Positions 1 through 64,000 of a stretch of DNA of 64,000 nt are shown here, piece after piece. The notes under the pieces were generated by a model that saw only the letters and a program-made list of their open reading frames with translations, ran no database searches and was not told where the DNA came from. Position numbers and translations under genes: made by a program. Position 1 is the first letter of the stretch; each line of letters begins with the position of its first letter. The DNA is from Rhodovastum atsumiense. GTDB lineage: Bacteria > Pseudomonadota > Alphaproteobacteria > Acetobacterales > Acetobacteraceae. The DNA is taken from positions 124,001 through 188,000 of the forward strand of contig NZ_OW485603.1 in the NCBI RefSeq assembly GCF_937425535.1. Direction: 5' to 3'.

Positions 1-433
1 CGCCCCCAGCATGAAGGAGGCGCCACGTTGCTCCGGCACGGGGCAGCCAGGCTTGCGTGGATAGCTGTCCTCGCGGCCCGGTCTTCACGAGGCGCGATTG
101 CCATCAGGAGCAACACCGCATTTCGCGGTGACGTACACGCGAAAGAGGAAGCCGCGGCGGGAAACGGACGGCGCTGCGCGCCGAACCTGCACCGGTGGCG
201 CCACTGGCGCCGCATGCCCGATGCGCTTTCGAAGCCCGAACCTCCACGCAGAAAATCAAACCCCGCCCGCCATGCCTGTCCAAACTCGCAAACTCGCACA
301 CCATACGCACTGACGTGCCAGGCCGGGCCTGCCAGCGGATATCCAGTTTCGAAAATTTGTTGAAATATCCATAGACTAATCACATTCTGTGATATCGGAT
401 TTCTATCCAGAAGCAGTCAAAACCGGAACATAT
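1..433. other. No recognisable gene
   Basis: The open frames here are short, arginine/proline-rich and overlap on both strands, as chance frames in GC-rich DNA do. No family is recognised. The last 70 bases are clearly more AT-rich than the rest and lead into the 12-bp repeat array. Lying just upstream of the relaxase operon, the stretch could include oriT or a partition site, but no nic-type motif was recognised. Confidence 0.4.
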
Positions 434-565
434 CCGCCCCTGCATCCGCCCCTGCATCCGCCCCTGCATCCGCCCCTGCATCCGCCCCTGCATCCGCCCC
501 TGCATCCGCCCCTGCATCCGCCCCTGCATCCGCCCCTGCATCCGCCCCTGCATCCGCCCCTGCAT
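434..565. repeat. 12-bp tandem repeat, 11 perfect units
   Basis: The unit CCGCCCCTGCAT repeats head to tail 11 times without a mismatch; degenerate relatives (cattcccgcg, ctcctccatc) follow. Because 12 is a multiple of three, the array keeps several frames open on both strands (Pro-Pro-Leu-His on plus, Met-Gln-Gly-Arg on minus), so these frames are not evidence for a gene. Perfect identity points to recent expansion by slippage. Being about 130 bp upstream of an operon with a ParA-type ATPase, it could be a protein-binding array (parS-like or relaxosome), but this is inference. Confidence 0.9.
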
Positions 566-640
566 CCATTCCCGCGTCTGCTCCTCCATCTGTCCCCGCC
601 TCTCACGGCATTGATACTGGTTCGAGTCCAAACAGAATTT

Positions 641-657
641 TAGACTCTTGAGACTCT
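641..657. repeat. Short direct repeat upstream of the mobilisation operon
   Basis: AGACTCTTGAGACTCT holds two copies of AGACTCT nine bases apart, about 40 bp upstream of the first gene of the operon. It is in the right place for an operator, but the repeat is short and could be chance. Confidence 0.3.
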
Positions 658-697
658 CCCAGCAGATTTTCCGAGATCATCGCACCGAGAACGCAGC

Positions 698-1465
698 GTG
701 TACAAACGTCCACGAACCTCTCACGAACTACAGGAAATTGCTGCGCAGCTTCGCGTTGGCTGGGTTCCAGGCGACCAGGTGATGGGGCATATCAGGAAAA
801 TTCTGCCCAAAATTAGCAGAATAATGAAAGAAGAGTCTGTGGCGATCTCAGATATCGCCAATGCTCTCAATATCGCTGGAATTAAATATAGAACCCAGAA
901 TGATTGGTCAGAAAAGCAGTTGCGAAAGAAATTGTCGGAAGCAAGGTCATATACCCTTCGGAAAAGCCAGAGGCGCGCGGCTGCCCATTCACGGCCATCC
1001 GCCAAGAAAATTCCCAATAAGACGAGCGCTTCCGGAGGACGGCCGAGCCGGGCGCCGGCTTCTTCATCGGTGGCAACGCGAGCTTTGCCTGGAGAGAAGC
1101 GTTCTCAGGGCTCGCTATCTCATCTTGAAAGCGGGACGCCGCTCAGCGTGCCAGTAGAAACCTTGCCGGCCTTTACGACTCAGTCCAGCGCCCCGTTCCA
1201 TTTGCCAGCAGTTCCCAGTTCAGTTGCCCGGCCTGTGGCTGCCTGTGCACCGTCTGACCCGCCACATGACGGCGAAGCCGCTGTCACAACGCCGGAAGCT
1301 CCGGCTGCGGCCTCTTCTCCGGAGCAGCTGGCCTCGCCCCTGAGCTTACCAGCGAACTGGCGAGACAACCTGCCGCCGCCACCGCCCTTTTTGTCGTACC
1401 CAAAGCGGGGAATTTTCCCCAAGAAGGCACCAACAAACACTGGAAGCGGAGGTAACAAGACTTGA
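698..1465 (+). CDS. Hypothetical protein, first gene of the mobilisation operon
   Basis: A 255-residue protein starting at GTG. Residues 1-90 are predicted helical and charged, with a block around residues 30-70 (DIANALNIAGIKYRT, then a Trp-Ser and basic stretch) of the look of small DNA-binding helix-turn-helix modules. Residues 95-240 are low-complexity, rich in Ala, Ser and Pro, ending in a proline run (LPPPPPFLSY). The family is not recognised. It overlaps the following ParA-like gene by 4 bp (TTGA), so the two are translationally coupled, and it heads an operon ending in coupling protein and relaxase. A relaxosome or partition DNA-binding role is possible but inferred from position only. 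Confidence 0.6.
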   Translation: MYKRPRTSHELQEIAAQLRVGWVPGDQVMGHIRKILPKISRIMKEESVAISDIANALNIAGIKYRTQNDWSEKQLRKKLSEARSYTLRKSQRRAAAHSRPSAKKIPNKTSASGGRPSRAPASSSVATRALPGEKRSQGSLSHLESGTPLSVPVETLPAFTTQSSAPFHLPAVPSSVARPVAACAPSDPPHDGEAAVTTPEAPAAASSPEQLASPLSLPANWRDNLPPPPPFLSYPKRGIFPKKAPTNTGSGGNKT

Positions 1466-2391
1466 ACGAGCAGACCGACGTTAAGAAGAAGGGCAGGCCT
1501 GCGAGCGGACCAACCTCTTTCTCTCCCATCAATCCGGTCTCGTTGATTCAGCCGCCAGCAAAGCTTCCCGAAATTGCCCTGGGACGGCCGATGCCGGACG
1601 CCGATCTTCGTGATACATTCTCGCAAAGTGCCAAGCTTCAAGCACAAAAGACCAACGTTTCAGGAAAAACAAAGATCATATTCTTCATCGGGCGCGGCCG
1701 CACGGGGAAAAGCACGAACATCCGCTATCACATTGCGCAGCTGGCACGGAAGCAAAAGAACTTCATCGCTCTCGATGCCGATAAAACCAATCCAGTGCTC
1801 GGCCAATATATCGGAGGCGTTGGCATGCCTCCCTCCTACGAAGACGAGGCCATCGCCTCCTGGCTGTCTGAAACCATCCTGAGCGCCATCCCTCATGGCA
1901 TCCATGTGCTGGTCGATTTCGGTGGCGGCGATACAAGCCTCGCCTATGTCGTCCGCTTCTTGCCCCACATCGTCGGCAGCATCGAGCAGATGGGCGGCGC
2001 CGTCGTCACTTGCTGCGCCCTTGGCACGTCGGTCGATGACCTGTCACCCTTCGCCAATCTCTACAACCTTGGCTTCCGCCCAACCGCCACCGCCTTCCTC
2101 TTCAACGAAGCGGCTGCGCCCACCCTGCATCCCTCGTCTTTCGCCGACATCCAGGCTCACTCCTTCTATCGCCGGCTGACCGACGAACATGCGGCCGTAT
2201 CGCTGCTTATCCCCGCCTTGAAGGTCGCGCAGGCTGTCGAGGCCCGTCGGCTGAACTTCTTCGACGCCAAGGAAGGGGCCCAACCCGATACGCAGGCGCC
2301 ACCTCTCCGGCTGTTCGAGCAGCTGATTCTCGGCGGCTGGCTCGCGAACATGGAACAGGTCTATCAGCCGGTCGGCAGCTGGTTCGAATGA
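1462..2391 (+). CDS. ParA/MinD-type ATPase of the conjugation operon (TraL-like)
   Basis: A 309-residue protein with a deviant Walker A motif GRGRTGKST (about residues 77-85) after a beta-strand IIFFI, and an Asp-rich strand VLVDFGGGD near residue 152, the pattern of ParA/MipZ/TraL P-loop ATPases. Residues 1-65 are a low-complexity leader. The start is TTG, overlapping the previous gene by 4 bp; the stop overlaps the next ATG (ATGA). TraL-type and VirC1-type ATPases encoded next to relaxase genes help assemble relaxosomes or position plasmids; a plasmid partition role is the alternative. No ParB gene lies beside it, which favours the transfer role. Confidence 0.75.
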   Translation: MNEQTDVKKKGRPASGPTSFSPINPVSLIQPPAKLPEIALGRPMPDADLRDTFSQSAKLQAQKTNVSGKTKIIFFIGRGRTGKSTNIRYHIAQLARKQKNFIALDADKTNPVLGQYIGGVGMPPSYEDEAIASWLSETILSAIPHGIHVLVDFGGGDTSLAYVVRFLPHIVGSIEQMGGAVVTCCALGTSVDDLSPFANLYNLGFRPTATAFLFNEAAAPTLHPSSFADIQAHSFYRRLTDEHAAVSLLIPALKVAQAVEARRLNFFDAKEGAQPDTQAPPLRLFEQLILGGWLANMEQVYQPVGSWFE

Positions 2392-3254
2392 CGACCACTC
2401 CACCCGCTGTTCCCGCCAATGATGGCGTCCCGACTCCCGAAGAAGTTGCAGCGGCCTTGGCCGCCGCCCAGGCGCAGCTCCACGCCGCGCGGAGCCATCC
2501 CGCTTACCAGGGAGATCCAGCCTATCCCATCATCCAGGCGCTGATTGCCACCGTGGGCGGCTTGCAGACCCTCTACGATGGTCTACGCACCTCAACGCGT
2601 CAGATCCTTACCACGGCTCAGCGCCAGCAGCTTGAACTTGCCACGGCTGCGCATCAACAGCGTGAGCAGCTCAACAAGGATTTCGCGATACAGCATGAGG
2701 CCGCGCTGGCCCGGGTCAAGGCGGAAGAGCTGGCGCAGCAGGCTCATATCCGCGCCGGCCTCGTCGACGCAGCCCAGGACGCATTGAAGGAACTGCTCCG
2801 CGCCGACCGCAGGCATACCCGCCTTCGGACCTGGGCAGCTCTCATGGTACCTGCGGTCGGGCTTCTCGTGGTCGGTCTGATCATGGGCTGGTACGCCCGC
2901 GGCGCCGACGCCATGACCAGGCTGACCGCCGATGTCCACAACCTCGCCGTCCTGACCCAGGCCACGCAGCAAACCTCTGCCACCCTGCAAGCGATTTCTG
3001 GCCTGCTCACGCACGGCATGTCCGCTGCCGAGCTGGCCAGCCTCGCGAGCCTCAACGAGGTCATTGCCCTCAATGCCATTGGTAAGGTTCCGGAGGACAC
3101 TGTTCCTTCCCCTTGCATCGCCGCGGTGCCGGACGGGGTGATCCGGACCGGCACGCGGTCGATCAAGGCCTGTGTCATCCCCCTCAAGGACAGCGTGGTG
3201 GTGCGCGGCGGCCTTTTCCTGACCCAGGCTGTTACCGGCAGAGCACGGAACTGA
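2388..3254 (+). CDS. Coiled-coil membrane protein of the mobilisation operon
   Basis: A 288-residue protein. Residues 12-145 are Ala/Gln/Glu-rich with heptad-like spacing (coiled coil), followed by one membrane segment at about residues 150-172 (WAALMVPAVGLLVVGLIMGW) and a C-terminal region with two cysteines. The layout resembles small TraM-like anchoring proteins in IncP-type mobilisation operons, but no family signature is seen. It overlaps the ATPase gene (ATGA) and the next gene (TGATG), so it belongs to the same transcription unit. A role in tethering the ParA-like ATPase or relaxosome to the membrane is inference. Confidence 0.6.
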   Translation: MTTTPPAVPANDGVPTPEEVAAALAAAQAQLHAARSHPAYQGDPAYPIIQALIATVGGLQTLYDGLRTSTRQILTTAQRQQLELATAAHQQREQLNKDFAIQHEAALARVKAEELAQQAHIRAGLVDAAQDALKELLRADRRHTRLRTWAALMVPAVGLLVVGLIMGWYARGADAMTRLTADVHNLAVLTQATQQTSATLQAISGLLTHGMSAAELASLASLNEVIALNAIGKVPEDTVPSPCIAAVPDGVIRTGTRSIKACVIPLKDSVVVRGGLFLTQAVTGRARN

Positions 3255-3748
3255 TGAGCAAACCGAAGGCAGAACGGGGGCCGCAGCTATGCGTGCGCGT
3301 CTCGGAAGAGGAACTCAAGGTCCTCACGGTCCTGGCGCAATCCGCCGGATACGCCAGTGCCGCTGGATTCCTGCGGTATCTGGGGCAACGCGCCATTCGG
3401 GCCGAAGCGATTCCGCCCTCTACCGGACTGGTGTGCCCAGCGCCTCCCCCCGATGGTCGCATCGAGGAACTCCAACAGAGACTGGCCGAGCTGTCGGAGC
3501 AGGTTGGCCGAATTGAAAAACTGATCCAGGCGGGATTGGCTCACCTGTCTTTCCTTGAGGGATTGGTGCGCTCCACCGCTCTCCAGGCGACCTCGGCATC
3601 CTACATGGCCATCCAGGTCTGGCGGCTCCTTGCCGATGAGGCACTCCGGCCGCCCTCCGGCATCCCGTCGCAGATGCTCAGCGACATCCAGGAACTGCAT
3701 CGCCGAGCCTTGGCCGCTGCGGAAAGCCACGGAGCCACGACGGGATGA
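3254..3748 (+). CDS. Ribbon-helix-helix-like relaxosome accessory protein (MobC/TraJ-like)
   Basis: A 164-residue protein starting at the ATG that overlaps the previous stop (TGATG). Residues 12-48 (LCVRVSEEELKVLTVLAQ, then GYASAAGFLRYLGQRA) match the pattern of MobC/NikA-type ribbon-helix-helix accessory proteins: a short strand, then two amphipathic helices. Residues 65-90 form a leucine-spaced coiled coil. The stop overlaps the traD start by 4 bp. Such proteins bind oriT and aid relaxase loading; here the assignment rests on pattern and position. Confidence 0.6.
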   Translation: MSKPKAERGPQLCVRVSEEELKVLTVLAQSAGYASAAGFLRYLGQRAIRAEAIPPSTGLVCPAPPPDGRIEELQQRLAELSEQVGRIEKLIQAGLAHLSFLEGLVRSTALQATSASYMAIQVWRLLADEALRPPSGIPSQMLSDIQELHRRALAAAESHGATTG

Positions 3749-5685
3749 ACCAGCAGGCTCAGCACATCGCCGACGACGTCTCCCGCGGCGTCGGCCTCCT
3801 GCACCTGCGCCTGCGGATCCAGCTGCAGAGCCTCATCCGGATCGTACTGATCTCCCTGGCCGGCTTCGCGGTGACGCCGTTGCTCACCATCTGGGCCCTG
3901 GCCGAAAAGCACGCCATCGCTGGAGCCACCTGGTGGAAGATCGCCGCCATTCTCTGCGAGAGCAATGCCTGCCAGCGCCCCTTGCATCCAATGGGAGATC
4001 CACGGATCTGGCCCGCCGGGTCAATCATCTCCAACCATTGGTTTACCGCCCAGGCCACCGCGATCACCGACCTGTTCTGGCGCGGTGTCATGTACGGCGT
4101 CCTCGTCACCCCGATCCTGACCCTGTGCCTCTATCTTGGCGTCCGCGCCATCGGCAGCGCGGCCCGTGATCCCTACCTCCTGCGTGGCCGCAGCCTCACC
4201 TCCGACAAGCGCCTGGCCGATGACCTGATCCGCCGCCGCGCCGCCAGCGACCTTGCCATCGGCACCATCCCCCTCGTCCTCGGCAAGGAAACCCAGCACA
4301 TCCTGATGGCCGGCACGGTCGGTGCCGGCAAAACCCAGGCCATGTACCGCTTGCTCGACCAGATCCGTGCCCGCGGCGACATCGCCATCATCTACGACAT
4401 CGCCGGTGCCTACATCCCGAGCTTCTACCGCCCCGAGCTTGGCGACCGGATCCTCAATCCGCTCGACCGCCGCTCCGCGTCCTGGTCGCCCTGGGCCGAG
4501 ATCAACAACCCCGCCGCCGCCGATCGCCTTGCCGCGTCCCTCATCCCCTCGCCGTCCGGTCCCAACCAGTTCTTCTCCGACGCGGCCCGCGCCATCTTCT
4601 CCACCGGCTTGCGTCTGCTCCAGGAGGCGCAGCCGCGCACCGTCCTTGAGCTGTTCCGTCTGCTGGTGGTCGCCCCCCGCGAGGAAAAGCAGCGGAGCTT
4701 CGCCGGCACCGAGATCGCCAGGTTCTACGACCCGGAGGCAGGCCGCACTGCCGCCGCCATCGACGTCACCGCCGCCAATTACATCCGCAGCCTGCGCTTC
4801 CTCCGGGCCGATGCCGGCAGCAATGATTTCAGCCTCTCCGACTTCATCCGGTCGGCCGACCAGGCGACCGCTGCCAACACCGCCCAACCGTGGCTGTTCA
4901 TCAGCTCCCGCCGGCGGGAGCATGATGCCTTGCGGCCGCTCATCACCTGCCTGCTGGACTCCGCGATTGCCGCGGCCCTGTCGTTGCCGGAGAACCTGAA
5001 CCGCCGGATCTGGATCTTCCTCGACGAGTTGGACAGCCTGCAGCAGCTGCCCAGCCTCGCGGCCGCCCTGCAGGAAGGCCGCAAATACGGCATCTGCATC
5101 GTCGCCGGGCTGCAGGACCTGCAGCAGCTGATGGACGTCTGGGGCAAGGAGCGCGGCGAGGCGATCCTCTCGTTGTTCAACACCGCTGCCATCTTCCGGC
5201 TCAACTCCAACTTCAGCGCCGAGTACATGTCCAGGCTGCTCGGCGAGGCCGAGCGGGAGCGCACCGAGGAGTCGGCCCGCTACGGTGCGCACATGAGCTA
5301 CGAATCGCTGAACCTGGGCACCCGGCGAGATGTCGAGCGGGTGGTGCTGCCCACCGACATTATGACGCTGGCGGACCTGCACTGCTATGTGCGCCTGCCG
5401 GGTGCCTACCCGGTGGCCCGGACCCGCCTGCCCGACCCCGGCAAGACCGCCCGGCCGAAGCGGCATGCGCCCTTTGAGGAAGCGGATCTGTCCGGGTCGG
5501 TCTCGGCCCATTTGCGGGCGGCCGCCTCGCTCCCGGCCGACGCTGCGTCAGCGTCCACCACGCAGGCTGTCCCCGGGCCGCAGGAGCCACCCACGCCGGA
5601 CCAGCCAGCAAGGGATCGCCCCCCTGAGCAGGCGCTGACCTTTGCGCCCGCGCAGGACGGGCTCGAGTCCTTCCCACAGCTTTGA
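3745..5685 (+). CDS. traD: Type IV coupling protein TraD
   Basis: A 646-residue inner-membrane ATPase of the VirD4/TraD family, which docks the relaxase-DNA complex to the secretion channel. Two membrane segments lie at about residues 30-52 and 112-137. Walker A is GTVGAGKT (about 191-198), followed by IIYDIAGAYIPSFYRP and ILNPLDRRSASWSPW, characteristic of the TrwB/TraD AAD-binding domain. Walker B is IWIFLDELDS (about 423-432). The C-terminal 90 residues are a proline-rich tail, where TraD proteins often contact the relaxosome. It overlaps the accessory gene upstream and is followed after 18 bp by the relaxase. Confidence 0.93.
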   Translation: MNQQAQHIADDVSRGVGLLHLRLRIQLQSLIRIVLISLAGFAVTPLLTIWALAEKHAIAGATWWKIAAILCESNACQRPLHPMGDPRIWPAGSIISNHWFTAQATAITDLFWRGVMYGVLVTPILTLCLYLGVRAIGSAARDPYLLRGRSLTSDKRLADDLIRRRAASDLAIGTIPLVLGKETQHILMAGTVGAGKTQAMYRLLDQIRARGDIAIIYDIAGAYIPSFYRPELGDRILNPLDRRSASWSPWAEINNPAAADRLAASLIPSPSGPNQFFSDAARAIFSTGLRLLQEAQPRTVLELFRLLVVAPREEKQRSFAGTEIARFYDPEAGRTAAAIDVTAANYIRSLRFLRADAGSNDFSLSDFIRSADQATAANTAQPWLFISSRRREHDALRPLITCLLDSAIAAALSLPENLNRRIWIFLDELDSLQQLPSLAAALQEGRKYGICIVAGLQDLQQLMDVWGKERGEAILSLFNTAAIFRLNSNFSAEYMSRLLGEAERERTEESARYGAHMSYESLNLGTRRDVERVVLPTDIMTLADLHCYVRLPGAYPVARTRLPDPGKTARPKRHAPFEEADLSGSVSAHLRAAASLPADAASASTTQAVPGPQEPPTPDQPARDRPPEQALTFAPAQDGLESFPQL

Positions 5686-5703
5686 CCGCGGGCCGCGTCC
5701 CCC

Positions 5704-8649
5704 ATGCTCTCCGCCGCCGCCATCAAGAGCGCCAACCAGGCTGCCAGCTACTTCGCCAAGGACAACTACTATACCGCCGAGGCCGAGGGCCCGAGCGCCT
5801 GGTGGGGCGCCGGCGCCACCGCGGCGGGCTTCTCCGGCGGCGTCGACGCTGCGCGGTTCGAGGCCGCCCTGCGCGGCGAACTGCCGGACAGCACCCGGCT
5901 CGGCACCGAGCGGAACGGTGAATGGCAGCACAAGCCCGGTTGGGACCTCACCTGGTCGGCCCCGAAATCGGTCTCCCTCCTCGCCCTGGTCGGGGGCGAC
6001 ACCCGGCTGATCACGGCACACGACAACGCCGTGCGAGCGGCGATGGCGCATATCGAGGCCACTCAGGTCCATACCCGCATCCGCCAGGGCGGGGACGTTG
6101 CGCTCACCCAGACCAACAACCTCACCGCCGCCCTGTTCCGCCACGACGTCAACCGCAACCAGGAGCCGCAACTCCACACCCATGCCGTCGTGCTCAACGC
6201 TACCCGTACCGAGGACGGGCAGTGGCGCAGCATCGAGAGCAAGCCGATGCTCAAGGCGATCAAGGCCAGCGGGGAATTCTACCGGGTCCATCTCGCCGCC
6301 GAAATCCGCCGGCTCGGCTATGACATCGTGCCCGGCAAGGACGGCACCTTCGAGATCGCCGGTATCGGCCAGGAGACCCTCGACCGTTTCTCTTCCCGCT
6401 CCGCCCAGGTCGAGGCACGCCTCGAGGACAAGGGGCTGACCCGGGCCACCGCGTCGACCGGGCAGAAGATGGATGCCGCCCTGCGGAGCCGCCGCGCCAA
6501 GGAGCCGGTCGACCGCGCCGTGCTGACGGCCGCGTGGCAGGCCCGCCTCGGCGAGGACCTGCGGGCGCTGGCCTCCCTGGTGCGAACCGCCACGCGGCAC
6601 GAACAGTCCTATACGCGGTTCGCCTGGTCGCAGCAGAGGGCCGCCCGGGAGGCGGTTGAAACAGCCACTTCCGCCCTCTCGGAACGGGAGCAGGCCTTCT
6701 CGCATGACCGGCTCATGCAGGCGGCCAGCCGCTTCGCGCTCGGTCGTGCCACGCCGGATGCTGTCGAGCGGGCGGTCGCTCACCTGGTCACGGCCGGCGC
6801 CCTGGTCCCGCGTGACGTCACCGAGCCCTCGCCGCAGATCCGGGCCGACACCGTACGTCCCGGCTACACGACCCCCGCCGCCATCCGCACCGAGCTCAAG
6901 CTGTTCGACCTGCTTGACCACGCCAAGGGCGCGGCACGGCCATTCCTCTCCGCCAACGCCGCCCAGGCTGCTGTCCGTGCCGCGGAGGAGCGCTCCGCGG
7001 CCATGGGGCACAGCTGGAATGAGGCCCAGCGCGCCGCCGCCACCGGCATTCTCAGGTCACGCGACCGGGTCGTCGTGCTGCAAGGCGCGGCCGGCACCGC
7101 CAAGACCTCCACCGTGCTTGCCACCGTCGCCGCCGCTGCCAGCGCCGCGGGCCACACCGTGCGGGCCCTCGCGCCGTCCGCCTCCGCCGCCCAGACGCTC
7201 GGCAAGGCCCTCCATCTGGAAGGGCAGACCGTGCACCGCTTCCTGTCTGACCTGGCGCGGGACGGCTCCTCTCCGGGCCTGCTCGACCGCCTGGCCGGTG
7301 GCCACGAGGTGTGGATCGTCGACGAGATGAGCCTGCTTGGCACCGGAAAAACGGTGGAACTGCTGCAGGCGGCGAAAGAGCAGCGCGCCAGGGTCATCCT
7401 CACCGGCGACCGGCTCCAGCTCGGCAGCGTCGAGGCCGGCCAGGCCTTCACGCAGGCGCAGGAGCGGGGCCTGGAGACTTTCCGTCTCGATGAGATCGTC
7501 CGCCAGCAAACCGCCGACGGTCGCGCCGCGGTCAAGGCCATCATCGCCCGCGATGCCGCCACCGCCTTCCAGGCGTTGGAACGCGATGGCGGCCGGATCG
7601 TCGAAGAGGCCACCGCCAACGACCGGATCATGATGATGGCCCGGCACTATGCCGGCCTCTCTCCGGCGGAGCGGGCCAATACCCTCCTGATCGACCCCAG
7701 CCGGGAGGGCAGCGAGGCGATCAAAGGCACGGTCCGCACCTTGCTGCGGATGCAGGGCGAGTTGGCCGGGCCGGCGGCGCAGGGGACCCGCCTGCTCGAT
7801 GCGGGGCTTGCCAACGCGGAGAAACGGTCCGCCGTTTCCTACACGGTCGGCCAGGTGATCCGCACGGCCAAGGGCCTCGACACCGAGGACGGACGGCTGG
7901 ACCCGGGCGAATATGCCGTCATCAGCGCGATCGACACCCGCCAGGATCGCCTGGCCCTTCGCACCGGGGATGGCCGGGCTCTCACCTTGGCCACCCGCGG
8001 CATCGGCCCGCGCCACCTGGATGTCTTCCAGCCGGCGCAAGGTGACCTGCAGGTCGGCGACCGCATCCGCTGGAACCGCAATGACACCCGGCTCGGGTTG
8101 GCGCGCGGTGACTTTGGAACCATCACCGCCATTGATGGCAACCAGGCGACTATTGGCTTCGAGAAGGGACACGAGCTGCGGCTCGACGTCACCGAGCCTC
8201 GTCACCAGCACTACGACTATGCCTATGCCGTGACTGCCTACAGCGCGCAGGGCATGACCAAGGATTGGGTGCTGCACGCGGAATCCTGGCGGGTGAACCT
8301 GATCAACTGGCGCAGCATGTACGTTGGCATCTCACGCGGCACGACCAGCGGCACCATCATCACGGATGACCGCGCCCTGCTGGAGGAGGCCATCGGTGTT
8401 CGTGCCGGCGAGAAGAGTCTAGCCATTGACCCCGACCTGATCACCCGCGTCCGCGACGCCACGCAGGAGGCCGTCAGCAATGCCACGCGCAGCCAGATTG
8501 TCGTCGAGGTCGAACGGCCCCACGCGGACGAGGCGCTTCATCAGCGTGCCGCCCGCGCCCTCATGGCCAGGATCAAGGGCCACCAATCCACCGCATCACC
8601 TGAAACGTCGAAATCAAACGGCCATGAATTAAATATTAATTCAGAATGA
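5704..8649 (+). CDS. traI: MobF-family relaxase-helicase TraI/TrwC
   Basis: A 981-residue bifunctional enzyme that nicks oriT and unwinds the transferred strand. The N-terminal TrwC relaxase domain has tyrosines at residues 16, 22 and 23 and the three-histidine metal site (FRHDVNRN...PQLHTHAVVLN; His147, His158, His160). The helicase half has Walker A QGAAGTAKTST (about 460-470), VDEMSLLG as motif II, and the C-terminal AVTAYSAQGMTKD block of RecD/UvrD-type helicases. It is shorter than F TraI (about 1750 residues) and close to TrwC of R388, so it probably lacks the second, inactive helicase copy. The last codons run into AT-rich DNA. Confidence 0.95.
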   Translation: MLSAAAIKSANQAASYFAKDNYYTAEAEGPSAWWGAGATAAGFSGGVDAARFEAALRGELPDSTRLGTERNGEWQHKPGWDLTWSAPKSVSLLALVGGDTRLITAHDNAVRAAMAHIEATQVHTRIRQGGDVALTQTNNLTAALFRHDVNRNQEPQLHTHAVVLNATRTEDGQWRSIESKPMLKAIKASGEFYRVHLAAEIRRLGYDIVPGKDGTFEIAGIGQETLDRFSSRSAQVEARLEDKGLTRATASTGQKMDAALRSRRAKEPVDRAVLTAAWQARLGEDLRALASLVRTATRHEQSYTRFAWSQQRAAREAVETATSALSEREQAFSHDRLMQAASRFALGRATPDAVERAVAHLVTAGALVPRDVTEPSPQIRADTVRPGYTTPAAIRTELKLFDLLDHAKGAARPFLSANAAQAAVRAAEERSAAMGHSWNEAQRAAATGILRSRDRVVVLQGAAGTAKTSTVLATVAAAASAAGHTVRALAPSASAAQTLGKALHLEGQTVHRFLSDLARDGSSPGLLDRLAGGHEVWIVDEMSLLGTGKTVELLQAAKEQRARVILTGDRLQLGSVEAGQAFTQAQERGLETFRLDEIVRQQTADGRAAVKAIIARDAATAFQALERDGGRIVEEATANDRIMMMARHYAGLSPAERANTLLIDPSREGSEAIKGTVRTLLRMQGELAGPAAQGTRLLDAGLANAEKRSAVSYTVGQVIRTAKGLDTEDGRLDPGEYAVISAIDTRQDRLALRTGDGRALTLATRGIGPRHLDVFQPAQGDLQVGDRIRWNRNDTRLGLARGDFGTITAIDGNQATIGFEKGHELRLDVTEPRHQHYDYAYAVTAYSAQGMTKDWVLHAESWRVNLINWRSMYVGISRGTTSGTIITDDRALLEEAIGVRAGEKSLAIDPDLITRVRDATQEAVSNATRSQIVVEVERPHADEALHQRAARALMARIKGHQSTASPETSKSNGHELNINSE

Positions 8650-8960
8650 AAGACCATAATATAAGCAATAATCAAGAATATTGTGTCATATCCATATAAA
8701 TTAATATGAAGCTACGCCATTTATCTGGTATTTTATTGGATATGATCCACGTTGTATTTGATATCGAGAGTTCAATGACTCCAAAAGATCTTCGCCAATG
8801 TCCTTCAAATTAAAATTAATCATCAGATATATATTAATGCTCTTCTTAAATCGGAACAGCGAAACGTATATTAATACAAATTTACCTACTGGTCAAAATC
8901 CGACGGATGCTACTACATTGCGAGTAGCTAGATCCGACCCGAAGCCGATTTTCGCCGCCT
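8620..8960. other. AT-rich intergenic island after traI
   Basis: About 340 bases of strikingly AT-rich sequence (runs such as TTAATATTAATTC and ATATATATTAATG) in otherwise GC-rich DNA. The arms GAATTAA and TTAATTC, separated by ATA (8626-8642), straddle the traI stop. No gene is supported. Such islands often hold replication or transfer origins or mark recently acquired DNA; no iterons or nic motif were found. Confidence 0.55.
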
Positions 8961-9090
8961 GGGCCTCAGCGCCCGGTTCGGGGCCTGATGCGGCTGATTG
9001 CCTCCGGGGGAGGCCCATCCTCCGGCACGCTGCAGGGCGAAGCAAGGCTGTTCATATGCAGACACGGAGTCATTGCACGTCCATGAACGG

Positions 9091-10050
9091 CTATTCCTCG
9101 AACGCCAGCCGCGCCGAGATGTCCGCCCAGTCCGGCGGTCTTTGTGCCGCCGCCAAATAGCCCGCGGCGAGACGCTCGAGCCGCGGGCGGTCCGCCGCTA
9201 ACCGCTCCACCGCTACCCAGCGGTTCCAATCCGGCGCGATGCTCCAGCCAGGCTGGCTCACCCGTGCAGTCGGAAGGCGATAGTGTAGGACGGGCCGCTT
9301 GCTGATCTTCTCATTCGGAAGGCGTGCGCGCACCCCTCGCTCGTCGAAACAGAGGAACAGCGGCAGGAGATCGAGATCGCGGTCCCGTGTGGGGTTCGCC
9401 GCCAGGTAGTCGCGCATCAGGTTGTCGAGACCCGGCCAGTAATCCGCCGCCGCTACCCGTCGGACATAATCCGCCGGAAAGCCACGCCCGAAAGGAAGCC
9501 GACGTGGCCTGCTCTCGCGGCGCAGCCAGTCGTTGAGCAGCACGAACGCCTTCAGGATCGCCGTGATCGTCTCCGCGTCCAGCCGTGGCGGCTCGGGGTT
9601 GAAGTGGAGTCCATATGCGACGGGCCCCACTTCCCGCGCTCCCGCCCGGCGCAGCACCTCCACGGCACGATCGACCAGCGGCAACTGGTCGATCGGCATC
9701 GGCCGAGTCACAAGTTCCCGTGGCACGAAGGCGTGCACCGCTGTTCCCAGCCAGGCCGCCCAGGTGACGCCGAGCCGTCCCCAGCGCGTTCCCGGATGGC
9801 GCTGCGGATGGACGTACCGCGTATCCATCTCAACCGTCAGCGTCCCCAGCACCGTCCCTTCGACGAGCAGCGCATGCGCGTCCTCTTCGGCGACAATCCC
9901 ACCAAGCCCTTCCGCGAGCACTGCCGCGGCCTGCCGTGCCGTCAGTGCGCCGAACTCCACTTCGACGCCAACGCTGCGCAACTGCCCGGCCGCGTTCTCC
10001 CGCATCGGCGGATCGGCGAAATCGCCCGGTGACGAGAGCATCAGGTGCAT
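9091..10050 (-). CDS. Putative amidoligase-family protein
   Basis: A 319-residue protein from the ATG at 10050, which has an AGGCGG-type ribosome site; the frame stays open upstream to a TTG at 10131. The start of the fold reads RSVGVEVEFGALT, the hallmark of the amidoligase (COOH-NH2 ligase, Pfam amidoligase_2) superfamily, followed by VEMDTRYVHP, and GLHFNPEPP, consistent with the conserved acidic/His positions of that fold. The family is proposed to form amide bonds between acids and amines in peptide or cell-wall modification. It follows a metallophosphoesterase gene on the same strand, so the two probably form an operon. No glutamine amidotransferase partner is seen. Substrate unknown. 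Confidence 0.75.
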   Translation of the reverse strand: MHLMLSSPGDFADPPMRENAAGQLRSVGVEVEFGALTARQAAAVLAEGLGGIVAEEDAHALLVEGTVLGTLTVEMDTRYVHPQRHPGTRWGRLGVTWAAWLGTAVHAFVPRELVTRPMPIDQLPLVDRAVEVLRRAGAREVGPVAYGLHFNPEPPRLDAETITAILKAFVLLNDWLRRESRPRRLPFGRGFPADYVRRVAAADYWPGLDNLMRDYLAANPTRDRDLDLLPLFLCFDERGVRARLPNEKISKRPVLHYRLPTARVSQPGWSIAPDWNRWVAVERLAADRPRLERLAAGYLAAAQRPPDWADISARLAFEE

Positions 10051-10189
10051 CAGGCGCCGCCTGGCCCGGCGGCGGCCTGCGTGTCGCCTCGACGTTCCGC
10101 CGGATGCATGACCACGCGTGAAATCCTGCAAGGGTGCGACCGCAGCCCGTCGCCGGCGCAGGGCGGAATGGCGAACACTGCCGTCGACA
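10051..10189. other. Spacer between the phosphoesterase and amidoligase genes
   Basis: The 139 bases remain open in the amidoligase frame back to a TTG at 10131, so the amidoligase could be up to 27 residues longer with an arginine-rich extension. No terminator-like hairpin separates the two genes. Confidence 0.4.
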
Positions 10190-11041
10190 TCAGTGACGGC
10201 TCCGATCCGCTGGTCCGTGGAGGCCCAGCTCCCGCGTCTGTACCGTCCCGGCCGGGGCTTCCGCCACGCCGGTTTCGCGTGTCCGGGTCGTCCAGGCGCG
10301 GCCGTCCCACACCCGAATGGAAATCACCGGCCTGGCGTCCGCGCCGATCCGGATGCGGTTATAAGCGTTCGGCTCGCCGCGAAGCCGGACCGAAGTGGAC
10401 GTGGCGCCCTGCACGATCAGCGGCGAGTCCCCGGCCGCCGAGGCGAAGCGCGCGTATCCCCTGTGCAGGTGTCCGGCCAGTACCAGTCGCACGCCAAGTT
10501 GCGTGAGTGCCATGACCGCGCGCTCTGCCCCGCCCACCAGCTTCACCTTCGGACCGCCTTCCGGCGGCACCAGCGGATGGTGAGCGACCACAATGCGCAC
10601 CAGGCCCGCCGGCATGGCGGCGAACCGCTCGGCGAGCCCCGTCAACCGCTTGCGCGTAACCCGACCTCGCGACCAGTCCAGGCTTTGGCCATAGCGCCTG
10701 GCCGTGTTGAGTCCGGCGACCGCCACATGTCCGTTGTGCCAGATCGGTTCCGTCTCCGCCGCGACTTCCTGTCGCCACCGTCCATAAGGGTCGAGAAAGC
10801 GCTCGATCAGCGCGAAGGGCGTGATGTCGTGGTTACCAGGTACGGCCAGCACCGGCGCGCCGAGCCCATCCAGGAAAGCGCGAGCCGCCCGGAACTCGTG
10901 CCGTCGCGCCCGCATCGTCAGGTCGCCGCTGACTGCCACCAGGTCGGGTGGGTCGCCGGTCAGCTCTTCGGCCAACGCCGACACCACGGCGTGGTCCTCA
11001 GCGCCAAAATGCAGGTCGGTCAGGTGCGCGATCAGTGTCAC
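10190..11041 (-). CDS. Calcineurin-like metallophosphoesterase
   Basis: A 283-residue protein with the full metallophosphoesterase motif set in order: DLHFG near the N-terminus, VSGDLTMR, VPGNHDIT, VVAHHPL and AGHLHRGY. These provide the two-metal site that hydrolyses phosphomono- or diesters; the closest general type is the CpdA/3',5'-cyclic nucleotide phosphodiesterase-like group. No signal peptide is seen. It lies directly upstream of the amidoligase gene on the same strand; the pairing suggests a shared pathway, which cannot be named from sequence alone. Confidence 0.85.
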   Translation of the reverse strand: MTLIAHLTDLHFGAEDHAVVSALAEELTGDPPDLVAVSGDLTMRARRHEFRAARAFLDGLGAPVLAVPGNHDITPFALIERFLDPYGRWRQEVAAETEPIWHNGHVAVAGLNTARRYGQSLDWSRGRVTRKRLTGLAERFAAMPAGLVRIVVAHHPLVPPEGGPKVKLVGGAERAVMALTQLGVRLVLAGHLHRGYARFASAAGDSPLIVQGATSTSVRLRGEPNAYNRIRIGADARPVISIRVWDGRAWTTRTRETGVAEAPAGTVQTRELGLHGPADRSRH

Positions 11042-11237
11042 GGGCGCTCAGCGCCGGGACGCACCTGCGGTTGCACCGGAGCGCGACATCGCGCAAATCA
11101 TGCCGCGAACCACGGGGATGTGAGGCGCCCCGACAAACCGCCCTTCGTGCGGCCTCAAGGTAAGCGGGGCGTCGGCGACACCCTGTGCTGCGGGGGCGGT
11201 TTGGTGCCAGATGTCGTCCATGGCGGAGGACGACGAA

Positions 11238-11725
11238 ATGGCGAAGCGGTCTTTGCCGACAGAGAGCGCTCTTACGACTGGTCATATGAGCGATTGCAGT
11301 GTGGCCGTCGAGGTGACCACCGGCGGCAAGCGCCGACGTTGCTGGACGGTCGAGCAGAAGCGCCAGATCGTGGCCGAGAACCTGGAACCGGGTGTGTCAG
11401 TGGCGATGGTAGCGGCCAGGCACGGCATCAGCAGCGGGCAGTTCTATGCCTGGCGGCAGCAACTGTTGCTGCGTGACGCCCCCAGCGCTGCGATCGACGC
11501 CACGCCGAGCTCGGAGGGTGCCGCGGTGATGGCGCCCGCCCCACCCCGGGAGACTGCCATTTCTACCCCGCCGACGCCGGAGATTCCGGTTGCGCCGTTG
11601 CCGCCCGCCCGGCTGGACGCTGAGATCGTGTTGCCAAGTGGTGTGTCGGCACCGGTGGCCACCGATTCCGGGGCTGACGACGCTGCGACGACCCATCGCC
11701 GAAGCGTCCTCGGCAGCCCGATGGC
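11238..11725 (+). pseudogene. tnpA: Remnant IS66 tnpA
   Basis: Encodes the TnpA helix-turn-helix block (RRCWTVEQKRQIVAENLEPG, then VAARHGISSGQFYAWRQQL), closely matching the intact tnpA of the same unit but not identical, so it derives from a related rather than the same copy. The C-terminal part is frameshifted around 11680-11700 and similarity ends near 11725. Beyond that the DNA runs into the 3' end of the opposing tnpC. The preferred ATG follows a GGAGGA site, exactly as in the intact copy. Confidence 0.8.
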
Positions 11726-11795
11726 CGCCCGAGCGGAGCACGGGCGGGCCGATAGATCCGGTGATGCCACGCCGCATGGCGCGCTGGCGTATGCG

Positions 11796-13397
11796 CTACG
11801 CTGCCCCTGCCACGGGGACCGCACCGGGCGGTCGCCAATTCCAGGGCAGCAGCTGCTCGAGTTCGTGCTGCCTGGTACGGCCGGAGACGAGGCGTTCCAG
11901 CACATCGGTGAGCCAGGCGAGCGGCTCGACACCGTTCAACTTGGCTGTTGCGATCAGCGTCATGGCGATCGCCCAGTGCTCGGCGGCACCGTTGCTTCCG
12001 GCGAACAACGCATTCTTTCTTGTGAGAGCCACCGGACGGATCGCGCGTTCCACACTGTTCGTGTCGAGTTCGATGCGGCCGTCCTCGAGGAACAGCACCA
12101 GACCGGACCAGTGCCGCAGGGCGTATCGCATGGCCTTGGCCAGATCCGAGCTGCCAGACAGCCGCGGCAGCTGTTCCTGCAGCCAGGCGTGCAGGGCCTC
12201 GACGATCGGACGGCTGCGCTCCTGGCGGACGGCGCGGCGGTGTTCGGCCGACTGGCCACGGATCTCCGCCTCGATCTCGTAGAGCTTGCCGATGCGCGCG
12301 AGCGCTTCGGCGGCGATCGGCGACTTGGTCGAGACAAAGAACTCGTAGAAGGGCCTCCTTGTGTGGGCCCAACAAAATGCGAGCTGGATCGAGTCGTCGC
12401 GGCGGCCGGTGACCAGGCTGGCGAACCCGGCGTAGCCGTCGACCTGCAGTACGCCGCGGAACTTCGCCAGATGTCCCATGGGATGCGTGGCTTTGCGGTC
12501 CTCGCCGTAGAGGTAGGCGGCCGCCGGGTGCGTCGCCCCCTTCCACGGCCGATCATCGACCGCGTAGCACCACAGCCGTCCCGTTCTGGTCTTGCCCTGG
12601 CCGGGATCGAGCACCGGCAGCGTGGTGTCGTCGGCGAACAGCTTCGGCGCGGACAGCACAGTCGAGACCACCAGGTCGTAGAGCGGACGCAGCCACCAGC
12701 ACGTCCGTCCCACCCAGTCGCTCAGCGTCGAGCGGTCGATCGTGATGCCTTCGCGCTTCAGCATCTCGGCCTGCCGATACAACGGCAAGAAGTCACAGAA
12801 CTTGCTGACCAGGATCTGCACCAGCAACGCCTCGGTTGCCATCCCGCCATCGATGGGCCGCTCCGGTGCGGGCGCCTGCACCACCGCCTCGCTGCAGGTG
12901 CGGCAACCATAGCGCGGGCGCCTTGTGACCTTCACCCGCAACTGCGCGGGCACGCGGTTCAGCATCTCCGTGCGGGCCTCGCCGATCAGATGCAGCGCAC
13001 CGCCGCAGCAGGGGCACTCCTTGCTCTCGACGTCAATCACCACCTCGTCGCGCGGTAGATGTCCCGGCAGTGCGCCGAGATTGCGTAGCGGGCGGGCGGC
13101 ACGACGTTGCCGCCGCTTCTCCTCTGAGGTCTCCGCGGCGTCCTTCGCCGCTTCCTGTGCAGCCGCCTCCTGCTCAAGATCCTCGATGACGAGAGCGAGC
13201 TGGTCGGGCGACATCTGCTCAGAACGGCGGCCGAAGCGATGGCGCAGCAGCTTCCGGACCATGGCCTGCAGTTTCTCAACCTCGGCCGTCAGCTCGGTCA
13301 CCTGGGCATCACGCTGCAGGGTTGCTGTGACCGCATCGCGAACCATGCTTTGCAGCACAGTGGAGTCGTCTGGCAGGGCAGTCAGGTCGATCTGCAT
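11796..13397 (-). CDS. tnpC: IS66 transposase TnpC
   Basis: A 533-residue DDE transposase with the IS66 architecture: N-terminal leucine-rich coiled coil (about 20-70), zinc finger CPCC...CRTC (about 130-170), and a catalytic core with FADDTTLPVLDPG, VDGYAGF and NSVERAIRPV holding the D, D and E. Length is normal for the family and the C-terminal LEQLLPWNW is intact. It is the last gene of the tnpA-tnpB-tnpC set on this strand. Confidence 0.95.
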   Translation of the reverse strand: MQIDLTALPDDSTVLQSMVRDAVTATLQRDAQVTELTAEVEKLQAMVRKLLRHRFGRRSEQMSPDQLALVIEDLEQEAAAQEAAKDAAETSEEKRRQRRAARPLRNLGALPGHLPRDEVVIDVESKECPCCGGALHLIGEARTEMLNRVPAQLRVKVTRRPRYGCRTCSEAVVQAPAPERPIDGGMATEALLVQILVSKFCDFLPLYRQAEMLKREGITIDRSTLSDWVGRTCWWLRPLYDLVVSTVLSAPKLFADDTTLPVLDPGQGKTRTGRLWCYAVDDRPWKGATHPAAAYLYGEDRKATHPMGHLAKFRGVLQVDGYAGFASLVTGRRDDSIQLAFCWAHTRRPFYEFFVSTKSPIAAEALARIGKLYEIEAEIRGQSAEHRRAVRQERSRPIVEALHAWLQEQLPRLSGSSDLAKAMRYALRHWSGLVLFLEDGRIELDTNSVERAIRPVALTRKNALFAGSNGAAEHWAIAMTLIATAKLNGVEPLAWLTDVLERLVSGRTRQHELEQLLPWNWRPPGAVPVAGAA

Positions 13398-13459
13398 GGC
13401 GGCATCATGAGCAATGCCGCCACGCCGCTGCCAGCGCTATTTTCATCCACGGCAATTTG

Positions 13460-13807
13460 TTAGCCTGCCAGTTCAGGTCTGCGACTTGTTACTGGCGCCC
13501 GCCACTCGCAACCTTCCAGCAACGTCGCCAGCTGGGCCGCCGTCAGCGAAATCGCGCCCGTGCCCGTCATCGGCCAGATGAAGTGGCCGCGTTCCAAACG
13601 TTTCGTGAGCAGACATAATCCGATGCCATCGTGCCAGAGAACCTTGATCAGTCCACCACGTTTGCCGCGGAAGGCGAACACCGCCCCATCGAATGGGTTC
13701 TGCTCAAGGATCTGCTGTACCTGCATGGCGAGACCGGCCATGCCACGCCTCATATCGGTCGTGCCGCAGGCGAGATAGACCCGTACTCCGGGTGGTGCCG
13801 CAATCAT
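13460..13807 (-). CDS. tnpB: IS66 accessory protein TnpB
   Basis: A 115-residue protein with the typical IS66 Orf2 sequence: VRVYLACGTTDMRRGMAGLA, NPFDGAVFAFRGKRG and LVKVLWHDG-like core (LIKVLWHDGIGLCLLTKRLE). It overlaps tnpA by 4 bp and lies 62 bp before tnpC, the normal IS66 order. TnpB is needed for efficient IS66 transposition although its biochemical role is unclear. Confidence 0.95.
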   Translation of the reverse strand: MIAAPPGVRVYLACGTTDMRRGMAGLAMQVQQILEQNPFDGAVFAFRGKRGGLIKVLWHDGIGLCLLTKRLERGHFIWPMTGTGAISLTAAQLATLLEGCEWRAPVTSRRPELAG

Positions 13808-14304
13808 CGCCGCTCCAGGGCGGCCAATACCCGCCGCAAGGCAGCGCCATCCACCTTCGCATCCACACGCACCGACACGCCGTGCGACAGCATGATCTCG
13901 ATCCGCCCATCCGGCTGACTGGGTGGCGGTGGAGCTGGCGGCGCGACCGACGCGGCTGGCGTGTCCGGTTCCGGCGGGGGTGGAGCAGCCTCCTCCCGGC
14001 GGACCTGCATGGGCACGACATCAACGCGCACGAAACCCGGCGAAGGGGTGGCCGCCGCGCCGACCGCGTTGCGGAGCAACTGCTGCCGCCAGGTGTAGAG
14101 CTGGCCGGTACTGATCCCATACTTGCGGGCCACGGTAATCGGCGATGCCCCCGGCTCCAGGCTCTCCGCCGCAATCTCGCGCTTCTGATCCACCGTCCAG
14201 ATGCGACGGCGCTCGCCGCGCGTGATCACCTCAATGCGCTGCTTGCGACCGCTCGGTCGATCAGTTGGTGAAGCGTCCGCAGATTCCAACGCCGCGTCCA
14301 GCAT
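13804..14304 (-). CDS. tnpA: IS66 accessory protein TnpA
   Basis: A 166-residue helix-turn-helix protein (RRIWTVDQKREIAAESLEPG, then TVARKYGISTGQLYTWRQQL). The ATG at 14304 has an AAGGAGG site 8 bp upstream; a TTG 18 bp earlier is the alternative. It begins about 75 bp inside the unit's right terminus. The C-terminal GRIEIMLSHGVSVRVDAKVD motif, missing from the remnant copy, is present. Confidence 0.92.
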   Translation of the reverse strand: MLDAALESADASPTDRPSGRKQRIEVITRGERRRIWTVDQKREIAAESLEPGASPITVARKYGISTGQLYTWRQQLLRNAVGAAATPSPGFVRVDVVPMQVRREEAAPPPPEPDTPAASVAPPAPPPPSQPDGRIEIMLSHGVSVRVDAKVDGAALRRVLAALERR

Positions 14305-14390
14305 CTTGTCGTCCTCCTTCAAGGACGACAGGGAACCCTAAATTCTACGCCCCGCACAAAGTGCCGCCGACACTCCGCTTACGCCTCAAG

Positions 14391-14599
14391 CGGGCCGGCC
14401 GGGACATCACCGCCGCCGCCGCCCGGCCTATGAAATGGCGCCTGCAGAAGACAGAGCGGACGGTCTTGCGCCGTCACGAACCGCCGCTCACCACCCATAG
14501 CGGCTCGTGCCACCGGGTACCATACCGTCAGATTTTGACCACGACAAAAAGGTAAATTGATACGCCTGAAATCGCGATTGTCATCTCATTTGCCTCCCT
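14391..14599. other. Spacer between IS66 unit and traG
   Basis: About 210 bases without a supported gene. If the IS66 unit is removed, the stretch joins directly to the region upstream of the phosphoesterase gene (11042-11151). Confidence 0.4.
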
Positions 14600-17500
14600 T
14601 TACGGCGCAACACCTCTGCCGGTCGCACGCCGTGTGGCACGATCCATCGCTGACCCTGGCATGAATCCACTCGGCATCAGGCCGTGCAGCCTGTTGGTTT
14701 CCGCCAGCGTCTGGAAGCGACGTGTCGCACCACCAGCATCTGCAACCTGCGCCGCGGCATCAAGCCGGTCAAGAACCTGCTCAGGATCCATTCGGGCGCC
14801 GATGGCTTCGGCTCTGACCCGGTCGGCATATTCGCTGATCATCATCGACCGGCCTGGAAATGCCCCCAGCCCCTTCGCATACCCAAAATATTCAGCCTGA
14901 GCGTCAGTCAGGCCGCCAGACCGGCCTTGTTCTCTGTAGTGCCGAATACGTTCACCATATCTGCTTTCCAAGGCGCCAACCGCGCCTGCTCCGGCACCTT
15001 CGCCATTGATGGCTCCGCTGACTGCCCCGCCGACCATACTGCTCACGCCGCCGAGCAACTCTCCCGCACGTTCCAGGGCGCCATGGGTCTGCTCACCCGC
15101 GCCTGGCGTTCGATCCCGCTGGCCTTGGATCTGATTGCCCTTGACGAAGGCGTCGGCAACTGGCGCGGCAAGTTCTGCGCCTCGTTCGCGCTGCCCGTCC
15201 TTATCGGCTTCATGGCGTGCGCGCAGTGTGCTCTCCGTGACGCGACCGACCGTCGCAGCGGCGCTCGTGAGTTCGGCCGTCACCTCGCTGGCGATGTCTC
15301 CGCCAAGATACGTGGAGGACGGAACGATCCCGGGCGCAACACCCGCATTCCGTTCAGCGCCGGACGGCAATGGCCGCGCCCCCCCAAGCGCCAGACTCAT
15401 CACCTCATTGAACGAAGCCCGCCGCAACACGGAATCCTGGCCATTGAGGGAGGTATCGTACGCCCCCAGAGCCACCAGCTGGCCCATGATTTCCGCTCCT
15501 CCTGCGCCACCATAGCGGGCACGCCACTGACGGCCATACTGATTGGCCAGCGCGATCGCCCGGGCTCCCACACCGTGCCGCGCGACCGCGGCCGTCAAGG
15601 CTTCACGCGCGCGAGGTGCCACCCGGACTGCATTCACGGCCGCCTGCGCGGACTCGGTCAATGTCGCACCGCCACTGACCGTCTTCGTCGCCGCTTGCTG
15701 ATAAGCCTCGGTGGCGCTCAAGCTGCGTGCCGCCGATTCCTCGAGAGCGCGCTGCTCGCCTTGGCTTCGGCTCGCGAAGACCGAGTGCTCACGATTGTCG
15801 CGAAGATCCTTGGCGGCGCTTGCAACCATAGAACTTTGAAGGGAGGGATTTTCAGCAAATGCCTGGCTAATGGCGCGTTCCGCCGCGGCTCTTTGTGACT
15901 CGGAGACTCCCTCTCTATTTGTGAGGCTAACGCTTCCGCTGGCGCCCATGCCCATTCCTGGTTTAGCAGAAAGTGCCCCCTCCATGGCCATACCCATGGC
16001 CACGTTTTTATCCACCTGAGCTGACGTGCTGATTCGCTCGGCGAGCGATGCAACACCTGAAATCGAGTTTGCCAAGGCTTCTGTTCTCGATGCCGACCAT
16101 GACTGGCCAGCAGATTCCGAGTGGCCACCCCGCTCATCCACGCTGAAGCTGTTGCCGACCACTCTGGCCAGACGGCTCCGGAAATCGTTGGTCGCGGTCT
16201 CCGCCACCGAACGCGCACTCTCCACCCGGTTCGAATCAACGGCCGAATACGTCATCGCCGGGTCCACACGCTCGGACCCGGTTTGGTGCAGACCCAATGT
16301 GGGATCAATGGTGCTCAGGGGGGCCAGCGACACCTTGCTGTACTGCTGGCCGATGTCGCGCGGCGCGGCAACATCCGGCCGCAGCGTCTCACTCCCAGCC
16401 ATGCGCCCGACCATCGCATCGATGCCATGCCAGGTTCCATAGGCCAGTCCCGCCGCCAGCATCGGAACGGAACTCGCCATCATGCCGCCGACGCCGATCC
16501 AAGCCAGAAGCGCCTGATCCGCCTGCAGCGTGCCCGCGAGGCTCAGGATGCCATTGCCTGCACCAACCATGGCGCTCATGGAGCCGGTCAGCGCCATATG
16601 CTCGAACAGGTTGACGATGGCCAGCAGCGGATACCACAGCTGGATCCAGAGCAGACCTCCCAGGAATTTCCCGAGCATCGGCAGCGCGCCGGTGCCGAAC
16701 AGCAGCATGATCATGACGAGGGGCATCAGCGCGTACTGGAAACCCTCGATGAAGGTCATCATCGGCTGCACGTACATGCTGAATAGGGACGACTGTCCCA
16801 TCCACTGCGCGGCCCGGTTCCGGGCCGCGTCGGCGATCATCGTGGCATATGAGGCGCTGTATGTGGACTCAGCGGACTGCGCCAATGCGTCGAGGAAGAC
16901 TGGCACCAGCGCACTGGTCATGACGAAATCGACCACGCTGGTCGTGCCGAGGCCGATCCCGTTGAGTGCATTTGAGATGATGGTGACCGCTTCCGCCGAC
17001 GACCCGGCACGCCCTCCCAGGACGGGAGCGATCTGGGTCAGGAACTGTGGGACGAAACTCGTTGCCGTGAAATTCCGAAGCTGAGTAAACGCGTTGGCGC
17101 AGTCGGTGTTGGTGGGGCTGCCGCCGATGTAGATCTCCGTGCCGTTCACGTTGGAGTTCAGCTCGAGCGCGGCAACAAAGCTTGGATTCCGCATGATCAC
17201 CTCGACGCTGGTGAGGCGCAACTCGATGGCCGGGACCGTGCATTCGGAAATATAGTTGACCCAGCTGCTGTAGACATCCGCCCCCGCAACCGGCGCGTTT
17301 GCAGCACCGAAGTTGCTGACACTCATGGTGTGGATGCGGACCTTCTTGATGGTTTCCAGCGAGGCCTGGAAGCCGTGCTGAAGCATCGAAGGCGTGGAGA
17401 ACGCCGTCTCGAACTGCTCGGTCAGCTTCATACCCAGCAGTGAGAGAAAAGAGCCACTTGCCACGAAGCCCACCGGCACACCGGCCTGGGTCACGACCGC

Positions 17501-17758
17501 CCCGGTGGACACGCTCTCGATTGCCACGGTTACCGGCGTGGCGAACACCAGGCCGTACAGAATGAAGGCGATCAGCAGCTCCTTGAAGTCGATGCTCAGA
17601 TCGCCGGCGCGCAGGCTGCGGAACATCACCACCAGCGCACCGATGGCCGTGGCAATCCGGGCGGTGACCATGTAGTCGCCGCCGCCCGTGAGCATGACGA
17701 TGCCCTGCAGGATCTGCTGCAGGAACGCCGTGTCGCCGATGGCGTAGATGGTCCACAT
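14600..17758 (-). CDS. traG: F-type mating-pair stabilisation protein TraG
   Basis: A 1052-residue inner-membrane protein starting at MWTIYAIGD, 2 bp after the traH stop. The N-terminal half has several hydrophobic segments (about 45-95, 350-390, 400-470), as in F TraG, whose N-terminal half acts in pilus assembly. Residues 500-1050 are a long, polar, alanine-rich periplasmic region; in F TraG this part stabilises mating pairs and mediates entry-exclusion recognition. No TraS-like exclusion gene is seen beside it. Length is near that of F TraG (938) with an extended tail. It is the last gene of the traF-traH-traG group. Confidence 0.88.
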   Translation of the reverse strand: MWTIYAIGDTAFLQQILQGIVMLTGGGDYMVTARIATAIGALVVMFRSLRAGDLSIDFKELLIAFILYGLVFATPVTVAIESVSTGAVVTQAGVPVGFVASGSFLSLLGMKLTEQFETAFSTPSMLQHGFQASLETIKKVRIHTMSVSNFGAANAPVAGADVYSSWVNYISECTVPAIELRLTSVEVIMRNPSFVAALELNSNVNGTEIYIGGSPTNTDCANAFTQLRNFTATSFVPQFLTQIAPVLGGRAGSSAEAVTIISNALNGIGLGTTSVVDFVMTSALVPVFLDALAQSAESTYSASYATMIADAARNRAAQWMGQSSLFSMYVQPMMTFIEGFQYALMPLVMIMLLFGTGALPMLGKFLGGLLWIQLWYPLLAIVNLFEHMALTGSMSAMVGAGNGILSLAGTLQADQALLAWIGVGGMMASSVPMLAAGLAYGTWHGIDAMVGRMAGSETLRPDVAAPRDIGQQYSKVSLAPLSTIDPTLGLHQTGSERVDPAMTYSAVDSNRVESARSVAETATNDFRSRLARVVGNSFSVDERGGHSESAGQSWSASRTEALANSISGVASLAERISTSAQVDKNVAMGMAMEGALSAKPGMGMGASGSVSLTNREGVSESQRAAAERAISQAFAENPSLQSSMVASAAKDLRDNREHSVFASRSQGEQRALEESAARSLSATEAYQQAATKTVSGGATLTESAQAAVNAVRVAPRAREALTAAVARHGVGARAIALANQYGRQWRARYGGAGGAEIMGQLVALGAYDTSLNGQDSVLRRASFNEVMSLALGGARPLPSGAERNAGVAPGIVPSSTYLGGDIASEVTAELTSAAATVGRVTESTLRARHEADKDGQRERGAELAAPVADAFVKGNQIQGQRDRTPGAGEQTHGALERAGELLGGVSSMVGGAVSGAINGEGAGAGAVGALESRYGERIRHYREQGRSGGLTDAQAEYFGYAKGLGAFPGRSMMISEYADRVRAEAIGARMDPEQVLDRLDAAAQVADAGGATRRFQTLAETNRLHGLMPSGFMPGSAMDRATRRATGRGVAP

Positions 17759-17760
17759 TG

Positions 17761-19197
17761 TCAGCGGGCCATACCGGTATTGGTGATGGCATTGCCGAAG
17801 CCGCGCGGCAGCAGCATGGTGGCCCCCATCAGGCTCTGGTAGGTCGACACCACCGTTGTCAGGCTGCCCCACCGCGCCTGGTGCAGCTGCTCCTCGCTGC
17901 GCACTGCGGCCCAGCTCTGCTCGATCAGCGCCGCCACGTCCTTGGCGCGGGTATCCTGCGACACCGCGACGGACGCCCGTACCGCGCGGAGCATGTCATG
18001 GACGAGGCTCTTGGCCATCAGCCCGGCGATATGCGGCGCCGTGTCCTCGACCAGGCTCTTCGCGGCGTCCTTGCTCTTCGACGACAGACGAATGACCAAC
18101 CCGCCCAGCCCATTCGGCAACAGGCCGAGGACCGCTTGCTCGTCGTTGGTGAGCGCCACGCCGCCGCCGACCTTGTCGATAATCCCACCCGAGCCGGATG
18201 TCCCTTCGAACGCGTTCAGGATCATCGTCTTGAAGCCAGTGATCCTGACCGTGGCAGCGGTCGGATTGAGGCAACCATCCTCATCCGTGGTGTCGCAGGC
18301 CAGGATCGACACTGTCCCACCATCGATCAGGGACTCGATCAGGTCAGCACGCCCGGTGATCGTCTTCACATTCAGGTTCTGCGTTCCGCCCCCCTCGGTG
18401 TCGTCGGCGAGATCGCCGACGATCACGGTGCCACCGATGTTCATCAGGACCTGCAGGAGCGCATTGTCGCCGTAGCTGAACCAGGAACTGGCGTTCTGCT
18501 TCTTCAGGGCGCGCCACGTGACATTGCCCTGGATCCGTTTGGCGGCGTCCGTCGGCGCGCCCGAGAGCACGCGCTCCACGGGGTTGCTCCCCGATGTCGT
18601 GGAGAATGCATCGAAGGCGTCACTGGCAACACCGCGCACCATGCCGATCAGCGAGGCCTTGGTGTTGTCCTGATCCGTGAAGGCGCTAGCGGCATCATTG
18701 ACGATGCCCTGCGCCAACTGGCAGCTGTTGCTGAACTTGGAGACCCATTCCTGGATCTTCCGGGCCAGCGTTTCGATTGTATTCATGCAGGTCGGACACA
18801 TCGCCTGCATGGCCAGCTGAAACGCGTATCCCGACGCATTGGACGCAATGGCCTTCAGCAGGGCCTCGAACTGCGCGGCATTGATAAACGAGAACGACCC
18901 GGCAAAGAAGTCGATACCGCCGCACCCTACCTTGAAGGAAGGCGGCGTGATCGAGACGAGATTAGCGTTGACGATGCGGTTGCTGACTGCGACCCCGCCC
19001 CCCGAAATCACGCCACGACGGGCGGTGCTGAACACGGAAGGCGGCGTGGCACTGGCCATGGCGTTGAACATGCTGTCCATCTCATGCGCGAGATCGGCCA
19101 TCGCCACGCGCGGCACTGACCATGCCAGTACCAGGAGGACGATCACCCGGCGCACTTGCTTCCGCATCTCTGCCCACCCGGGGGATGGCACCGTCAT
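17761..19197 (-). CDS. traH: F-type conjugation protein TraH
   Basis: A 478-residue periplasmic protein with an N-terminal export signal (hydrophobic stretch about 15-33). Family-typical features are RRGVISGGGVAVSNRIVN, GCGGIDFFAGSFSFIN, MCPTCMNTIETL and the C-terminal coiled region. TraH belongs to the F-specific pilus extension/retraction group. Its ATG overlaps the traF stop by 4 bp, which fixes the start. Confidence 0.92.
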   Translation of the reverse strand: MTVPSPGWAEMRKQVRRVIVLLVLAWSVPRVAMADLAHEMDSMFNAMASATPPSVFSTARRGVISGGGVAVSNRIVNANLVSITPPSFKVGCGGIDFFAGSFSFINAAQFEALLKAIASNASGYAFQLAMQAMCPTCMNTIETLARKIQEWVSKFSNSCQLAQGIVNDAASAFTDQDNTKASLIGMVRGVASDAFDAFSTTSGSNPVERVLSGAPTDAAKRIQGNVTWRALKKQNASSWFSYGDNALLQVLMNIGGTVIVGDLADDTEGGGTQNLNVKTITGRADLIESLIDGGTVSILACDTTDEDGCLNPTAATVRITGFKTMILNAFEGTSGSGGIIDKVGGGVALTNDEQAVLGLLPNGLGGLVIRLSSKSKDAAKSLVEDTAPHIAGLMAKSLVHDMLRAVRASVAVSQDTRAKDVAALIEQSWAAVRSEEQLHQARWGSLTTVVSTYQSLMGATMLLPRGFGNAITNTGMAR

Positions 19198-20186
19198 TGC
19201 CTGTCTTCCATGTGGGCCGCGATGTAGCCGGAGAACTTTTCCGGGTCTTCCAGCAGGTCCGGTGTGATGCCGTTCGCCAGCGAGAGGAAGGACCGTTCCC
19301 GCACCGGGCGTGTTGCCCGGTAGTCATCCTCGCTGATCCAGCCGGCGAGGCGGGCGCGAAGCAACGTCCGTTCCGCGATCGCCGGCAGGCTCAGAACGCT
19401 CTCGGACAAGACCAGGAACTCACCGGGGGGCCGCATCAGCACGAGTGCCGGTGCGTCCTTGACCCCCATGCGCTGCGCCTGCCCCGCGTCGGGAGCCCAT
19501 GCGCGCAGAGCGACCCTCGGCATGGGGCTCCCGTCGAGCGAAACATAGAGCACGGTGAAGCCGTACAGTCGCTGAGCGGCCTCCAGGCTTTCGACCTGCG
19601 TGCCGCACAGCGGGCAATCGGACCGAAAGAAGTAGACGAGGCCGACCGTCTGGGCCAGCGATCGCAGAAGCATCTGGGTTGCGGTGCTGGCGACCTCATT
19701 GGCGGTGTTGGCGCCCACGCTGTCCAGGGGCCGCTCGGTATTGGCGTCGAGCGCCGGCGTGGTGGCGACCACCTCCTGGAAAGTACGCCGGAACGCCGTC
19801 GACTTGTCCATCATGATTCGCTGCAGGATCAGGAAACGCCGCACATTCCCGGGCGTGGGATTGTCGATGGCCGCATCACGGTAGGTGTCGAGGTTCTGGC
19901 GAAACCAGGCAACCGACAGCGGCAAGGGCTCGGCGCGCGTGAATGGTGTAACAGACGGCTGGACCGGCGGCACAGGACTCACTGCAACGGGCATGGGTGG
20001 GGGCGATGGCGGCAAGGGAGGGTCCACCGGCTCAGCAGCCGGATCCCGATACCAGAACCACCCTTCGCGGCCGCGACTGAGCCATTCACGCCCGGGCAGT
20101 TCTTCCTGCGCTCCGGCGACATCCACGCCAACCAGCAGCGCAAGGACCGCCACGGCTGCCAGGCGCCGCCCTTTTCGGTGATTCAC
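19194..20186 (-). CDS. traF: F-type conjugation protein TraF (thioredoxin-like)
   Basis: A 330-residue periplasmic protein: signal peptide (about 1-26), a proline-rich linker (55-80), then a thioredoxin-like domain. VYFFRSDCPLC carries a CxxC pair at residues 191 and 194; F TraF lacks this pair, but homologues in other F-type systems have it, so this copy may be redox active. It is the first gene of the traF-traH-traG group and follows a 314-bp spacer that probably carries their promoter. Confidence 0.9.
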   Translation of the reverse strand: MNHRKGRRLAAVAVLALLVGVDVAGAQEELPGREWLSRGREGWFWYRDPAAEPVDPPLPPSPPPMPVAVSPVPPVQPSVTPFTRAEPLPLSVAWFRQNLDTYRDAAIDNPTPGNVRRFLILQRIMMDKSTAFRRTFQEVVATTPALDANTERPLDSVGANTANEVASTATQMLLRSLAQTVGLVYFFRSDCPLCGTQVESLEAAQRLYGFTVLYVSLDGSPMPRVALRAWAPDAGQAQRMGVKDAPALVLMRPPGEFLVLSESVLSLPAIAERTLLRARLAGWISEDDYRATRPVRERSFLSLANGITPDLLEDPEKFSGYIAAHMEDRQ

Positions 20187-20500
20187 CGCCTCCTCCGTGA
20201 GGAATGCCCGATGTTTGGTCGTTACGGGAAAATGACTTCCAAGGGAAAGGTCCGATATGCGCTTCTAAATTCACATTGGCGCCAATTTGGTCAGAGCTGT
20301 GCGGTGCAAACATTCCAGGAATTTCCTTGCGGACTTTGGCCACGTTTGTGCTCGCAGGTCATGGCCGCCTGCCACGGGCCCACGCAAACCTCCCACGCGC
20401 CGCGGCCGACACGACGGAGTGGCCTGGCCTTATCCGGGGGCTCGCATCCGCCGTGCCTCGCGAGAGGCCCCTGGTCTGTCTGCGATAATCTCCCCTGGAT
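20187..20500. promoter_or_regulatory. Divergent intergenic region, traF versus acyltransferase
   Basis: This spacer must serve two divergent genes, since the minus-strand tra operon is interrupted by an oppositely oriented gene. It contains a perfect 10-bp palindrome TTGGCGCCAA (20276-20285) in a more AT-rich segment, a plausible operator. No confident -35/-10 pair was assigned. Confidence 0.4.
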
Positions 20501-21739
20501 ATGCCGTTCATGACCCAGCCCCGCCGCCTGGCTTGCCTGGACGCGTTGCGCGGGATCGCGCTCGTCCAGGTCGTACTGTCCACCTATCTGGCGGCCTTCC
20601 ATCCTGGCATCCTGCCGCAGGCACCGCTCGCCAACGGGACCTTCACCGCCATTGTGCTGGCGATTGCCTCGGACGGTTATGCCGGCATCTGCCTGTTCCT
20701 CTGCGTCAGCGGCTACGCCCTGACCTGGGCCTGCGGGAATGGACGGGTCGTGGTGCCACGGTTGCTCGCCGGCCGGACCATCCGGCTCGTGGTCCCGGCG
20801 CTGGGCGGGCTGCTGCTCGGCTGGCTGACCGCGGCAACCCTGGCCGACAAAGCCCACGCGGCAGGCATGTGGATCGGTTCCGATCTCCTCCGAGCGCTGT
20901 ATCCTGTTCCGCCATCCGCCCATGCCATGGCCCGGGATGTGCTGGCCGCCACCGTCACCGGCTACAACGGCTCCAGCATTGTCGCCGACATGGTGACCAC
21001 CTGGCTGCACATCCCACTGCCCCTGGAGCAGTCGGCCAATCCGGCGCTGTGGGCGCTCCCCTTGCACCTGCTCGGCTCGGCGCTGATCATCTACCTGCTC
21101 GCCGCCCGAAAGATCGGGCTGGTGCCATGGCTCGGGCTTGGCATTCTGATCGGTGCGGGGGTGTTGACGACGCCCCTGGCATGCCTGTTTGTCGGCCATC
21201 TCCTGGCCAGGGTGGCGCTGACGCGGCCCATCACCTTGCCCGCAACGCTCGCCGTGCCACTGATCGGTGCCGGTGGCTATTTTTGCCTTGTCCCCTTCCT
21301 GGAACTGCCACCGGCGTTCCTGGATCTCGTTGCCCAGGTGCCCTATCTCTCGCTTACGGCCGCCCTGGACGTGGCACGAATGTCGAAGATCACGGGAACA
21401 GCAATGATCTTCGTAGGGGTCATGCTGTGCCCGGTGCTGCAGGGCCTGCTTGCCGCGGTACCATTGCCCCAGCTGGGGCGGTATGCGTTGCCGGTGTACC
21501 TGGCCCACGTGCCGGTGATCACCGGGCTTTGCCCGGCGGTGCTGATTGCCGCACAGCTGCCGGCGGGATCCACGCGCGCACTGCTCCTGGCCGCTACGGC
21601 GCTGTGCGGCCTGGCCGCCGTTGGGGCGGTGCTCGCCTGGATCAACAGGCTCACCCGCCGTATTGCCCGGGCACTTGCCCGCATGAGCGACAGAGACGCC
21701 GCGCAGCGAGGCCAGGAGAGATTGGTGCGTCGGCGGTAG
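20501..21739 (+). CDS. Acyltransferase-3 family membrane protein within the tra locus
   Basis: A 412-residue polytopic membrane protein with about ten hydrophobic segments. The start (RRLACLDALRGIALVQVVLS) is the acyltransferase-3 signature; the conserved His usually found a few residues later is not evident here. Such enzymes transfer acetyl or other acyl groups to extracytoplasmic sugars or proteins. It is the only plus-strand gene inside the mating-pair locus. F plasmid has an unrelated multi-membrane acetylase, TraX, that modifies the pilin N-terminus, so a pilin- or envelope-modifying role is an attractive inference. It may equally be cargo. Confidence 0.7.
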   Translation: MPFMTQPRRLACLDALRGIALVQVVLSTYLAAFHPGILPQAPLANGTFTAIVLAIASDGYAGICLFLCVSGYALTWACGNGRVVVPRLLAGRTIRLVVPALGGLLLGWLTAATLADKAHAAGMWIGSDLLRALYPVPPSAHAMARDVLAATVTGYNGSSIVADMVTTWLHIPLPLEQSANPALWALPLHLLGSALIIYLLAARKIGLVPWLGLGILIGAGVLTTPLACLFVGHLLARVALTRPITLPATLAVPLIGAGGYFCLVPFLELPPAFLDLVAQVPYLSLTAALDVARMSKITGTAMIFVGVMLCPVLQGLLAAVPLPQLGRYALPVYLAHVPVITGLCPAVLIAAQLPAGSTRALLLAATALCGLAAVGAVLAWINRLTRRIARALARMSDRDAAQRGQERLVRRR

Positions 21740-21765
21740 GCGCCGTCGCCCGTTCGCTCCCCTTT

Positions 21766-21785
21766 CGCCATGATCCGTCATGGCG
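21766..21785. terminator. Hairpin between convergent genes
   Basis: CGCCATGA and TCATGGCG form a perfect 8-bp stem with a 4-base loop between the convergent acyltransferase and traN genes. There is no clear U-tract on either side, so it is only a possible bidirectional terminator. Confidence 0.4.
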
Positions 21786-21786
21786 T

Positions 21787-24573
21787 TCACGGTAGCGGGC
21801 CGGTCGTGCTCTGCAGCTGCGTCTTCGCACGGTCCATGGTCGAAGGGAGATCCAGGTCATCGAGGCGTTCGACGGAGCGCGTGACCGCATCGATGCGCGT
21901 GCCGCCGGTTGCCAGCGCATTCCCCGCTCCGGTCAGCGAGTCCACCGTGACAGAGCCGGTGTCGGCCAGCAGGCCTGACGTCGAGAGCAGCGCGATCCAT
22001 TCGGACAGATCCACACGATCCCAGTCGACCGCACTGAACTGAGCCAGGGTGAGTCCGTCACAGTGCGGCGCCTTGGCCGTTCCCCAGCTGATCCCAAGCT
22101 GTGAGCGCGCCTGCTCCTGCATGATGCGGGCCAGCGGGGTGTTGAAGCAGCAATAGCTTTGCTTTCGCTCAACACAGAGGCCAAGGACATCCGTCGCACA
22201 GTAGCTGCCGACGTAATGGCATTCCTTCAGCTGCCGCTTGGTGTCGAGCTCGTACTCGGATGTTTCGCAGGCATAGATGATTTTGATCAGCGTCGTTGCA
22301 ATCGAGTAGACCGCATAGGCAGCCCCGATCCAGGTGATTGCGGTGCCAACCAGGGCCCCACCACCACCGAACTGCACGCCTCCGGCCGCCATGGTGCCGC
22401 CGGTAAACGCCTGGCCTCCTCCGGCCGATGCGGAGAACAACATGTTTGCGGCGGTCTCTCCGAACACGTTGTATGTCCACTCCGCAAGCTGGTTGGTGAG
22501 CGATGCGGTGATTGAGCCCAGGACACCGGACGATGTGCTATCCGCGACCTCCCCAGAGACGGTGCTGATCAACTCGCCCGAATTTGGAGAGAGGTTCGTC
22601 CAGACCGAATTGGCCGCCGAGGTAAAGGACGCCTGTGCCTCGTCCCAGGCTGAATCGACCAGAGTGCCGAGATAGTCGATCGGCTGTTTCATCATCTCCC
22701 AGGAACCGCGGATCGTGCTATCCGCACCCAGCTTCATGATTGCCGAGTTGATCGACCTGACGCTGAACACAAGCTTCATATAATCGGCGAGGTTCACGCT
22801 GACGGCCTTGGCGCAGCAGTTCACATAGCCGCCGACGGCGACCTTGCACGTCTTGTCGTCTCCCGGGAAGATCCGGCAGCTTGCGGCGTCAGAGGGATCG
22901 GAGCAGCTGCCGTCCTGCTCCATCATCTGCACCGCCTGCAGCCGGGCCGCCACCTCAGCGAACGTGCCGTTGCTCTCGACCGTCGTCGAGGTGCATTCAG
23001 TGCCCATGCAGCGCACGGGCCCGGCGCAGACGGTGTTTTCGGCGACCGTGGTCTGGCCGGGGACAGGCACGTTGGTACCGCAGTCATAGGTGTCCACCGC
23101 GACCATGCAGGCTCCGGTCGTGGCATCTGTCATGATGCACTCGGTGTTCACATAGCTGCAGGAGGCATCATTGCGCAGGCTGGCACAGTTATCGGTGTTC
23201 GTGCCGTCGTTGTGATAGCATTGCGTGTTGCCCTGGTAGTCGGTGTAGCACGCCATGTCGCCACCGGCCGGATTGCACGTCGCCGAGACTTGCACCTGCT
23301 TGCAGAGCGGGTTCACGTACGGGGAGAAGGCCAGGGTGGTGGCTGACGTGAACCAGGCCGGGCAGACGCGCCCGATCGCCTGGGGCGTGCAGCCATCGCC
23401 GTCGAGCAGCGGCATCGCCGTGCAAGTCACCGTCGTCTTGCAGACCGAGCCACGCGACAAAGTGGCCAGCGCGATGGAGACGTCGGCGGCATTGCTCCAG
23501 CTGTCATAGCTCAGCGCCGCGGCGTTGTAGCGCACGCGCATCTGCACATAGCCTTCGCCGGCCCCGGCCACCGAGACCCGTATCTTGAAGGGGATCGTCC
23601 CACCCCTCTTGAGGATGCTGGTGACATCGACGTCACCAGGATTGTAGTCCCAACTGGTCTTCAGGTCACAGGTCCGGGTCGAGCCGGTTTCCGGGGGAAG
23701 CACGGTATCGCTTTGCCAGACCCTGGTGTCCCCCAGGTAGACCTGCATCCGGTCGTCGAACTTGGCCCTGATCACCTGCGCGGAGATGATCGCGTCCGGA
23801 GACAGGATCGAAATCGCACCGCTGTTCTCAAAGATACCACACGGCGACACCCAGTAGTTGTCGCCGATCCGGCCCAGCGTGACATCGAGGCAGCCGTCGC
23901 CGCAGGAGACGACCCTGACGTCACCCGACGATCCCGCCAGGATGCCGTTGTTGTACTCGTGCGCGAGCATTAGGTTCTGGGTCTGCACGAGGTGCCGGTC
24001 GCACTGGCGATAGTCGGGCACATGCCTGGTCGCGTTGGTCTTCGTGTAGGTCCGGGTCGTGGTGCAATCACCGAACAGGGAGGAATCTCTGGCAAGGGTG
24101 TTGAACACGTCACGCGACGTGCCGAACACCGCATCGCTGCGCAGGTTCGGCGTGGTCCGGTTGTAGCTTTGCAGCAGGGTCGAGTACGCCGCCGCGCTCG
24201 AATCGTTCCCGCCAGCCAGGGAATGCTGTGCGGTGGCACCGATCGCCGTCCGTCCGTTCAAGCTCGTCCCCGACGCCGACAGCGCGGGCGCGGTCACCGC
24301 GCCGGAGCCGGGCACGATCTGGCTCGGCGAGAGTGTCACCTGCTTCGGCGTCCCAGGGTTCAGGACGATATTGCCGCTGGCGTCCTGGCCGAACAGCGAG
24401 GTCGCATTCGGCTGGATGGCAGCGGCCGCAGCGTTGCCACGAGCCGCCGCATCGGACAGTGAGTCGGCGTAGGCCGGGACGATCTGCCCCCAGAGCAGGC
24501 AGCCGGAGGCCACCAGGCTGACACCCAGGCGGCCGCGGCGGAGCACCCGGGCGAAGAGCGAGGCGCCGGTCAC
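21787..24573 (-). CDS. traN: F-type mating-pair stabilisation protein TraN
   Basis: A 928-residue cysteine-rich outer-membrane protein with a signal peptide (about 15-37, ending AYA). It has the TraN-typical central block with many cysteines (VCKTTVTC, DNCASLRNDASCSY, CAKAVSVNLADYM) and a C-terminal CCFNTPLARIMQEQARSQL motif followed by DCDGLTLAQF-type sequence. In F-type systems TraN in the donor contacts recipient outer-membrane proteins. It lies 12 bp after traU. Confidence 0.9.
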   Translation of the reverse strand: MTGASLFARVLRRGRLGVSLVASGCLLWGQIVPAYADSLSDAAARGNAAAAAIQPNATSLFGQDASGNIVLNPGTPKQVTLSPSQIVPGSGAVTAPALSASGTSLNGRTAIGATAQHSLAGGNDSSAAAYSTLLQSYNRTTPNLRSDAVFGTSRDVFNTLARDSSLFGDCTTTRTYTKTNATRHVPDYRQCDRHLVQTQNLMLAHEYNNGILAGSSGDVRVVSCGDGCLDVTLGRIGDNYWVSPCGIFENSGAISILSPDAIISAQVIRAKFDDRMQVYLGDTRVWQSDTVLPPETGSTRTCDLKTSWDYNPGDVDVTSILKRGGTIPFKIRVSVAGAGEGYVQMRVRYNAAALSYDSWSNAADVSIALATLSRGSVCKTTVTCTAMPLLDGDGCTPQAIGRVCPAWFTSATTLAFSPYVNPLCKQVQVSATCNPAGGDMACYTDYQGNTQCYHNDGTNTDNCASLRNDASCSYVNTECIMTDATTGACMVAVDTYDCGTNVPVPGQTTVAENTVCAGPVRCMGTECTSTTVESNGTFAEVAARLQAVQMMEQDGSCSDPSDAASCRIFPGDDKTCKVAVGGYVNCCAKAVSVNLADYMKLVFSVRSINSAIMKLGADSTIRGSWEMMKQPIDYLGTLVDSAWDEAQASFTSAANSVWTNLSPNSGELISTVSGEVADSTSSGVLGSITASLTNQLAEWTYNVFGETAANMLFSASAGGGQAFTGGTMAAGGVQFGGGGALVGTAITWIGAAYAVYSIATTLIKIIYACETSEYELDTKRQLKECHYVGSYCATDVLGLCVERKQSYCCFNTPLARIMQEQARSQLGISWGTAKAPHCDGLTLAQFSAVDWDRVDLSEWIALLSTSGLLADTGSVTVDSLTGAGNALATGGTRIDAVTRSVERLDDLDLPSTMDRAKTQLQSTTGPLP

Positions 24574-24585
24574 GCGTGGCGTTCC

Positions 24586-25626
24586 TTACAGCAGCTCAAG
24601 ACAGCAATCGACCCAACGCCAGATCAGGAAGGTGCCATCCTCACCAATGGCCGGAATCTGGCGCCAGTCGCCCCAGACCAGGGTGGTCTGACCGATGACG
24701 TGCTTGCCGTTGGCTTCTGCGCGCGGCCAGAACAGACTCATCCGGTACTGCGACTTCGCCATGAAGGGATCGGACGCTCCACCGCACACCATGTCGTCGC
24801 CCATGGTACGGGTCGCCAGGCCCCGCCGGTGCTGCACCGCGAGGCCCCGGGTGGCCAGCAGGCTCATGGTGCTGACCGGGGAGATCTGGCCGATGGCGTT
24901 GCCGGACAGCGGATAGATCGCGCCCCACGAGCCGGCGCACCAGAACAGGGTATCGAGATTGGTGCCGGCAAGCGCCGCGGCGGCATCGCCGAGGCAGGCC
25001 ATCTGCGCGGGTGGCAGTGCGACGGCGGCGGATTCCGGCGCGTTGAAGAAGGAAAGCTCGTCGTAGGTCCAGGTCGGATCCACCTCGCTGAGGAACAGGA
25101 TGTCGAAATCGGACAGCATGCCGCTGAAACAGCGCGGGCTGTAAAACAGGTCGAGCATCCGGAAGATCGGGAACGAGTACATGTGGAAGTGGAAATACGA
25201 ACTGTCGCCGTGATCGCCGTCACCGCGTCCCTTGGTGCCGACCGTGAGCGGGTCCACGGCGGGCAGCATGATGCCGCCCATGCTGGGGGAGCACCCGGGT
25301 GTCCGCACGATCTCGGCCACCTGGAACGGCATCCACATGCCGACGGTGATGCCGGGATGCGGCACCGCGCCGTCGTTGCACACGCAGACGGTGTTCGTGG
25401 CGGCGCCGGATGGCACCGCGTTGCTGGCACCGGCGATCGTCGCCCCGCCAATCCGGATCGGGAAGACGCAATCCCAGCAGATGTCGGTGATGATGCGGGC
25501 GCTCAGCACGCTGCCGTCACGGCAGTCGGGGCGGCTTGCCGCCAGCGCGACCGTTCTGCCGAGCCCCATCGCCAGCACGAGGACCAGCAGTCCGGCTGTC
25601 GGGGTCCGTCTCCAGGCGCGCCACAT
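24586..25626 (-). CDS. traU: F-type conjugation protein TraU
   Basis: A 346-residue periplasmic protein with a signal peptide (about 12-30). Family features: ITDICWDCVFPIRIGG near the N-terminus, HFHMYSFPIFRMLDL in the middle and the C-terminal CGG...QYRMSLFWPR. Conserved cysteines imply disulfides, consistent with the DsbC and TraF proteins encoded in the same locus. TraU is required for DNA transfer. Order trbC/W-traU-traN is as in F. Confidence 0.93.
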   Translation of the reverse strand: MWRAWRRTPTAGLLVLVLAMGLGRTVALAASRPDCRDGSVLSARIITDICWDCVFPIRIGGATIAGASNAVPSGAATNTVCVCNDGAVPHPGITVGMWMPFQVAEIVRTPGCSPSMGGIMLPAVDPLTVGTKGRGDGDHGDSSYFHFHMYSFPIFRMLDLFYSPRCFSGMLSDFDILFLSEVDPTWTYDELSFFNAPESAAVALPPAQMACLGDAAAALAGTNLDTLFWCAGSWGAIYPLSGNAIGQISPVSTMSLLATRGLAVQHRRGLATRTMGDDMVCGGASDPFMAKSQYRMSLFWPRAEANGKHVIGQTTLVWGDWRQIPAIGEDGTFLIWRWVDCCLELL

Positions 25627-25647
25627 CTCTCGCCTCCGCCTTTCGTC

Positions 25648-26907
25648 TCACTGGAGCCGCAGTTCAGCCGGACCGATTTCCCGCACCCGCAGGAGCGCCC
25701 CCGCCTGCTCGATCACGCTGGGCACGACGCGCAGGTCCAGGCGCTGTGCCAGCTGCGCCTGCAGCAGGTAGAGCGGCTGGCCGAGCGCTTTGACGCTGGC
25801 CTGCCACCCGTCCCAGCTGGCGGCACGGTCGACCTGGGTGGTCAGGAACAGCGTGGGCCGTCCGTCCTGCGTGCGCCGCAGCGCCCAGGCGAACTGTGCC
25901 GGGTCGGTGACGTCGAACACGATCAGCCGGCGCCGCCAGGGGTGCGTTTCCAGCGTGTTGATGCGGGTGCCGGCCGCGGCGATCACCTGTCCCCGCGCAT
26001 CGTGCACTGGCGCGGATAGCCAGACCGTCGGATCAACCAGCCGCTCGGCGCTGCGCGCGGCCGCCGGCAGGGTCACCAGCGCCGCCCGCTCCCAGAACCG
26101 CCGATAGGCCTGCTCCTGCAGCCCGGCGACGTCCAGCCGGGCGGCTTGCGCCCGCATCAGCTCCCCAAGGTCGACCTCCGTCACCTGCACCGCCGGACCC
26201 ATCGCTTCCGAGACCGGCGCACGCGCTTCCGCCAGGTGCCGCCGGAACGCCGCCAGCGCGACGGAGCCGCGCCACTGCGCGCCGGTGACCGGATCCCAGA
26301 TCGTCGGCACCTCGGACACCCCGGCCTGACGGAAGGCCGGTGGATCGACGTCGATCGAGGCGCCTTGCACCCGCTGGCGCAGCAGCGGGGCAAGCCGGCG
26401 CACCGCGTCGCCAATCCGCTCTCCTGGCAGCACGCCGCGCACGACCACGCGGGTATGACCGTCCGCCATCGCCTCACGCAGGGTGTCGGCTAACGCCGCC
26501 TCGCCCATCGACCAGGAGACGAACAGCACCAACTCCCGCTCCTGCGGGGGAGCCGGCGTGCCGGCATCCACCGGCGCTGGAGTCTCGGCAGACCGGGCCT
26601 GCGGCGTGGTGCGGGTGGCCGCGCTGGCCCGGTCCAGGACCTCCGGGATGCCAGTAGAGGGAGGGGCTGCTCGCAGCGCCGCCGCGGCCGCCTGGGCGCG
26701 ATCCAGCATCGCCTGGCCGTCCTCCCGCCCCCTGCCGGTAACCTGTTCGGCCTTGCGGGTGAGGTCCTCGATCAGCGCCTGGGTTGCCGCGTCCACCGGA
26801 CGCCCCCGCAGGAATGCGAAGCCGTCATCCGCCAGACCGGCCAGCGGCCAGGCAAGCACCAGGGCGATCAGGAGCGCACACACAAGCGAGGCCCGAACCT
26901 GCCTCAC
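25648..26907 (-). CDS. TrbC-TraW fusion protein
   Basis: A 419-residue exported protein combining two F-type components. After a signal peptide (1-26) and a coiled, Ala/Pro-rich linker, residues about 125-250 (ELVLFVSWSMGEAALADTL, then GVSEVPTIWD) match the TrbC pilus-assembly domain; residues about 265-410 (RSAERLVDPTVWLSAPVHD, INTLETHPWRRRLIVFDVTD, LFLTTQVD) match TraW. In F these are separate proteins known to interact. The gene overlaps the S26-peptidase gene by 4 bp and is followed by traU. Confidence 0.88.
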   Translation of the reverse strand: MRQVRASLVCALLIALVLAWPLAGLADDGFAFLRGRPVDAATQALIEDLTRKAEQVTGRGREDGQAMLDRAQAAAAALRAAPPSTGIPEVLDRASAATRTTPQARSAETPAPVDAGTPAPPQERELVLFVSWSMGEAALADTLREAMADGHTRVVVRGVLPGERIGDAVRRLAPLLRQRVQGASIDVDPPAFRQAGVSEVPTIWDPVTGAQWRGSVALAAFRRHLAEARAPVSEAMGPAVQVTEVDLGELMRAQAARLDVAGLQEQAYRRFWERAALVTLPAAARSAERLVDPTVWLSAPVHDARGQVIAAAGTRINTLETHPWRRRLIVFDVTDPAQFAWALRRTQDGRPTLFLTTQVDRAASWDGWQASVKALGQPLYLLQAQLAQRLDLRVVPSVIEQAGALLRVREIGPAELRLQ

Positions 26908-27440
26908 AGCACGCCCCAGGCCTTCCCCTGCATCTTCCAGAGCGGGACCGGGCCGTAATAGCGGCTGTCATAGCTGTCCACGGTGGCTCCCATGGCCCAG
27001 ACATGGCCCGCCGGCACCACGACCTCGCGCTCCAGCGCCGCCGGTGGCGTGCCCAGTTGCTCGGCCAGCAGCAGGCCATACCCGACCACGACGCCGTTGA
27101 CCTCGGTCCGCTCGGCGCTCACCCGCACCCGGTCGCCCGGCAGGCCGAGGACCCGCTTGGCCAGCTTCGCCCCGCGCGGCTCCAGCGGGGTCTGCGCGTC
27201 GGCGCGGTAGACGACGATGTCGCCCCGGCGGAGGTCGTCGCCGTGCCGGGCGCGGTCGATCACGAACACCCGGTACCCGGGCAGGCACTGCCGCTCCTGC
27301 ACATCCACCGCCAGCTGGAAGCGCCCGGTCAGGCCGATCACCATCATCCCCACCACCCAGGCCGCCGGCAGCGCCTTGACCAGGAACAGCGCTGTCGACC
27401 AGGCACCGGTGCCTTCACCGGACGCGCTCGCACCCGTCAT
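26904..27440 (-). CDS. S26-family (TraF_RP4/TrhF-like) signal-peptidase-type protein
   Basis: A 178-residue inner-membrane protein starting 2 bp after the trbI stop. One membrane segment (about 21-39) is followed by a LepB/TraF peptidase domain: CLPGYRVFVID, RRGDIVVY, KLAKRVLGLPGD (Lys95 as the likely general base) and the C-terminal MGATVDSYDSRYYGPV. The residue at the usual nucleophilic serine position is cysteine (Cys52). In RP4 TraF such a peptidase trims and cyclises the pilin. The neighbouring pilin gene makes pilin processing the likely job here. Confidence 0.8.
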   Translation of the reverse strand: MTGASASGEGTGAWSTALFLVKALPAAWVVGMMVIGLTGRFQLAVDVQERQCLPGYRVFVIDRARHGDDLRRGDIVVYRADAQTPLEPRGAKLAKRVLGLPGDRVRVSAERTEVNGVVVGYGLLLAEQLGTPPAALEREVVVPAGHVWAMGATVDSYDSRYYGPVPLWKMQGKAWGVL

Positions 27441-27442
27441 GC

Positions 27443-27991
27443 TCACCTCCCTCGCCCAGCCTTCAGTGCGGCCGCCAGTGCCGCGGCCTCGCCGATGCTG
27501 ATGTCCCCCGAGCGGGTACCGGCGTCCGCCGGCCCGGGCGACGCCGGCGGGCTGGCAGGCTCCGGAGGCAAACCTGCCGGGGAGGCCGAGGTCGTCGGAA
27601 CGGCGGCCTGGCCGAGCGTCAGCGTCAGGTCCATCAGGCGGCGATCCGGGGGCATGGTCAGCGCCGGAGGCATACCCACCAGCGCGTCGGCCTTGACTAC
27701 CAGAACGCCCTGCCGCGCCAACCGGCTGGCGCTCGCCGTGTAGGACTCGGCGAGGCCCTTCAGCACGTCCGGTCGGACGCCCTGCTCCAGGGCGGTGAGG
27801 AACATGCTGTAATCCGCCACCACGACCGGCGGTCGGTCGGTCAGGGCGTTCTCCAGCCGCCACTCCATGATGCCGATCGCCAACGCCGCCCCGGCCAAGG
27901 CCCCGATCACCGCCGGGTACCACCCATCGCCACCGCTGCCGGGTGCCCTGTGTCCTGGCTTGGGCTTCGATGCAGGTTCCACCTCCTCCAC
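27443..27991 (-). CDS. trbI: F-type conjugation protein TrbI-like
   Basis: A 182-residue bitopic inner-membrane protein: short cytoplasmic start, one membrane segment (about 25-44), then a periplasmic region with PPVVVADYSMFLTAL, resembling TrbI of F-type systems, which modulates pilus outgrowth and retraction. The last 50 residues are Pro/Ala-rich. It follows traC after 18 bp, the same order as in F (traC, trbI, traW). Assignment rests on layout and short similarity. Confidence 0.7.
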   Translation of the reverse strand: MEEVEPASKPKPGHRAPGSGGDGWYPAVIGALAGAALAIGIMEWRLENALTDRPPVVVADYSMFLTALEQGVRPDVLKGLAESYTASASRLARQGVLVVKADALVGMPPALTMPPDRRLMDLTLTLGQAAVPTTSASPAGLPPEPASPPASPGPADAGTRSGDISIGEAAALAAALKAGRGR

Positions 27992-28009
27992 CCTGTCGTG
28001 CTCCGGCCG

Positions 28010-30460
28010 CTATTCCGCCGCCAGGCGCGCCTGCGCCGGGCTTTGCCGGTCCCGCAGCACCGCCTTGATGGCGTCCGTGACCGACAACCCGCGCCTTCGG
28101 TACTCGGCGATCGCCGCCCGGTCTGAGGGCCGGGTCGAGTAGAGCAACTGGGTGAACGCATCGACGATCAGTCGCCCGACACCCTCGCCGCGGTCGCTCT
28201 TCACGTAGATCTCCGAATAGGTGCCGGGGATGGTATGGACGCTGCGCAGGACCTCGACCGCGAACGGATTGAAGGCCAGGCGCCCGGCGGCCCGCAGCTG
28301 CTCGATCGTCTCCGGCTTCTGACCCAGCAGGAACATGTTGGCCGAGTTCTGCACGATCGCCTGGCCGACCTGCGAGGTATAGAAATCCGCCATCGACTGG
28401 GTGATGGTCACCGCCGCTCCATTGTATTTTCGGAAGCGCCGGTAGCCGGTCTCGATGAAGCGTCCGACCTCGCCATCCGTCAGCAGGTCCCAGGCCTCGT
28501 CGATCAGCACCAGCTTCTTGCGGGCGGGATCGCCCATGAACATCTCCTGCTGGATCGCATAGATCAGCATGAGCAGGATGATGCGCTGCAGGTGCTTGCG
28601 ACTGCGCAGGTTCTCCAGCTCAAGCACGCTGAAGCTGCCGCCGAAGGCAACAGTGTTCGGGCCATTGAAGAACCGGCCGTGCTGACCCTGGGAGGTAAAC
28701 GGATAGAGGCGAATGCCGACGTCGCGGATCCGCTCATCCTCCGCCGCCTTCAGCTTGTCGGCGATGTCATCGATAGTCATCGCCGTGCCCTTGGCGGCGT
28801 AGGTTTCGCGCATGATGCGCGAGAGCTCGGCCCGCTGCAGATCGGACAGCACCTCGGTCGGCGAGGCCATCGCGGCGACCACGGCCTCGAGCACATCGAC
28901 TTCCTCGTCGTAGTTCTGGATCAGCGGAAACGGGTTGAAGCAGATCCCGTCCTCACCGACATCGACAAAGGCGCCGTCGAGCACCTCGCAGAGATTGGCA
29001 TAGGAGCGGCCGACGTCGATCACCCAGACGATCGCCCCCTGCGACAGGTAGCTCGAGATCATCTCGTTGGCGAGGAAGCTCTTGCCGCTGCCGGACTCGG
29101 CGGCAATCGTGGCGTTGTAGTTGGTGGAGCTGTCGAACAGGCAGACATTCATCAGCGCGCCATTGCGGCTGACCAGGGTCAGCGAGCCGGTGCCGGTGCC
29201 CTCCCAGTCGGAAAAGATCGGCGCCAGACGGCCGACATGCTCCGTGGTCATGGTCCGGTAGCGGCCGAGATCCCGGAGCGCCTCGCGGCTGGCACAGAAC
29301 GGGAGCGCGTTGAGGAAGGCCGCCAGCGCGATGAAGCGGTCCTGCATCAGCACGAACATCGAAGTGGCCCAGAAATTGGTCGCGCCCACCCGATCCTCCT
29401 CGGCCTTGCGCTGGGCGTCGGTGCAGCGTTCTGCGAAGGACCCCGCCGTGCCGACCGCGGAGGAGAACAGCGTCACGCTCAGCCAGCCACGCACGACCCG
29501 GTGCCCCGCCTCCAGCGACGCCAGCAGCGCCTCCATGTCCCGGGCCCGGCTTGCCACCTGCGGCAGCCACCGTGCCAGCGGCCCGGTCGCCTGGGCCACC
29601 ACGTAGTTGCGCTTCGAGGTGATCCGCGCCTTCTCGGCGCCGGCCGGCGGGAAGTACACGTTCAATGTGATCATGAACGGGCAGCGCAGGCCCTGCGAGC
29701 CGGTCACCGGATCGCCATAGTACCGCGCCGCCAGGCCGAACGGAATGTCGCGCGGAAACGCCTTGGGTGACAGCACCGACACACGCACGTCGTCAAGCCA
29801 GAGCCCGTCGCGATCGATGCGGATATCCGTCCCGGAATCGAACACCTGCTCGGACAACAACAGGTCCTCGCGCGCGACATCACCGCCGAGCACCCGCCAG
29901 CTACCAGCGGCCGAACGGTTGACGATCGCGCCGAGGTGCTGGACGAACTCGTGCTGATCCATGGGGGACGGCTGCAGGCCGATACCCTTCAGGCCGTGCT
30001 CGACGCGCCAGCGCAGCTTCGCCACGTCGTTCAGCTCTTCCCGGGTGACGGGCGCCCCCTGGGCGCGCACCTTGCCGACGACGTAGACATCGAAGCGGCG
30101 CAGGATCAGACCGCTCTGGCCGGCAAAGGATGAGTCGACCCGCTGGGACAGGAAATTGATCCGAGCGTCGACCATCTCCCGCAGCACCGCCTGCTGCGGG
30201 CCGCCGCTCCGCAACGCCCGGATATCCTCGAACTCACGGAACAGATTGGGGGAGGACACCAGGCTGATCTGCAGCAACGCTTCGTCGGGCCAGCCATCGA
30301 CGGTCAGGGCCCGCAGCCTTTGCTCGATCCGCTCATCCCCTCCCGGAAGCCCACGGCAGACCCAGCCAAAGGCCAGGCTATGGTCGCCGCAGTAGAAGAT
30401 CCGGGTCTCCTCATCATAGACAAGGACCGGGATCAGATCAGCCGGGTGTTCGGCCTTCAT
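28010..30460 (-). CDS. traC: F-type conjugation ATPase TraC (VirB4 family)
   Basis: An 816-residue ATPase that powers pilus assembly. Walker A (ESGSGKSF, about 454-462) follows NYNATIAA; Walker B is KKLVLIDEAWDLL, and the downstream FRKYNGAAVTITQSMADF and ILGQKPETI-like blocks are those of VirB4/TraC. The N-terminal 400 residues match the TraC N-terminal domain (YDEETRIFYCGDHSLAFGW). Its ATG overlaps the dsbC stop, fixing the start. Confidence 0.95.
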   Translation of the reverse strand: MKAEHPADLIPVLVYDEETRIFYCGDHSLAFGWVCRGLPGGDERIEQRLRALTVDGWPDEALLQISLVSSPNLFREFEDIRALRSGGPQQAVLREMVDARINFLSQRVDSSFAGQSGLILRRFDVYVVGKVRAQGAPVTREELNDVAKLRWRVEHGLKGIGLQPSPMDQHEFVQHLGAIVNRSAAGSWRVLGGDVAREDLLLSEQVFDSGTDIRIDRDGLWLDDVRVSVLSPKAFPRDIPFGLAARYYGDPVTGSQGLRCPFMITLNVYFPPAGAEKARITSKRNYVVAQATGPLARWLPQVASRARDMEALLASLEAGHRVVRGWLSVTLFSSAVGTAGSFAERCTDAQRKAEEDRVGATNFWATSMFVLMQDRFIALAAFLNALPFCASREALRDLGRYRTMTTEHVGRLAPIFSDWEGTGTGSLTLVSRNGALMNVCLFDSSTNYNATIAAESGSGKSFLANEMISSYLSQGAIVWVIDVGRSYANLCEVLDGAFVDVGEDGICFNPFPLIQNYDEEVDVLEAVVAAMASPTEVLSDLQRAELSRIMRETYAAKGTAMTIDDIADKLKAAEDERIRDVGIRLYPFTSQGQHGRFFNGPNTVAFGGSFSVLELENLRSRKHLQRIILLMLIYAIQQEMFMGDPARKKLVLIDEAWDLLTDGEVGRFIETGYRRFRKYNGAAVTITQSMADFYTSQVGQAIVQNSANMFLLGQKPETIEQLRAAGRLAFNPFAVEVLRSVHTIPGTYSEIYVKSDRGEGVGRLIVDAFTQLLYSTRPSDRAAIAEYRRRGLSVTDAIKAVLRDRQSPAQARLAAE

Positions 30461-31269
30461 CAGCCGCGTGCCTCCGCCAACCAGGCCGCCAGGTTCCCGG
30501 GCAAACCTTCCTGTCGCACGCCGTCATCGCGGATCAGGAAGGGCACGGCACGGATCTGCAGCAGGCGGGCGAAGATCAGGCGCTTCTGCAGCGCCGCGAC
30601 CTCGCAGCCGGAATTCTCCGCCAACGGGGTCTGGAAGCTGTGCGTCAGCAGGGCTTTCAGGGCGGCATCGCGATCCTGCGCACAGTGGAGGTTCCGCACC
30701 ACCCGCATCGACTCAGGCCCGAGTAGGGCAATCGGCATCACCACGAACTGGTGGGTCCCGCCCTGTGCCAATGCCGCCACGTCACGCAGGACGCGCTCGC
30801 AGTACGGGCAGAACGGATCGACAAAGACAATCACCTGCCGCTGTCCGGTGCCGATCCTGAACGGCTCGAATTCGGGCACCATCTGGGCCAGTGCCCCGAA
30901 ATTCACTGTCTCCGCGGCGGCCTTGATCTCTGGCAGGGTCTGCAGTTCGCGCCCCTGCCAGAGGTCGTGGATCGTCCCCCGCAGCACATAGCGGCCATTG
31001 CCGGAAACAAAGTAGACGCCTGACCGTCCGGCCAGGGTAATCGCCTGGAAATCTCCGGCATTGAGCGCAACGCGTCCGGTCATCTGTCCGTTCAGGGCAC
31101 CTGGCGATGCGCCGAATGGGTCCGACACGACGACGGGGGGCTGCCCGGAGGATAGCTCTTGCGCCTGACCGGACGGCACCCCGCCGGAGACCACCAGCAT
31201 CGTGAGCGCCAGCAAGAGGTGCCGGACACGCCCGGACACCATGACCGCTGCCTTGGAACGCCCAGCCAT
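30460..31269 (-). CDS. DsbC-type periplasmic disulfide isomerase
   Basis: A 269-residue exported thiol-disulfide protein. Signal peptide about 14-36; N-terminal dimerisation-like region; thioredoxin fold with VFVDPFCPYCERV (Cys154, Cys157) and the cis-Pro loop IRAVPFLI. The chosen ATG has a GAGGAG site 7 bp upstream; an upstream ATG at 31299 lacks one. F-type loci encode TrbB or DsbC homologues that fold cysteine-rich TraN, TraU, TraH and TraV, all present here. Confidence 0.9.
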   Translation of the reverse strand: MAGRSKAAVMVSGRVRHLLLALTMLVVSGGVPSGQAQELSSGQPPVVVSDPFGASPGALNGQMTGRVALNAGDFQAITLAGRSGVYFVSGNGRYVLRGTIHDLWQGRELQTLPEIKAAAETVNFGALAQMVPEFEPFRIGTGQRQVIVFVDPFCPYCERVLRDVAALAQGGTHQFVVMPIALLGPESMRVVRNLHCAQDRDAALKALLTHSFQTPLAENSGCEVAALQKRLIFARLLQIRAVPFLIRDDGVRQEGLPGNLAAWLAEARG

Positions 31270-31304
31270 CAGCAACTCCTCTCGCGGCGCTTTGGGCATG
31301 GCGG

Positions 31305-31667
31305 TCAGTTGATGATCCGTGCGGCGCGCACCAGATCCACGACCGGGGCGCCGGTCGATACGGCCGCCGGCAAGGTCGCCACGAAGATATTGGTGACGAT
31401 CGCGGGTGTCGCATACAGGCCCAGGCCACCGCCCACGCCCGTGGCGAACGCCATCAGCGACTGCCGCGCGATGCCGATGGCAATGCCGACAATCACCATC
31501 GCCACCGTCACTACGCGGCCGAGCGTACCTTCCACCCAGCCCTGCAGCTGCGTCCACATCGCGCTGAACTCGGCGCCGCCGGTGCCGGCATCGCTGTGGG
31601 ATGTCGAGAGCAGCAGCATCAGCGCAGCCAGCATGCTGACGCCGAACACCATGTTCCGATGGCGCAT
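31305..31667 (-). CDS. traA: F-type pilin TraA
   Basis: A 120-residue prepilin. The chosen ATG follows GGAG at 6 bp. A long signal sequence (about 1-27, ending SDA) precedes two hydrophobic helices (about 50-68 and 72-103) joined by a short basic turn (IARQS), the F/VirB2-type pilin layout. The C-terminus carries a 15-20-residue polar tail that may be trimmed by the S26-type peptidase encoded downstream. The gene sits after traV rather than at the head of the operon as in F, with its own 167-bp leader. Confidence 0.85.
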   Translation of the reverse strand: MRHRNMVFGVSMLAALMLLLSTSHSDAGTGGAEFSAMWTQLQGWVEGTLGRVVTVAMVIVGIAIGIARQSLMAFATGVGGGLGLYATPAIVTNIFVATLPAAVSTGAPVVDLVRAARIIN

Positions 31668-31834
31668 AAGCTTCTCCATTCTTCGATGATCGAGCCTGCA
31701 AGATCGGCTCTTGTGGAGAATAACGGACTGCCGTGGGCAGTGCATCAGGCCGAATTTTCGGCGTACCGTAACTCAGCAGAAAATAGCCGGGTTACGTGCA
31801 GGCGATGTTGCTAATTCGAACTTTCGCTTAAACG
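31668..31834 (-). promoter_or_regulatory. traV-traA intergenic region
   Basis: The longest gap inside the traL-to-traN run. It holds the inverted repeat GCCGAA-TT-TTCGGC (31749-31762), suited to be an operator or mRNA-stabilising hairpin, and a relatively AT-rich stretch upstream of the pilin start. A separate promoter or processing site raising pilin expression is plausible but not proven. Confidence 0.45.
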
Positions 31835-32515
31835 TTACCGGACCCGGCTGGCGTCGGGCGCGGTCTGCCAGAATCCACCGCTCGGTGCGGCCGGCTGCAT
31901 GCCTCCGGCCGCGGCGGCAACAGGGCGCACCGGCGGCACATCCGGCCGCCTTTCCGCATCCATTTGCCTTTGCGACGGCGGCGGCATTTGACCAGGCTTC
32001 TCCGCCGGCGTGCCGGCACGCGACGGCGCGGTGACGTCGACCGGACGCAATCCCCCGAATGCCACCACCGGCCGCGAGCCAATCTGCCAGCGCCGCTCAC
32101 GCAGTTCGGTGAAGATGTAGCCGCTCATCATAAGATCGCCCTTGTCGTCTTCCCAGGGCGCCACCCAGATCCGCATGATCTCGGGCGGACTGCGCAGAGG
32201 TAGGGTTCCGTCGCCCGCCAACGCTACGGGCAGGACATGCAGCGATGCCGCGGAGGGCGTGGGAGGATGCGGTTGGCCGCCAGCGGTACCAACTGTCGGA
32301 CCGGAGGAGGCGCTGGGTTCGCCACCGCCCGCATCGGGCGCGATCTCTCCCGCATTGACATGATCGCGGTTGTTCGTGGCCTCGTAGACCTGCCGCACCG
32401 AACCACAGACGCCAGTGCCCATTTGCGGGCAGCTTCCGGTGGACTCATACGGGAACACCGTCCCGCATCCGGCCAGCGCCAGCACGCTGGTCGTCAGCAT
32501 GAGCTGTCTCACCAT
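31835..32515 (-). CDS. traV: F-type outer-membrane lipoprotein TraV
   Basis: A 226-residue lipoprotein: lipobox LALAGC at residues 12-17, then spaced cysteines (GSCPQMGTGVC) near the N-terminus, as in TraV. The middle holds MRIWVAPWEDDKGDLMMSGYIFTEL, the conserved TraV C-terminal domain. It anchors the TraK-TraB core complex in the outer membrane. The gene overlaps traB by 7 bp. Confidence 0.9.
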   Translation of the reverse strand: MVRQLMLTTSVLALAGCGTVFPYESTGSCPQMGTGVCGSVRQVYEATNNRDHVNAGEIAPDAGGGEPSASSGPTVGTAGGQPHPPTPSAASLHVLPVALAGDGTLPLRSPPEIMRIWVAPWEDDKGDLMMSGYIFTELRERRWQIGSRPVVAFGGLRPVDVTAPSRAGTPAEKPGQMPPPSQRQMDAERRPDVPPVRPVAAAAGGMQPAAPSGGFWQTAPDASRVR

Positions 32516-33945
32516 CCCTTGTCTCCTCCGCCCATTCGCTGCGGCAGCTTGACCTTCACGGCGCGCGTGAGCACGACGTCGACCTGGCGGCCGGCATTGA
32601 TCTCGATCACCGGGAACATCGCGACCGCCTGCTGCAGGTAGAATTCGGCAACCCGATCCAGGCCCTTCGCCGCGCCGGAGATCATGCCGCCTTGTGTCTG
32701 ATTCTGGTACTCCTGCAACGACAGCTGGCCAGACCGGCTCACGCCCACCGTGTAGCTCTGATTGGCGTGTGCGAAGGCCTCGGCAACCCCCTGCATGATC
32801 CCCACGACGAGCGACCGGGCGATGAAGGCACCCTGCTTGCTGACCACCGGCCCACGCACACCCACGCGGCCAGTTTCATCGGTGACGTAGCCCTCAATCC
32901 GCTCGTGAAAAGTCTCGCCATTCTCCAATACGCACGACAGCTCCTCCGTACGCAGGTAGGCGCGCTCGGCGCTCAGATCGCCGAAGCCCGACAGGAGGAC
33001 GAAGCACTCCCGCTGGTCGGCGTCATGGCGGTTCGGCAGGATGGTGTTGTGCTTGATCCGCAGCAGTGCCGGCATCGGGTCCCGGCGGGCGTTCTGGGCG
33101 GTCGGCGCATCCAGGCCTGTCAGCAGGACCCCCGAGAAGGTCCCGCCGGGCCCGAGCTCGAACACCGGGTAGGGATCGGTGGCATCCGGTACGGTGGCTG
33201 CGGGGCTGGCCGCCGGCTCGGCGGTATAAACCCGCAGGCGCGGCCCAGCTGCGAGGCCAGGGACCGCGGCCGGCAGGGTGCCGGCGGGACGTGGCTCCGT
33301 GACGGGCTGCGGCCGGTGCGTCGGTGCCGACCAGACCGTCTCTGGCTGCAGGGCGGCGGCGATACCAGCCCCACTCGGCAGGGCGACCGGGAGGACCGAC
33401 GCAGGGAGGTCGGGCCGCACGGCGATGCCGCCCCGCGGCGTCGGCGCAGCGGGCGGGGTTGGTGACGATCCGGCCACCGCGACGGTGCTGGGCTGTGCCG
33501 CCGGGGCCGCAGCACGGGGAGCGGTAGGTAGGGAAGGAGTTTCCACCGGACCCGGTGGTGGTGGCATGGGTGGCCCAGCTGCTGGGGGCGCCGGCGGTCC
33601 CGCCAGAGGGGCCGGGCTGCGCTGCTGGATATCCCGCATGCTCTGCGTCAGTTGCTCGATCGCGCGCGTCTTTTCCGCGAGGTCGCGCTGCAGCTTCTGG
33701 ACAGCGACGGTCAGGCTCTCAACCGTATCGTCGCCTTCGCGGCCGTTGATCAGTACCTGGCCGACATAGCCTTTGCCGGTGGTATCCCCCACCCTCGGTG
33801 GTTTGGCGGGAACGAACACGACCACGAAGGTCACGAACAGCGTGATCAGCACGCCGACGACGGCGATGCGGCGATATTTGGGAGGAATCCGGTCCAGGAT
33901 CTCGCCGAGCGTCCTGGCCAGCCCGTTCAGGGGGGTGCTCGCCAT
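32509..33945 (-). CDS. traB: F-type core-complex protein TraB (VirB10-like)
   Basis: A 478-residue bitopic protein: one membrane segment (about 27-47), a coiled coil (about 75-110), a long Pro/Ala-rich periplasmic linker (110-260) and a C-terminal VirB10-like domain (GGTFSGVLLTGLDAPT, LRIKHNTILPNR, CFVLLSGFGDLSAERAYLRTEELSC). It spans the envelope and joins the inner-membrane machinery to TraK and TraV. Its start lies next to the traK stop. Confidence 0.92.
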   Translation of the reverse strand: MASTPLNGLARTLGEILDRIPPKYRRIAVVGVLITLFVTFVVVFVPAKPPRVGDTTGKGYVGQVLINGREGDDTVESLTVAVQKLQRDLAEKTRAIEQLTQSMRDIQQRSPAPLAGPPAPPAAGPPMPPPPGPVETPSLPTAPRAAAPAAQPSTVAVAGSSPTPPAAPTPRGGIAVRPDLPASVLPVALPSGAGIAAALQPETVWSAPTHRPQPVTEPRPAGTLPAAVPGLAAGPRLRVYTAEPAASPAATVPDATDPYPVFELGPGGTFSGVLLTGLDAPTAQNARRDPMPALLRIKHNTILPNRHDADQRECFVLLSGFGDLSAERAYLRTEELSCVLENGETFHERIEGYVTDETGRVGVRGPVVSKQGAFIARSLVVGIMQGVAEAFAHANQSYTVGVSRSGQLSLQEYQNQTQGGMISGAAKGLDRVAEFYLQQAVAMFPVIEINAGRQVDVVLTRAVKVKLPQRMGGGDKGW

Positions 33946-33946
33946 C

Positions 33947-35152
33947 TCACTTCCCTCGCGAAACCAGCACCGGCCGGATCTGCGAGCGGTCCTCCTCCTG
34001 TGCCGGGATCCGGCGTGCGATGTAGATCTCGCTCGCGCCGCCCGCCGGAACCAGGGGGGACGGGCTGAGGGCAACCGACATCACCTCCGCGCCGCCGCAC
34101 CAGCTCTCCACGAAATCCACGGCCTCCGAGCGCGGGTTCGCCACCACGCCGACCCAGACTTCGATCCGCGATCCCCGCAGGTACTGGCCCCGGGAGAAAT
34201 CCACCCGAACCGGACCGGGGGCACAGACGGGCGCAGTCGCCTTTGCCGGCGGCTGTCCGAGCAGTTCAAAGCCATGCGGCACGCGGCCCAGCGCCAGCCC
34301 CCGCATCAGCGTGCGCAGCATGTCGACATAGGCCTGCCCCCGCTCGAACTTGTCGGCCGCCGTCACATCCTGCGGCGCCCGCCGGCCGGGGCTCCGGGCC
34401 ACCAGATCCGGCGGCAGCTGCAGCTCGAGGTGAACGGGCGGCATGTGGGACGGCACCAGCGTGGCGCTGAGCGCGACGCTCTCATCCCCCTCTTCGGTGA
34501 TGAACATCGATACCGGGCCGTCACCGGCGGGTGTGACATAGACCACCCCACCGCGCACCTCGATGCCGTCCACGGCTTCGGTGGACACCTTGGCGCGTTG
34601 GAACGGGGTGACGATACGGTTCGGCCGGCCGGCCGAAACCGGGAAGATATTGGCTTCGCCCGGCCGGACCACCACGGTCGCCACCCCCGTGCTGATGAGG
34701 GATTGCTGCGCCGGGGTCGGCTTGGGGATCGCCGCCGCGGTTTTGCGGAGTTCCGCCGGCACGGAAGGGGTCGGCACCGCGGCGGCGGCTATTGGCCGGG
34801 GGGGCCTGGTGTCAGCGCTGCTGGTTTCTGTAGAAACCAGAATACCCGGCTGTCGCTCCGTCCTGGCCGGAGGTGACGCGCTCACCGGCAGGGTGGTTGG
34901 CGGCCGGGTCGTCAGGGGGACCCCGGCGATCATGCCTCCGCCTGGTCGCACGATCTCAGGCGTGCCGGCGCCTCTGGGCGTCGCTGAGGTCGCTTCGGAT
35001 GCTGCCGGCCGTGAAACCGGTGGTGGTGCAGCGCGCGCCGCGGAGGGAACGGCATCCGGGGGTGGCGCGTCGTCGGCCTGCGCTCCTCCGGTCACCATCA
35101 CGGTTGCCGCCACCAGGAACATCAGCCGGCTTGGCCGCGATCCCATGATCAT
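33947..35152 (-). CDS. traK: F-type core-complex protein TraK (secretin-like)
   Basis: A 401-residue exported protein: signal peptide (about 9-26), a low-complexity Pro/Ala/Thr stretch to about 180, then the TraK domain (VVVRPGEANIFPVSAGRPNRIVTPF... VYVTPAGDGPVSMFITEEGD). The C-terminus has the TraK-type WCGGAEVMSVALSPSPLV. It is longer than F TraK (242 residues), chiefly through the low-complexity insert. Start MIMG or the second Met 6 bp later cannot be distinguished. Confidence 0.88.
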   Translation of the reverse strand: MIMGSRPSRLMFLVAATVMVTGGAQADDAPPPDAVPSAARAAPPPVSRPAASEATSATPRGAGTPEIVRPGGGMIAGVPLTTRPPTTLPVSASPPARTERQPGILVSTETSSADTRPPRPIAAAAVPTPSVPAELRKTAAAIPKPTPAQQSLISTGVATVVVRPGEANIFPVSAGRPNRIVTPFQRAKVSTEAVDGIEVRGGVVYVTPAGDGPVSMFITEEGDESVALSATLVPSHMPPVHLELQLPPDLVARSPGRRAPQDVTAADKFERGQAYVDMLRTLMRGLALGRVPHGFELLGQPPAKATAPVCAPGPVRVDFSRGQYLRGSRIEVWVGVVANPRSEAVDFVESWCGGAEVMSVALSPSPLVPAGGASEIYIARRIPAQEEDRSQIRPVLVSRGK

Positions 35153-35156
35153 TGCG

Positions 35157-35777
35157 TCAGCCCTTCACCGGCGAGGCGCTTTTCTCGCGTTGCTTCATCT
35201 GCTCGAGTACCTGCTCGGTGCGCGGCCCGCCCTCGTACGAGCGCAGGCCACAGACCTCGACCCGGTAGTTGCTCACCCGGATGACGAACTCGAAGGTCCT
35301 CTGGTAGCGATTCTCGGTCCCCATCACCGCCCGGTTGACCGCCTGGCCGTTCACGAAGACCTTGCCAGTCGCGTCTTCGAACAGCACCGAGCGGGGCTCA
35401 AAGCTGATCGCCACCCGCTCCCGGGTGATCGTCGCGGCCTGCTCCGACAGGGCCAGCATCGCGTCGGTATAGATGGCCGGACAGAGGATCGGTCCGATCC
35501 GGTCCTTGATGAAGGTCACCGTATCCGGGGTGACGTTGCCGAACGTGGTGGAAAGGTGAAAGGCCCAGGCCTCGAGATAGGGTCGGTTGGCGGCGCTTTG
35601 GCTGACGGTGTCCTCGCGCCCTCCGTCCGGCGACATCATGACCACCGTCCGATCCACGCGAATCAGGGCATAGCTCAAGGCCACCACGGCGACGCTTTCC
35701 CCGATCAGCGCCGCCATCAGGATCTTCGCCGCGGTCTGGGCTGCCGCCCAGTTGGCCATGGCGCTGGTGAATCTCAT
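35157..35777 (-). CDS. traE: F-type conjugation protein TraE (VirB5/8-like)
   Basis: A 206-residue bitopic protein: one membrane segment (about 20-42) and a periplasmic NTF2-like domain of the TraE family (FGNVTPDTVTFIKDRIGPILCP, FEPRSVLFEDATGKVFVNGQ, FEFVIRVSNYRVEV). It follows traL with a 4-bp overlap, as in F (traL-traE-traK-traB). Confidence 0.92.
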   Translation of the reverse strand: MRFTSAMANWAAAQTAAKILMAALIGESVAVVALSYALIRVDRTVVMMSPDGGREDTVSQSAANRPYLEAWAFHLSTTFGNVTPDTVTFIKDRIGPILCPAIYTDAMLALSEQAATITRERVAISFEPRSVLFEDATGKVFVNGQAVNRAVMGTENRYQRTFEFVIRVSNYRVEVCGLRSYEGGPRTEQVLEQMKQREKSASPVKG

Positions 35778-36055
35778 GGCAGCAAGGTCCGGATGTACGG
35801 ATTGATGAAGCCTGGCCCGCGTGCCGGATAGATGCCAAACCAGTACATGGCATGCAGGACGTAGAATTCCGGGCGCCCGTCGCGGTACTTCTGGTAGCCT
35901 GCCATCATCGCCAGGCCGGCAATCACAAAGATCACCACGTTGCCGAGCAACATCCCGAAGCACAGGAACAACAGCGGGACCGCCACGTCATCAATCCGCC
36001 ATAACAGGAAGCGGGGTGGCTCATCCGCGGTCTCGGGAAACAGCACGCGCTCCAT
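35774..36055 (-). CDS. traL: F-type conjugation protein TraL
   Basis: A 93-residue inner-membrane protein starting at MERVLFPETADEPPRFLLW, overlapping the stop of the flhC-like gene. Two adjacent hydrophobic segments (about 25-55) and the C-terminal MYWFGIYPARGPGFINPYIRTLLP are typical of TraL/VirB3-type proteins. Confidence 0.9.
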   Translation of the reverse strand: MERVLFPETADEPPRFLLWRIDDVAVPLLFLCFGMLLGNVVIFVIAGLAMMAGYQKYRDGRPEFYVLHAMYWFGIYPARGPGFINPYIRTLLP

Positions 36056-36552
36056 CAGGCAGCCTCCCTGATCGAAACATGCTGGCACACCGGGCAGGCG
36101 GGCCGCGGTACCCTTTGGCTGTGCCAGTTCGGTAATCCGCAGCGCTCGCACGGTCTCAGGCTGATCTCACCCCGTTGCCACGCCATATAGAGGCTCAGGG
36201 CATGCTGCGCGGAGAGCCGGTCCCGGCGTCCGGGGGCAATCACGTCCTGGAACGCGCGGAATAGTCGGTAGGCCGCCAACATGCGCGCGACAGCATCATG
36301 CTCCCTGCGCGAGCGCAGGACCCGCCAAAGACAGGCCCCATACAGGCTGCCTTGCAGGACCATGCTCCGACTGGTCCACAGCCGCTCGGGTGCCCGCACA
36401 CGCACCTGCTTGTCCAGTTCACGCGCCACCCGCCGGGCGAAGTTCTCCGCGATCCCCGTCAGGTCCGCCACGGTACCGGGCGATGCTCCCTGCCGAATGA
36501 GGTAGGCGGTCGCCGCCTTGAGCCTGATCTCCTCGAGCGCCTCCAGCTTCAT
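36055..36552 (-). CDS. FlhC-like transcriptional activator
   Basis: A 165-residue protein that aligns along its length with FlhC: an N-terminal EIRLKAATAYLIRQGA helix region like ARDIQLAMELITLGA, AVARMLAAYRLFRAFQ like DAVIKAYRLYL, and MAWQRGEISLRPCERCG leading to a zinc site of four cysteines (Cys135, Cys138, Cys153, Cys156). FlhC with FlhD activates flagellar genes; the related SetC/SetD pair activates conjugation of SXT/R391. Here the gene overlaps its partner upstream and traL downstream, so it is co-transcribed with the pilus genes it probably controls. Confidence 0.82.
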   Translation of the reverse strand: MKLEALEEIRLKAATAYLIRQGASPGTVADLTGIAENFARRVARELDKQVRVRAPERLWTSRSMVLQGSLYGACLWRVLRSRREHDAVARMLAAYRLFRAFQDVIAPGRRDRLSAQHALSLYMAWQRGEISLRPCERCGLPNWHSQRVPRPACPVCQHVSIREAA

Positions 36553-37220
36553 GCGCCGCTTCTCATTTTCAGCAGGTCAGCGATCGCCTCGAAACGGTCC
36601 AGTGGGCTCCATCGCGGCGCCAGCAGTCGGCGCTCGCAGAGCGGCGTGGTCGTCGTCCAGGGGCGTGTTGACACCAGCCAAAGCGGCCAGCGCAGCAGCA
36701 GGTCATCACGCTGTTGAACCTGCAAAGGCGTCAGGCCCAATATCACCTCGACCAGGAGAGGATCGGAGGCGGTCCGGATCAACATTACCAGCACGGCTTG
36801 CAGCTGGAGCTGCAGGTTGCGAGCCTCACGTGCCGGGGCGTCTTCTGCCGGCGGCAGTGGGCTGGCGATGATTGGAGGTGCGCCCGGCCGGAAACTGGCG
36901 AAGGCGAATGGTTCACCGGCGACTTGGGCGCACGTATCCGGCTGCTGCGCAATCTCGCAGGCCCGAACGACGGCTTCCGGCGACAGACCGTGCGCTTTTG
37001 CCGACCGCTCCACCCCGATCGCGCGTGTTGAAGCCTGGAGCAAGCGGAGGAAGATCTCGTTCAGATCGGCCACGAGGTCGAAGGTGTCGGCATCGGGCTC
37101 CGTGGCGTCATCATCCTGGATACGGCAACCAAGCGACCTGGTCCGACTCAGGAGAGTCCGTGGATAATTCAGCTCCTCTTGTGTCTCAATCTGGCGCTTG
37201 GGGACTGGGCGGTTTCTCAT
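36549..37220 (-). CDS. FlhD-like partner of the FlhC-like activator (tentative)
   Basis: A 223-residue protein sandwiched between the transglycosylase and flhC-like genes with 4-bp overlaps on both sides. Residues about 50-110 (DLVADLNEIFLRLLQAS ... AQVAGEPFAFASFRP) resemble FlhD (DINLSYLLLAQRL ... LAETNQLVCHFRF). A second, similar helical unit lies at about 145-190 (LQLQLQAVLVMLI ... LTPLQVQQRDDLLLRWPLWLVSTRP), so it may be a tandem FlhD-like protein, about twice the usual length. Similarity is weak but gene order with FlhC supports it. Confidence 0.5.
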   Translation of the reverse strand: MRNRPVPKRQIETQEELNYPRTLLSRTRSLGCRIQDDDATEPDADTFDLVADLNEIFLRLLQASTRAIGVERSAKAHGLSPEAVVRACEIAQQPDTCAQVAGEPFAFASFRPGAPPIIASPLPPAEDAPAREARNLQLQLQAVLVMLIRTASDPLLVEVILGLTPLQVQQRDDLLLRWPLWLVSTRPWTTTTPLCERRLLAPRWSPLDRFEAIADLLKMRSGA

Positions 37221-37795
37221 GTCAGGCGCTCCCGGCGACGCAGCGAGGCCACGCCGACCAAACGCAAGTACAGTTGCCAGACCGCCGTGCCGTACCAGCG
37301 TGCCCGCCACGGCGTCCAGGAATGGTAGCGGCCGAGCCCCATCAGGAAATCCTGTGGTGCGGAGCGGAGTGCGTGACCAAGGATCTGCCCGCCCACCAGA
37401 ACGTTCGTCGTCGGATCAAGGAGGTCGGCCGCCCGGGTGACCCGGTGATGATGCGCCGCCCAATTGACCTGCATCAGGCCGATATCGACGTTCATGCTCG
37501 TGGCAATGCCAGCCAGCTGGCGCTCCGCCTCGTCGCGGCTGCGCGCCCGCACATCACGGCCAGCATACCCAAGCGTCCAGGGATACGGCGCCATCCGCCC
37601 GCGGCCGTCGCTGAGCCCGGATTCAAACAGGGCAATGGCGTAGACCAGCAGCGGATCCTCGACACCTGCCCGCCTGGCGGCCTCTGCCCAGACCGTATCT
37701 CGGAAATCGAGCTGGCTGTGCTCATCCGCGGCATAGGCGCCACCACGGGGCGTCAGGCACGCGGGGAGCAGCAGCAGAAGCGATCGACGTTTCAT
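37217..37795 (-). CDS. VirB1-like lytic transglycosylase
   Basis: A 192-residue exported protein: N-terminal signal (about 4-22), then an SLT domain with ALFESGLS (catalytic Glu58), MNVDIGLMQVNW and the C-terminal LMGLGRYHSW. It cuts peptidoglycan to open a path for the envelope-spanning channel, like F orf169 and VirB1. It is the first gene of the minus-strand tra operon and overlaps the flhD-like gene by 4 bp. Confidence 0.9.
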   Translation of the reverse strand: MKRRSLLLLLPACLTPRGGAYAADEHSQLDFRDTVWAEAARRAGVEDPLLVYAIALFESGLSDGRGRMAPYPWTLGYAGRDVRARSRDEAERQLAGIATSMNVDIGLMQVNWAAHHHRVTRAADLLDPTTNVLVGGQILGHALRSAPQDFLMGLGRYHSWTPWRARWYGTAVWQLYLRLVGVASLRRRERLT

Positions 37796-38392
37796 GCATC
37801 CGGTCGCCCGTTGTGGTTTTGCAACGCTACTGTGACAAAGCGTGCGCGCAGGCCAGTACTTTTTTCGTGTGCCGTTGAAAGCGACTGAGCATCTTGTCGG
37901 CCACGGGGTAAAAAATGCACACGGCCAGCTAATTCCTGGCACCTGAATCAAACAATACTCATCAAAATGATGCTGCACCGGCAGGTGATGACCAACGATC
38001 GGATCCGCGCGGCCAAGAGTCACCGCTATTAACAAACGATAACAAAATGCGGGCGGAGCCCTTTTTAATTCGAGTCTGATCCGACCCAAACTTCGGGAAA
38101 CACCGTGTCAAGCGTCTCAATTTCTCAACCCAGGCGGTGGCTCGTCTCAAAGCTGCCGCTGCCGAAAACAACCGGGAGTAGATCATCACAAATTTGCTAT
38201 CGCCCTGAATCGGCTGCCACAGCAAATTTGTCCTGGAAATTCCTTAGGGTACGGCTATAGGGTCGATCTCTCCTCGGAATGAGAGACGCGGCCACAGTTC
38301 TGCCTGCAATCGTAGATTGATCATTCGGGCTGCGCGCCACCGACGTGCGGCGCCGCATCGGTGGCAGTGACGACGTAAGGAGCGCAAGCAAG
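37796..38392. promoter_or_regulatory. Divergent promoter region of the tra operon
   Basis: About 600 bases with no supported gene between the head of the minus-strand tra operon and the plus-strand gene at 38393. It is AT-richer than its surroundings, especially 37850-38060, and must hold the tra promoter and presumably binding sites for the FlhDC-like regulators. No clear repeat matching an FlhDC box was found by eye. Confidence 0.5.
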
Positions 38393-38839
38393 ATGACCCC
38401 CGCCGCCAAGTCGATTTGGCTCTGTCTGATGGCTGCTGCGTGCGCAGCGCCGCCTCCCACGCCGGCATCGGCGTTGGCCATTGTAACTGAAGGTCCCAAA
38501 ACATTACTTGGTCCGACGACCGCCAAGGTGCCTGTCACCCGGGCCGGAGCGGCGCTTCTCGTGGCCCATGTCGAGCCGGTTTTGCGTCTGCATCCGGCGC
38601 CAGCGACCAGGCACGCGCCGGTGCGCGATTTTCCCGACGCGTCGGCAAACGGCGCGTCTGACCATAACGGATTGTTATTGGCTGTGAGTCCTTTATCGGA
38701 CGAGGTCGACGAAATCGCCAGTGCGCTGCGCCGCTTTTGCCATCACTGGCCGTTGGCCGATGACCTGACCTTGCTGGTTTCCCGTCGCATCATTGCACCG
38801 AATGATGTGACCAGCGCCCTTTGCAAATCCTTCGACTAG
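38393..38839 (+). CDS. Small exported hypothetical protein
   Basis: A 148-residue protein from the ATG preceded by AAGGAG. Residues 1-25 form a signal-like hydrophobic stretch with a cysteine (LMAAACAAP), possibly but not clearly a lipobox. The C-terminal half (LLLAVSPLSDEVDEIASALRR ... WPLADDLTLLVSRRI) ends with a string reminiscent of PP2C/SpoIIE phosphatases (DDLTLLV), but the rest of such a domain is absent. Function unknown. It lies between the tra promoter and repC. Confidence 0.5.
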   Translation: MTPAAKSIWLCLMAAACAAPPPTPASALAIVTEGPKTLLGPTTAKVPVTRAGAALLVAHVEPVLRLHPAPATRHAPVRDFPDASANGASDHNGLLLAVSPLSDEVDEIASALRRFCHHWPLADDLTLLVSRRIIAPNDVTSALCKSFD

Positions 38840-38890
38840 AGGCGGCAACCAGCATCACACGAAAACGTGAGCTTAATGTAGCTAATTCGT

Positions 38891-38923
38891 AAAGAAAGAA
38901 CCCGCCGCTGAGGAAGCGGCGGG
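38891..38923 (-). terminator. Intrinsic terminator on the minus strand in the repC leader
   Basis: CCCGCCGCT and AGCGGCGGG form a perfect 9-bp stem with a 5-base loop (38901-38923); read on minus it is followed by TTCTTTCTTT. The plus strand has no U-tract after the stem, so termination acts only against the minus transcript, as for the antisense RNA of repABC plasmids. Confidence 0.8.
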
Positions 38924-38990
38924 CGCGCACACAAAGAGCACCAGTAGATACGAAATCTTTCCGAGATTCGGGTCGCATGTTTTGTGCGGG
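38891..38990 (-). ncRNA. Probable antisense counter-transcribed RNA of repC
   Basis: The minus-strand terminator lies about 140 bp upstream of the repC start with no minus-strand gene feeding into it, the position of the ctRNA (incA) of repABC plasmids. The 5' end is not determined, so the extent upstream of the stem is approximate; no confident promoter was assigned. Confidence 0.45.
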
Positions 38991-39042
38991 ATTGCAACGT
39001 TAAAGTTGCAGATGCCCTCGCTCGCCCATTCCTCAGCGGTGG
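38902..39042 (+). promoter_or_regulatory. repC leader with two competing RNA structures
   Basis: In the repC mRNA, CCGCCGCTGAGG (38902-38913) forms the 5' arm and loop of the hairpin at 38901-38923, but it is also complementary to CCTCAGCGGTGG (39031-39042) over 12 bases with one G-U pair. The second partner ends about 12 bases before the repC ribosome site (CGGAG, 39053-39057). Pairing by the antisense RNA would shift the balance between the two folds, as in repABC copy-number control. Confidence 0.65.
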
Positions 39043-39064
39043 TCCCCCTTCACGGAGATCACTT

Positions 39065-39113
39065 ATGGCACATACCGTATCGACTTCGCGACAAACGGGA
39101 CTTCGCCGTCTCA
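39065..39113 (+). pseudogene. repC: repC 5' fragment, cut off by IS630
   Basis: ATG at 39065 (GGAG 8 bp upstream) opens MAHTVSTSRQTGLRRL and runs into the IS630 element. Removing the element with one copy of TCA rejoins the frame to T-VPMLAAM, giving the RepC-type N-terminal RRLT..ML motif. The native protein would be 455 residues. Confidence 0.85.
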
Positions 39114-40287
39114 TACCAACCGCCCTAAATTTTGACCGATGCCCAGGCACGCTGAGTGATGGACTTGATGGTGTCTGGGGTAGCCATCAGAAAGTTCCAG
39201 GCATCCAGGCAAGCGACCAGGATGGCGTTGTAGCTGTTCCATACGCGCAGACTGAGCTTGTTGGCCCGCAGATATTCCCAGACGTTCTCCATCGGGTTCA
39301 ATTCCGGCGCGTAGGCTGGCAGGCGCAGCAGGCTGATGTTGTCGGGCACAGGCAGGCGTTGGCTGGGCTGGTGCCATCCGGCCCCGTCACAGACCAACAC
39401 AGCGTGCGCGCCGGGTGCCACCTGCCGGCTGATCTCGATCAGATGCTCGGCCATGGCTTCGCTGTTGACCGCCGGCATGATGATCGCGGCACCAACAGCC
39501 CGTTCGGGGCAGATGGCACCGAACAGGTAGGCAGAATCATGACGATTATCGCGTACCGCCCCCGGACGCGAACCACGCGGCGCCCAAACGTAGGTCAGCG
39601 TACCTTGCTGTCCGACCCTGGCTTCATCCTGAAACCAGATCTCGATCGGCTTGTCGGTAGCACCCGGTGGCAGCGCCGCGGTTACCAGGTCGGCAAAGTT
39701 TTTTTGAAAGCCTCCTGGGCATCAGCATCCTTCTTGGGATGGCAAGGCCGTGGCTTCAGGGGCACCAGATCCAGCCGATGCAACAACTTGCTGACCGTAC
39801 GCTCATGGATGTCCACGTCGTAGCGCGTGGCGATCTGCTGGCGGAGGTCAACGCAGCGCCAACGAACTACGCCGTCGCGCTCCGGGTCTGGACCCGCCAC
39901 CACCAACGCTTTCAGCTCCTGCATCTGTTCGGCCGTCAGCACAGGTGGCCGGCCTTCGCGCGGTTGGTCTGCCAGTCCGGCAATCCCCTCCGCATTATAG
40001 CGGTGTACCCAATCCCGCAGCGTCTGCCGGTCCATCCCGCCGGCCGCCGCCGCCTCGGCCCGCGAAGCGCCTTCCAGAACCATCGCAAGGGCCAGCAAGC
40101 GACACGACACACGCCCATCCCGCGTGCGCGATGCCTCGCGCCGCAGGTCAGCCGCATCAAACTCCCGCCGCGTGATCGTCACCGCCCGGCCCATGTCCCC
40201 TCCCGTCATTTGACCCGACAACCAGAGTGAACCGAACCAGCGCCAGTCCGAAACTCACATAAGAGTCAACACTTTGGGCGGCTGGTA
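39114..40287 (-). mobile_element. IS630-family insertion sequence (copy 1)
   Basis: About 1.17 kb with inverted ends TACCAACCGCCC and TACCAGCCGCCC. It is flanked on both sides by TCA (39111-39113, 40288-40290). It sits inside codon 17 of repC. Related to copy 2 at 53192-54367 but clearly diverged. Confidence 0.9.
39125..40194 (-). CDS. IS630 transposase, made by -1 frameshift
   Basis: Two frames. The first (40194 to 39682) encodes the helix-turn-helix domains (LLALAMVLEGASRAEAAAAG, DRQTLRDWVHRYN). The second encodes the DDE domain (IEIWFQDEARVGQ, VLVCDGAGWH, NPMENVW). They join at a run of seven A (39700-39706): reading back one base turns FKKTLPTW into FKKNFADLV and continues the domain. 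The ATG at 40194 has a GGGAGG site. Programmed -1 frameshifting is known for IS630 members. Confidence 0.9.
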
Positions 40288-40292
40288 TCACC

Positions 40293-41609
40293 GTGCCAAT
40301 GCTGGCGGCTATGTCCCCTGCCGGCCAGAAGCAACGTCTTTCACCAGAGACATCGCCGCAGACGATCACGCCCGGCAAGGCGCTGGCAGCCTTCAAGGCG
40401 GCAGCACCGTTCCTCGGTTTTCCTTCGCGCATTGTCCATGGCATCGACTGGCTGTTCCGATTCACGCAGTCGCAGGACTGGACCGGGGATTACGACCCAA
40501 TCGTCTGGCCATCCGCCGCATTGCAGCAGCACGATCTGGATTTGGGGCGGACCCAGGTCAAGACACTCAATCGCCGGATGGCGGAGCTTGGCCTGATTGA
40601 AATGCGGGACTCCCCGAATGGCCGCCGGTATGGCCATCGGGACAAAGAGACCGGGGCAATTGTCGAAGCCTATGGATTCTGCCTCGCTCCCCTCCGCCGT
40701 AGATACGCGGAGTTCCTCGAAGTTGCTGCAGCCGGCAAGGCCGCCAGAGCCCAACTGAAGGCCTTGCGGCGCCGCGTCAGCATCGCTCGTCGAGATTTCC
40801 GGCAAGTTCTTGGTGCCTGCGGAGAGATGAAGCTTCACTCAGATGAATGGCAGCACTTTGAAGAGACGCATAGGGCGTGTCTGACGGCATGCGCTGGAAT
40901 CGAGATCCCAGAGTCGCTGCTTCCACGCGTCCTCAAGCTGGAGGAAAATCTGCAATGTGCCCGCGATCGTCTCCAGGCAGGCCGGGCGGCTTTGGCCCGT
41001 GCGGCTCACCCTGTGAATCCCATGGAAACAGGCCCCGAGGGGCCAGAATACCGGCCCCACCAATATACCTACAAATCAGATCTTGATCGTGAAAACGATA
41101 CAGTAGCAGCTGCGGGGCGCGAGGACTCGGCATCATCGGCGCTGGCGTTGCCGACGGCGACACCAGCGCCGATGACAACGCCTCGAGTGCCGACGGCGCT
41201 CATGATGGGCGCCAGGGACAAAACCGCCGTTCACGACGGCGCAGGCTCAGGACCGACCGCGATGGATCAACCAGAGCCGACATTGCGGATCCACCCGGAC
41301 GAGTTGCTCAGCCTCGCCCCTCGCCTGCGGACCTATGTTCTTTCCAATGATCCGGGTTGGCCGGAGATTGTCGACGCTGCCGGCCACATGCGGCGTGATC
41401 TCGGCATCGATCACCACCTTTGGGGCAAGGCCTGCCTTACCATGGGACGTCACGGAGCCGCAGTTGCACTGGCCATCGTCTCCACCAAGCCGCGTGGCTA
41501 CTTCCGCTCTTCCGCCGCGGGATACTTCTTCGGGATGGTCGCCAAGGCAAAGGCAGGAAAACTCAACCTCCCCAGTTCCATCTGGGGCTTGCGGAAGACC
41601 CGCCAATGA
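40293..41609 (+). CDS. repC: Plasmid replication initiator RepC (main part)
   Basis: The 438-residue remainder of RepC after the IS630. Family features: WLFRFTQSQDWTGDYDPIVWPS, LGRTQVKTLNRRMAELGLIEM, RDSPNGRRYGHRD and EAYGFCLAPLRRRY in the winged-helix half; a coiled region (about 170-235); a Pro/Thr-rich linker; and the C-terminal domain ending GYFFGMVAKAKAGKLNLPSSIWGL. Only 17 N-terminal residues are separated, so translation from GTG 40293 or ATG 40299 might still give a nearly complete protein, but no good ribosome site is seen. No repA or repB adjoins it. Confidence 0.88.
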   Translation: MPMLAAMSPAGQKQRLSPETSPQTITPGKALAAFKAAAPFLGFPSRIVHGIDWLFRFTQSQDWTGDYDPIVWPSAALQQHDLDLGRTQVKTLNRRMAELGLIEMRDSPNGRRYGHRDKETGAIVEAYGFCLAPLRRRYAEFLEVAAAGKAARAQLKALRRRVSIARRDFRQVLGACGEMKLHSDEWQHFEETHRACLTACAGIEIPESLLPRVLKLEENLQCARDRLQAGRAALARAAHPVNPMETGPEGPEYRPHQYTYKSDLDRENDTVAAAGREDSASSALALPTATPAPMTTPRVPTALMMGARDKTAVHDGAGSGPTAMDQPEPTLRIHPDELLSLAPRLRTYVLSNDPGWPEIVDAAGHMRRDLGIDHHLWGKACLTMGRHGAAVALAIVSTKPRGYFRSSAAGYFFGMVAKAKAGKLNLPSSIWGLRKTRQ

Positions 41610-41871
41610 ACAAGCGGATTGCGATGATGGTGCTGAGTTGACGAGTGATAGCCAGCTTGGCAACGGACTCCAGCATCAAGGTGGCGATTACGGCGAATGC
41701 GAGGCGGGCCAGCCGCTTCAGTCGGCTCGACAGCAGATGGTCGAAGTCAAGCTCACGCACCACGGCGGTCCCGACGGCGATCTGGTTATACGGCGGAGAG
41801 CGCTCGATGCAGATCATCCCAAAAGTTGAAGGCGCCGAAATACCCCGGCGCGGTTCACTTGAGCGATGACC
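41610..41871. other. Spacer after repC
   Basis: About 260 bases with only short overlapping frames; no gene recognised. RepC-type replication origins often lie within or near repC, but no origin motif was identified here. The last 20 bases (CTTGAGCGATGACC) recur near 61436 beside a receiver-domain remnant. Confidence 0.4.
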
Positions 41872-44800
41872 TTACCCCGTGGACGCCGCTTCCCCCAGGA
41901 GAACGGCAACGCGCTCGGCGAGCGCTTCGCCCTGGACGGGCTTGCGCAGGAGAAAGAAGGTTTCGCTGACGGCTCCAGCGACAGCGATTTCGGCAGCATC
42001 CGTGGCGAAGCCGGTGAGCAGGATCGCGGGCACGCCCGGCCTGCGCCGTTGCGCCTCCCGGATCACCTCGATGCCGTCCATGCCGGGCATCGAAAGGTCG
42101 GAGATCACGAGGTCGACGGGCTCATCGGCATCCAGCAAGGCAAGCGCGGCAGGCCCGTCCGCGACGGGCACAACGCTGTGGCCCACCGCCTCCATCTCCG
42201 CGGCGAGCACTTCGCGGACAAGGCTTTCGTCATCCACCAGGAGAAGCCGCGCCCGCTTCGCGTCCTTGCCCGATGCGGAAAGGCCGGCGGGAGGGGAGAC
42301 GTCCGTCGGCAGCTCCGGTGCGGCCGGGAACCAGAGCGTGACCACTGTCCCCAGCCCGGGCGCGCTCTCGATGCGGAGGCCGCCGCCGCTTTGCTCTGCG
42401 AAGCCACGCGCCATGGCCAGGCCCAGGCCGGTTCCCTTGCCCACGGGCTTGGTCGTGAAGAACGGCTCCGAGGCCCGCGCCAGCGTCGCGGGCTCCATCC
42501 CGGCGCCGGTATCGGCAACCGACAGCCGCACGTAGGTGCCCGCCCTCAGCATGACGGGATCGGCGGGACCATGGTCGCGCGCCAGCGTCTCGGCCGCCGC
42601 CGCCAGGGTGATCGTTCCTATTCCCGACATGGCGTCGCGCGCATTGGTGGCGAGATTGACCAGCGCGGTCTCCAGCTGGCTTCGGTCGGCCAGCAAAGGC
42701 GGCAGCCCGGCATCCGCCTCCACCCGGACCTTGATGCCGGTGCCCAGCGTATGCGCCAGGATTTCCCGCATGTCGGCGAGCAGGGCGGCGGATTCCAGGG
42801 GCTCGGCCTGCAGGTCGCTGCGGCGGGAGAAGGCCAGCATCCGCCGGGTCACGGCGGCGCCGCGCGCGGCCGCGCCGAGGACCATGCGGGCGAAATGGCG
42901 CACCCTCTCCGTGTCCTCGGGCCTGGTGGCGATGAGGGACGTGCCGCCCTGGACGGTCTGCAGCACATTGTTGAAGTCGTGCGCAATGCCGCCCGCAAGC
43001 GTGCCGAGCGCCTCCATGTGCTGGGCGTGGGCGAGCCGGACCTGCGCCGCTTCCCGCGCCGCCACCTCCTCGTGCACCCGGGCCTCCAGCGTCTCCGCCA
43101 GGCTGCGCAGGCGCGCTTCGTTGTCCCGCAGTGCCTGCGCCGCCCGGCGCGCTTCGGTGATGTCGCGGATCGTGCCGATGAGGCGCACCGCGCGTCGTCC
43201 CCCCGGAGCCGCAGGGTCGGGTGCGAAGAACGCCCGGCCGGTCGCCTCCAGCCAGAGCACGGTCCCGTCCGGATGCAGGGTGCGGTAGTCGGAGACATAC
43301 GTGTCATCCGGGTCGGCAGGGTCGAGGGCGCGGGCCAACCTCGCCTCAGCTTCGGCCCAGTCCTCGGGCAGCACGGTGCGGGTCCAGGTCCCGTGATCGA
43401 CCGTTGCCTCGGGAGAGAGTCCCGACAACGCCTTGCAGCGCGCATCCCACTCCAGGACAGCATCCCCCCGCGCCAGGTCCCAGCGCCATGTGCCGAGGCT
43501 GGACGCGTCAAGCGCCAGCCGCAGGAGGCTCTCCCGCTCGGTGAGGACCCGGGCGGCCAGGACGCGCTCGGTGATGTCGGTAATCACCACGAGGACGACC
43601 GGTTCGCCGGACGCGGTCCGTCCGGGTTCGTATGTGACGGCGTAGTAAGCCTCGGTCTCGCCCGGCGGCGCGGGCTTCGTCAGTTCGTACTCGACGCGCT
43701 CGCCCCGGAACGCCCGCACAAGGCGCGGCCGGATCTGCGTCTCGTACATGGGCGCCAGCACATCGGCGACCCGCTGCCCGACGATGTCCGCCGTGGGAAG
43801 GCCGAGGATGTCGGCATAGGCCCGGTTCGCGAAGCGGTATCGGTGTTCCTCGCTAACCACCACCAGGCCGACATGGGCGCAGTCCGTCGCGGCGCGCAGC
43901 CGTTCCTCGCTTTCCCGCAGCGCCGTCTCCGCCCGGCGGCGCTCAGCCTCGGCCGCGGCGAGGGCGCGCGCCGCCGCGTCCACTTCCCGCACGCCGCTTG
44001 CGGTGGCCGCGTCCGGCGCCAGGGCCAAGGCACCGATGGCGGCGGTGATCCGGTGGGACTGGTGCCAGGCGGCAAGTAGTCCGAGAAGCAGCAGGGCGCC
44101 ACCGGCCGCGGCGACGGCGGCCAGCGATCGCCACAGTCCCGCCTTGAAGGCGGCTTCCCGGGTGCCCATGGCCACCACCCAGCGTGACCCTGGCAAGTGG
44201 CTGAACGCGGCGATGACCGGATGGCCATCCAGGGCGGGAGACCGGAACACGCCGCTCTCCGCCATCGCGAAGGCGTGCTTGCCTTCCTCTCGTGCCTTTC
44301 TTCCGACGAACGCATCCATCTCGGGCGCGCGGGCCACGACCGACAACTCGCCGTCGAAAAGCGTCGCCACCCAGCCGTTCCCCGGGGGCTTCTGCTGTTC
44401 CAGCACGCGACCGAGAGCGGCGGTGCGGAAGACCATCTCGAGGTCGTAGACCACGCGGCCGTCCCGCATGACGGGGACGTCCACTGCGATGATCGGCTCG
44501 GAGGCGATGCCGCTCGTGTACAGGTTCGAGACATGCGGCTGCCCGCTCTCGAAGACACGGCGGCTGATGTCGGCGTCGCCTCGCAGCGGAAGCTGGGTGC
44601 CGAACGGCACGTGGGAATTCACCAGCATCCGGCCGGATCGGTCGGAAAGCACGAGGCGGGTGCCTTCGGGCCGGGGGACCTGGGCCAGTTGGGCGTGGAA
44701 CGCCGCCAAGTCCCCCGTGGTCAGATACGGGGAGGTCGCCAGCGTCCGCAGCGTCGCCTGGACCGTGTCCAGTTCCCGCGCCACGACGGCTGCCAACGCC

Positions 44801-44952
44801 TTGGCGCGATACTGAAGGTCCTGCTCCAGGGCAGCCTCGCCGGACCGCCACAGGAGGACAGCGCCCCCGGCCGCGACGGCCGCGAGGGGCACCACCAAGG
44901 CCAGCACGAGGGCGACAAGTCGGATCCTTATGGTTGGGACGGCCTTCGGCAT
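41872..44952 (-). CDS. Hybrid sensor histidine kinase with dCache and PAS domains
   Basis: About 1026 residues from ATG 44952 (a GTG at 45000 is possible; neither has a strong ribosome site). Order: membrane segment (about 12-35), extracytoplasmic Cache-type sensor (to about 275), membrane segment (about 280-300), two PAS domains (about 360-480 and 490-630), HisKA with GGIAHDFNNVLQ, HATPase (LATNARDAM, GTGLGLAMARGFAEQ) and a C-terminal receiver (LLLVDDESLVREVL, DLVISDLSMPGMDG, LLRKPV). It senses an unknown external signal. Divergent from the next hybrid kinase. Confidence 0.9.
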   Translation of the reverse strand: MPKAVPTIRIRLVALVLALVVPLAAVAAGGAVLLWRSGEAALEQDLQYRAKALAAVVARELDTVQATLRTLATSPYLTTGDLAAFHAQLAQVPRPEGTRLVLSDRSGRMLVNSHVPFGTQLPLRGDADISRRVFESGQPHVSNLYTSGIASEPIIAVDVPVMRDGRVVYDLEMVFRTAALGRVLEQQKPPGNGWVATLFDGELSVVARAPEMDAFVGRKAREEGKHAFAMAESGVFRSPALDGHPVIAAFSHLPGSRWVVAMGTREAAFKAGLWRSLAAVAAAGGALLLLGLLAAWHQSHRITAAIGALALAPDAATASGVREVDAAARALAAAEAERRRAETALRESEERLRAATDCAHVGLVVVSEEHRYRFANRAYADILGLPTADIVGQRVADVLAPMYETQIRPRLVRAFRGERVEYELTKPAPPGETEAYYAVTYEPGRTASGEPVVLVVITDITERVLAARVLTERESLLRLALDASSLGTWRWDLARGDAVLEWDARCKALSGLSPEATVDHGTWTRTVLPEDWAEAEARLARALDPADPDDTYVSDYRTLHPDGTVLWLEATGRAFFAPDPAAPGGRRAVRLIGTIRDITEARRAAQALRDNEARLRSLAETLEARVHEEVAAREAAQVRLAHAQHMEALGTLAGGIAHDFNNVLQTVQGGTSLIATRPEDTERVRHFARMVLGAAARGAAVTRRMLAFSRRSDLQAEPLESAALLADMREILAHTLGTGIKVRVEADAGLPPLLADRSQLETALVNLATNARDAMSGIGTITLAAAAETLARDHGPADPVMLRAGTYVRLSVADTGAGMEPATLARASEPFFTTKPVGKGTGLGLAMARGFAEQSGGGLRIESAPGLGTVVTLWFPAAPELPTDVSPPAGLSASGKDAKRARLLLVDDESLVREVLAAEMEAVGHSVVPVADGPAALALLDADEPVDLVISDLSMPGMDGIEVIREAQRRRPGVPAILLTGFATDAAEIAVAGAVSETFFLLRKPVQGEALAERVAVLLGEAASTG

Positions 44953-45230
44953 GGCCAACTTGTAAGAGCTATGGGCGCATTGCCGCAATCTCGATATCAC
45001 TTTCGTAAAAGGCAGAATCCGCAGATATCACTCTTGGTTGCTTACATTTTTGACTTCTTGCTGCTTGCATGGCGGCGCCTTGCGAAGGGTCACTGCTTTA
45101 TGAATATTGGTTTCAACCCAATTCTCGTAATTGGATTGTATGATACTGCTTGATGTCGGGCTATAAATCACAAAATTGTGAATTCATTGACCGGCGCGCA
45201 TGATGTCCGCCGAGTGGGGGAACACCAGCC
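44953..45230. promoter_or_regulatory. Divergent promoter region of two hybrid kinases
   Basis: About 280 bases, AT-richer than the flanking genes (45000-45190), serving divergent kinase genes. No gene is supported. No confident promoter boxes were assigned. Confidence 0.45.
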
Positions 45231-48200
45231 TTGAGAAGCCTCGTCGGCCGCTGGCTGCTCATCACCTGCCTGGCCCTCCTCCCGGCGCTCGCCCTTCAGA
45301 CATGGACCGGGTTGAGCGAGCACCAGGCACGGCAGCAGGCGGTGCAGGACGAGGCGCTTCGCCTCGTGCACCTCGTCTCCTCCGAGCAGCAACAGGTGGC
45401 GGAGGGGGCGCGGCAGCTCATGACCGCGCTGGTCAACCTGAGCGCTCTCCGCGCGAACTGGAAGAACGACTGCGCTCCCTTCTTCCCGAACCTGCTGCAT
45501 CAGTTCCCGCGCTATGCCGCCGTGGCCGCGACCGACCTCGACGGCCGCGTCGTCTGCTCGTCCCGACTGGCGGACATCGGCAACGAAACCGGGGACCGGG
45601 CCTACTTCCGCCGTGCCATGGCCCAGGACGACATGGTGGCGGGCGACTACGTGGTCGGCCGCGACTCCGGGCGGCCGAGCGTCCACTTCGCGCAGCGCTA
45701 TCGCAATCCGGACGGACAGGTCGAGGGCGTCATCAGCATCGCCCTGGACCTCGGATGGCTGCAGAAGCGCCTGGACGCCCTGCCGCTGCCGCAAGGCGCC
45801 GCGGCCTTCATCACCGACACCAGCGGCACCGCCCTTGCCCGGCGCCCCGACCCCGGCCGCCACATCGGACAGCGCGTGGCGGCGGGAATGCGCGAGATCC
45901 TGGAGGGCAGCGAACTCAAGGTCCGGGAAGCGACCGGTCTCGACGGCGTCAAGCGGGTCTACGGCTTCGGTCCCTTCGACGTCGAGCCGAAGGGCTTCGG
46001 CATCGCCGTCGGGCTGGACAGCGCGGCGACCTTCTCCGCCATTGCCGCGGAGAGCCGCCGGGCCCTGGCGTTGCTCGCGCTTAGCGCCGTCCTCGCCCTG
46101 GCCGTGACCGTCGCGGCCGCGGGGCCGATCGTGCGCCGCCCGATGGCGCGGTTGCTCTCCGCAGCCGCACGCTGGCGCGAGGGCGATTTCTCGGCGCGCA
46201 TTGGCCTTGGGAACGACAGGTCGGAGTTCGGGCGCCTGGGCGCCGCCTTCGACGCCATGGCCGAGGCGACGCAGGAACGGGAGCGCGCGGTGCTCGAGAC
46301 GCAGGCTGCGCTGCGCGGGAGCCAGGCGGAACTCAGTTCGATCCTGGGCACCGCCGCGGAAGGCATCGTCGTCGCCCGCGCCGACGGCCGGATCGTGTCG
46401 GCGAACCGGGCCGCGCTGCGCATGTTCGGTTACGACCGGGCCGAGGAGCTGGTCGGCCGCGCCCTCGGCGTGCTGATGCCCGCGGCCGAGGCGGCGCGGC
46501 ACGGCGCCTCTATCGCCGCCCACCGGGCCGGCGCCCCGCCGCGCGTCATCGGCGTGCCCGGGCGGGAGCTTATGGCCGTCCGTCGCGACGGCTCGGAATT
46601 CCCGATCGACCTCTCGGTCAGCTCCTTCGGCGGCGACGGTCGGCGTTGCCTGACCGGCATCATCCGCGACGCCACCGCCCGCAAGCAGGCCGAGGCGGCG
46701 CTGCGCGACAGCGAGGCCCGGTTGCGGCTGGTGCAGCAGGTCGGCGGGGTCGCCTTCACCGACCGCAGGCTCGCAGAGAACACGGCGCTCGTCTCCCCGG
46801 AGTTTGTCCGCCTCTACGGCCTGCCGCCAGGCCAGACCCACATCTCGGCGGCCGCGTACTCCGCCCTGGTCCATCCGGAGGACCGCGACCGGATGATCAC
46901 CGAGGCGGGCGACGTCTACGAAAAGGGCGGCGGCTTCGCGTCGGAGTTCCGCATCCGCCGTCCCGACGGGACGGTGCGCTGGGTGGCCATGCGCGCCGAG
47001 GTCTTCCCCGGGCCGGACGGAAGGCCGGAGCGCGCCATCAGCGCGCAGCAGGACATCACCGAGATCGTCGCCGCCCGCGAGGGCTTGGCCGCGCGCAAGG
47101 AGGAGCTGGAGCGGCGCGTCGCCGAGCGTACGGCTGCCTTGGCCGAGGCGGAGACACGGTTCAGGGCGATTTTCGACTCTCAGTTTACATTCATCGGCCT
47201 GCTCTCGCCGGACGGCATCCTGTTGGAAGCGAACCGCACCGCGCTGGAGGCGGCCGGGCTGCAGCGGGAGGACACCGTCGGCAAGCCGTTCTGGGAGACC
47301 GGCTGGTGGCCCGCGGCCGAGCGCGACCAGCTGCGCCGGGAGGTCGCCGAGGCCGCCGGAGGCGCGGTGATCCGCCGCGAGGTCGAGATCACCGGCGCGG
47401 GCGGGCGCGGCATCTGGATCGACTTCTCGCTCAAGCCGGTGCGCGACCCGGCCACCGGCGAGGTCGTCTGGGTCATCCCCGAGGGGCGCGACATCACCGA
47501 GCAGCGCACCCTGTCGGGCCAGCTCGCGCAGGCGCAGAAGGTCCAGGCGCTCGGTCAGCTCGCCAGCGGCATCGCCCACGACTTCAACAACGTCCTGCAG
47601 GCCGTCTCCGGCGCAGCGCTGCTGATCGAACGGCGCCCTGGCGATGAGGAGAAGACAAGGCGGCTCGCCCGCACGGCGATCAACGCCGCCACCCGAGGCG
47701 CCTCGATCACCCAGCGCCTGCTTTCCTTCGCCCGCCGCGGCGAGCTGCGCACCGAGGCCATTGCCACCGCCGAACTGCTGGACGGCGTGCGCGAGGTGCT
47801 GGCCCACACCCTGGGTACGTTGATCACCGTGCGCACCGAGGCGGCCGACGGCGTGCCACCGGTGCTGGCCGACCGCGGGCAACTGGAGACGGCGCTGGTG
47901 AACCTCGGCACCAACGCCCGCGATGCCATGCCCAACGGCGGCACCTTGACCTTCCGGGCGGAAGCGGTGCGCATCGCGGCGGGCGAGGCGTCTTCTGCCG
48001 ACCTTGCGCCGAGCGACTACGTGCGGATCGACGTCAGCGACACCGGCTCCGGCATGGATGCCGCCACGCTTGCGAAGGTGACCGAACCGTTCTTCACCAC
48101 CAAGCCGCCGGGGCAGGGCACCGGCCTGGGGCTGCCGATGGTCAAGGAATTCGCCGACCGGTGCGGCGGGAAGCTGGCGATCGCCAGCGCCCCCGGTGCG

Positions 48201-48659
48201 GGCACCACGGTCAGCCTGTGGCTGCGTCAGGCCGGGGCGGAGGCCGTGCCCGGCCGGGACGACGAGAACGGGGACGCGCGGGCGGGCGTGCCCCCGGCCC
48301 GAATCCTTTTGGTGGATGACGACGACCTCGTGCGCGAGACCCTGGCCGCGCAGCTCGAGGACACAGGCTTCGCCGTCCTCGCGGCGGCAAGCGGGGCCGA
48401 GGCGTTGGCGCTGCTCCAGGCGGGGGAGGCGGTGAGCGCACTGGTCAGCGACCTGTCCATGCCTGGCATGAGCGGCGTCGAGACCATCCAGAAGGCGCGC
48501 CGCCTCCGGCCTGGCCTGCCCTGCTTCCTGCTGACCGGCTACGTCGGCGAACGCGCGGCGCTGGCGGCGGAGGACGCCTTTACCCTTGTCCGCAAGCCCG
48601 TCGCCGGCCGCGCTCTGGCCACCCGCATCGAAGCGAGCCTCGAGGTCATCGGGGGATGA
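45231..48659 (+). CDS. Hybrid sensor histidine kinase with Cache, HAMP and PAS domains
   Basis: A 1142-residue protein starting at TTG with a GGGGGA site. Order: membrane segment (about 8-25), double-Cache-like sensor (VAATDLDGRVVCSS, DRAYFRRAM, FAQRYRNPDGQVEG), membrane segment (about 283-303), HAMP, three PAS regions (about 360-480, 490-610, 640-760), HisKA with SGIAHDFNNVLQ, HATPase (LGTNARDAM, GTGLGLPMVKEF) and receiver (LLVDDDDLVRETL, VSDLSMPGMSG, LVRKPV). The catalytic half is close to that of the divergent kinase, so the two are paralogues. Confidence 0.9.
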   Translation: MRSLVGRWLLITCLALLPALALQTWTGLSEHQARQQAVQDEALRLVHLVSSEQQQVAEGARQLMTALVNLSALRANWKNDCAPFFPNLLHQFPRYAAVAATDLDGRVVCSSRLADIGNETGDRAYFRRAMAQDDMVAGDYVVGRDSGRPSVHFAQRYRNPDGQVEGVISIALDLGWLQKRLDALPLPQGAAAFITDTSGTALARRPDPGRHIGQRVAAGMREILEGSELKVREATGLDGVKRVYGFGPFDVEPKGFGIAVGLDSAATFSAIAAESRRALALLALSAVLALAVTVAAAGPIVRRPMARLLSAAARWREGDFSARIGLGNDRSEFGRLGAAFDAMAEATQERERAVLETQAALRGSQAELSSILGTAAEGIVVARADGRIVSANRAALRMFGYDRAEELVGRALGVLMPAAEAARHGASIAAHRAGAPPRVIGVPGRELMAVRRDGSEFPIDLSVSSFGGDGRRCLTGIIRDATARKQAEAALRDSEARLRLVQQVGGVAFTDRRLAENTALVSPEFVRLYGLPPGQTHISAAAYSALVHPEDRDRMITEAGDVYEKGGGFASEFRIRRPDGTVRWVAMRAEVFPGPDGRPERAISAQQDITEIVAAREGLAARKEELERRVAERTAALAEAETRFRAIFDSQFTFIGLLSPDGILLEANRTALEAAGLQREDTVGKPFWETGWWPAAERDQLRREVAEAAGGAVIRREVEITGAGGRGIWIDFSLKPVRDPATGEVVWVIPEGRDITEQRTLSGQLAQAQKVQALGQLASGIAHDFNNVLQAVSGAALLIERRPGDEEKTRRLARTAINAATRGASITQRLLSFARRGELRTEAIATAELLDGVREVLAHTLGTLITVRTEAADGVPPVLADRGQLETALVNLGTNARDAMPNGGTLTFRAEAVRIAAGEASSADLAPSDYVRIDVSDTGSGMDAATLAKVTEPFFTTKPPGQGTGLGLPMVKEFADRCGGKLAIASAPGAGTTVSLWLRQAGAEAVPGRDDENGDARAGVPPARILLVDDDDLVRETLAAQLEDTGFAVLAAASGAEALALLQAGEAVSALVSDLSMPGMSGVETIQKARRLRPGLPCFLLTGYVGERAALAAEDAFTLVRKPVAGRALATRIEASLEVIGG

Positions 48660-49283
48660 CCGGCTCAGCGCCCAGCGGGAACGACAAAGGTCGCCAGGAG
48701 AACGGGAACGGTCGTGAGGGAGATCGGCGCGGGACTTGGCCGCGCCCGAATGACATTCCGCGGATTCTTCGCGTTCACGGTAACGCAAAGTGCCCGCTCT
48801 CCACCCGGCAGCGAACTGGCCGAGCCACCCTTGCCATGCGAGCGTGAATGAAGGCCGAAAAAATACCTGAATAGTTAAAGTGCCTGGCGACATGTAAAAA
48901 GCCGAAATGGCTGACAGTTTTCATCTGTGGTCCATGCATGCATTAAAAACCGGCATGCAGAAGTCCGATTTCTCTTGCTTCACGGCAAACGGCACAATTA
49001 CAAAGTAACTCAACTTAAAGTTGCTGATTCCCTTACCGCAGCCACCCCGGTAGTACGGTTCGTGACGGTCCGCCACCGGGGACCATGCCCCTGTCGGGCG
49101 GCCGTTTGGCGCAGGTGCCCTGCGAGGGAGACCCGGATCGATGCCGCTTCAAAGTCGCCTCCGCAAGTCGCGCCGCGCCGAGCCCGCAAGAGATGACCAT
49201 CCTCCGATGGGCACGGAAACGGAGCGCCCCCGTCCCGCTCCGGATTCTCCGGCAGGCGTCGACGCCGAAAGGACACGAAAGCC
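48660..49283. other. Intergenic region before the chemoreceptor gene
   Basis: About 620 bases without a recognised gene. The centre (48840-49030) is AT-rich and contains GCATGCA twice and the near-palindrome CAACTTAAAGTTG. The block TTAAAGTTGC-GAT-CCCT also occurs in the repC leader near 39000. The chemoreceptor promoter presumably lies here. Confidence 0.4.
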
Positions 49284-50981
49284 ATGCTTCGCCTCTACGC
49301 GAACCTGAGACTGCTCACGAAGCTGGTGATCCCGGTCGCGCTGCTGGTCGTCACCAGCGCCGCTGTCGTCCTGCTGGCCCGCGACGGCATGAACACGATT
49401 GCCGCCACCACGGCCCGGGTCGTCGACGTCTCGGCCGTGCGCGTCGTCAGGGCGCTCTCGCTTGCCGAAATGCTGAACGATGCCGCGGTGCAGGAGAAGA
49501 ACGTCATCATCGAGAAGCGCCCGGAGCAGATGCGCGTCTACGCCGACTCCCACCGGAAGGCACTTGACGAGGCGTCCGCGCTGATGGACGCCATGATGGC
49601 CATGTCCGACACCGAGGTGCGCCGCCAGGCCAACGCCGCGATCCGCGACAAGCTGGCCCGGTTCAGCGAGCTGTCGCGCAAGGTGGTCGAGCTCGGGCTG
49701 AAGGACGAGAACGACGCCGCATTCCAGATCTCCGCCAACGAAGGGCGCGCCGCGCGGCAGGAGCTGATGAGCCTAGTGCGCGCGCGCGTCGAGGTCAGCC
49801 AGGCGAACATGACCCAGGCAAAGGAGGCCGCTGCCGCCGAGGGCGCGGCCACGGTGCGCAACTTGGTCATATTCGCGGCGATCGGGCTGGCGGCGGTGAT
49901 CGGCATCCTCGCAGGAGTGGTGGTGTTCCTGGTGTCGCGCCCGCTCGCGCGGGTGACCGGGGCGCTGCAGCGGCTGGCCGCGGGCGAGCTCGAAGTAGCG
50001 GTGGACGGGGCGGACCGGCGCGATGAGGTGGGCCAGCTCGCCCGCGCGCTCCAGGTGTTCAAGGACAACGCGCTGGAGATGAAGCGCATGGAGGAGGCGG
50101 GGAAGACGGCGAAGGCGCGGGCGGAAGCCGAGCGCTTGGCCGAGCGCCACCGCCTCGCCGACGGGTTCCAGGCGAGCGTCGGCGGAATCGTCGACGCGGT
50201 GGCTGCGGCGGCGACCGAGATGCAGAGCACGGCCAAGGCGATGACCGGCTCGGCCGAACACACCAGCCACGAGGCGACCATGGTCGCCGCGGGGGCCGAA
50301 CAGGCCACCGGCAACGTGCAGACCGTCGCCTCGGCGGCGGAGCAGTTGTCCGCCTCGGTGCAGGAAATCGCGCGGCGGGTCGCGGAGTCCTCGCAGATCG
50401 CGCAGGGTGCCGTGGACGAGGCGGCGCGCACCAACGGCATCGTGCATGGGCTCGCCGACGCGGCGCAGAGCATCGGCGAGGTGGTCGGGCTGATCCAGAG
50501 CATCGCCGGGCAGACCAACCTGCTGGCGCTGAACGCCACCATCGAGGCGGCGCGCGCAGGCGACGCTGGCAAGGGCTTCGCGGTCGTGGCCGGCGAGGTG
50601 AAGAGCTTGGCCGCCCAGACCACGCGCGCCACCGAGCAGATCCGCACCCAGATAGAGGGCGTGCAGAAAGCCACCGGCCAGGCCGTGGAGGCGATCGCGG
50701 GCATCGGGCGGACCATTTCCCGCATCAGCGACATCGCCACCGGCATCGCCGCGGCGGTGGAGCAGCAGGGGGCAGCGACGCGCGAGATCGCGGGCAACGT
50801 GGCGCAGGCGGCGCAGGGCACGGGCGACGTGTCGCGCACCATCGTGGGCGTGACCCAGGGGGCGACAGAGGTCGGATCCGCCGCCGAGCAGGTCCTGGCC
50901 AGCGCGACCGACCTTTCCCGCCAAGCCGAGACGCTGCGAGCGCAGACGCTGCGGTTCCTTTCCGAGGTGCGGGCGGCCTGA
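49284..50981 (+). CDS. Methyl-accepting chemotaxis protein (4HB sensor)
   Basis: A 565-residue receptor: membrane segment (about 13-32), a four-helix-bundle periplasmic sensor (about 35-190), second membrane segment (about 193-217), HAMP, and a long signalling coiled coil whose tip reads [22 protein letters not shown], the CheA/CheW contact region. There is no C-terminal CheR-docking pentapeptide. Ligand unknown. No other che genes lie in the window, so it would have to plug into a chemotaxis pathway encoded elsewhere. Confidence 0.93.
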
Positions 50982-51156
50982 AGGCGCCCACTCGCGCGGG
51001 ATTTGAAGGCTGTTCGCCGGGACCAAGGAAAAGGCGGGACCGGGGGAGCCGCGAAGCCGGAGATTCCGACCCGGCGGATTGGGCGGGCAGCTTCCTCGCC
51101 CACGCCCCCGGCAGCACAATCATCGTCCGCACGTAAGCGTCAGCCGATGCTTCCAA

Positions 51157-51552
51157 TTACCCACAATTTGGCTGCATCAGGTTTGCTCCGAGCACCATGT
51201 CCATGAGGCGGGACCAGCCGCGCCACATCACGACGTTGCCGGGCGGCGGGTCACGCGCGCGGGCGAGGTAGCCGCCGAGGCAGGCGACCTTCATGAGGTA
51301 ATGTGCCAGGGTCTTCTCGGTGGGGATGGTGGGTCGGTCACGCACGACTCGGTCAATGACGATGATCTCCGCCTCGGTCAGCACCGACCGGGGTGGGGCG
51401 TCTGGCGCGGTCCTGTTGATCATTGTTGCCCAGAAGATGCGCCAGCCAAGGATGCAGAACACCGCGACCAGCTTGGCCAGGCGCTCAGCGGTCCGCAGTC
51501 GTGCCGCCTCGACGCGGCAGCCGGATTTCAAGACCTTGTGGAAGAGCTCGAT
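51157..51552 (-). pseudogene. IS4-family transposase, C-terminal fragment
   Basis: Encodes WDIELFHKVLKSGCRVEAARLRT...LGWRIFWATMINRTAP...GGYLARARDPPPGN, the C-terminal third of a Tn5-like IS4 transposase. It is cut at 51548-51552 (TCGAT) by the recombinase element; the preceding part of the same gene resumes at 57624. The stop codon at 51157 is native. Confidence 0.88.
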
Positions 51553-51654
51553 ATCCCATACGTGAAGCCGCTGATAGTTTAACCGACTCGGCGGGACCGC
51601 CGAAACTCGGCCGCGAGGCGCTCCAGGCGCTGGTTCGTTGGCTGGGATCCCGCG

Positions 51655-51849
51655 ATGAGCGAATCCGGTCAGCCGATATGGTCGATGCTGCCGGAGCCGC
51701 AGCGACGCGCGGTGTTGCGTCTGCTGGCCCAGATCACGCTCCGTCGCGGGCAGATGATGACCGTCATGGAGGAACCCCATGATGCGCGAGGACGGTCCTG
51801 TGTCGAGGAACGGGTTTGCCTCGGACAAGATCCGGCGGCAGCACCTTGA
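51655..51849 (+). CDS. Small protein preceding serine recombinase 1
   Basis: A 64-residue protein (MSESGQPIWSMLPEPQRRAVLRLLAQITLRR...) overlapping the recombinase start. Small proteins with this PEPQRRAVLRLLAQ pattern lie in front of related recombinases; function unknown. The C-terminal part beyond about residue 40 overlaps the recombinase gene in another frame. Confidence 0.5.
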   Translation: MSESGQPIWSMLPEPQRRAVLRLLAQITLRRGQMMTVMEEPHDARGRSCVEERVCLGQDPAAAP

Positions 51850-52187
51850 GCGGACGGCGATGGTATACATCCGACAATCGACGCCGCAGCAGCTTGAGCG
51901 GCATCAGGAGTCGACGCGCCTGCAATACGCGTTGGTCGAGCGGGCACGCCAGTTTGGCTGGGAGGCTGGCGCGATTGTCGTGATCGACGACGACCAGGGT
52001 CGGTCTGGCGCCTCGATGGAAGGCCGGCCCGGTTTCCAGCGCCTGGTGGCGGAGGTGGGTCTTGGTCATGTCGGCATGGTGTTGGGCGTGGAGATGTCAC
52101 GGCTGGCCCGTTCGTGTCGGGACTGGCATCAGTTGCTGGAGATCTGCGCGTTGTTTGACACCCTCATTGCGGATGTGGACGGTGTGT
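51779..52187 (+). pseudogene. Large serine recombinase 1, N-terminal part
   Basis: Starts at ATG with GGAGGA upstream. Encodes the resolvase catalytic domain: VYIRQSTPQQLERHQES (catalytic Ser in YIRQST), DDDQGRSGAS, GMVLGVEMSRLARSCRDWHQLLE. It breaks after IADVDGV at the insertion of element 2 and resumes at 55835. The intact protein would be 724 residues. Confidence 0.9.
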
Positions 52188-52220
52188 AAGAGCGCACAGG
52201 CCGATACCCCTATTTGTCTG

Positions 52221-52574
52221 GTGCGTGATCAGCTGGAAAAAGTAACCGTTACAGATCCGACTCACCCGTTGTTTCGACAAGAGTTCGTTTTGGCAACCAC
52301 AACGGGCTCGGCTGTGAGCGGCCACGCCCATGTCGTGTACCGCGGCGATGTGCTGCTGAAACTGCCGATCAGGGCAACCAATCTCTCTCCGGCATCACCA
52401 TCCCTGCCAACCAGCAGGCTGTCATTGGAAGCCATTCGAGATTTGATTCGTCTCGCATTACAAAGAGAGACGAGTCCGCCTGCAATCATCGAAACTCCCG
52501 TTGCCAAGCAGGTCGAGAACGATGCCGAGCCGGCGTCGGAAACCTCGCTTCGTGCGACGGGAGAAAAGCCATGA
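52221..52574 (+). CDS. Small protein preceding serine recombinase 2
   Basis: About 117 residues from GTG, overlapping the recombinase start (ATGA). TVTDPTHPLFRQEFVL and AHVVYRGDVLLKLPIRATNL are a recognisable pattern of small proteins encoded beside such recombinases (possibly DUF5372). Function unknown; the tight coupling suggests an accessory to integration or excision. Confidence 0.6.
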   Translation: MRDQLEKVTVTDPTHPLFRQEFVLATTTGSAVSGHAHVVYRGDVLLKLPIRATNLSPASPSLPTSRLSLEAIRDLIRLALQRETSPPAIIETPVAKQVENDAEPASETSLRATGEKP

Positions 52575-53191
52575 TGTCAGAGCTTGTAACGGTCGGGCAC
52601 CTGAGTCGGAAGGCAGTGATCTACATTCGCCAGTCAACGCCCCAACAGGTGCTGAGCAACCAAGAAAGCCTGCGGCTGCAGTATGCATTGCGCCAGCGTG
52701 CGCAGGATCTTGGCTGGCACGAAGCCGACATCGAGGTGATTGACACCGATCTTGGCCGCAGTGGAGCGACCGCCACGCAACGTGAGGGGTTCAAAGATCT
52801 GATCGCACGTGTGACGCTCGGTGAGGTCGGCATTATCCTTTCCTACGAGGTCACCAGGCTTGCAAGAAACTGCTCAGATTGGTACCCGCTGCTGGACTTG
52901 TGTGGTTACCGGCGATGTTTGATCGGCGATCGCGATGGTGTGTACGACCCGGGCTCGGCGAATGGCCGGCTTCTCTTGGGATTAAAAGGGACGATCTCCG
53001 AAGTTGAGTTGCACACTCTACGCGGCCGCCTGACCGCTGGGCTTTTGAGCAAAGCCGAGCGTGGTGACTTGGCTCTGATCCTGCCCGTAGGTCTGGTGCG
53101 CGGCCCACATGGTGTAGTGACGAAGCACCCCGACCGCGAAGTCCAGGAACGGATCAGCTTGGTCTTCGCCACTTTCCTGGAATTGGGCTCA
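52571..53191 (+). pseudogene. Large serine recombinase 2, N-terminal part
   Basis: Encodes the catalytic domain (VIYIRQSTPQQVLSNQES, DTDLGRSGAT, ILSYEVTRLARNCSDWYPLL) and the start of the recombinase domain (LKGTISEVELHTLRGRL). It ends at FLELGS where the IS630 begins and resumes at 54371. The full protein would be 687 residues. Its own DGVYD codons hold the same GATGGTGTGTACGAC string that element 2 used as target in recombinase 1. Confidence 0.9.
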
Positions 53192-54367
53192 TACCAGCCC
53201 GCTTTGACGTTGACTCTTCTGTGAATTGCCACTCCCGGCCGATCTCGATTCGATGGTTCGCAGGCGATACGCGGAGGAGGCAGTGCATGGGCGCGGCGTT
53301 GGCGATTACGCGGGCGGACCACACAGCCGCTGAATTGCGGGCATTGGCTGCCAAGAGTGATGATGGCCCGCAAGTGCGCCGCCTGCTTGCGCTGGCGCTG
53401 GTTCTGGAAGGCCGCTCGCGCACTGAGGCAGCGGAAGAGAGCGGCATGGAGCGGCAGACGCTGCGGGACTGGGTGCAGCGGTACAATGATGAGGGAGTCG
53501 ATGGCCTGAAGTCGCGCAGCAGCCCCGGCCGCACACCCTTTCTGACCGTTGAGCAGAAGGCCGAGCTGAAAGAGCTGGTCATCCAGGGACCTGATCCCGA
53601 GGTGCATCAGGTCGTGCGCTGGCGCTGCGAGGACCTGCGAGCGGAAGTGGCCCGGCGGTTCTCGGTGGAGGTGCATGAGAGCACGGTGGGCAAATGGCTG
53701 CACCAACTTGAGTTGACGCCGCTGAAGCCGCGCCCGTTCCATCCCAAGAGGGACCCGGAGGCGCAGGACGTTTTTAAAAAAGCTTCAGTGATTTAGCCAA
53801 AGAAGCTCTGCTCGGAACCACTTCTGGTACACCGATAGAAATCTGGTTTCAGGACGAAGCCAGGGTCGGCCAAAAGGGGACGCTGACCTATGTTTGGGCG
53901 CCGGTCGGGGCGCGGCCACCGATGGTGCGCGACAGCCGCCGTGAGTCCGTCTACTTGTTTGGCGCCATCTGCCCGGATCGAGCCGTCGGCGCCGCCGTCA
54001 TCATGCCTGCGGTCAATACCGAAGCCATGAACGCCCATTTGCAGGAAATCAGCACGCAGGTGGCTCCCGGCGCACACGCCCTCCTGGTCTGCGATCGTGC
54101 CGGGTGGCACGCCACCAGCAAGGGCCTGCGGGTACCCGCCAACATCAGCTTGCTTCCGCAGCCAGCCTACGCGCCGGAATTGAACCCGATGGAAAACGTC
54201 TGGGATTACCTCCGCAGCAACAAACTATGCAGCCTGGTCTGGAACAGCTACGAGGCGATCGTTCAAGCGTGCAAGCAGGCTTGGGACTTCCTCGTCAACG
54301 ATCCGGAACGCATCCGCTCCATCGGCACCCGCGAATGGGCGTGTGTCAATCTTTAGGCGGGCTGGTA
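53192..54367 (+). mobile_element. IS630-family insertion sequence (copy 2)
   Basis: 1176 bp with inverted ends TACCAGCCCGC. TCA flanks both sides (53189-53191, 54368-54370). Removal with one TCA rejoins recombinase 2 in frame (LELGS-VGKLLRS); removal with a TA duplication would not. Confidence 0.92.
53287..54356 (+). CDS. IS630 transposase, made by -1 frameshift
   Basis: ATG with GGAGGAGG upstream. The first frame (to 53796) encodes helix-turn-helix domains (LLALALVLEGRSRTEAAEES); the second the DDE domain (IEIWFQDEARVGQ, LLVCDRAGWH, NPMENVW). They join at A-AAA-AAG near 53780, where a -1 shift converts FKKASVI into FKKSFSDLAKEAL. Same layout as copy 1; diverged but clearly related. Confidence 0.92.
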
Positions 54368-54370
54368 TCA

Positions 54371-55813
54371 GTCGGTAAGCTGCTCCGCTCCTTTCGGCAT
54401 CGCGGGCTTGCCGTGCCGCGGCTTGATCGATTCGGTGAGGTGGTCTGGCGGACACCGACAGATAGCATAATCAGCAGGATTCTGAAGAATCCTGCCTATG
54501 CAGGCGCATTTGTCTACGGCCGCACCCGGTCCTGCGGCGCCACCTACGCCAACGGCAAGACGATCACCACTCGCCGTCCCATGGAGGAGTGGAAAGTCAT
54601 CGTGAAAGACCGTTATCCTGCCTACATCGGGTGGGCCGACTTTGAACGGATCCAGGCCATGCTGCGCGACAACCACGCGGAGTACGTCCGCAACAGAACC
54701 CGTGGCGTGCCGCGCGATGGTGCGGCCCTGCTGCAGGGCATTGTCTGGTGCGGCCGTTGCGGCCACAAGATGGCCGTGGAGTACAAGAACGCCAACCGCT
54801 ACGTCTGTAACTTTCTCCAGCGGAGCCAGGGTGGGCCGTTGTGCCAGCACCTCCCTGCGGATCCGATCGACGCGCAGGTGGTGGCTGCGTTTTTCGCCAC
54901 GGTCAGCCAGGAGGAACTTGAGGCCTGGCAACGGGCGCAGGACACCCGGCGGCAAACGGAGGACGCACTGGATCGCGCTGAGGCACAGCAAGTGGAGCGC
55001 CTGCGCTACCAAGCATTGCTCGCCGAGCGACAGTTCAACCGTGTTGATCCTGACAATCGCCTGGTCGCATCGGAACTGGAGCACCGCTGGGAGGCCGCAT
55101 TGCGCGAGCTGCGAGAAGCCGAGGAGGCACTGACGCTGCACCGTGCATCGCGCACTCAGCCGGACGCGCTGACCTCCGAAGAGCGTGACAACTTCCTTGC
55201 CCTCGGCTCGCAGCTGCCTGCTATATGGCACCAAGCCGGTATGGATCGATCGCAAAAGAAGGCACTGCTACGCTGCCTGATCGAGAAAGTCATCCTGCAT
55301 CGGACGTCCCCTGAACGCATTGACATCCGCATCGTCTGGCGTGGTGGTGAGGTCTCCGAAGCACAGGTCGAGCCGAAGGTGTATGCTCTGCATGCTCTCT
55401 CTCGCGCCGCTGACATGCAGGCCCGAATGCTTGAACTGGCTCGCCAAGGCCTGACTGATGCCGAAGTGGCTAACGTCCTGACCAGCGAAGGGTACCGCTC
55501 GCCTCGCTGCCATCATGTCCTGGCACGTACCGTGCAGGTCTTTCGACAGCGTCATCGGGTTTTGCGCGGCGCCAGCCGGACACATCCCCGGCACATTCCG
55601 GGATGGCTTACCATGTCTGAGCTGGCGAGGCGGCTGCAGGTGTCACGCGGTTGGATCGAGCACCATGTCCGCAACGGAACAATTGTCATTGTTCGTGATG
55701 TTGCAGCGAAGCGCTACCTATTTCCTGACACCAAAAAGACCATAGACGTCCTGAAGAAGCTGAGATTAGGCAAAATCGATCACATCAACTTCGTAACAAG
55801 CACGAGCAAATGA
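54371..55813 (+). pseudogene. Large serine recombinase 2, C-terminal part
   Basis: Continues the interrupted gene: VGKLLRSFRHRGLAVPRL, ILKNPAYAGAFVYGRTR, a zinc ribbon (CGRCGHKM...CNF...CQHL) and coiled coil, and a C-terminal helix-turn-helix (TMSELARRLQVSRGWIEHHV). The domain set is complete, so only the IS630 inactivates the gene. Confidence 0.88.
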
Positions 55814-55834
55814 GGGCACCAACATGACCGATCG

Positions 55835-57601
55835 TACGACGCCGCCAATTTCAATGACCGGCTTCTGCTAGGGCTGAAGGGCACCATGTCAGAGGCGGAA
55901 CTTCATATCCTGAAAGCCCGCATGCTGGCGGGCAAGCGGGCGAAGGCACGGCGTGGTGAGCTCGGCCGACCGGTGCCGATGGGATATGTGCAGCGTGCGT
56001 CAGGGGAGATTGCGTTTGACCCGGACGAGCAAGCGGAAGCAACGATACGATTGCTTTTCGAATTGTTCGACCGATTCCACACCATCGGCAAAGTACTGCG
56101 CTATTTGGTCGACCACGACATCCGCCTACCGGTGCGCGTGCCAGGTGGAGCGCGCAAGGGAGAGCTGGAATGGCATCGGGCCAACCGGATCAACCTGCAC
56201 AATCTGTTCGCCAATCCGATCTACGCGGGGGCGTATGTGTATGGGTTGCGCCCGACTGACCCGCGCCGGCGCAAGCCGGGGCGGCCGGGCACCGGGCGGC
56301 GTGGCTGTGCGCCGGAACAGGCCGAGGTGTTCCTGCCGGACCACCTGCCGGCCTACATCAGCTGGGAGCACTATCAGCGTAACCGGGCGCAGCTGCGGTC
56401 GAACCAGGCATCGGCGCGGGGCGTTGCGCGTGCCGGCGAGTCGTTACTTTCTGGCCTGATTATCTGCGGCAAGTGTGGCCTGCGCATGGTCTCGCAGTAC
56501 AACAACAATGGCGGCAATCCCCGTTATGCCTGTAACCGGATGACCGTCGATTACGCCGAGCCACTCTGCCAGACACTGAAGGCGGCGCCCTTGGATGCGC
56601 TGATGGAGCAACTCGTTCTTGCCGCGCTGGAGCCGGCGGCACTGGATGCCAGCATCCTGGCGGCGGGTGAGCTGCAGCGCGAACGCGCCGCCCTGGAGGC
56701 GCAGTGGCACCATCGCCTGGAGCGCGCCGCCTGGCAGGCCGAGCGGGCACGGCGCCAGTACCACGCCACCGAGCCGGAAAATCGGCTGGTGGCGCGCACG
56801 CTGGAGCGGGAATGGGAGCAGGCGCTGGCGGCGCAGGCACAGGTGCAGGCTGAGTATGAACGCTTCCAACGCGAGCAGCCGCGCGCGTTGTGCGAAGCGG
56901 AAATCGCCATGTTGCGCGCGCAGGCTGGCGACCTGCCGGGTCTCTGGCACGACGCCACCCAGGAGGAGCGCCAGACCCTGGTGCGTTTGCTGCTGGAACG
57001 GGTGCTGGTCAAGGTGATCGATGACAGCGAGCAGGTTGAGGTCGTCTGCCATTGGCATGGCGGCCATCAGACCATGCATCGCATGGTGCGACCGGTGGCC
57101 CGTCTCGACCGGCTTAGCACCTATCCGCAACTGCTCAGTCGGGCCACCGAACTGCGCCAGCTCGGTCATGGCTACGGGGCGATCGCGGAACGCCTCAACG
57201 ACGAGGGCTGGCGGCCACCCAAGCGACGAGAAACGTTCAACGCATCGATGGTGTCTCACCTGTTGCGCCGGGCCGGCGTGACGATGTCGCAGTATCGAAA
57301 GAAGATCGTGATCGTCGAACGGCAGTCCGATGAATGGACGATCGCCGAACTGGCCCGGCAAATTCCGATGCCAATGCCGACTCTTTACAACTGGGTACAA
57401 GAGGGTCGGCTACGCAGTCGCACGGTTTGCTGCAAGAAGCGGCAGTTGACCCTGGTGTACGCCGATGCAGCAACCATTTCGCAGATCCGAACGGTTCGCG
57501 CCACGCCCGCCCCGTGGCGCCGCCGACCGGCGGCGGTCACCGCAGACGCGCCGCCGATCGCCGCTGACCCCTCGGCCCCCTCCACCCAAACATGCACTTG
57601 A
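55835..57601 (+). pseudogene. Large serine recombinase 1, C-terminal part
   Basis: Resumes recombinase 1 as YDAANFNDRLLLGLKGTMSEAEL, then NLFANPIYAGAYVYG, a zinc ribbon (CGKCGLRM...CNR...CQTL), coiled coil and C-terminal helix-turn-helix (TIAELARQIPMPMPTLYNWV). An ATG at 55886 could start a truncated protein lacking the catalytic domain. Confidence 0.88.
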
Positions 57602-57623
57602 GAGGCAGCATGCCTGGTAGATG

Positions 57624-58190
57624 TCGATTTTCCAACGTTGAGCGTACCATTGCAGCTTCTCGATGGCCTGCTCGGGCGAGGTGACAGCGAGATCGGTGAC
57701 CAGCTTCCAGTCGATGCGGTCGCGCCCACGCGGTTTCCGCGCCTCTCGCGCGTGGATCACCGCCAGGTCGAGAGCAGGATAGCGCTTCTGCTTCCCAATC
57801 GGCGGCAGGATGTGCACCCGCTTGTAACGGAGCTTGAGCACGGCCTCGCTGACGCTGCCGTCCTTCGCCGTGACCTCGATGCGGTGCTGTCCCGCGACCG
57901 GAACCCGGGCCATCACGCGAGCGACCGTACGGCGTCCGTCGCCCGCCAGTCGGTCAACACAGGTCCGCACGAGAAAATGCGCACCAGCCTCCCGCGCGGC
58001 ACAGAAGAACTCGTAGATGTCGTTCTCCCGGTCGCCGACGTAGACGCAGCGCCCTGGATCGCCGAGCCGTGCACCGGACTGCGTCAGGCTCGACAGCCAG
58101 CGGATGCTCTCCTTCGCCTCGATCGGCACCCGGGTCGGGTTGACGTGGCGCTTCAGCTCGTTCGCGCGTAACCGGGGCATAACCCCGGGC
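57624..58190 (-). pseudogene. IS4-family transposase, central fragment
   Basis: Encodes EAKESIRWLSSL, VYVGDRENDIYEFF (a catalytic Asp) and DWKLVTDLAVTSPEQAIEKLQWYAQRWKI, the middle of the Tn5-like transposase whose C-terminus is at 51157-51552. The N-terminal third is missing: similarity stops near 58190, where the IS66-type element begins. Confidence 0.88.
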
Positions 58191-58243
58191 GGTGGCTGAT
58201 TTTGGGCCTTCCCCGAAGCGGCCAAGTACGATTCGCTGGGGCG

Positions 58244-59325
58244 ATGTCAGCGCCTCCTAATCCCTCTGAGATGCCGCGCGCCGAGCTGGAAGCCGAAGTG
58301 ACGGCCCTGCGAGGCGAGGTGGCTGAACTGAAGCAGTTGGTGCTGGCGCTCCGGGACGAGATTGCCCGGCTGAAGGGGCTGAAGGGCCGGCCGGTGATCA
58401 AGCCGAGCGGCATGGAGAAGGCGACCGAGGCGAAGCGCGCTGGCAAGCGGAGCAAGCGCCGTGGCCGCGGCCCGGTGACGCCACGGGTGACAGTTGAAAC
58501 CCAGGTGATCCGGGTGACGGCGCCGGCGGGGTCGCAGTTCAAGGGCTACGAACCCTACCAGATGCAGGATCTGGTGCTCACCGCGCGGGTAGTGCGCTAT
58601 CGGCGCGAACGCTGGGTGACCCCGGCGGGCGAGACGATCGTGGCGCCGCTGCCCGAGGGCATCCGCGGCCATTTCGGGCCGGAGCTGCGCCGCTATGTGC
58701 TGATGCAGTATCACCAGGGCCAGGTCACCGTGGAGCGGCTGGTGGCTCAGCTGCAGGCGGTCGGGGTCAGCATCTCCAAGCGGCAGGTCATGCGGCTGCT
58801 GATCGAGGGGCAGGACGCGTTTCTGACCGAGACCCGGGAGGTGCTGCGGGCGGGACTGGAGACGGCGTCCTGGATCACGGTGGACGACACCGGAGCGCGC
58901 CACCGTGGCGCCAATGCGGTGTGCACGCAGATCGGCAACGACGATTTTGCCTGGTTCGGCACCACCGGCAGCAAGAGCCGGATGAACTTCCTCGAGCTGC
59001 TGTGCGCCGGCCACACGGATTACGTGATCAACCACGCGGCGCTGGAATACATGCACGAGCATAACCTGGCCGGACCGACGATCCAGCAGCTGGTCGGACA
59101 TCCGCAGCGGCAGTTTGCCGATGAGGCTGCGTGGCAGCACCATCTGGAGCAACTGGGCATCACCGACCTCCAGGTGACTCCCGACCCGGTGCGTGTGGCC
59201 ACCGAGGGGGCGCTCTGGGGTGCCATCGCCGCGCATGGATTTCTCAATGAGGCGGTGATCGTCAGTGACGACGCTGGCCAGTTCAACGTCGGCCAGCACG
59301 CCCTGTGCCGAGTAGGTGGGGACGT
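58244..59325 (+). pseudogene. IS66-like single-gene transposase, 3' truncated
   Basis: From ATG 58244: coiled coil (about 8-50), a basic KRSKRRGRGP segment, then an IS66-type core with SWITVDDTGARHRG (first Asp) and IVSDDAGQFNVGQHALC (second Asp region). Family homology stops at HALC; the part with the catalytic Glu is absent. A 6-bp-stem repeat CCGGGG-CATAA-CCCCGG lies 60-70 bp upstream. The right part was lost where the ISL3 element now stands. Confidence 0.8.
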
Positions 59326-59336
59326 TGCTGTGGTTC

Positions 59337-61033
59337 GGCGTGGAAAAAGGGCTCTTCCGCGCTTTCGGTGCAACCGACTTGGATGCTTCTGGTGCAGTTC
59401 CCACATATGGCAGGCATCTTTGGAGTTCCAAACCTAAAAGTTGTTCTCTCTTCTCCCGTTTCTTCTGCCGAGGCTTTCCATCCGCCAGGTTCTGCTCACT
59501 CCTGACGGCATCACAATCCAGGCTGACGTGAAGTCGGCATCCGCGCCGTGCCCTGACTGCGGCAGGCGGTCGAGACGGCGGCACAGCCACTATCACCGCA
59601 CCCTGGCCGATTTGCCGCTTCAGGACCGCGTCGCGCGCCTGCAGGTGCTGGTTCGACGCTTCCGCTGTGACACGCCAGGCTGTCGCCGTCGGATCTTTGC
59701 TGAACGACTGCCCGACATCGCCGTGGTCAGGGCGCGGCGAACCACGCGGCTCGCGAATAGCCAACGCCAGATCGGACTGTCGCTGGGCGGCGAGCCGGGG
59801 GCACGGTTGGCGGTGCGGCTTGCCATGCCGATCAGCGGCGACACTCTGCTGCGCTTGATTCGTACGGCCCCGCTCGCATCCCATCCGCCGCCGCGGGTGA
59901 TCGGCATCGACGACTGGGCATGGCGCCGGGGGCACCGCTACGGGTCCATCATCTGTGATCTGGAACGGCGGCGCATTGTCGATCTTCTTCCCGATCGCAC
60001 GGTGGAAACCGTGCGATCGTGGCTGGCCGGGCGCACCGGAATCACTGTGATCGCGCGCGACCGCGCGGGTACCTACGCCCAGGCAGCGACCACAGCTTGC
60101 CCCCATGCGATGCAGGTGGCCGATCGGTGGCATCTGATGGAAAACGCCAGTGCCGCGTTGCTCGACGCCGTGCAGCGATCGATGCGACAGATCCGTGACG
60201 CTCTCGGGACTACGTCTTTCGACCCGGCGTTACTGACCTCTGCCGAGCGACGCCAGCATGAGGGATTTCTGCGTCGCGCCGCAGCCGACAGGGCCATTCA
60301 CCACCTCGCCGGGAGCGGCGTACCGATCAAGGAAATCGTCCGCCGCACCGGGTACAGCCGCAAGGTCGTGCGTGCTGTCGTCCGCGGCGGCAGGACGGAC
60401 GTCTTCCGCGTCAGGGCGAGTATGCTGGATGCGTTCGTGCCACGCCTCAACGCGGAATGGGATGGCGGTTGCCGCAACGGCGCCGAACTCTGGCGTCGGC
60501 TCAGAGCCACCGGCTTCACCGGTGCGCTGCGCGTGGTCAGCGAATGGGCGACGAGGCGCAGGCGGGCCGAATCCGCGCCAGGGATGTTGCCGCGCAAGCC
60601 GCCGCCGGCGCGAACTCTTGCGCGGCTTCTCAGCCATCAGCGGGACCGGCTTTCGATGGCCGACGCAAGATTGGTCGCGGTGGTGGAGGACGCGGTTCCG
60701 CGCGCTGCGGGTCGCGGCGTCATTGGTCAAGCGCTTCCAGGACATGCTTCGCACGAAGACGGCGGCGCTCGAGAACTGGCTCACGGACGCCAGAGGAAGT
60801 TTGCTTGCGGCGTTTGCCGCGGGCATCGCTGCAGACCGCGCCGCGGTCACAGCTGCGATCACCGAACCATGGTCGAACGGTCAAACCGAAGGGCAGATCA
60901 ACAAGGTGAAGCTGCTGAAACGACAGATGTATGGCCGCGCGGGCCTCGATCTTCTGCGAGCCCGGCTCATCGCCGCATGACGGCATAAGGCAAAGCCTGC
61001 ACCGGGAATGCGGAAGAGCCCTTTTTCAAAGCC
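59337..61033 (+). mobile_element. ISL3-family insertion sequence
   Basis: Inverted ends share GAAAAAGGGCTCTTCCGC (18 bases) followed by more scattered matches. No 8-bp duplication is found: the left flank is an IS66-like transposase and the right flank an Hpt domain, so deletion or recombination occurred after insertion. Ends are approximate by a few bases. Confidence 0.8.
59441..60980 (+). pseudogene. ISL3-family transposase, frameshifted
   Basis: Encodes the ISL3 zinc finger (CPDCGRRSRRRHSHYHRTLADLP ... CDTPGC), VIGIDDWAWRRGHRYGSI and DRWHLMENASAAL. Near 60700-60706 one extra base shifts the frame; the C-terminal LVKRFQDML, then NGQTEGQINKVKLLKRQMYG continues in another frame to 60980. Start TTG at 59441 is approximate. 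Probably inactive. Confidence 0.85.
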
Positions 61034-61039
61034 GATTGA

Positions 61040-61224
61040 CAGGCGCACTCGCTCAAGAGCGGGGCGGCAGCCTTCGGCCTCGTCGCCCTGTCAAAGGCCG
61101 CAGCGGAGACGGAGAAAGGTGCCCTCGCGGACGCGCCGGAGGTCTCGGCCGCGAAGGTGGCGCGCCTGCATGCTCTCGCCGCCGCCTGCCCTTTGGCGGG
61201 CGCTCCACCCATCCTCCGGCACTG
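61040..61224 (+). pseudogene. Histidine phosphotransfer (Hpt) domain remnant
   Basis: Without a start codon, the frame reads QAHSLKSGAAAFGLVALSK, with the Hpt signature AHSLKS (phosphoacceptor His), and ends at RH-stop. An in-frame stop lies just upstream, next to the ISL3 end. It is the C-terminal 60 residues of a lost hybrid kinase or Hpt protein. Confidence 0.75.
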
Positions 61225-61429
61225 AAGCGCACCTGGCCGGCCCGCCGTCCTTCAAGCGACCGGGCTGTGTCCGGTCGCCGCGAGCAATGGATACCCGTCC
61301 TCAAGGTGCCGACGCGAATGCCGTGGGCTGACCAAGCCGGGTGCCTTGAACCGGCAACGGTTGCACAGGGCGGTGGCGACGACAGCCACCCGGCACGCTC
61401 GCGCGCGGGCAGCCGCGAGGTTGTCGATG

Positions 61430-61530
61430 CCGACGTGGCGCTTGAGCGACGGCCTCAGCCCGTGGACGCCGCTTCCTGCGGGAAAACGGAGACACGCCCG
61501 GCGAGCGCCTCGCTGTCGATAGGCCCAGCC
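61430..61530 (-). pseudogene. Receiver-domain C-terminal remnant
   Basis: On minus the stretch encodes PIDSEALAGRVSV and then, after a frame change, EAASTG, matching the last residues of the hybrid kinase at 41872 (GEALAERVAVLLGEAASTG). The match extends past the stop (CTTGAGCGA...CCCGTGGACGCCGCTTCC in both), so this is the decayed 3' end of a paralogous gene. Confidence 0.65.
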
Positions 61531-61643
61531 ACCCCGTTCCGGATGGAGACCGATAAGTTGGCAATGTCTCTGATCAGACAAAACGACCTGGGCTGTCACA
61601 CCCCCGGTGTCCAAGCCGCGTCGCCCAGCATCCCCGGTACGCA

Positions 61644-62390
61644 CTACATGCCGCCGGAAACGAATATGGTTTCCCCGGTTATCCAGCGTGAGTCGTCCGA
61701 GGCAAGAAACACAGCGACCGGTGCGATATCGCCCGGCTGCCCCATGCGGCCAAGCGGGGTCCGCTGCACCATCTGCGCTTCGAAGTCGCTGCCGATGATG
61801 CCTGCGGCATGGGTGCCTTCCGTTTCGACACCACCAGGATTGATCGCGTTGACACGGATTTTGCGGGGGCCAAGCTCCTTGGCAAGAACCCGCGTGATGG
61901 CGTCCACGGCCCCCTTCGTGGCGGCATAGATGGAGGCGCCAGGCGGCGTCATGCGGGTGATCACCGAGCTGATGTTGATGACGCTGCCGCCATCCGGCCC
62001 GAACTGGGCGGATGCCGCCCTGGTCGCAAGCAGCAATCCGAGCACATTGATGTCGAACTGCCGGCGGACCTCGCCTTCAGTGACTTCCTCGATCGGCATG
62101 AAGCGATAGACCCCGGCATTGTTGACAAGGATGCTGACCGTTCCATAGGCGCTTTTCGCCCGGGCAAAAATGCGCTCCACGTCATCGGCCACCGCAACGT
62201 CGCCTTGGACCGCCATTGCCTTGCCGCCGGCCCCCACGATGTCGGAGACCACCTTGTCCGCGCCTTCTCCGCTGCTTGAATAATTCACCACGACCGCCGC
62301 GCCTTCGGCAGCCATGCGTCTGGCGATCTCGGCGCCTATTCCCTTCGAGGCGCCCGTGACGACGGCCACCTTGCCTGTCAGCTTGCCCAT
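61644..62390 (-). CDS. Short-chain dehydrogenase/reductase
   Basis: A 248-residue SDR: TGASKGIG cofactor loop (about 12-19), NNAG, INISS with the catalytic Ser, YAATK with Tyr and Lys, and the C-terminal WITGETIFVSGGM. GGAG precedes the ATG. It reduces or oxidises an unknown alcohol/ketone, probably with NADP(H). It overlaps the upstream kinase gene by 13 bp, so the two are co-transcribed. Confidence 0.92.
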   Translation of the reverse strand: MGKLTGKVAVVTGASKGIGAEIARRMAAEGAAVVVNYSSSGEGADKVVSDIVGAGGKAMAVQGDVAVADDVERIFARAKSAYGTVSILVNNAGVYRFMPIEEVTEGEVRRQFDINVLGLLLATRAASAQFGPDGGSVINISSVITRMTPPGASIYAATKGAVDAITRVLAKELGPRKIRVNAINPGGVETEGTHAAGIIGSDFEAQMVQRTPLGRMGQPGDIAPVAVFLASDDSRWITGETIFVSGGM

Positions 62391-64000
62391 CTCTCTGCTC
62401 CGTTTTCCAGAAAAGCGGCCTGATCCACCGACGTCAGCTCCAGGGTGAACACGCTGCCCTGGCCGGGGCTCGACGCCAGCCGCACCCGGCCGCCGAGAGT
62501 CCCGGCGATCTCCCTGGACAGCGCGAGGCCGAGCCCCATGCCCGGCGCGTGCTTCCGGGCGACCTCCTCAACATGCACGAAGGGCTCGAACACCTTTTCC
62601 TGAAGTTCGGCCGGGATGCCGGGTCCGGTGTCGGCGACCTCGACGCGCACAAGGCCATCGCATGCGGAAACGCGCGCCGAAATCCTTCCCCCGGCGGTGT
62701 GCTTGACCGCGTTGTCCAGCAGGTTGCGGACGATGATCCGGACCAGCGCCGGGTCGCTCACCAGGGGCGGCACATCGCCCGCCGTCTCCTCCACGAGGTC
62801 CTGGCCCCGCGCCTTCGCCTCGGATTTGATGTCCGCGCAAGCTTCGGCCACCAGCCCGGCGATGTCGAAGCGCTCGGGGCAGACCGTGAGGCGCCCGCTT
62901 TCGATGCGGCTGTACTCGAGGACCGAGCCAACCACCTGTGACAGCCTGCGCGTGGCGTCCGCGGTGCGCGCCAGAACCTTTTCCTGCTTCTCGTTGAGCG
63001 CGGGCCCGAACAGGCGCCGGTGCATTCCCATCTGGAGTTCGAGCTGGGCCAGGGGGGTGCGCAGCTCGTGCGACGCCATGTTCAGGAACGCGGACTTGGA
63101 CCGCGACGCCTGCTCCGCCCGGTCCCTGGCCACCCGCATCTCGTCGGCGGCGCCGCGGAGCCTGCGGTTGAGGGCGGCCACTTCGCGGGCCAGTTCCTCC
63201 AGGTTCTCCTGGCGGCTGTCCACCTCCGCCCGCAGGAGATCGCGGGCCCGCTTGACCTGCAACAGGTTGGCGACGCGCGCCCGCAGCTCGTCGGCGGCGA
63301 AGGGCTTGACCAGGTAGTCCTGCACCTGCCCGTGCAGCAGCCGGATCCGGAGCGGCTCGTCGGCGCGGGCCGACAGCACCATCACCGGCACGTCCGCAAG
63401 CTCGCCGCGGGCGCGCAGCGCGGCGACCATCTCGTCGCCGCTCATCCGCGGCATCATGATGTCGGTCAGGACGAGGTCGGGCCCGAGGCGTTCCGCGGCC
63501 GACAACCCCTCCGCCCCGTCCCCGGCCAGGGCGACCCGCGCGATGCCTCCCAAGGCGGCGGCGACGAAGGCGCGCAGGTCCGGGTTGTCCTCGACCACCA
63601 GGACAAGCGGGAGCTTCGCGGCCGACTCCGGGTCGCAAGGCATGGCTTCCGGCCCGGACGGCACGCCGTCCGGCATCCCCGTTCCCGGGTCGCCGACGGG
63701 AAGCAGGCCAGGAGGGGCAAGCCGGTCCTGGCGCGCGACCGGCGTTCCCGCGGGCGCCGCCAGGGGCAGCGTGACCCGGAAGACGGCGCCGGTCCCCCCG
63801 GGGGCGTCGTCCACGGCGATGCCGCCGCCGTGCTGCGCGACGAACTCGCCGGCGATGGCCAGCCCAAGGCCGCTCCCGGCGCTCCGCTGGGGGTCGTCGC
63901 CCTGCACGAAGCGCTGGAAGATCGCCTCGCGCATCTCCTGCGGCACCCCGAGGCCGTTGTCGATGACCTCAAGGGTGCATCGTTCCCCGTCGGCCCGCAG
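62378..64000 (-). CDS. Hybrid sensor kinase with internal receiver (5' end outside window)
   Basis: At least 540 residues, open to the window edge. Order in the visible part: end of a first HATPase (VIDNGLGVP, GSGLGLAIAGEF), receiver (LVVEDNPDLRAF, DLVLTDIMMPRMSGDE, YLVKPF), coiled linker, HisKA (SAFLNMASHELRTPL) and second HATPase (LLDNAVKH, GMGLGLALSREI). This two-kinase layout around a receiver implies an internal phosphorelay. It overlaps the SDR gene downstream. Confidence 0.9.
   Translation of the reverse strand: MRADGERCTLEVIDNGLGVPQEMREAIFQRFVQGDDPQRSAGSGLGLAIAGEFVAQHGGGIAVDDAPGGTGAVFRVTLPLAAPAGTPVARQDRLAPPGLLPVGDPGTGMPDGVPSGPEAMPCDPESAAKLPLVLVVEDNPDLRAFVAAALGGIARVALAGDGAEGLSAAERLGPDLVLTDIMMPRMSGDEMVAALRARGELADVPVMVLSARADEPLRIRLLHGQVQDYLVKPFAADELRARVANLLQVKRARDLLRAEVDSRQENLEELAREVAALNRRLRGAADEMRVARDRAEQASRSKSAFLNMASHELRTPLAQLELQMGMHRRLFGPALNEKQEKVLARTADATRRLSQVVGSVLEYSRIESGRLTVCPERFDIAGLVAEACADIKSEAKARGQDLVEETAGDVPPLVSDPALVRIIVRNLLDNAVKHTAGGRISARVSACDGLVRVEVADTGPGIPAELQEKVFEPFVHVEEVARKHAPGMGLGLALSREIAGTLGGRVRLASSPGQGSVFTLELTSVDQAAFLENGAERWAS

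Follow-up and report, generated by a model that had tools for sequence, protein, structure and literature searches.

The locus and its genomic setting

The window, by which we mean the whole stretch of 64,000 nucleotides that was analysed, lies on a contig of 199,245 bases (C3) in a Rhodovastum atsumiense genome of 7.42 Mb and nine contigs. It carries the only RP-C gene found in a search of the whole genome. The RepC initiator domains (PF03428 and PF11800) are present and the repA/repB operon is absent: neither gene lies upstream of repC, and no RepA- or RepB-like gene was found on the whole of C3 at an E value of 0.01 with five query proteins. An earlier note on this DNA, made from the sequence alone, was right in describing a repC with no repA or repB beside it. 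C3 has a ParA-like gene about 107 kb from repC and also encodes a 691-aa protein with a ParB domain. Adjoining repC on the opposite strand are a transglycosylase gene (37217-38089, PF01464) and a VirB2-like gene. The features of the leader and of the gene are as follows, in window coordinates.

About 38890-38899, minus strand: T-rich tail of hairpin T1, reading TCTTTCTTTA on the minus strand (terminator scan)
38900-38924, minus strand: T1, a hairpin resembling an intrinsic terminator and the putative 3' end of an antisense RNA (terminator scan; similar hairpins in relatives)
38902-38915, plus strand: 5' arm and loop of T1, the 5' side of a competing 14-bp helix, CCGCCGCTGAGGAA
38992-39011, plus strand: hairpin TTGCAAC..GTTGCAG, at the place of the relatives' conserved inner hairpin P3 (relatives' alignment)
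39029-39042, plus strand: segment before the ribosome-binding site (RBS), the 3' side of the competing helix, TTCCTCAGCGGTGG
39039-39062, plus strand: GUGGUC..GAUCAC, an alternative hairpin that covers the Shine-Dalgarno region (seen in folds that enforce T1 or lack the 5' part)
39052-39057, plus strand: putative repC Shine-Dalgarno sequence ACGGAG (folds and coordinates)
39065-39113, plus strand: 5' fragment of repC, MAHTVSTSRQTGLRRL plus one base (relatives' GLRRLTPAML motif; joined flanks in frame)
39114-40287, minus strand: IS630-like element (DDE_3 and HTH domains; TCA repeats at 39111-39113 and 40288-40290)
40291-41609, plus strand: the rest of repC, an open frame from GTG 40293 without a stop (RP-C and RP-C_C domains)

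A minus-strand terminator and a competing helix

T1, 141-165 bases upstream of the repC start codon, comprises ten pairs, eight of them G-C, and a loop of five; the terminator scan found none on the plus strand of the window leader. This agrees with the minus-only terminator of the earlier note, which had also proposed that the 5' arm can pair over 12 bases with a segment just before the ribosome site. That pairing holds and extends to 14 contiguous pairs, 13 Watson-Crick and one G-U (38902-38915 with 39029-39042). When the whole region was dinucleotide-shuffled, 5 of 2000 versions reached 14 pairs; none of 2000 did when shuffling was confined to the 45 bases that precede the start codon. Pairings of at least 12 occurred in 9 of 500 shuffled regions. 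The duplex of terminator and pre-RBS segment is computed at -43.3 kcal/mol, compared with a shuffle minimum of -36.2 (n = 1000). Folding of 38880-39070 on both strands, which the note had proposed as a check, gave on each strand a better structure than all 200 shuffles (z = -5.16 for the plus and -5.25 for the minus strand, which are not independent tests, as the strands share the same inverted repeats).

The hairpin at 39039-39062 shares bases with the 3' strand of the competing helix. The Shine-Dalgarno region of the window leader had almost the same predicted accessibility in the free fold (0.47) as in the 'ctRNA-bound' one (0.45), and across 63 leaders, the window's included, it was lower in 10 and higher in 8, with no general change. 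A simple translation switch, in which the Shine-Dalgarno sequence is sequestered, is therefore unsupported by folding. No Rfam family matched in the window at its threshold, ctRNA_p42d and the S-element (RF00489, RF00490) included, and weak suhB and ar14 matches were dropped as far below their gathering scores.

Interruption of repC by an IS630-like element

The repC start is ATG 39065, and the gene is split after codon 16 by the IS630-like element. When the element and one TCA are removed in silico, the two halves join as one stop-free frame, and across the junction the sequence GLRRL-T agrees with the GLRRLTPAML of relatives. Downstream of the element the frame (40293-41609) has its conserved residues intact and no stop, and matches RP-C (PF03428, 8e-50) and RP-C_C (PF11800, 1.5e-22).

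Elsewhere in the genome the element has two identical copies and one 94% copy (C1:3767454, C1:126032 and C4:129871), counting complete copies only. With the one in repC these make four, each of them between matching 3-bp repeats, which are TCA in repC and TGA elsewhere. The usual target duplication of the IS630 family is TA. A TA duplication was rejected for this element, as in a derivation by hand it gives the wrong repC frame, whereas the 3-bp repeat restores an open one. Misassembly at the element was judged unlikely from the assembled sequence, because the target repeats match and the repC frame is restored. The element encodes its transposase in two frames, with an A7 run near 39705, an arrangement that suggests programmed frameshifting.

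No intact repC thus stands under the leader, which no longer drives full RepC. The earlier note overlooked this insertion, which severs repC from its leader, as well as the absence of a consensus antisense promoter. The separation of the switch from its gene is the more unusual fact at this locus, and it offers a natural test of how a plasmid initiator gene fares once separated from its copy-number switch.

Lone repC genes and their leaders among relatives

The nearest annotated relatives (best 17 matches) are repC genes of Acidiphilium and related plasmids, mostly lone and 40-48% identical. Our first protein scan of genome contigs for relatives' loci gave none and a second, alignment-based one gave 30; viral contigs held no repC relatives. 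A RepA- or RepB-like gene was detected beside repC, with the five query proteins, at 13 of 76 loci, some of the 13 being duplicates of one another and most whole-genome loci offering about 1.5 kb of upstream sequence. Among annotated neighbourhoods, repA and repB are present at pACRY01 (L044) and absent at eight others with upstream genes in view; at a further locus (L036) the record starts there and the upstream genes are out of view. Four of the eight have a ParA-family gene nearby, outside a repABC operon. A lone repC next to lytic transglycosylase and VirB2-like genes on the opposite strand also occurs in Methylorubrum pMPPM04 and in an Acidithiobacillus plasmid. In a Defluviicoccus record (L038) repC is annotated in two pieces; the other records viewed have it in one. 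Lone repC is the common case in this clade.

Acidiphilium-type RepC is also found outside the Alphaproteobacteria, on plasmids recorded from Acidithiobacillus ferrooxidans (L043, CP084173.1; H6, CP084174.1), which reflects either transfer or a mixed culture. Contigs with alphaproteobacterial-type repC are binned in metagenome assemblies as Bacteroidetes, Acidobacteriota, Actinomycetes and Opitutaceae (L112, L117, L128 and L130), labels that are probably binning errors.

Merging 13 identical leaders and setting aside one locus without a usable start (L123) reduced the 76 loci of relatives to 63 unique leaders including the window's, and thus to 62 relatives. A minus-strand terminator (at least six G-C pairs and at least five T in eight) lies between -240 and -120 before repC in 40 of these 62, and a plus-strand one at the same position in two; 20 rounds of shuffling gave a mean of 0.25 and a maximum of 1. 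The repC starts that set these positions were chosen by script, and some may be wrong, clearly so in L038 and possibly in weak relatives. The strict terminator search was negative in 21 of the 63 leaders, several of which (such as L018, L037 and L041) have the same hairpin with a weaker T run.

Thirteen leaders could be aligned: ten without a RepB-like match, the pACRY01 leader of repABC type, and a further two with only a weak RepB-like match (L011, L012). They share one consensus consisting of the terminator hairpin, a long-range helix that joins the pre-RBS segment to the bases immediately 3' of the terminator, the inner hairpin, and a hairpin in the Shine-Dalgarno region, with changes on both sides in 15 of 36 pairs. 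A covariance model of these 13 relatives (R1) recovers 12 further loci, duplicates merged, at 87 bits or more, none of which was used in building it. This conserved leader RNA is common to lone repC and repABC loci of Acetobacteraceae and relatives (L003, L014, L018, L037, L042, L044, L112, L135 and others), and at one repABC locus (L120) it occurs twice in tandem between repB and repC (2308-2509 and 2664-2865; R1 scores 43 and 87.6 bits). Minus-strand promoters scoring 9 of 12 were found in 15 of the 63 leaders compared with about two expected from shuffles, and several leaders have an internal one, such as TTGGCA-17-TATGTT; these counts cover all 63 leaders and not the group-A list, which was hand-chosen. 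In an Rfam test of 14 loci, matches to ctRNA_p42d and the S-element came from a rhizobial repABC control (L076) alone. Since a second rhizobial repABC locus (L075) had no match either, the lack of an Rfam match is no proof that a ctRNA is absent. The leader RNA that R1 describes is one that the Rfam search does not recognise.

The window leader differs from this pattern in three respects: R1 scores 1.4 bits in it, which is no match; its minus strand has no consensus sigma-70 promoter, the best candidate matching 6 of 12; and the partner of its pre-RBS segment is the T1 arm itself, whereas in most relatives it is the stretch just 3' of the terminator. By these sequence features it is a divergent version of the relatives' leader. 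For the conservation of the competing stems, on which the earlier note had staked its proposal, the answer is accordingly divided, in that the position and strand of the terminator are kept among relatives and the pairing of T1 arm and pre-RBS segment is the window's own version. The search for the same leader in other repC plasmids, which the note had recommended, recovered the minus-strand terminator; the leader has no DNA-level relatives in the plasmid collection.

Interpretation of the locus

We consider it probable that this is the ctRNA-type leader of a lone-repC plasmid of the Acetobacteraceae/Acidiphilium type, severed from its gene by an insertion sequence. Ancestrally, we infer, a short RNA from the minus strand, terminated at 38900-38924, would have paired with the repC leader. 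When that RNA was absent, the terminator-arm sequence would pair with the pre-RBS segment; when it was present, the segment would be released and leader expression blocked, so that RepC would be limited. Neither the folds, which show no general change in ribosome-site accessibility, nor the terminator scan, which found none on the plus strand of the leader, points to a blocking step. The IS630-like element has since entered after codon 16. Whatever control the leader exerts now falls on a 252-aa fusion whose end lies within the element, and the remaining 438 repC codons are uncoupled from the leader. The contig may be replicated by an initiator outside the families that were searched, or by a truncated RepC.

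The latter alternative treats the insertion as a gain: an N-truncated RepC, started at GTG 40293 or ATG 40299 from a promoter in or near the element and free of antisense control, would replicate the plasmid, perhaps at higher copy number. We regard it as unlikely, although the downstream frame is stop-free with its conserved residues intact, and no other RP-C gene exists in the genome, where RPA occurs on contig C2 only and not on C3 and Rep_3 is not found at all. The other initiators sought were those of four families (RPA, Rep_3, TrfA and Replicase), and for TrfA and Replicase the lack of matches is uninformative, as the positive controls were equally silent. No consensus promoter was found in 39900-40400. 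In p42d, the repC frame alone suffices for replication when given a promoter and a Shine-Dalgarno sequence, but repC without codons 2-14 gave no transconjugants (PMC3155836); by analogy, the deletion suggests a loss of activity in the beheaded repC of the window, though in this clade the N-terminal stretch ahead of RRLT is poorly conserved. An extension of the same idea, in which the plasmid lives on an N-truncated RepC expressed from within the element and the antisense RNA of the orphan leader acts only in trans on incoming plasmids with the same leader, is highly improbable.

The leader might instead have decayed, with its antisense promoter lost and its hairpins left as relics of an active ctRNA locus. 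The unrecognisable minus promoter, the failure of R1 and the interrupted gene are all consistent with this; against it, the terminator and the 14-bp complement are near perfect, the fold is far better than those of shuffles, and the element looks recent, two further genomic copies being identical to it, which leaves little time for decay. We think such decay improbable. A locus with no antisense system, whose hairpin ends a leftward transcript and whose pairing arose by chance in G+C-rich DNA, could draw on the shuffled regions that reach 12 pairs or more; the like position and strand bias of the terminators in 40 of the 62 relatives and the duplex energy below the shuffle minimum make it very hard to credit.

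Comparison with known systems

Work on pRmeGR4a reportedly lies behind the description of antisense RNA in the repC family. According to PMC10194956, an antisense RNA negatively regulates repC in this family, so that a lone repC under antisense control counts as an established plasmid type. The missing repA and repB, presented in the earlier note as surprising, are thus expected of this type, and the leader layout is ordinary among relatives of this repC. The note's repABC-style reading stands in so far as the layout fits ctRNA-controlled repC leaders; nothing need have been borrowed from repABC, because lone repC with antisense RNA is a known type and common in the clade. Antisense-style lone-repC replicons are common in Acetobacteraceae and relatives, and in the openly available literature we found no paper joining ctRNA, repC and Acetobacteraceae.

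Like the repC modules of pRmeGR4a and pSmeLPU88b described in PMC10194956, the window has a lone repC with a putative antisense gene in the leader (predicted or shown in theirs) and no repA/repB operon. Unlike the pRmeGR4a type, compared here by its description, the window repC is cut by an insertion sequence and has no recognisable antisense promoter. The repABC p42d type (control L076) shares with the window a minus-strand terminator and a ctRNA target complementary to an element over the repC ribosome site, the target in L076 being able to pair with the S-element at -35.2 kcal/mol; the window differs in having neither adjoining repA/repB nor an Rfam match. The pairing of its pre-RBS segment with the T1 arm is closer to L076 than to most relatives. 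The closest RepC proteins are those of the Acidiphilium-type lone-repC plasmids (pACMV4, pACRY04, pACMV1 and others), which share the minus terminator, the inner hairpin and a pre-RBS helix with the window; theirs mostly joins the pre-RBS segment to bases lying 3' of the terminator, and in several of them a minus promoter can be recognised.

Follow-up and report, generated by a model that had tools for sequence, protein, structure and literature searches.

Interruption of repC by a recent IS630-like insertion on a Rhodovastum atsumiense plasmid that carries a second, complete replicon

In all likelihood, plasmid C3 of Rhodovastum atsumiense (199,245 bp) is a two-replicon plasmid carrying a RepC and a RepA_C replicon. 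The former would have been switched off by an IS630-like element of recent arrival, which parts RepC from the leader with its ribosome site, from the start codon, and from the conserved N-terminal motif, and the intact RepA_C/iteron/ParA replicon located elsewhere on the molecule would take care of copying and partition. As a second complete replicon is present on C3, no special mechanism has to be invoked for the broken initiator; RepC most probably represents the ordinary case of a freshly killed, redundant spare replicon, and the intact RepA_C very probably keeps the plasmid going.

The window, i.e. the whole stretch of 64,000 nucleotides that was analysed, corresponds to C3:124001-188000 of a genome of 7.42 Mb in nine contigs. 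The relatives indicate a position in or close to Acetobacteraceae. An open reading frame (ORF) coding for a 548-amino acid recombinase reads in frame through both contig ends of C3, which is therefore a closed circle. A TrwB-type coupling protein and a TrwC relaxase are encoded at positions 3745-8649 of the window, indicating that C3 is probably self-transmissible or mobilizable.

Interrupted repC gene and IS630-like element

RepC occurs only once in the genome, namely on C3. The preliminary description had placed an IS630 element in codon 17 of repC; the start codon (ATG at 39065, with GGAG immediately upstream), the ends of the 1,174-bp IS630-like element, and the stop codon all hold (Table 1). 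The downstream ORF matches PF03428 (RP-C N-terminal domain, E 8e-50) and PF11800 (C-terminal region, E 1.5e-22). The oriV of the R. etli family is located within the repC gene.

In-silico excision of the element together with one TCA yields MAHTVSTSRQTGLRRLTVPMLAAM, which restores the frame as ...TGLRR-LT-VPMLAAM, in agreement with the rejoining reported before. This is not a matter of chance, as the junction spells exactly a motif, G-x-R-[RK]-x-[TS]-x-x-[ML], that was found at this very site in all 17 RepC relatives aligned (G12, R14, R/K15, T/S17, and M/L20), these being annotated or predicted proteins whose annotated starts were accepted as given. A scan of a collection of genome contigs retrieved no close RepC relative, and hence no near-identical uninterrupted copy for comparison, so that the earlier frame was judged by the family motif; on that independent basis, repC was intact before the insertion. 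The preliminary description mentions a loss of only 17 residues and of the native ribosome site; the damage is greater than this wording implies, since those 17 residues include the invariant motif. Indeed, G-x-R-[RK]-x-[TS] is detached by the element and no longer joined to the rest of the frame, and repC is a disrupted member of the RepC family and most probably not a working one.

The element has the ends TACC...GGTA, with 23-bp imperfect terminal repeats (TACCARCCGCCC), and carries a helix-turn-helix plus DDE_3 transposase, as in the IS630 family. The two transposase frames overlap at an A7 run, where ORF B is probably reached via a -1 programmed frameshift. ISAli3 relatives are annotated as a single coding sequence, the length of which is not a multiple of three. 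ISAli3 and ISAzs14 of Azospirillum, the DNA of which is about 65-68% identical to that of the C3 element, share with it the termini TACCA...TGGTA, TNA duplications, and two overlapping transposase frames. A further relative of the element, 71% identical, is present in the window at 53380-54260 (C3:177380-178260).

Textbook IS630 elements duplicate a TA dinucleotide target. In the subgroup comprising the present element, ISAli3, and ISAzs14, the duplication is not TA; a three-base TNA was found at all nine copies examined. Within this genome, the element occurs in four full copies, which have TCA, TGA, TCA, and TGA, respectively, at both flanks; the five Azospirillum copies, of ISAli3 or ISAzs14, have TAA or TGA at both flanks. 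A plain TA duplication at repC was rejected, as the ancestral gene would be out of frame and its conserved motif broken; it is the RepC motif that fixes the junction and thereby the duplication as TCA. A literature search on TNA duplications in IS630 returned nothing usable. Since NCBI names the relatives IS630-like and the duplication is TNA, the element is referred to as IS630-like (ISAli3-type) instead of as the IS630 of the preliminary description.

Two chromosomal copies match the copy in repC at 100% over the full length, and the insertion is therefore recent. Such recency would also fit a polymorphic insertion, whereby some C3 molecules never had or have lost the element and RepC works on these molecules; yet, the basis for this is a single assembly, and it is quite unlikely.

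Table 1. Features of the repC region (positions in the window)
Feature	Position	Strand	Remarks
repC leader, countertranscript-RNA-type region	38840..39064	+	Ribosome site GGAG at about 39054-39057; layout as in the folded leaders of relatives
Terminator-like hairpin, candidate antisense-RNA terminator	38900..38924	-	GCCCGCCGCTTCCTCAGCGGCGGGT then TCTTTCTTTA; counterpart in the leaders of relatives
repC 5' fragment	39065..39113	+	Codons 1-16 and base 1 of codon 17; G12, R14, and R15 of the conserved motif (sequence; alignment with 17 relatives)
Left TCA target-duplication copy	39111..39113	+	Three other copies and the ISAli3/ISAzs14 relatives likewise have TNA duplications
IS630-like insertion sequence	39114..40287	-	1,174 bp; 100% identical to C1:3767454-3768627 and C1:126032-127205
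Transposase ORF B frame	39125..39700	-	DDE_3, E 9e-13; frame change near the A7 run at about 39700
Transposase ORF A	39682..40221	-	Helix-turn-helix: HTH_33, HTH_32, HTH_29
Right TCA target-duplication copy	40288..40290	+	Matches the left copy
repC 3' fragment	40293..41609	+	438 codons from GTG, the first in-frame start; stop at 41609

RepA_C replicon of C3 and other plasmid initiators

The preliminary description had left it open whether RepC is still made or another replicon maintains the molecule, and the latter is supported in that a second, complete replicon (RepA_C/iteron/parA) spans C3:55086-59042, outside the window but on the same circular molecule. Its initiator, an intact ORF of 312 amino acids (C3:57583-58521, minus strand), matches RepA_C (PF04796, E 4.5e-25) and is 50-58% identical to annotated RepA proteins encoded on plasmids of Azospirillum and Roseomonas, the alignments starting at residue 1 and covering 96-99%. 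An iteron-like cluster is located within and upstream of repA, at about C3:58249-59040. Indeed, when the whole of C3 was searched for the 17-mer GCGTCACAAGAGTCCAC with at most three mismatches, seven of the eight sites fell at 58249-59024, i.e. in this cluster. The parA gene (55086-55793) codes for a 235-amino acid ParA and is followed by a 301-amino acid ORF, an arrangement beside RepA that resembles the one in Roseomonas mucosa. It had been suggested that a second complete replicon, together with an absence of detectable RepC, would make repC simply a dead gene; the first of these two, the second rep gene to be looked for on the full molecule, was thus found as RepA_C, which would do the work in the cell. 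The replicon is adjoined by a HipA-like gene and a preceding short helix-turn-helix-like ORF (C3:53019-54637), which may be a toxin-antitoxin pair.

As on C3, the RepA_C gene was present once on each of C2, C4, C5, C6, C7, and C8. RepA_C is the usual plasmid replicon of this strain and RepC an extra one. An RPA initiator was found on C2 only, which bears both RPA and RepA_C initiators (54890-55588 and 82613-83050), indicating that a plasmid with two replicons is no exception in this strain. Rep_3 was searched for as well and was absent. On the chromosome, a weak RepA_C match in an open frame of 491 amino acids (C1:3190662-3191078) possibly derives from an integrated plasmid.

Shortened RepC and repC leader

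The other option of the preliminary description was the production of RepC from a downstream start or an IS-borne signal, i.e. a shortened protein made from GTG 40293 or ATG 40299, through read-through or an IS promoter, that is still used and free of antisense control. As the Pfam domains are preserved in the 438-codon fragment from residue 14 onwards, it may have some activity; the downstream ORF is open with both domains kept, and its GTG 40293 is no further downstream than codon 18. This GTG is preceded, at a distance of 9 nt, by a weak GGCGG, with a predicted pairing with the 16S tail of -3.6 kcal/mol (-3.0 for ATG 40299 and -1.7 for ATG 40311), versus -5.5 kcal/mol for the native repC start and about -8 kcal/mol for several relatives. 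However, the frame upstream of the 3' fragment is shut by a TAA at 40260, no in-frame start occurs between this stop codon and GTG 40293, and the element contributes none. A sigma-70 scan of 38700-40500 yielded no promoter-like site, whether for repC or for an antisense RNA. Nor does the openness of the 438-codon ORF say anything about its use, as the recent insertion has left no time for decay. In R. etli p42d, moreover, RepC without codons 2-14, expressed from Plac with an optimised strong ribosome site, gave no transconjugants and no replication (PMC3155836), a deletion that the strain table of the same paper gives as codons 2-29 (PMC3155836); this RepC is distantly related to the one of C3, so that the result may not transfer. 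Together, the lost invariant residues, the weak ribosome sites, the lack of a promoter, and the R. etli deletion make it unlikely that the truncated RepC is functional, and its continued use is very improbable; an escape of RepC from antisense control found no support. We infer that no functional RepC is made.

Upstream of the element, the repC leader is intact. The leaders of relatives have a common layout, consisting of a GC-rich hairpin about 150 nt upstream, a second hairpin, and then GGAG(G)-ATCAC-ATG. Likewise, the C3 leader has a terminator-like hairpin on the minus strand and a second hairpin between the latter and the start codon. The start context is GGAG-ATCAC..ATG in C3 repC versus GGAGGATCACGATG in Acidiphilium and Acidibrevibacterium, the ribosome-site context directly 5' of the start in relatives, GGAGGATCACG-ATG, being common with C3 repC. 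A search of the leader-side DNA (36000-39064) against plasmids returned nothing. Antisense RNA is known from repC and repABC plasmids (PMC10194956). As a scan of the whole window and the leader gave no match with the countertranscript RNAs (ctRNAs) of Rfam, the antisense RNA of the C3 leader is a putative one.

These leader features suggest a further possibility, namely that the initiator is dead and that the antisense RNA acts in trans to bar plasmids with a matching RepC leader, C3 itself being immune because it replicates from RepA_C. Besides the intact leader and its terminator-like hairpin, this is in line with the displacement of repABC plasmids in rhizobia by ctRNA supplied in trans (summarised in PMC10194956) and with the lack of any other RepC plasmid in the genome, although such a lack is to be expected anyway. 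Given that such RNAs are highly specific, and that neither an antisense-RNA promoter nor an Rfam match was found, a role of this kind is unlikely. It is compatible, as an added function, with a RepC replicon that is off on a plasmid copied from RepA_C. If true, the element would have made an exclusion locus out of the RepC replicon, with the leader as the incompatibility determinant.

Comparison with known systems

The closest parallels of the C3 repC are the RepC-only replicons of Acidiphilium (pACRY04, pACMV3, and pACMV4), the RepC proteins of which are 45-48% identical to that of C3 and which share with it a GLRRL-type N-terminus, leader hairpins, and an GGAGGATCAC-ATG start. In contrast to the interrupted gene of C3, the Acidiphilium repC is intact, and some of the plasmids have ParA and a ribbon-helix-helix gene in its vicinity; next to C3 repC, no parA was found. 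As to the loss of one replicon, the RepFIC replicon of the F plasmid is interrupted by Tn1000. Like C3, the F plasmid has more than one replicon, one of which has been disrupted by a transposable element; the replicon and transposon families of both plasmids are unrelated.

Plasmid pSmeLPU88b of S. meliloti (repABC + repC) resembles C3 in having a repC-family module beside a second, partitioning replicon (PMC10194956), the partner being repABC in the former and RepA_C with iterons in the latter. Its repC has likewise been altered by a mobile element, which lengthens the C-terminal part (PMC10194956), whereas the N-terminus is cut in C3. Insertional mutants of either module of this two-module plasmid were obtained and retained (PMC10194956), so that dual-replicon plasmids and their survival after an insertion in either initiator are already known. 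Among such plasmids, C3 would offer a clean snapshot of a multi-replicon plasmid that is losing a redundant replicon, before decay of the gene sets in.
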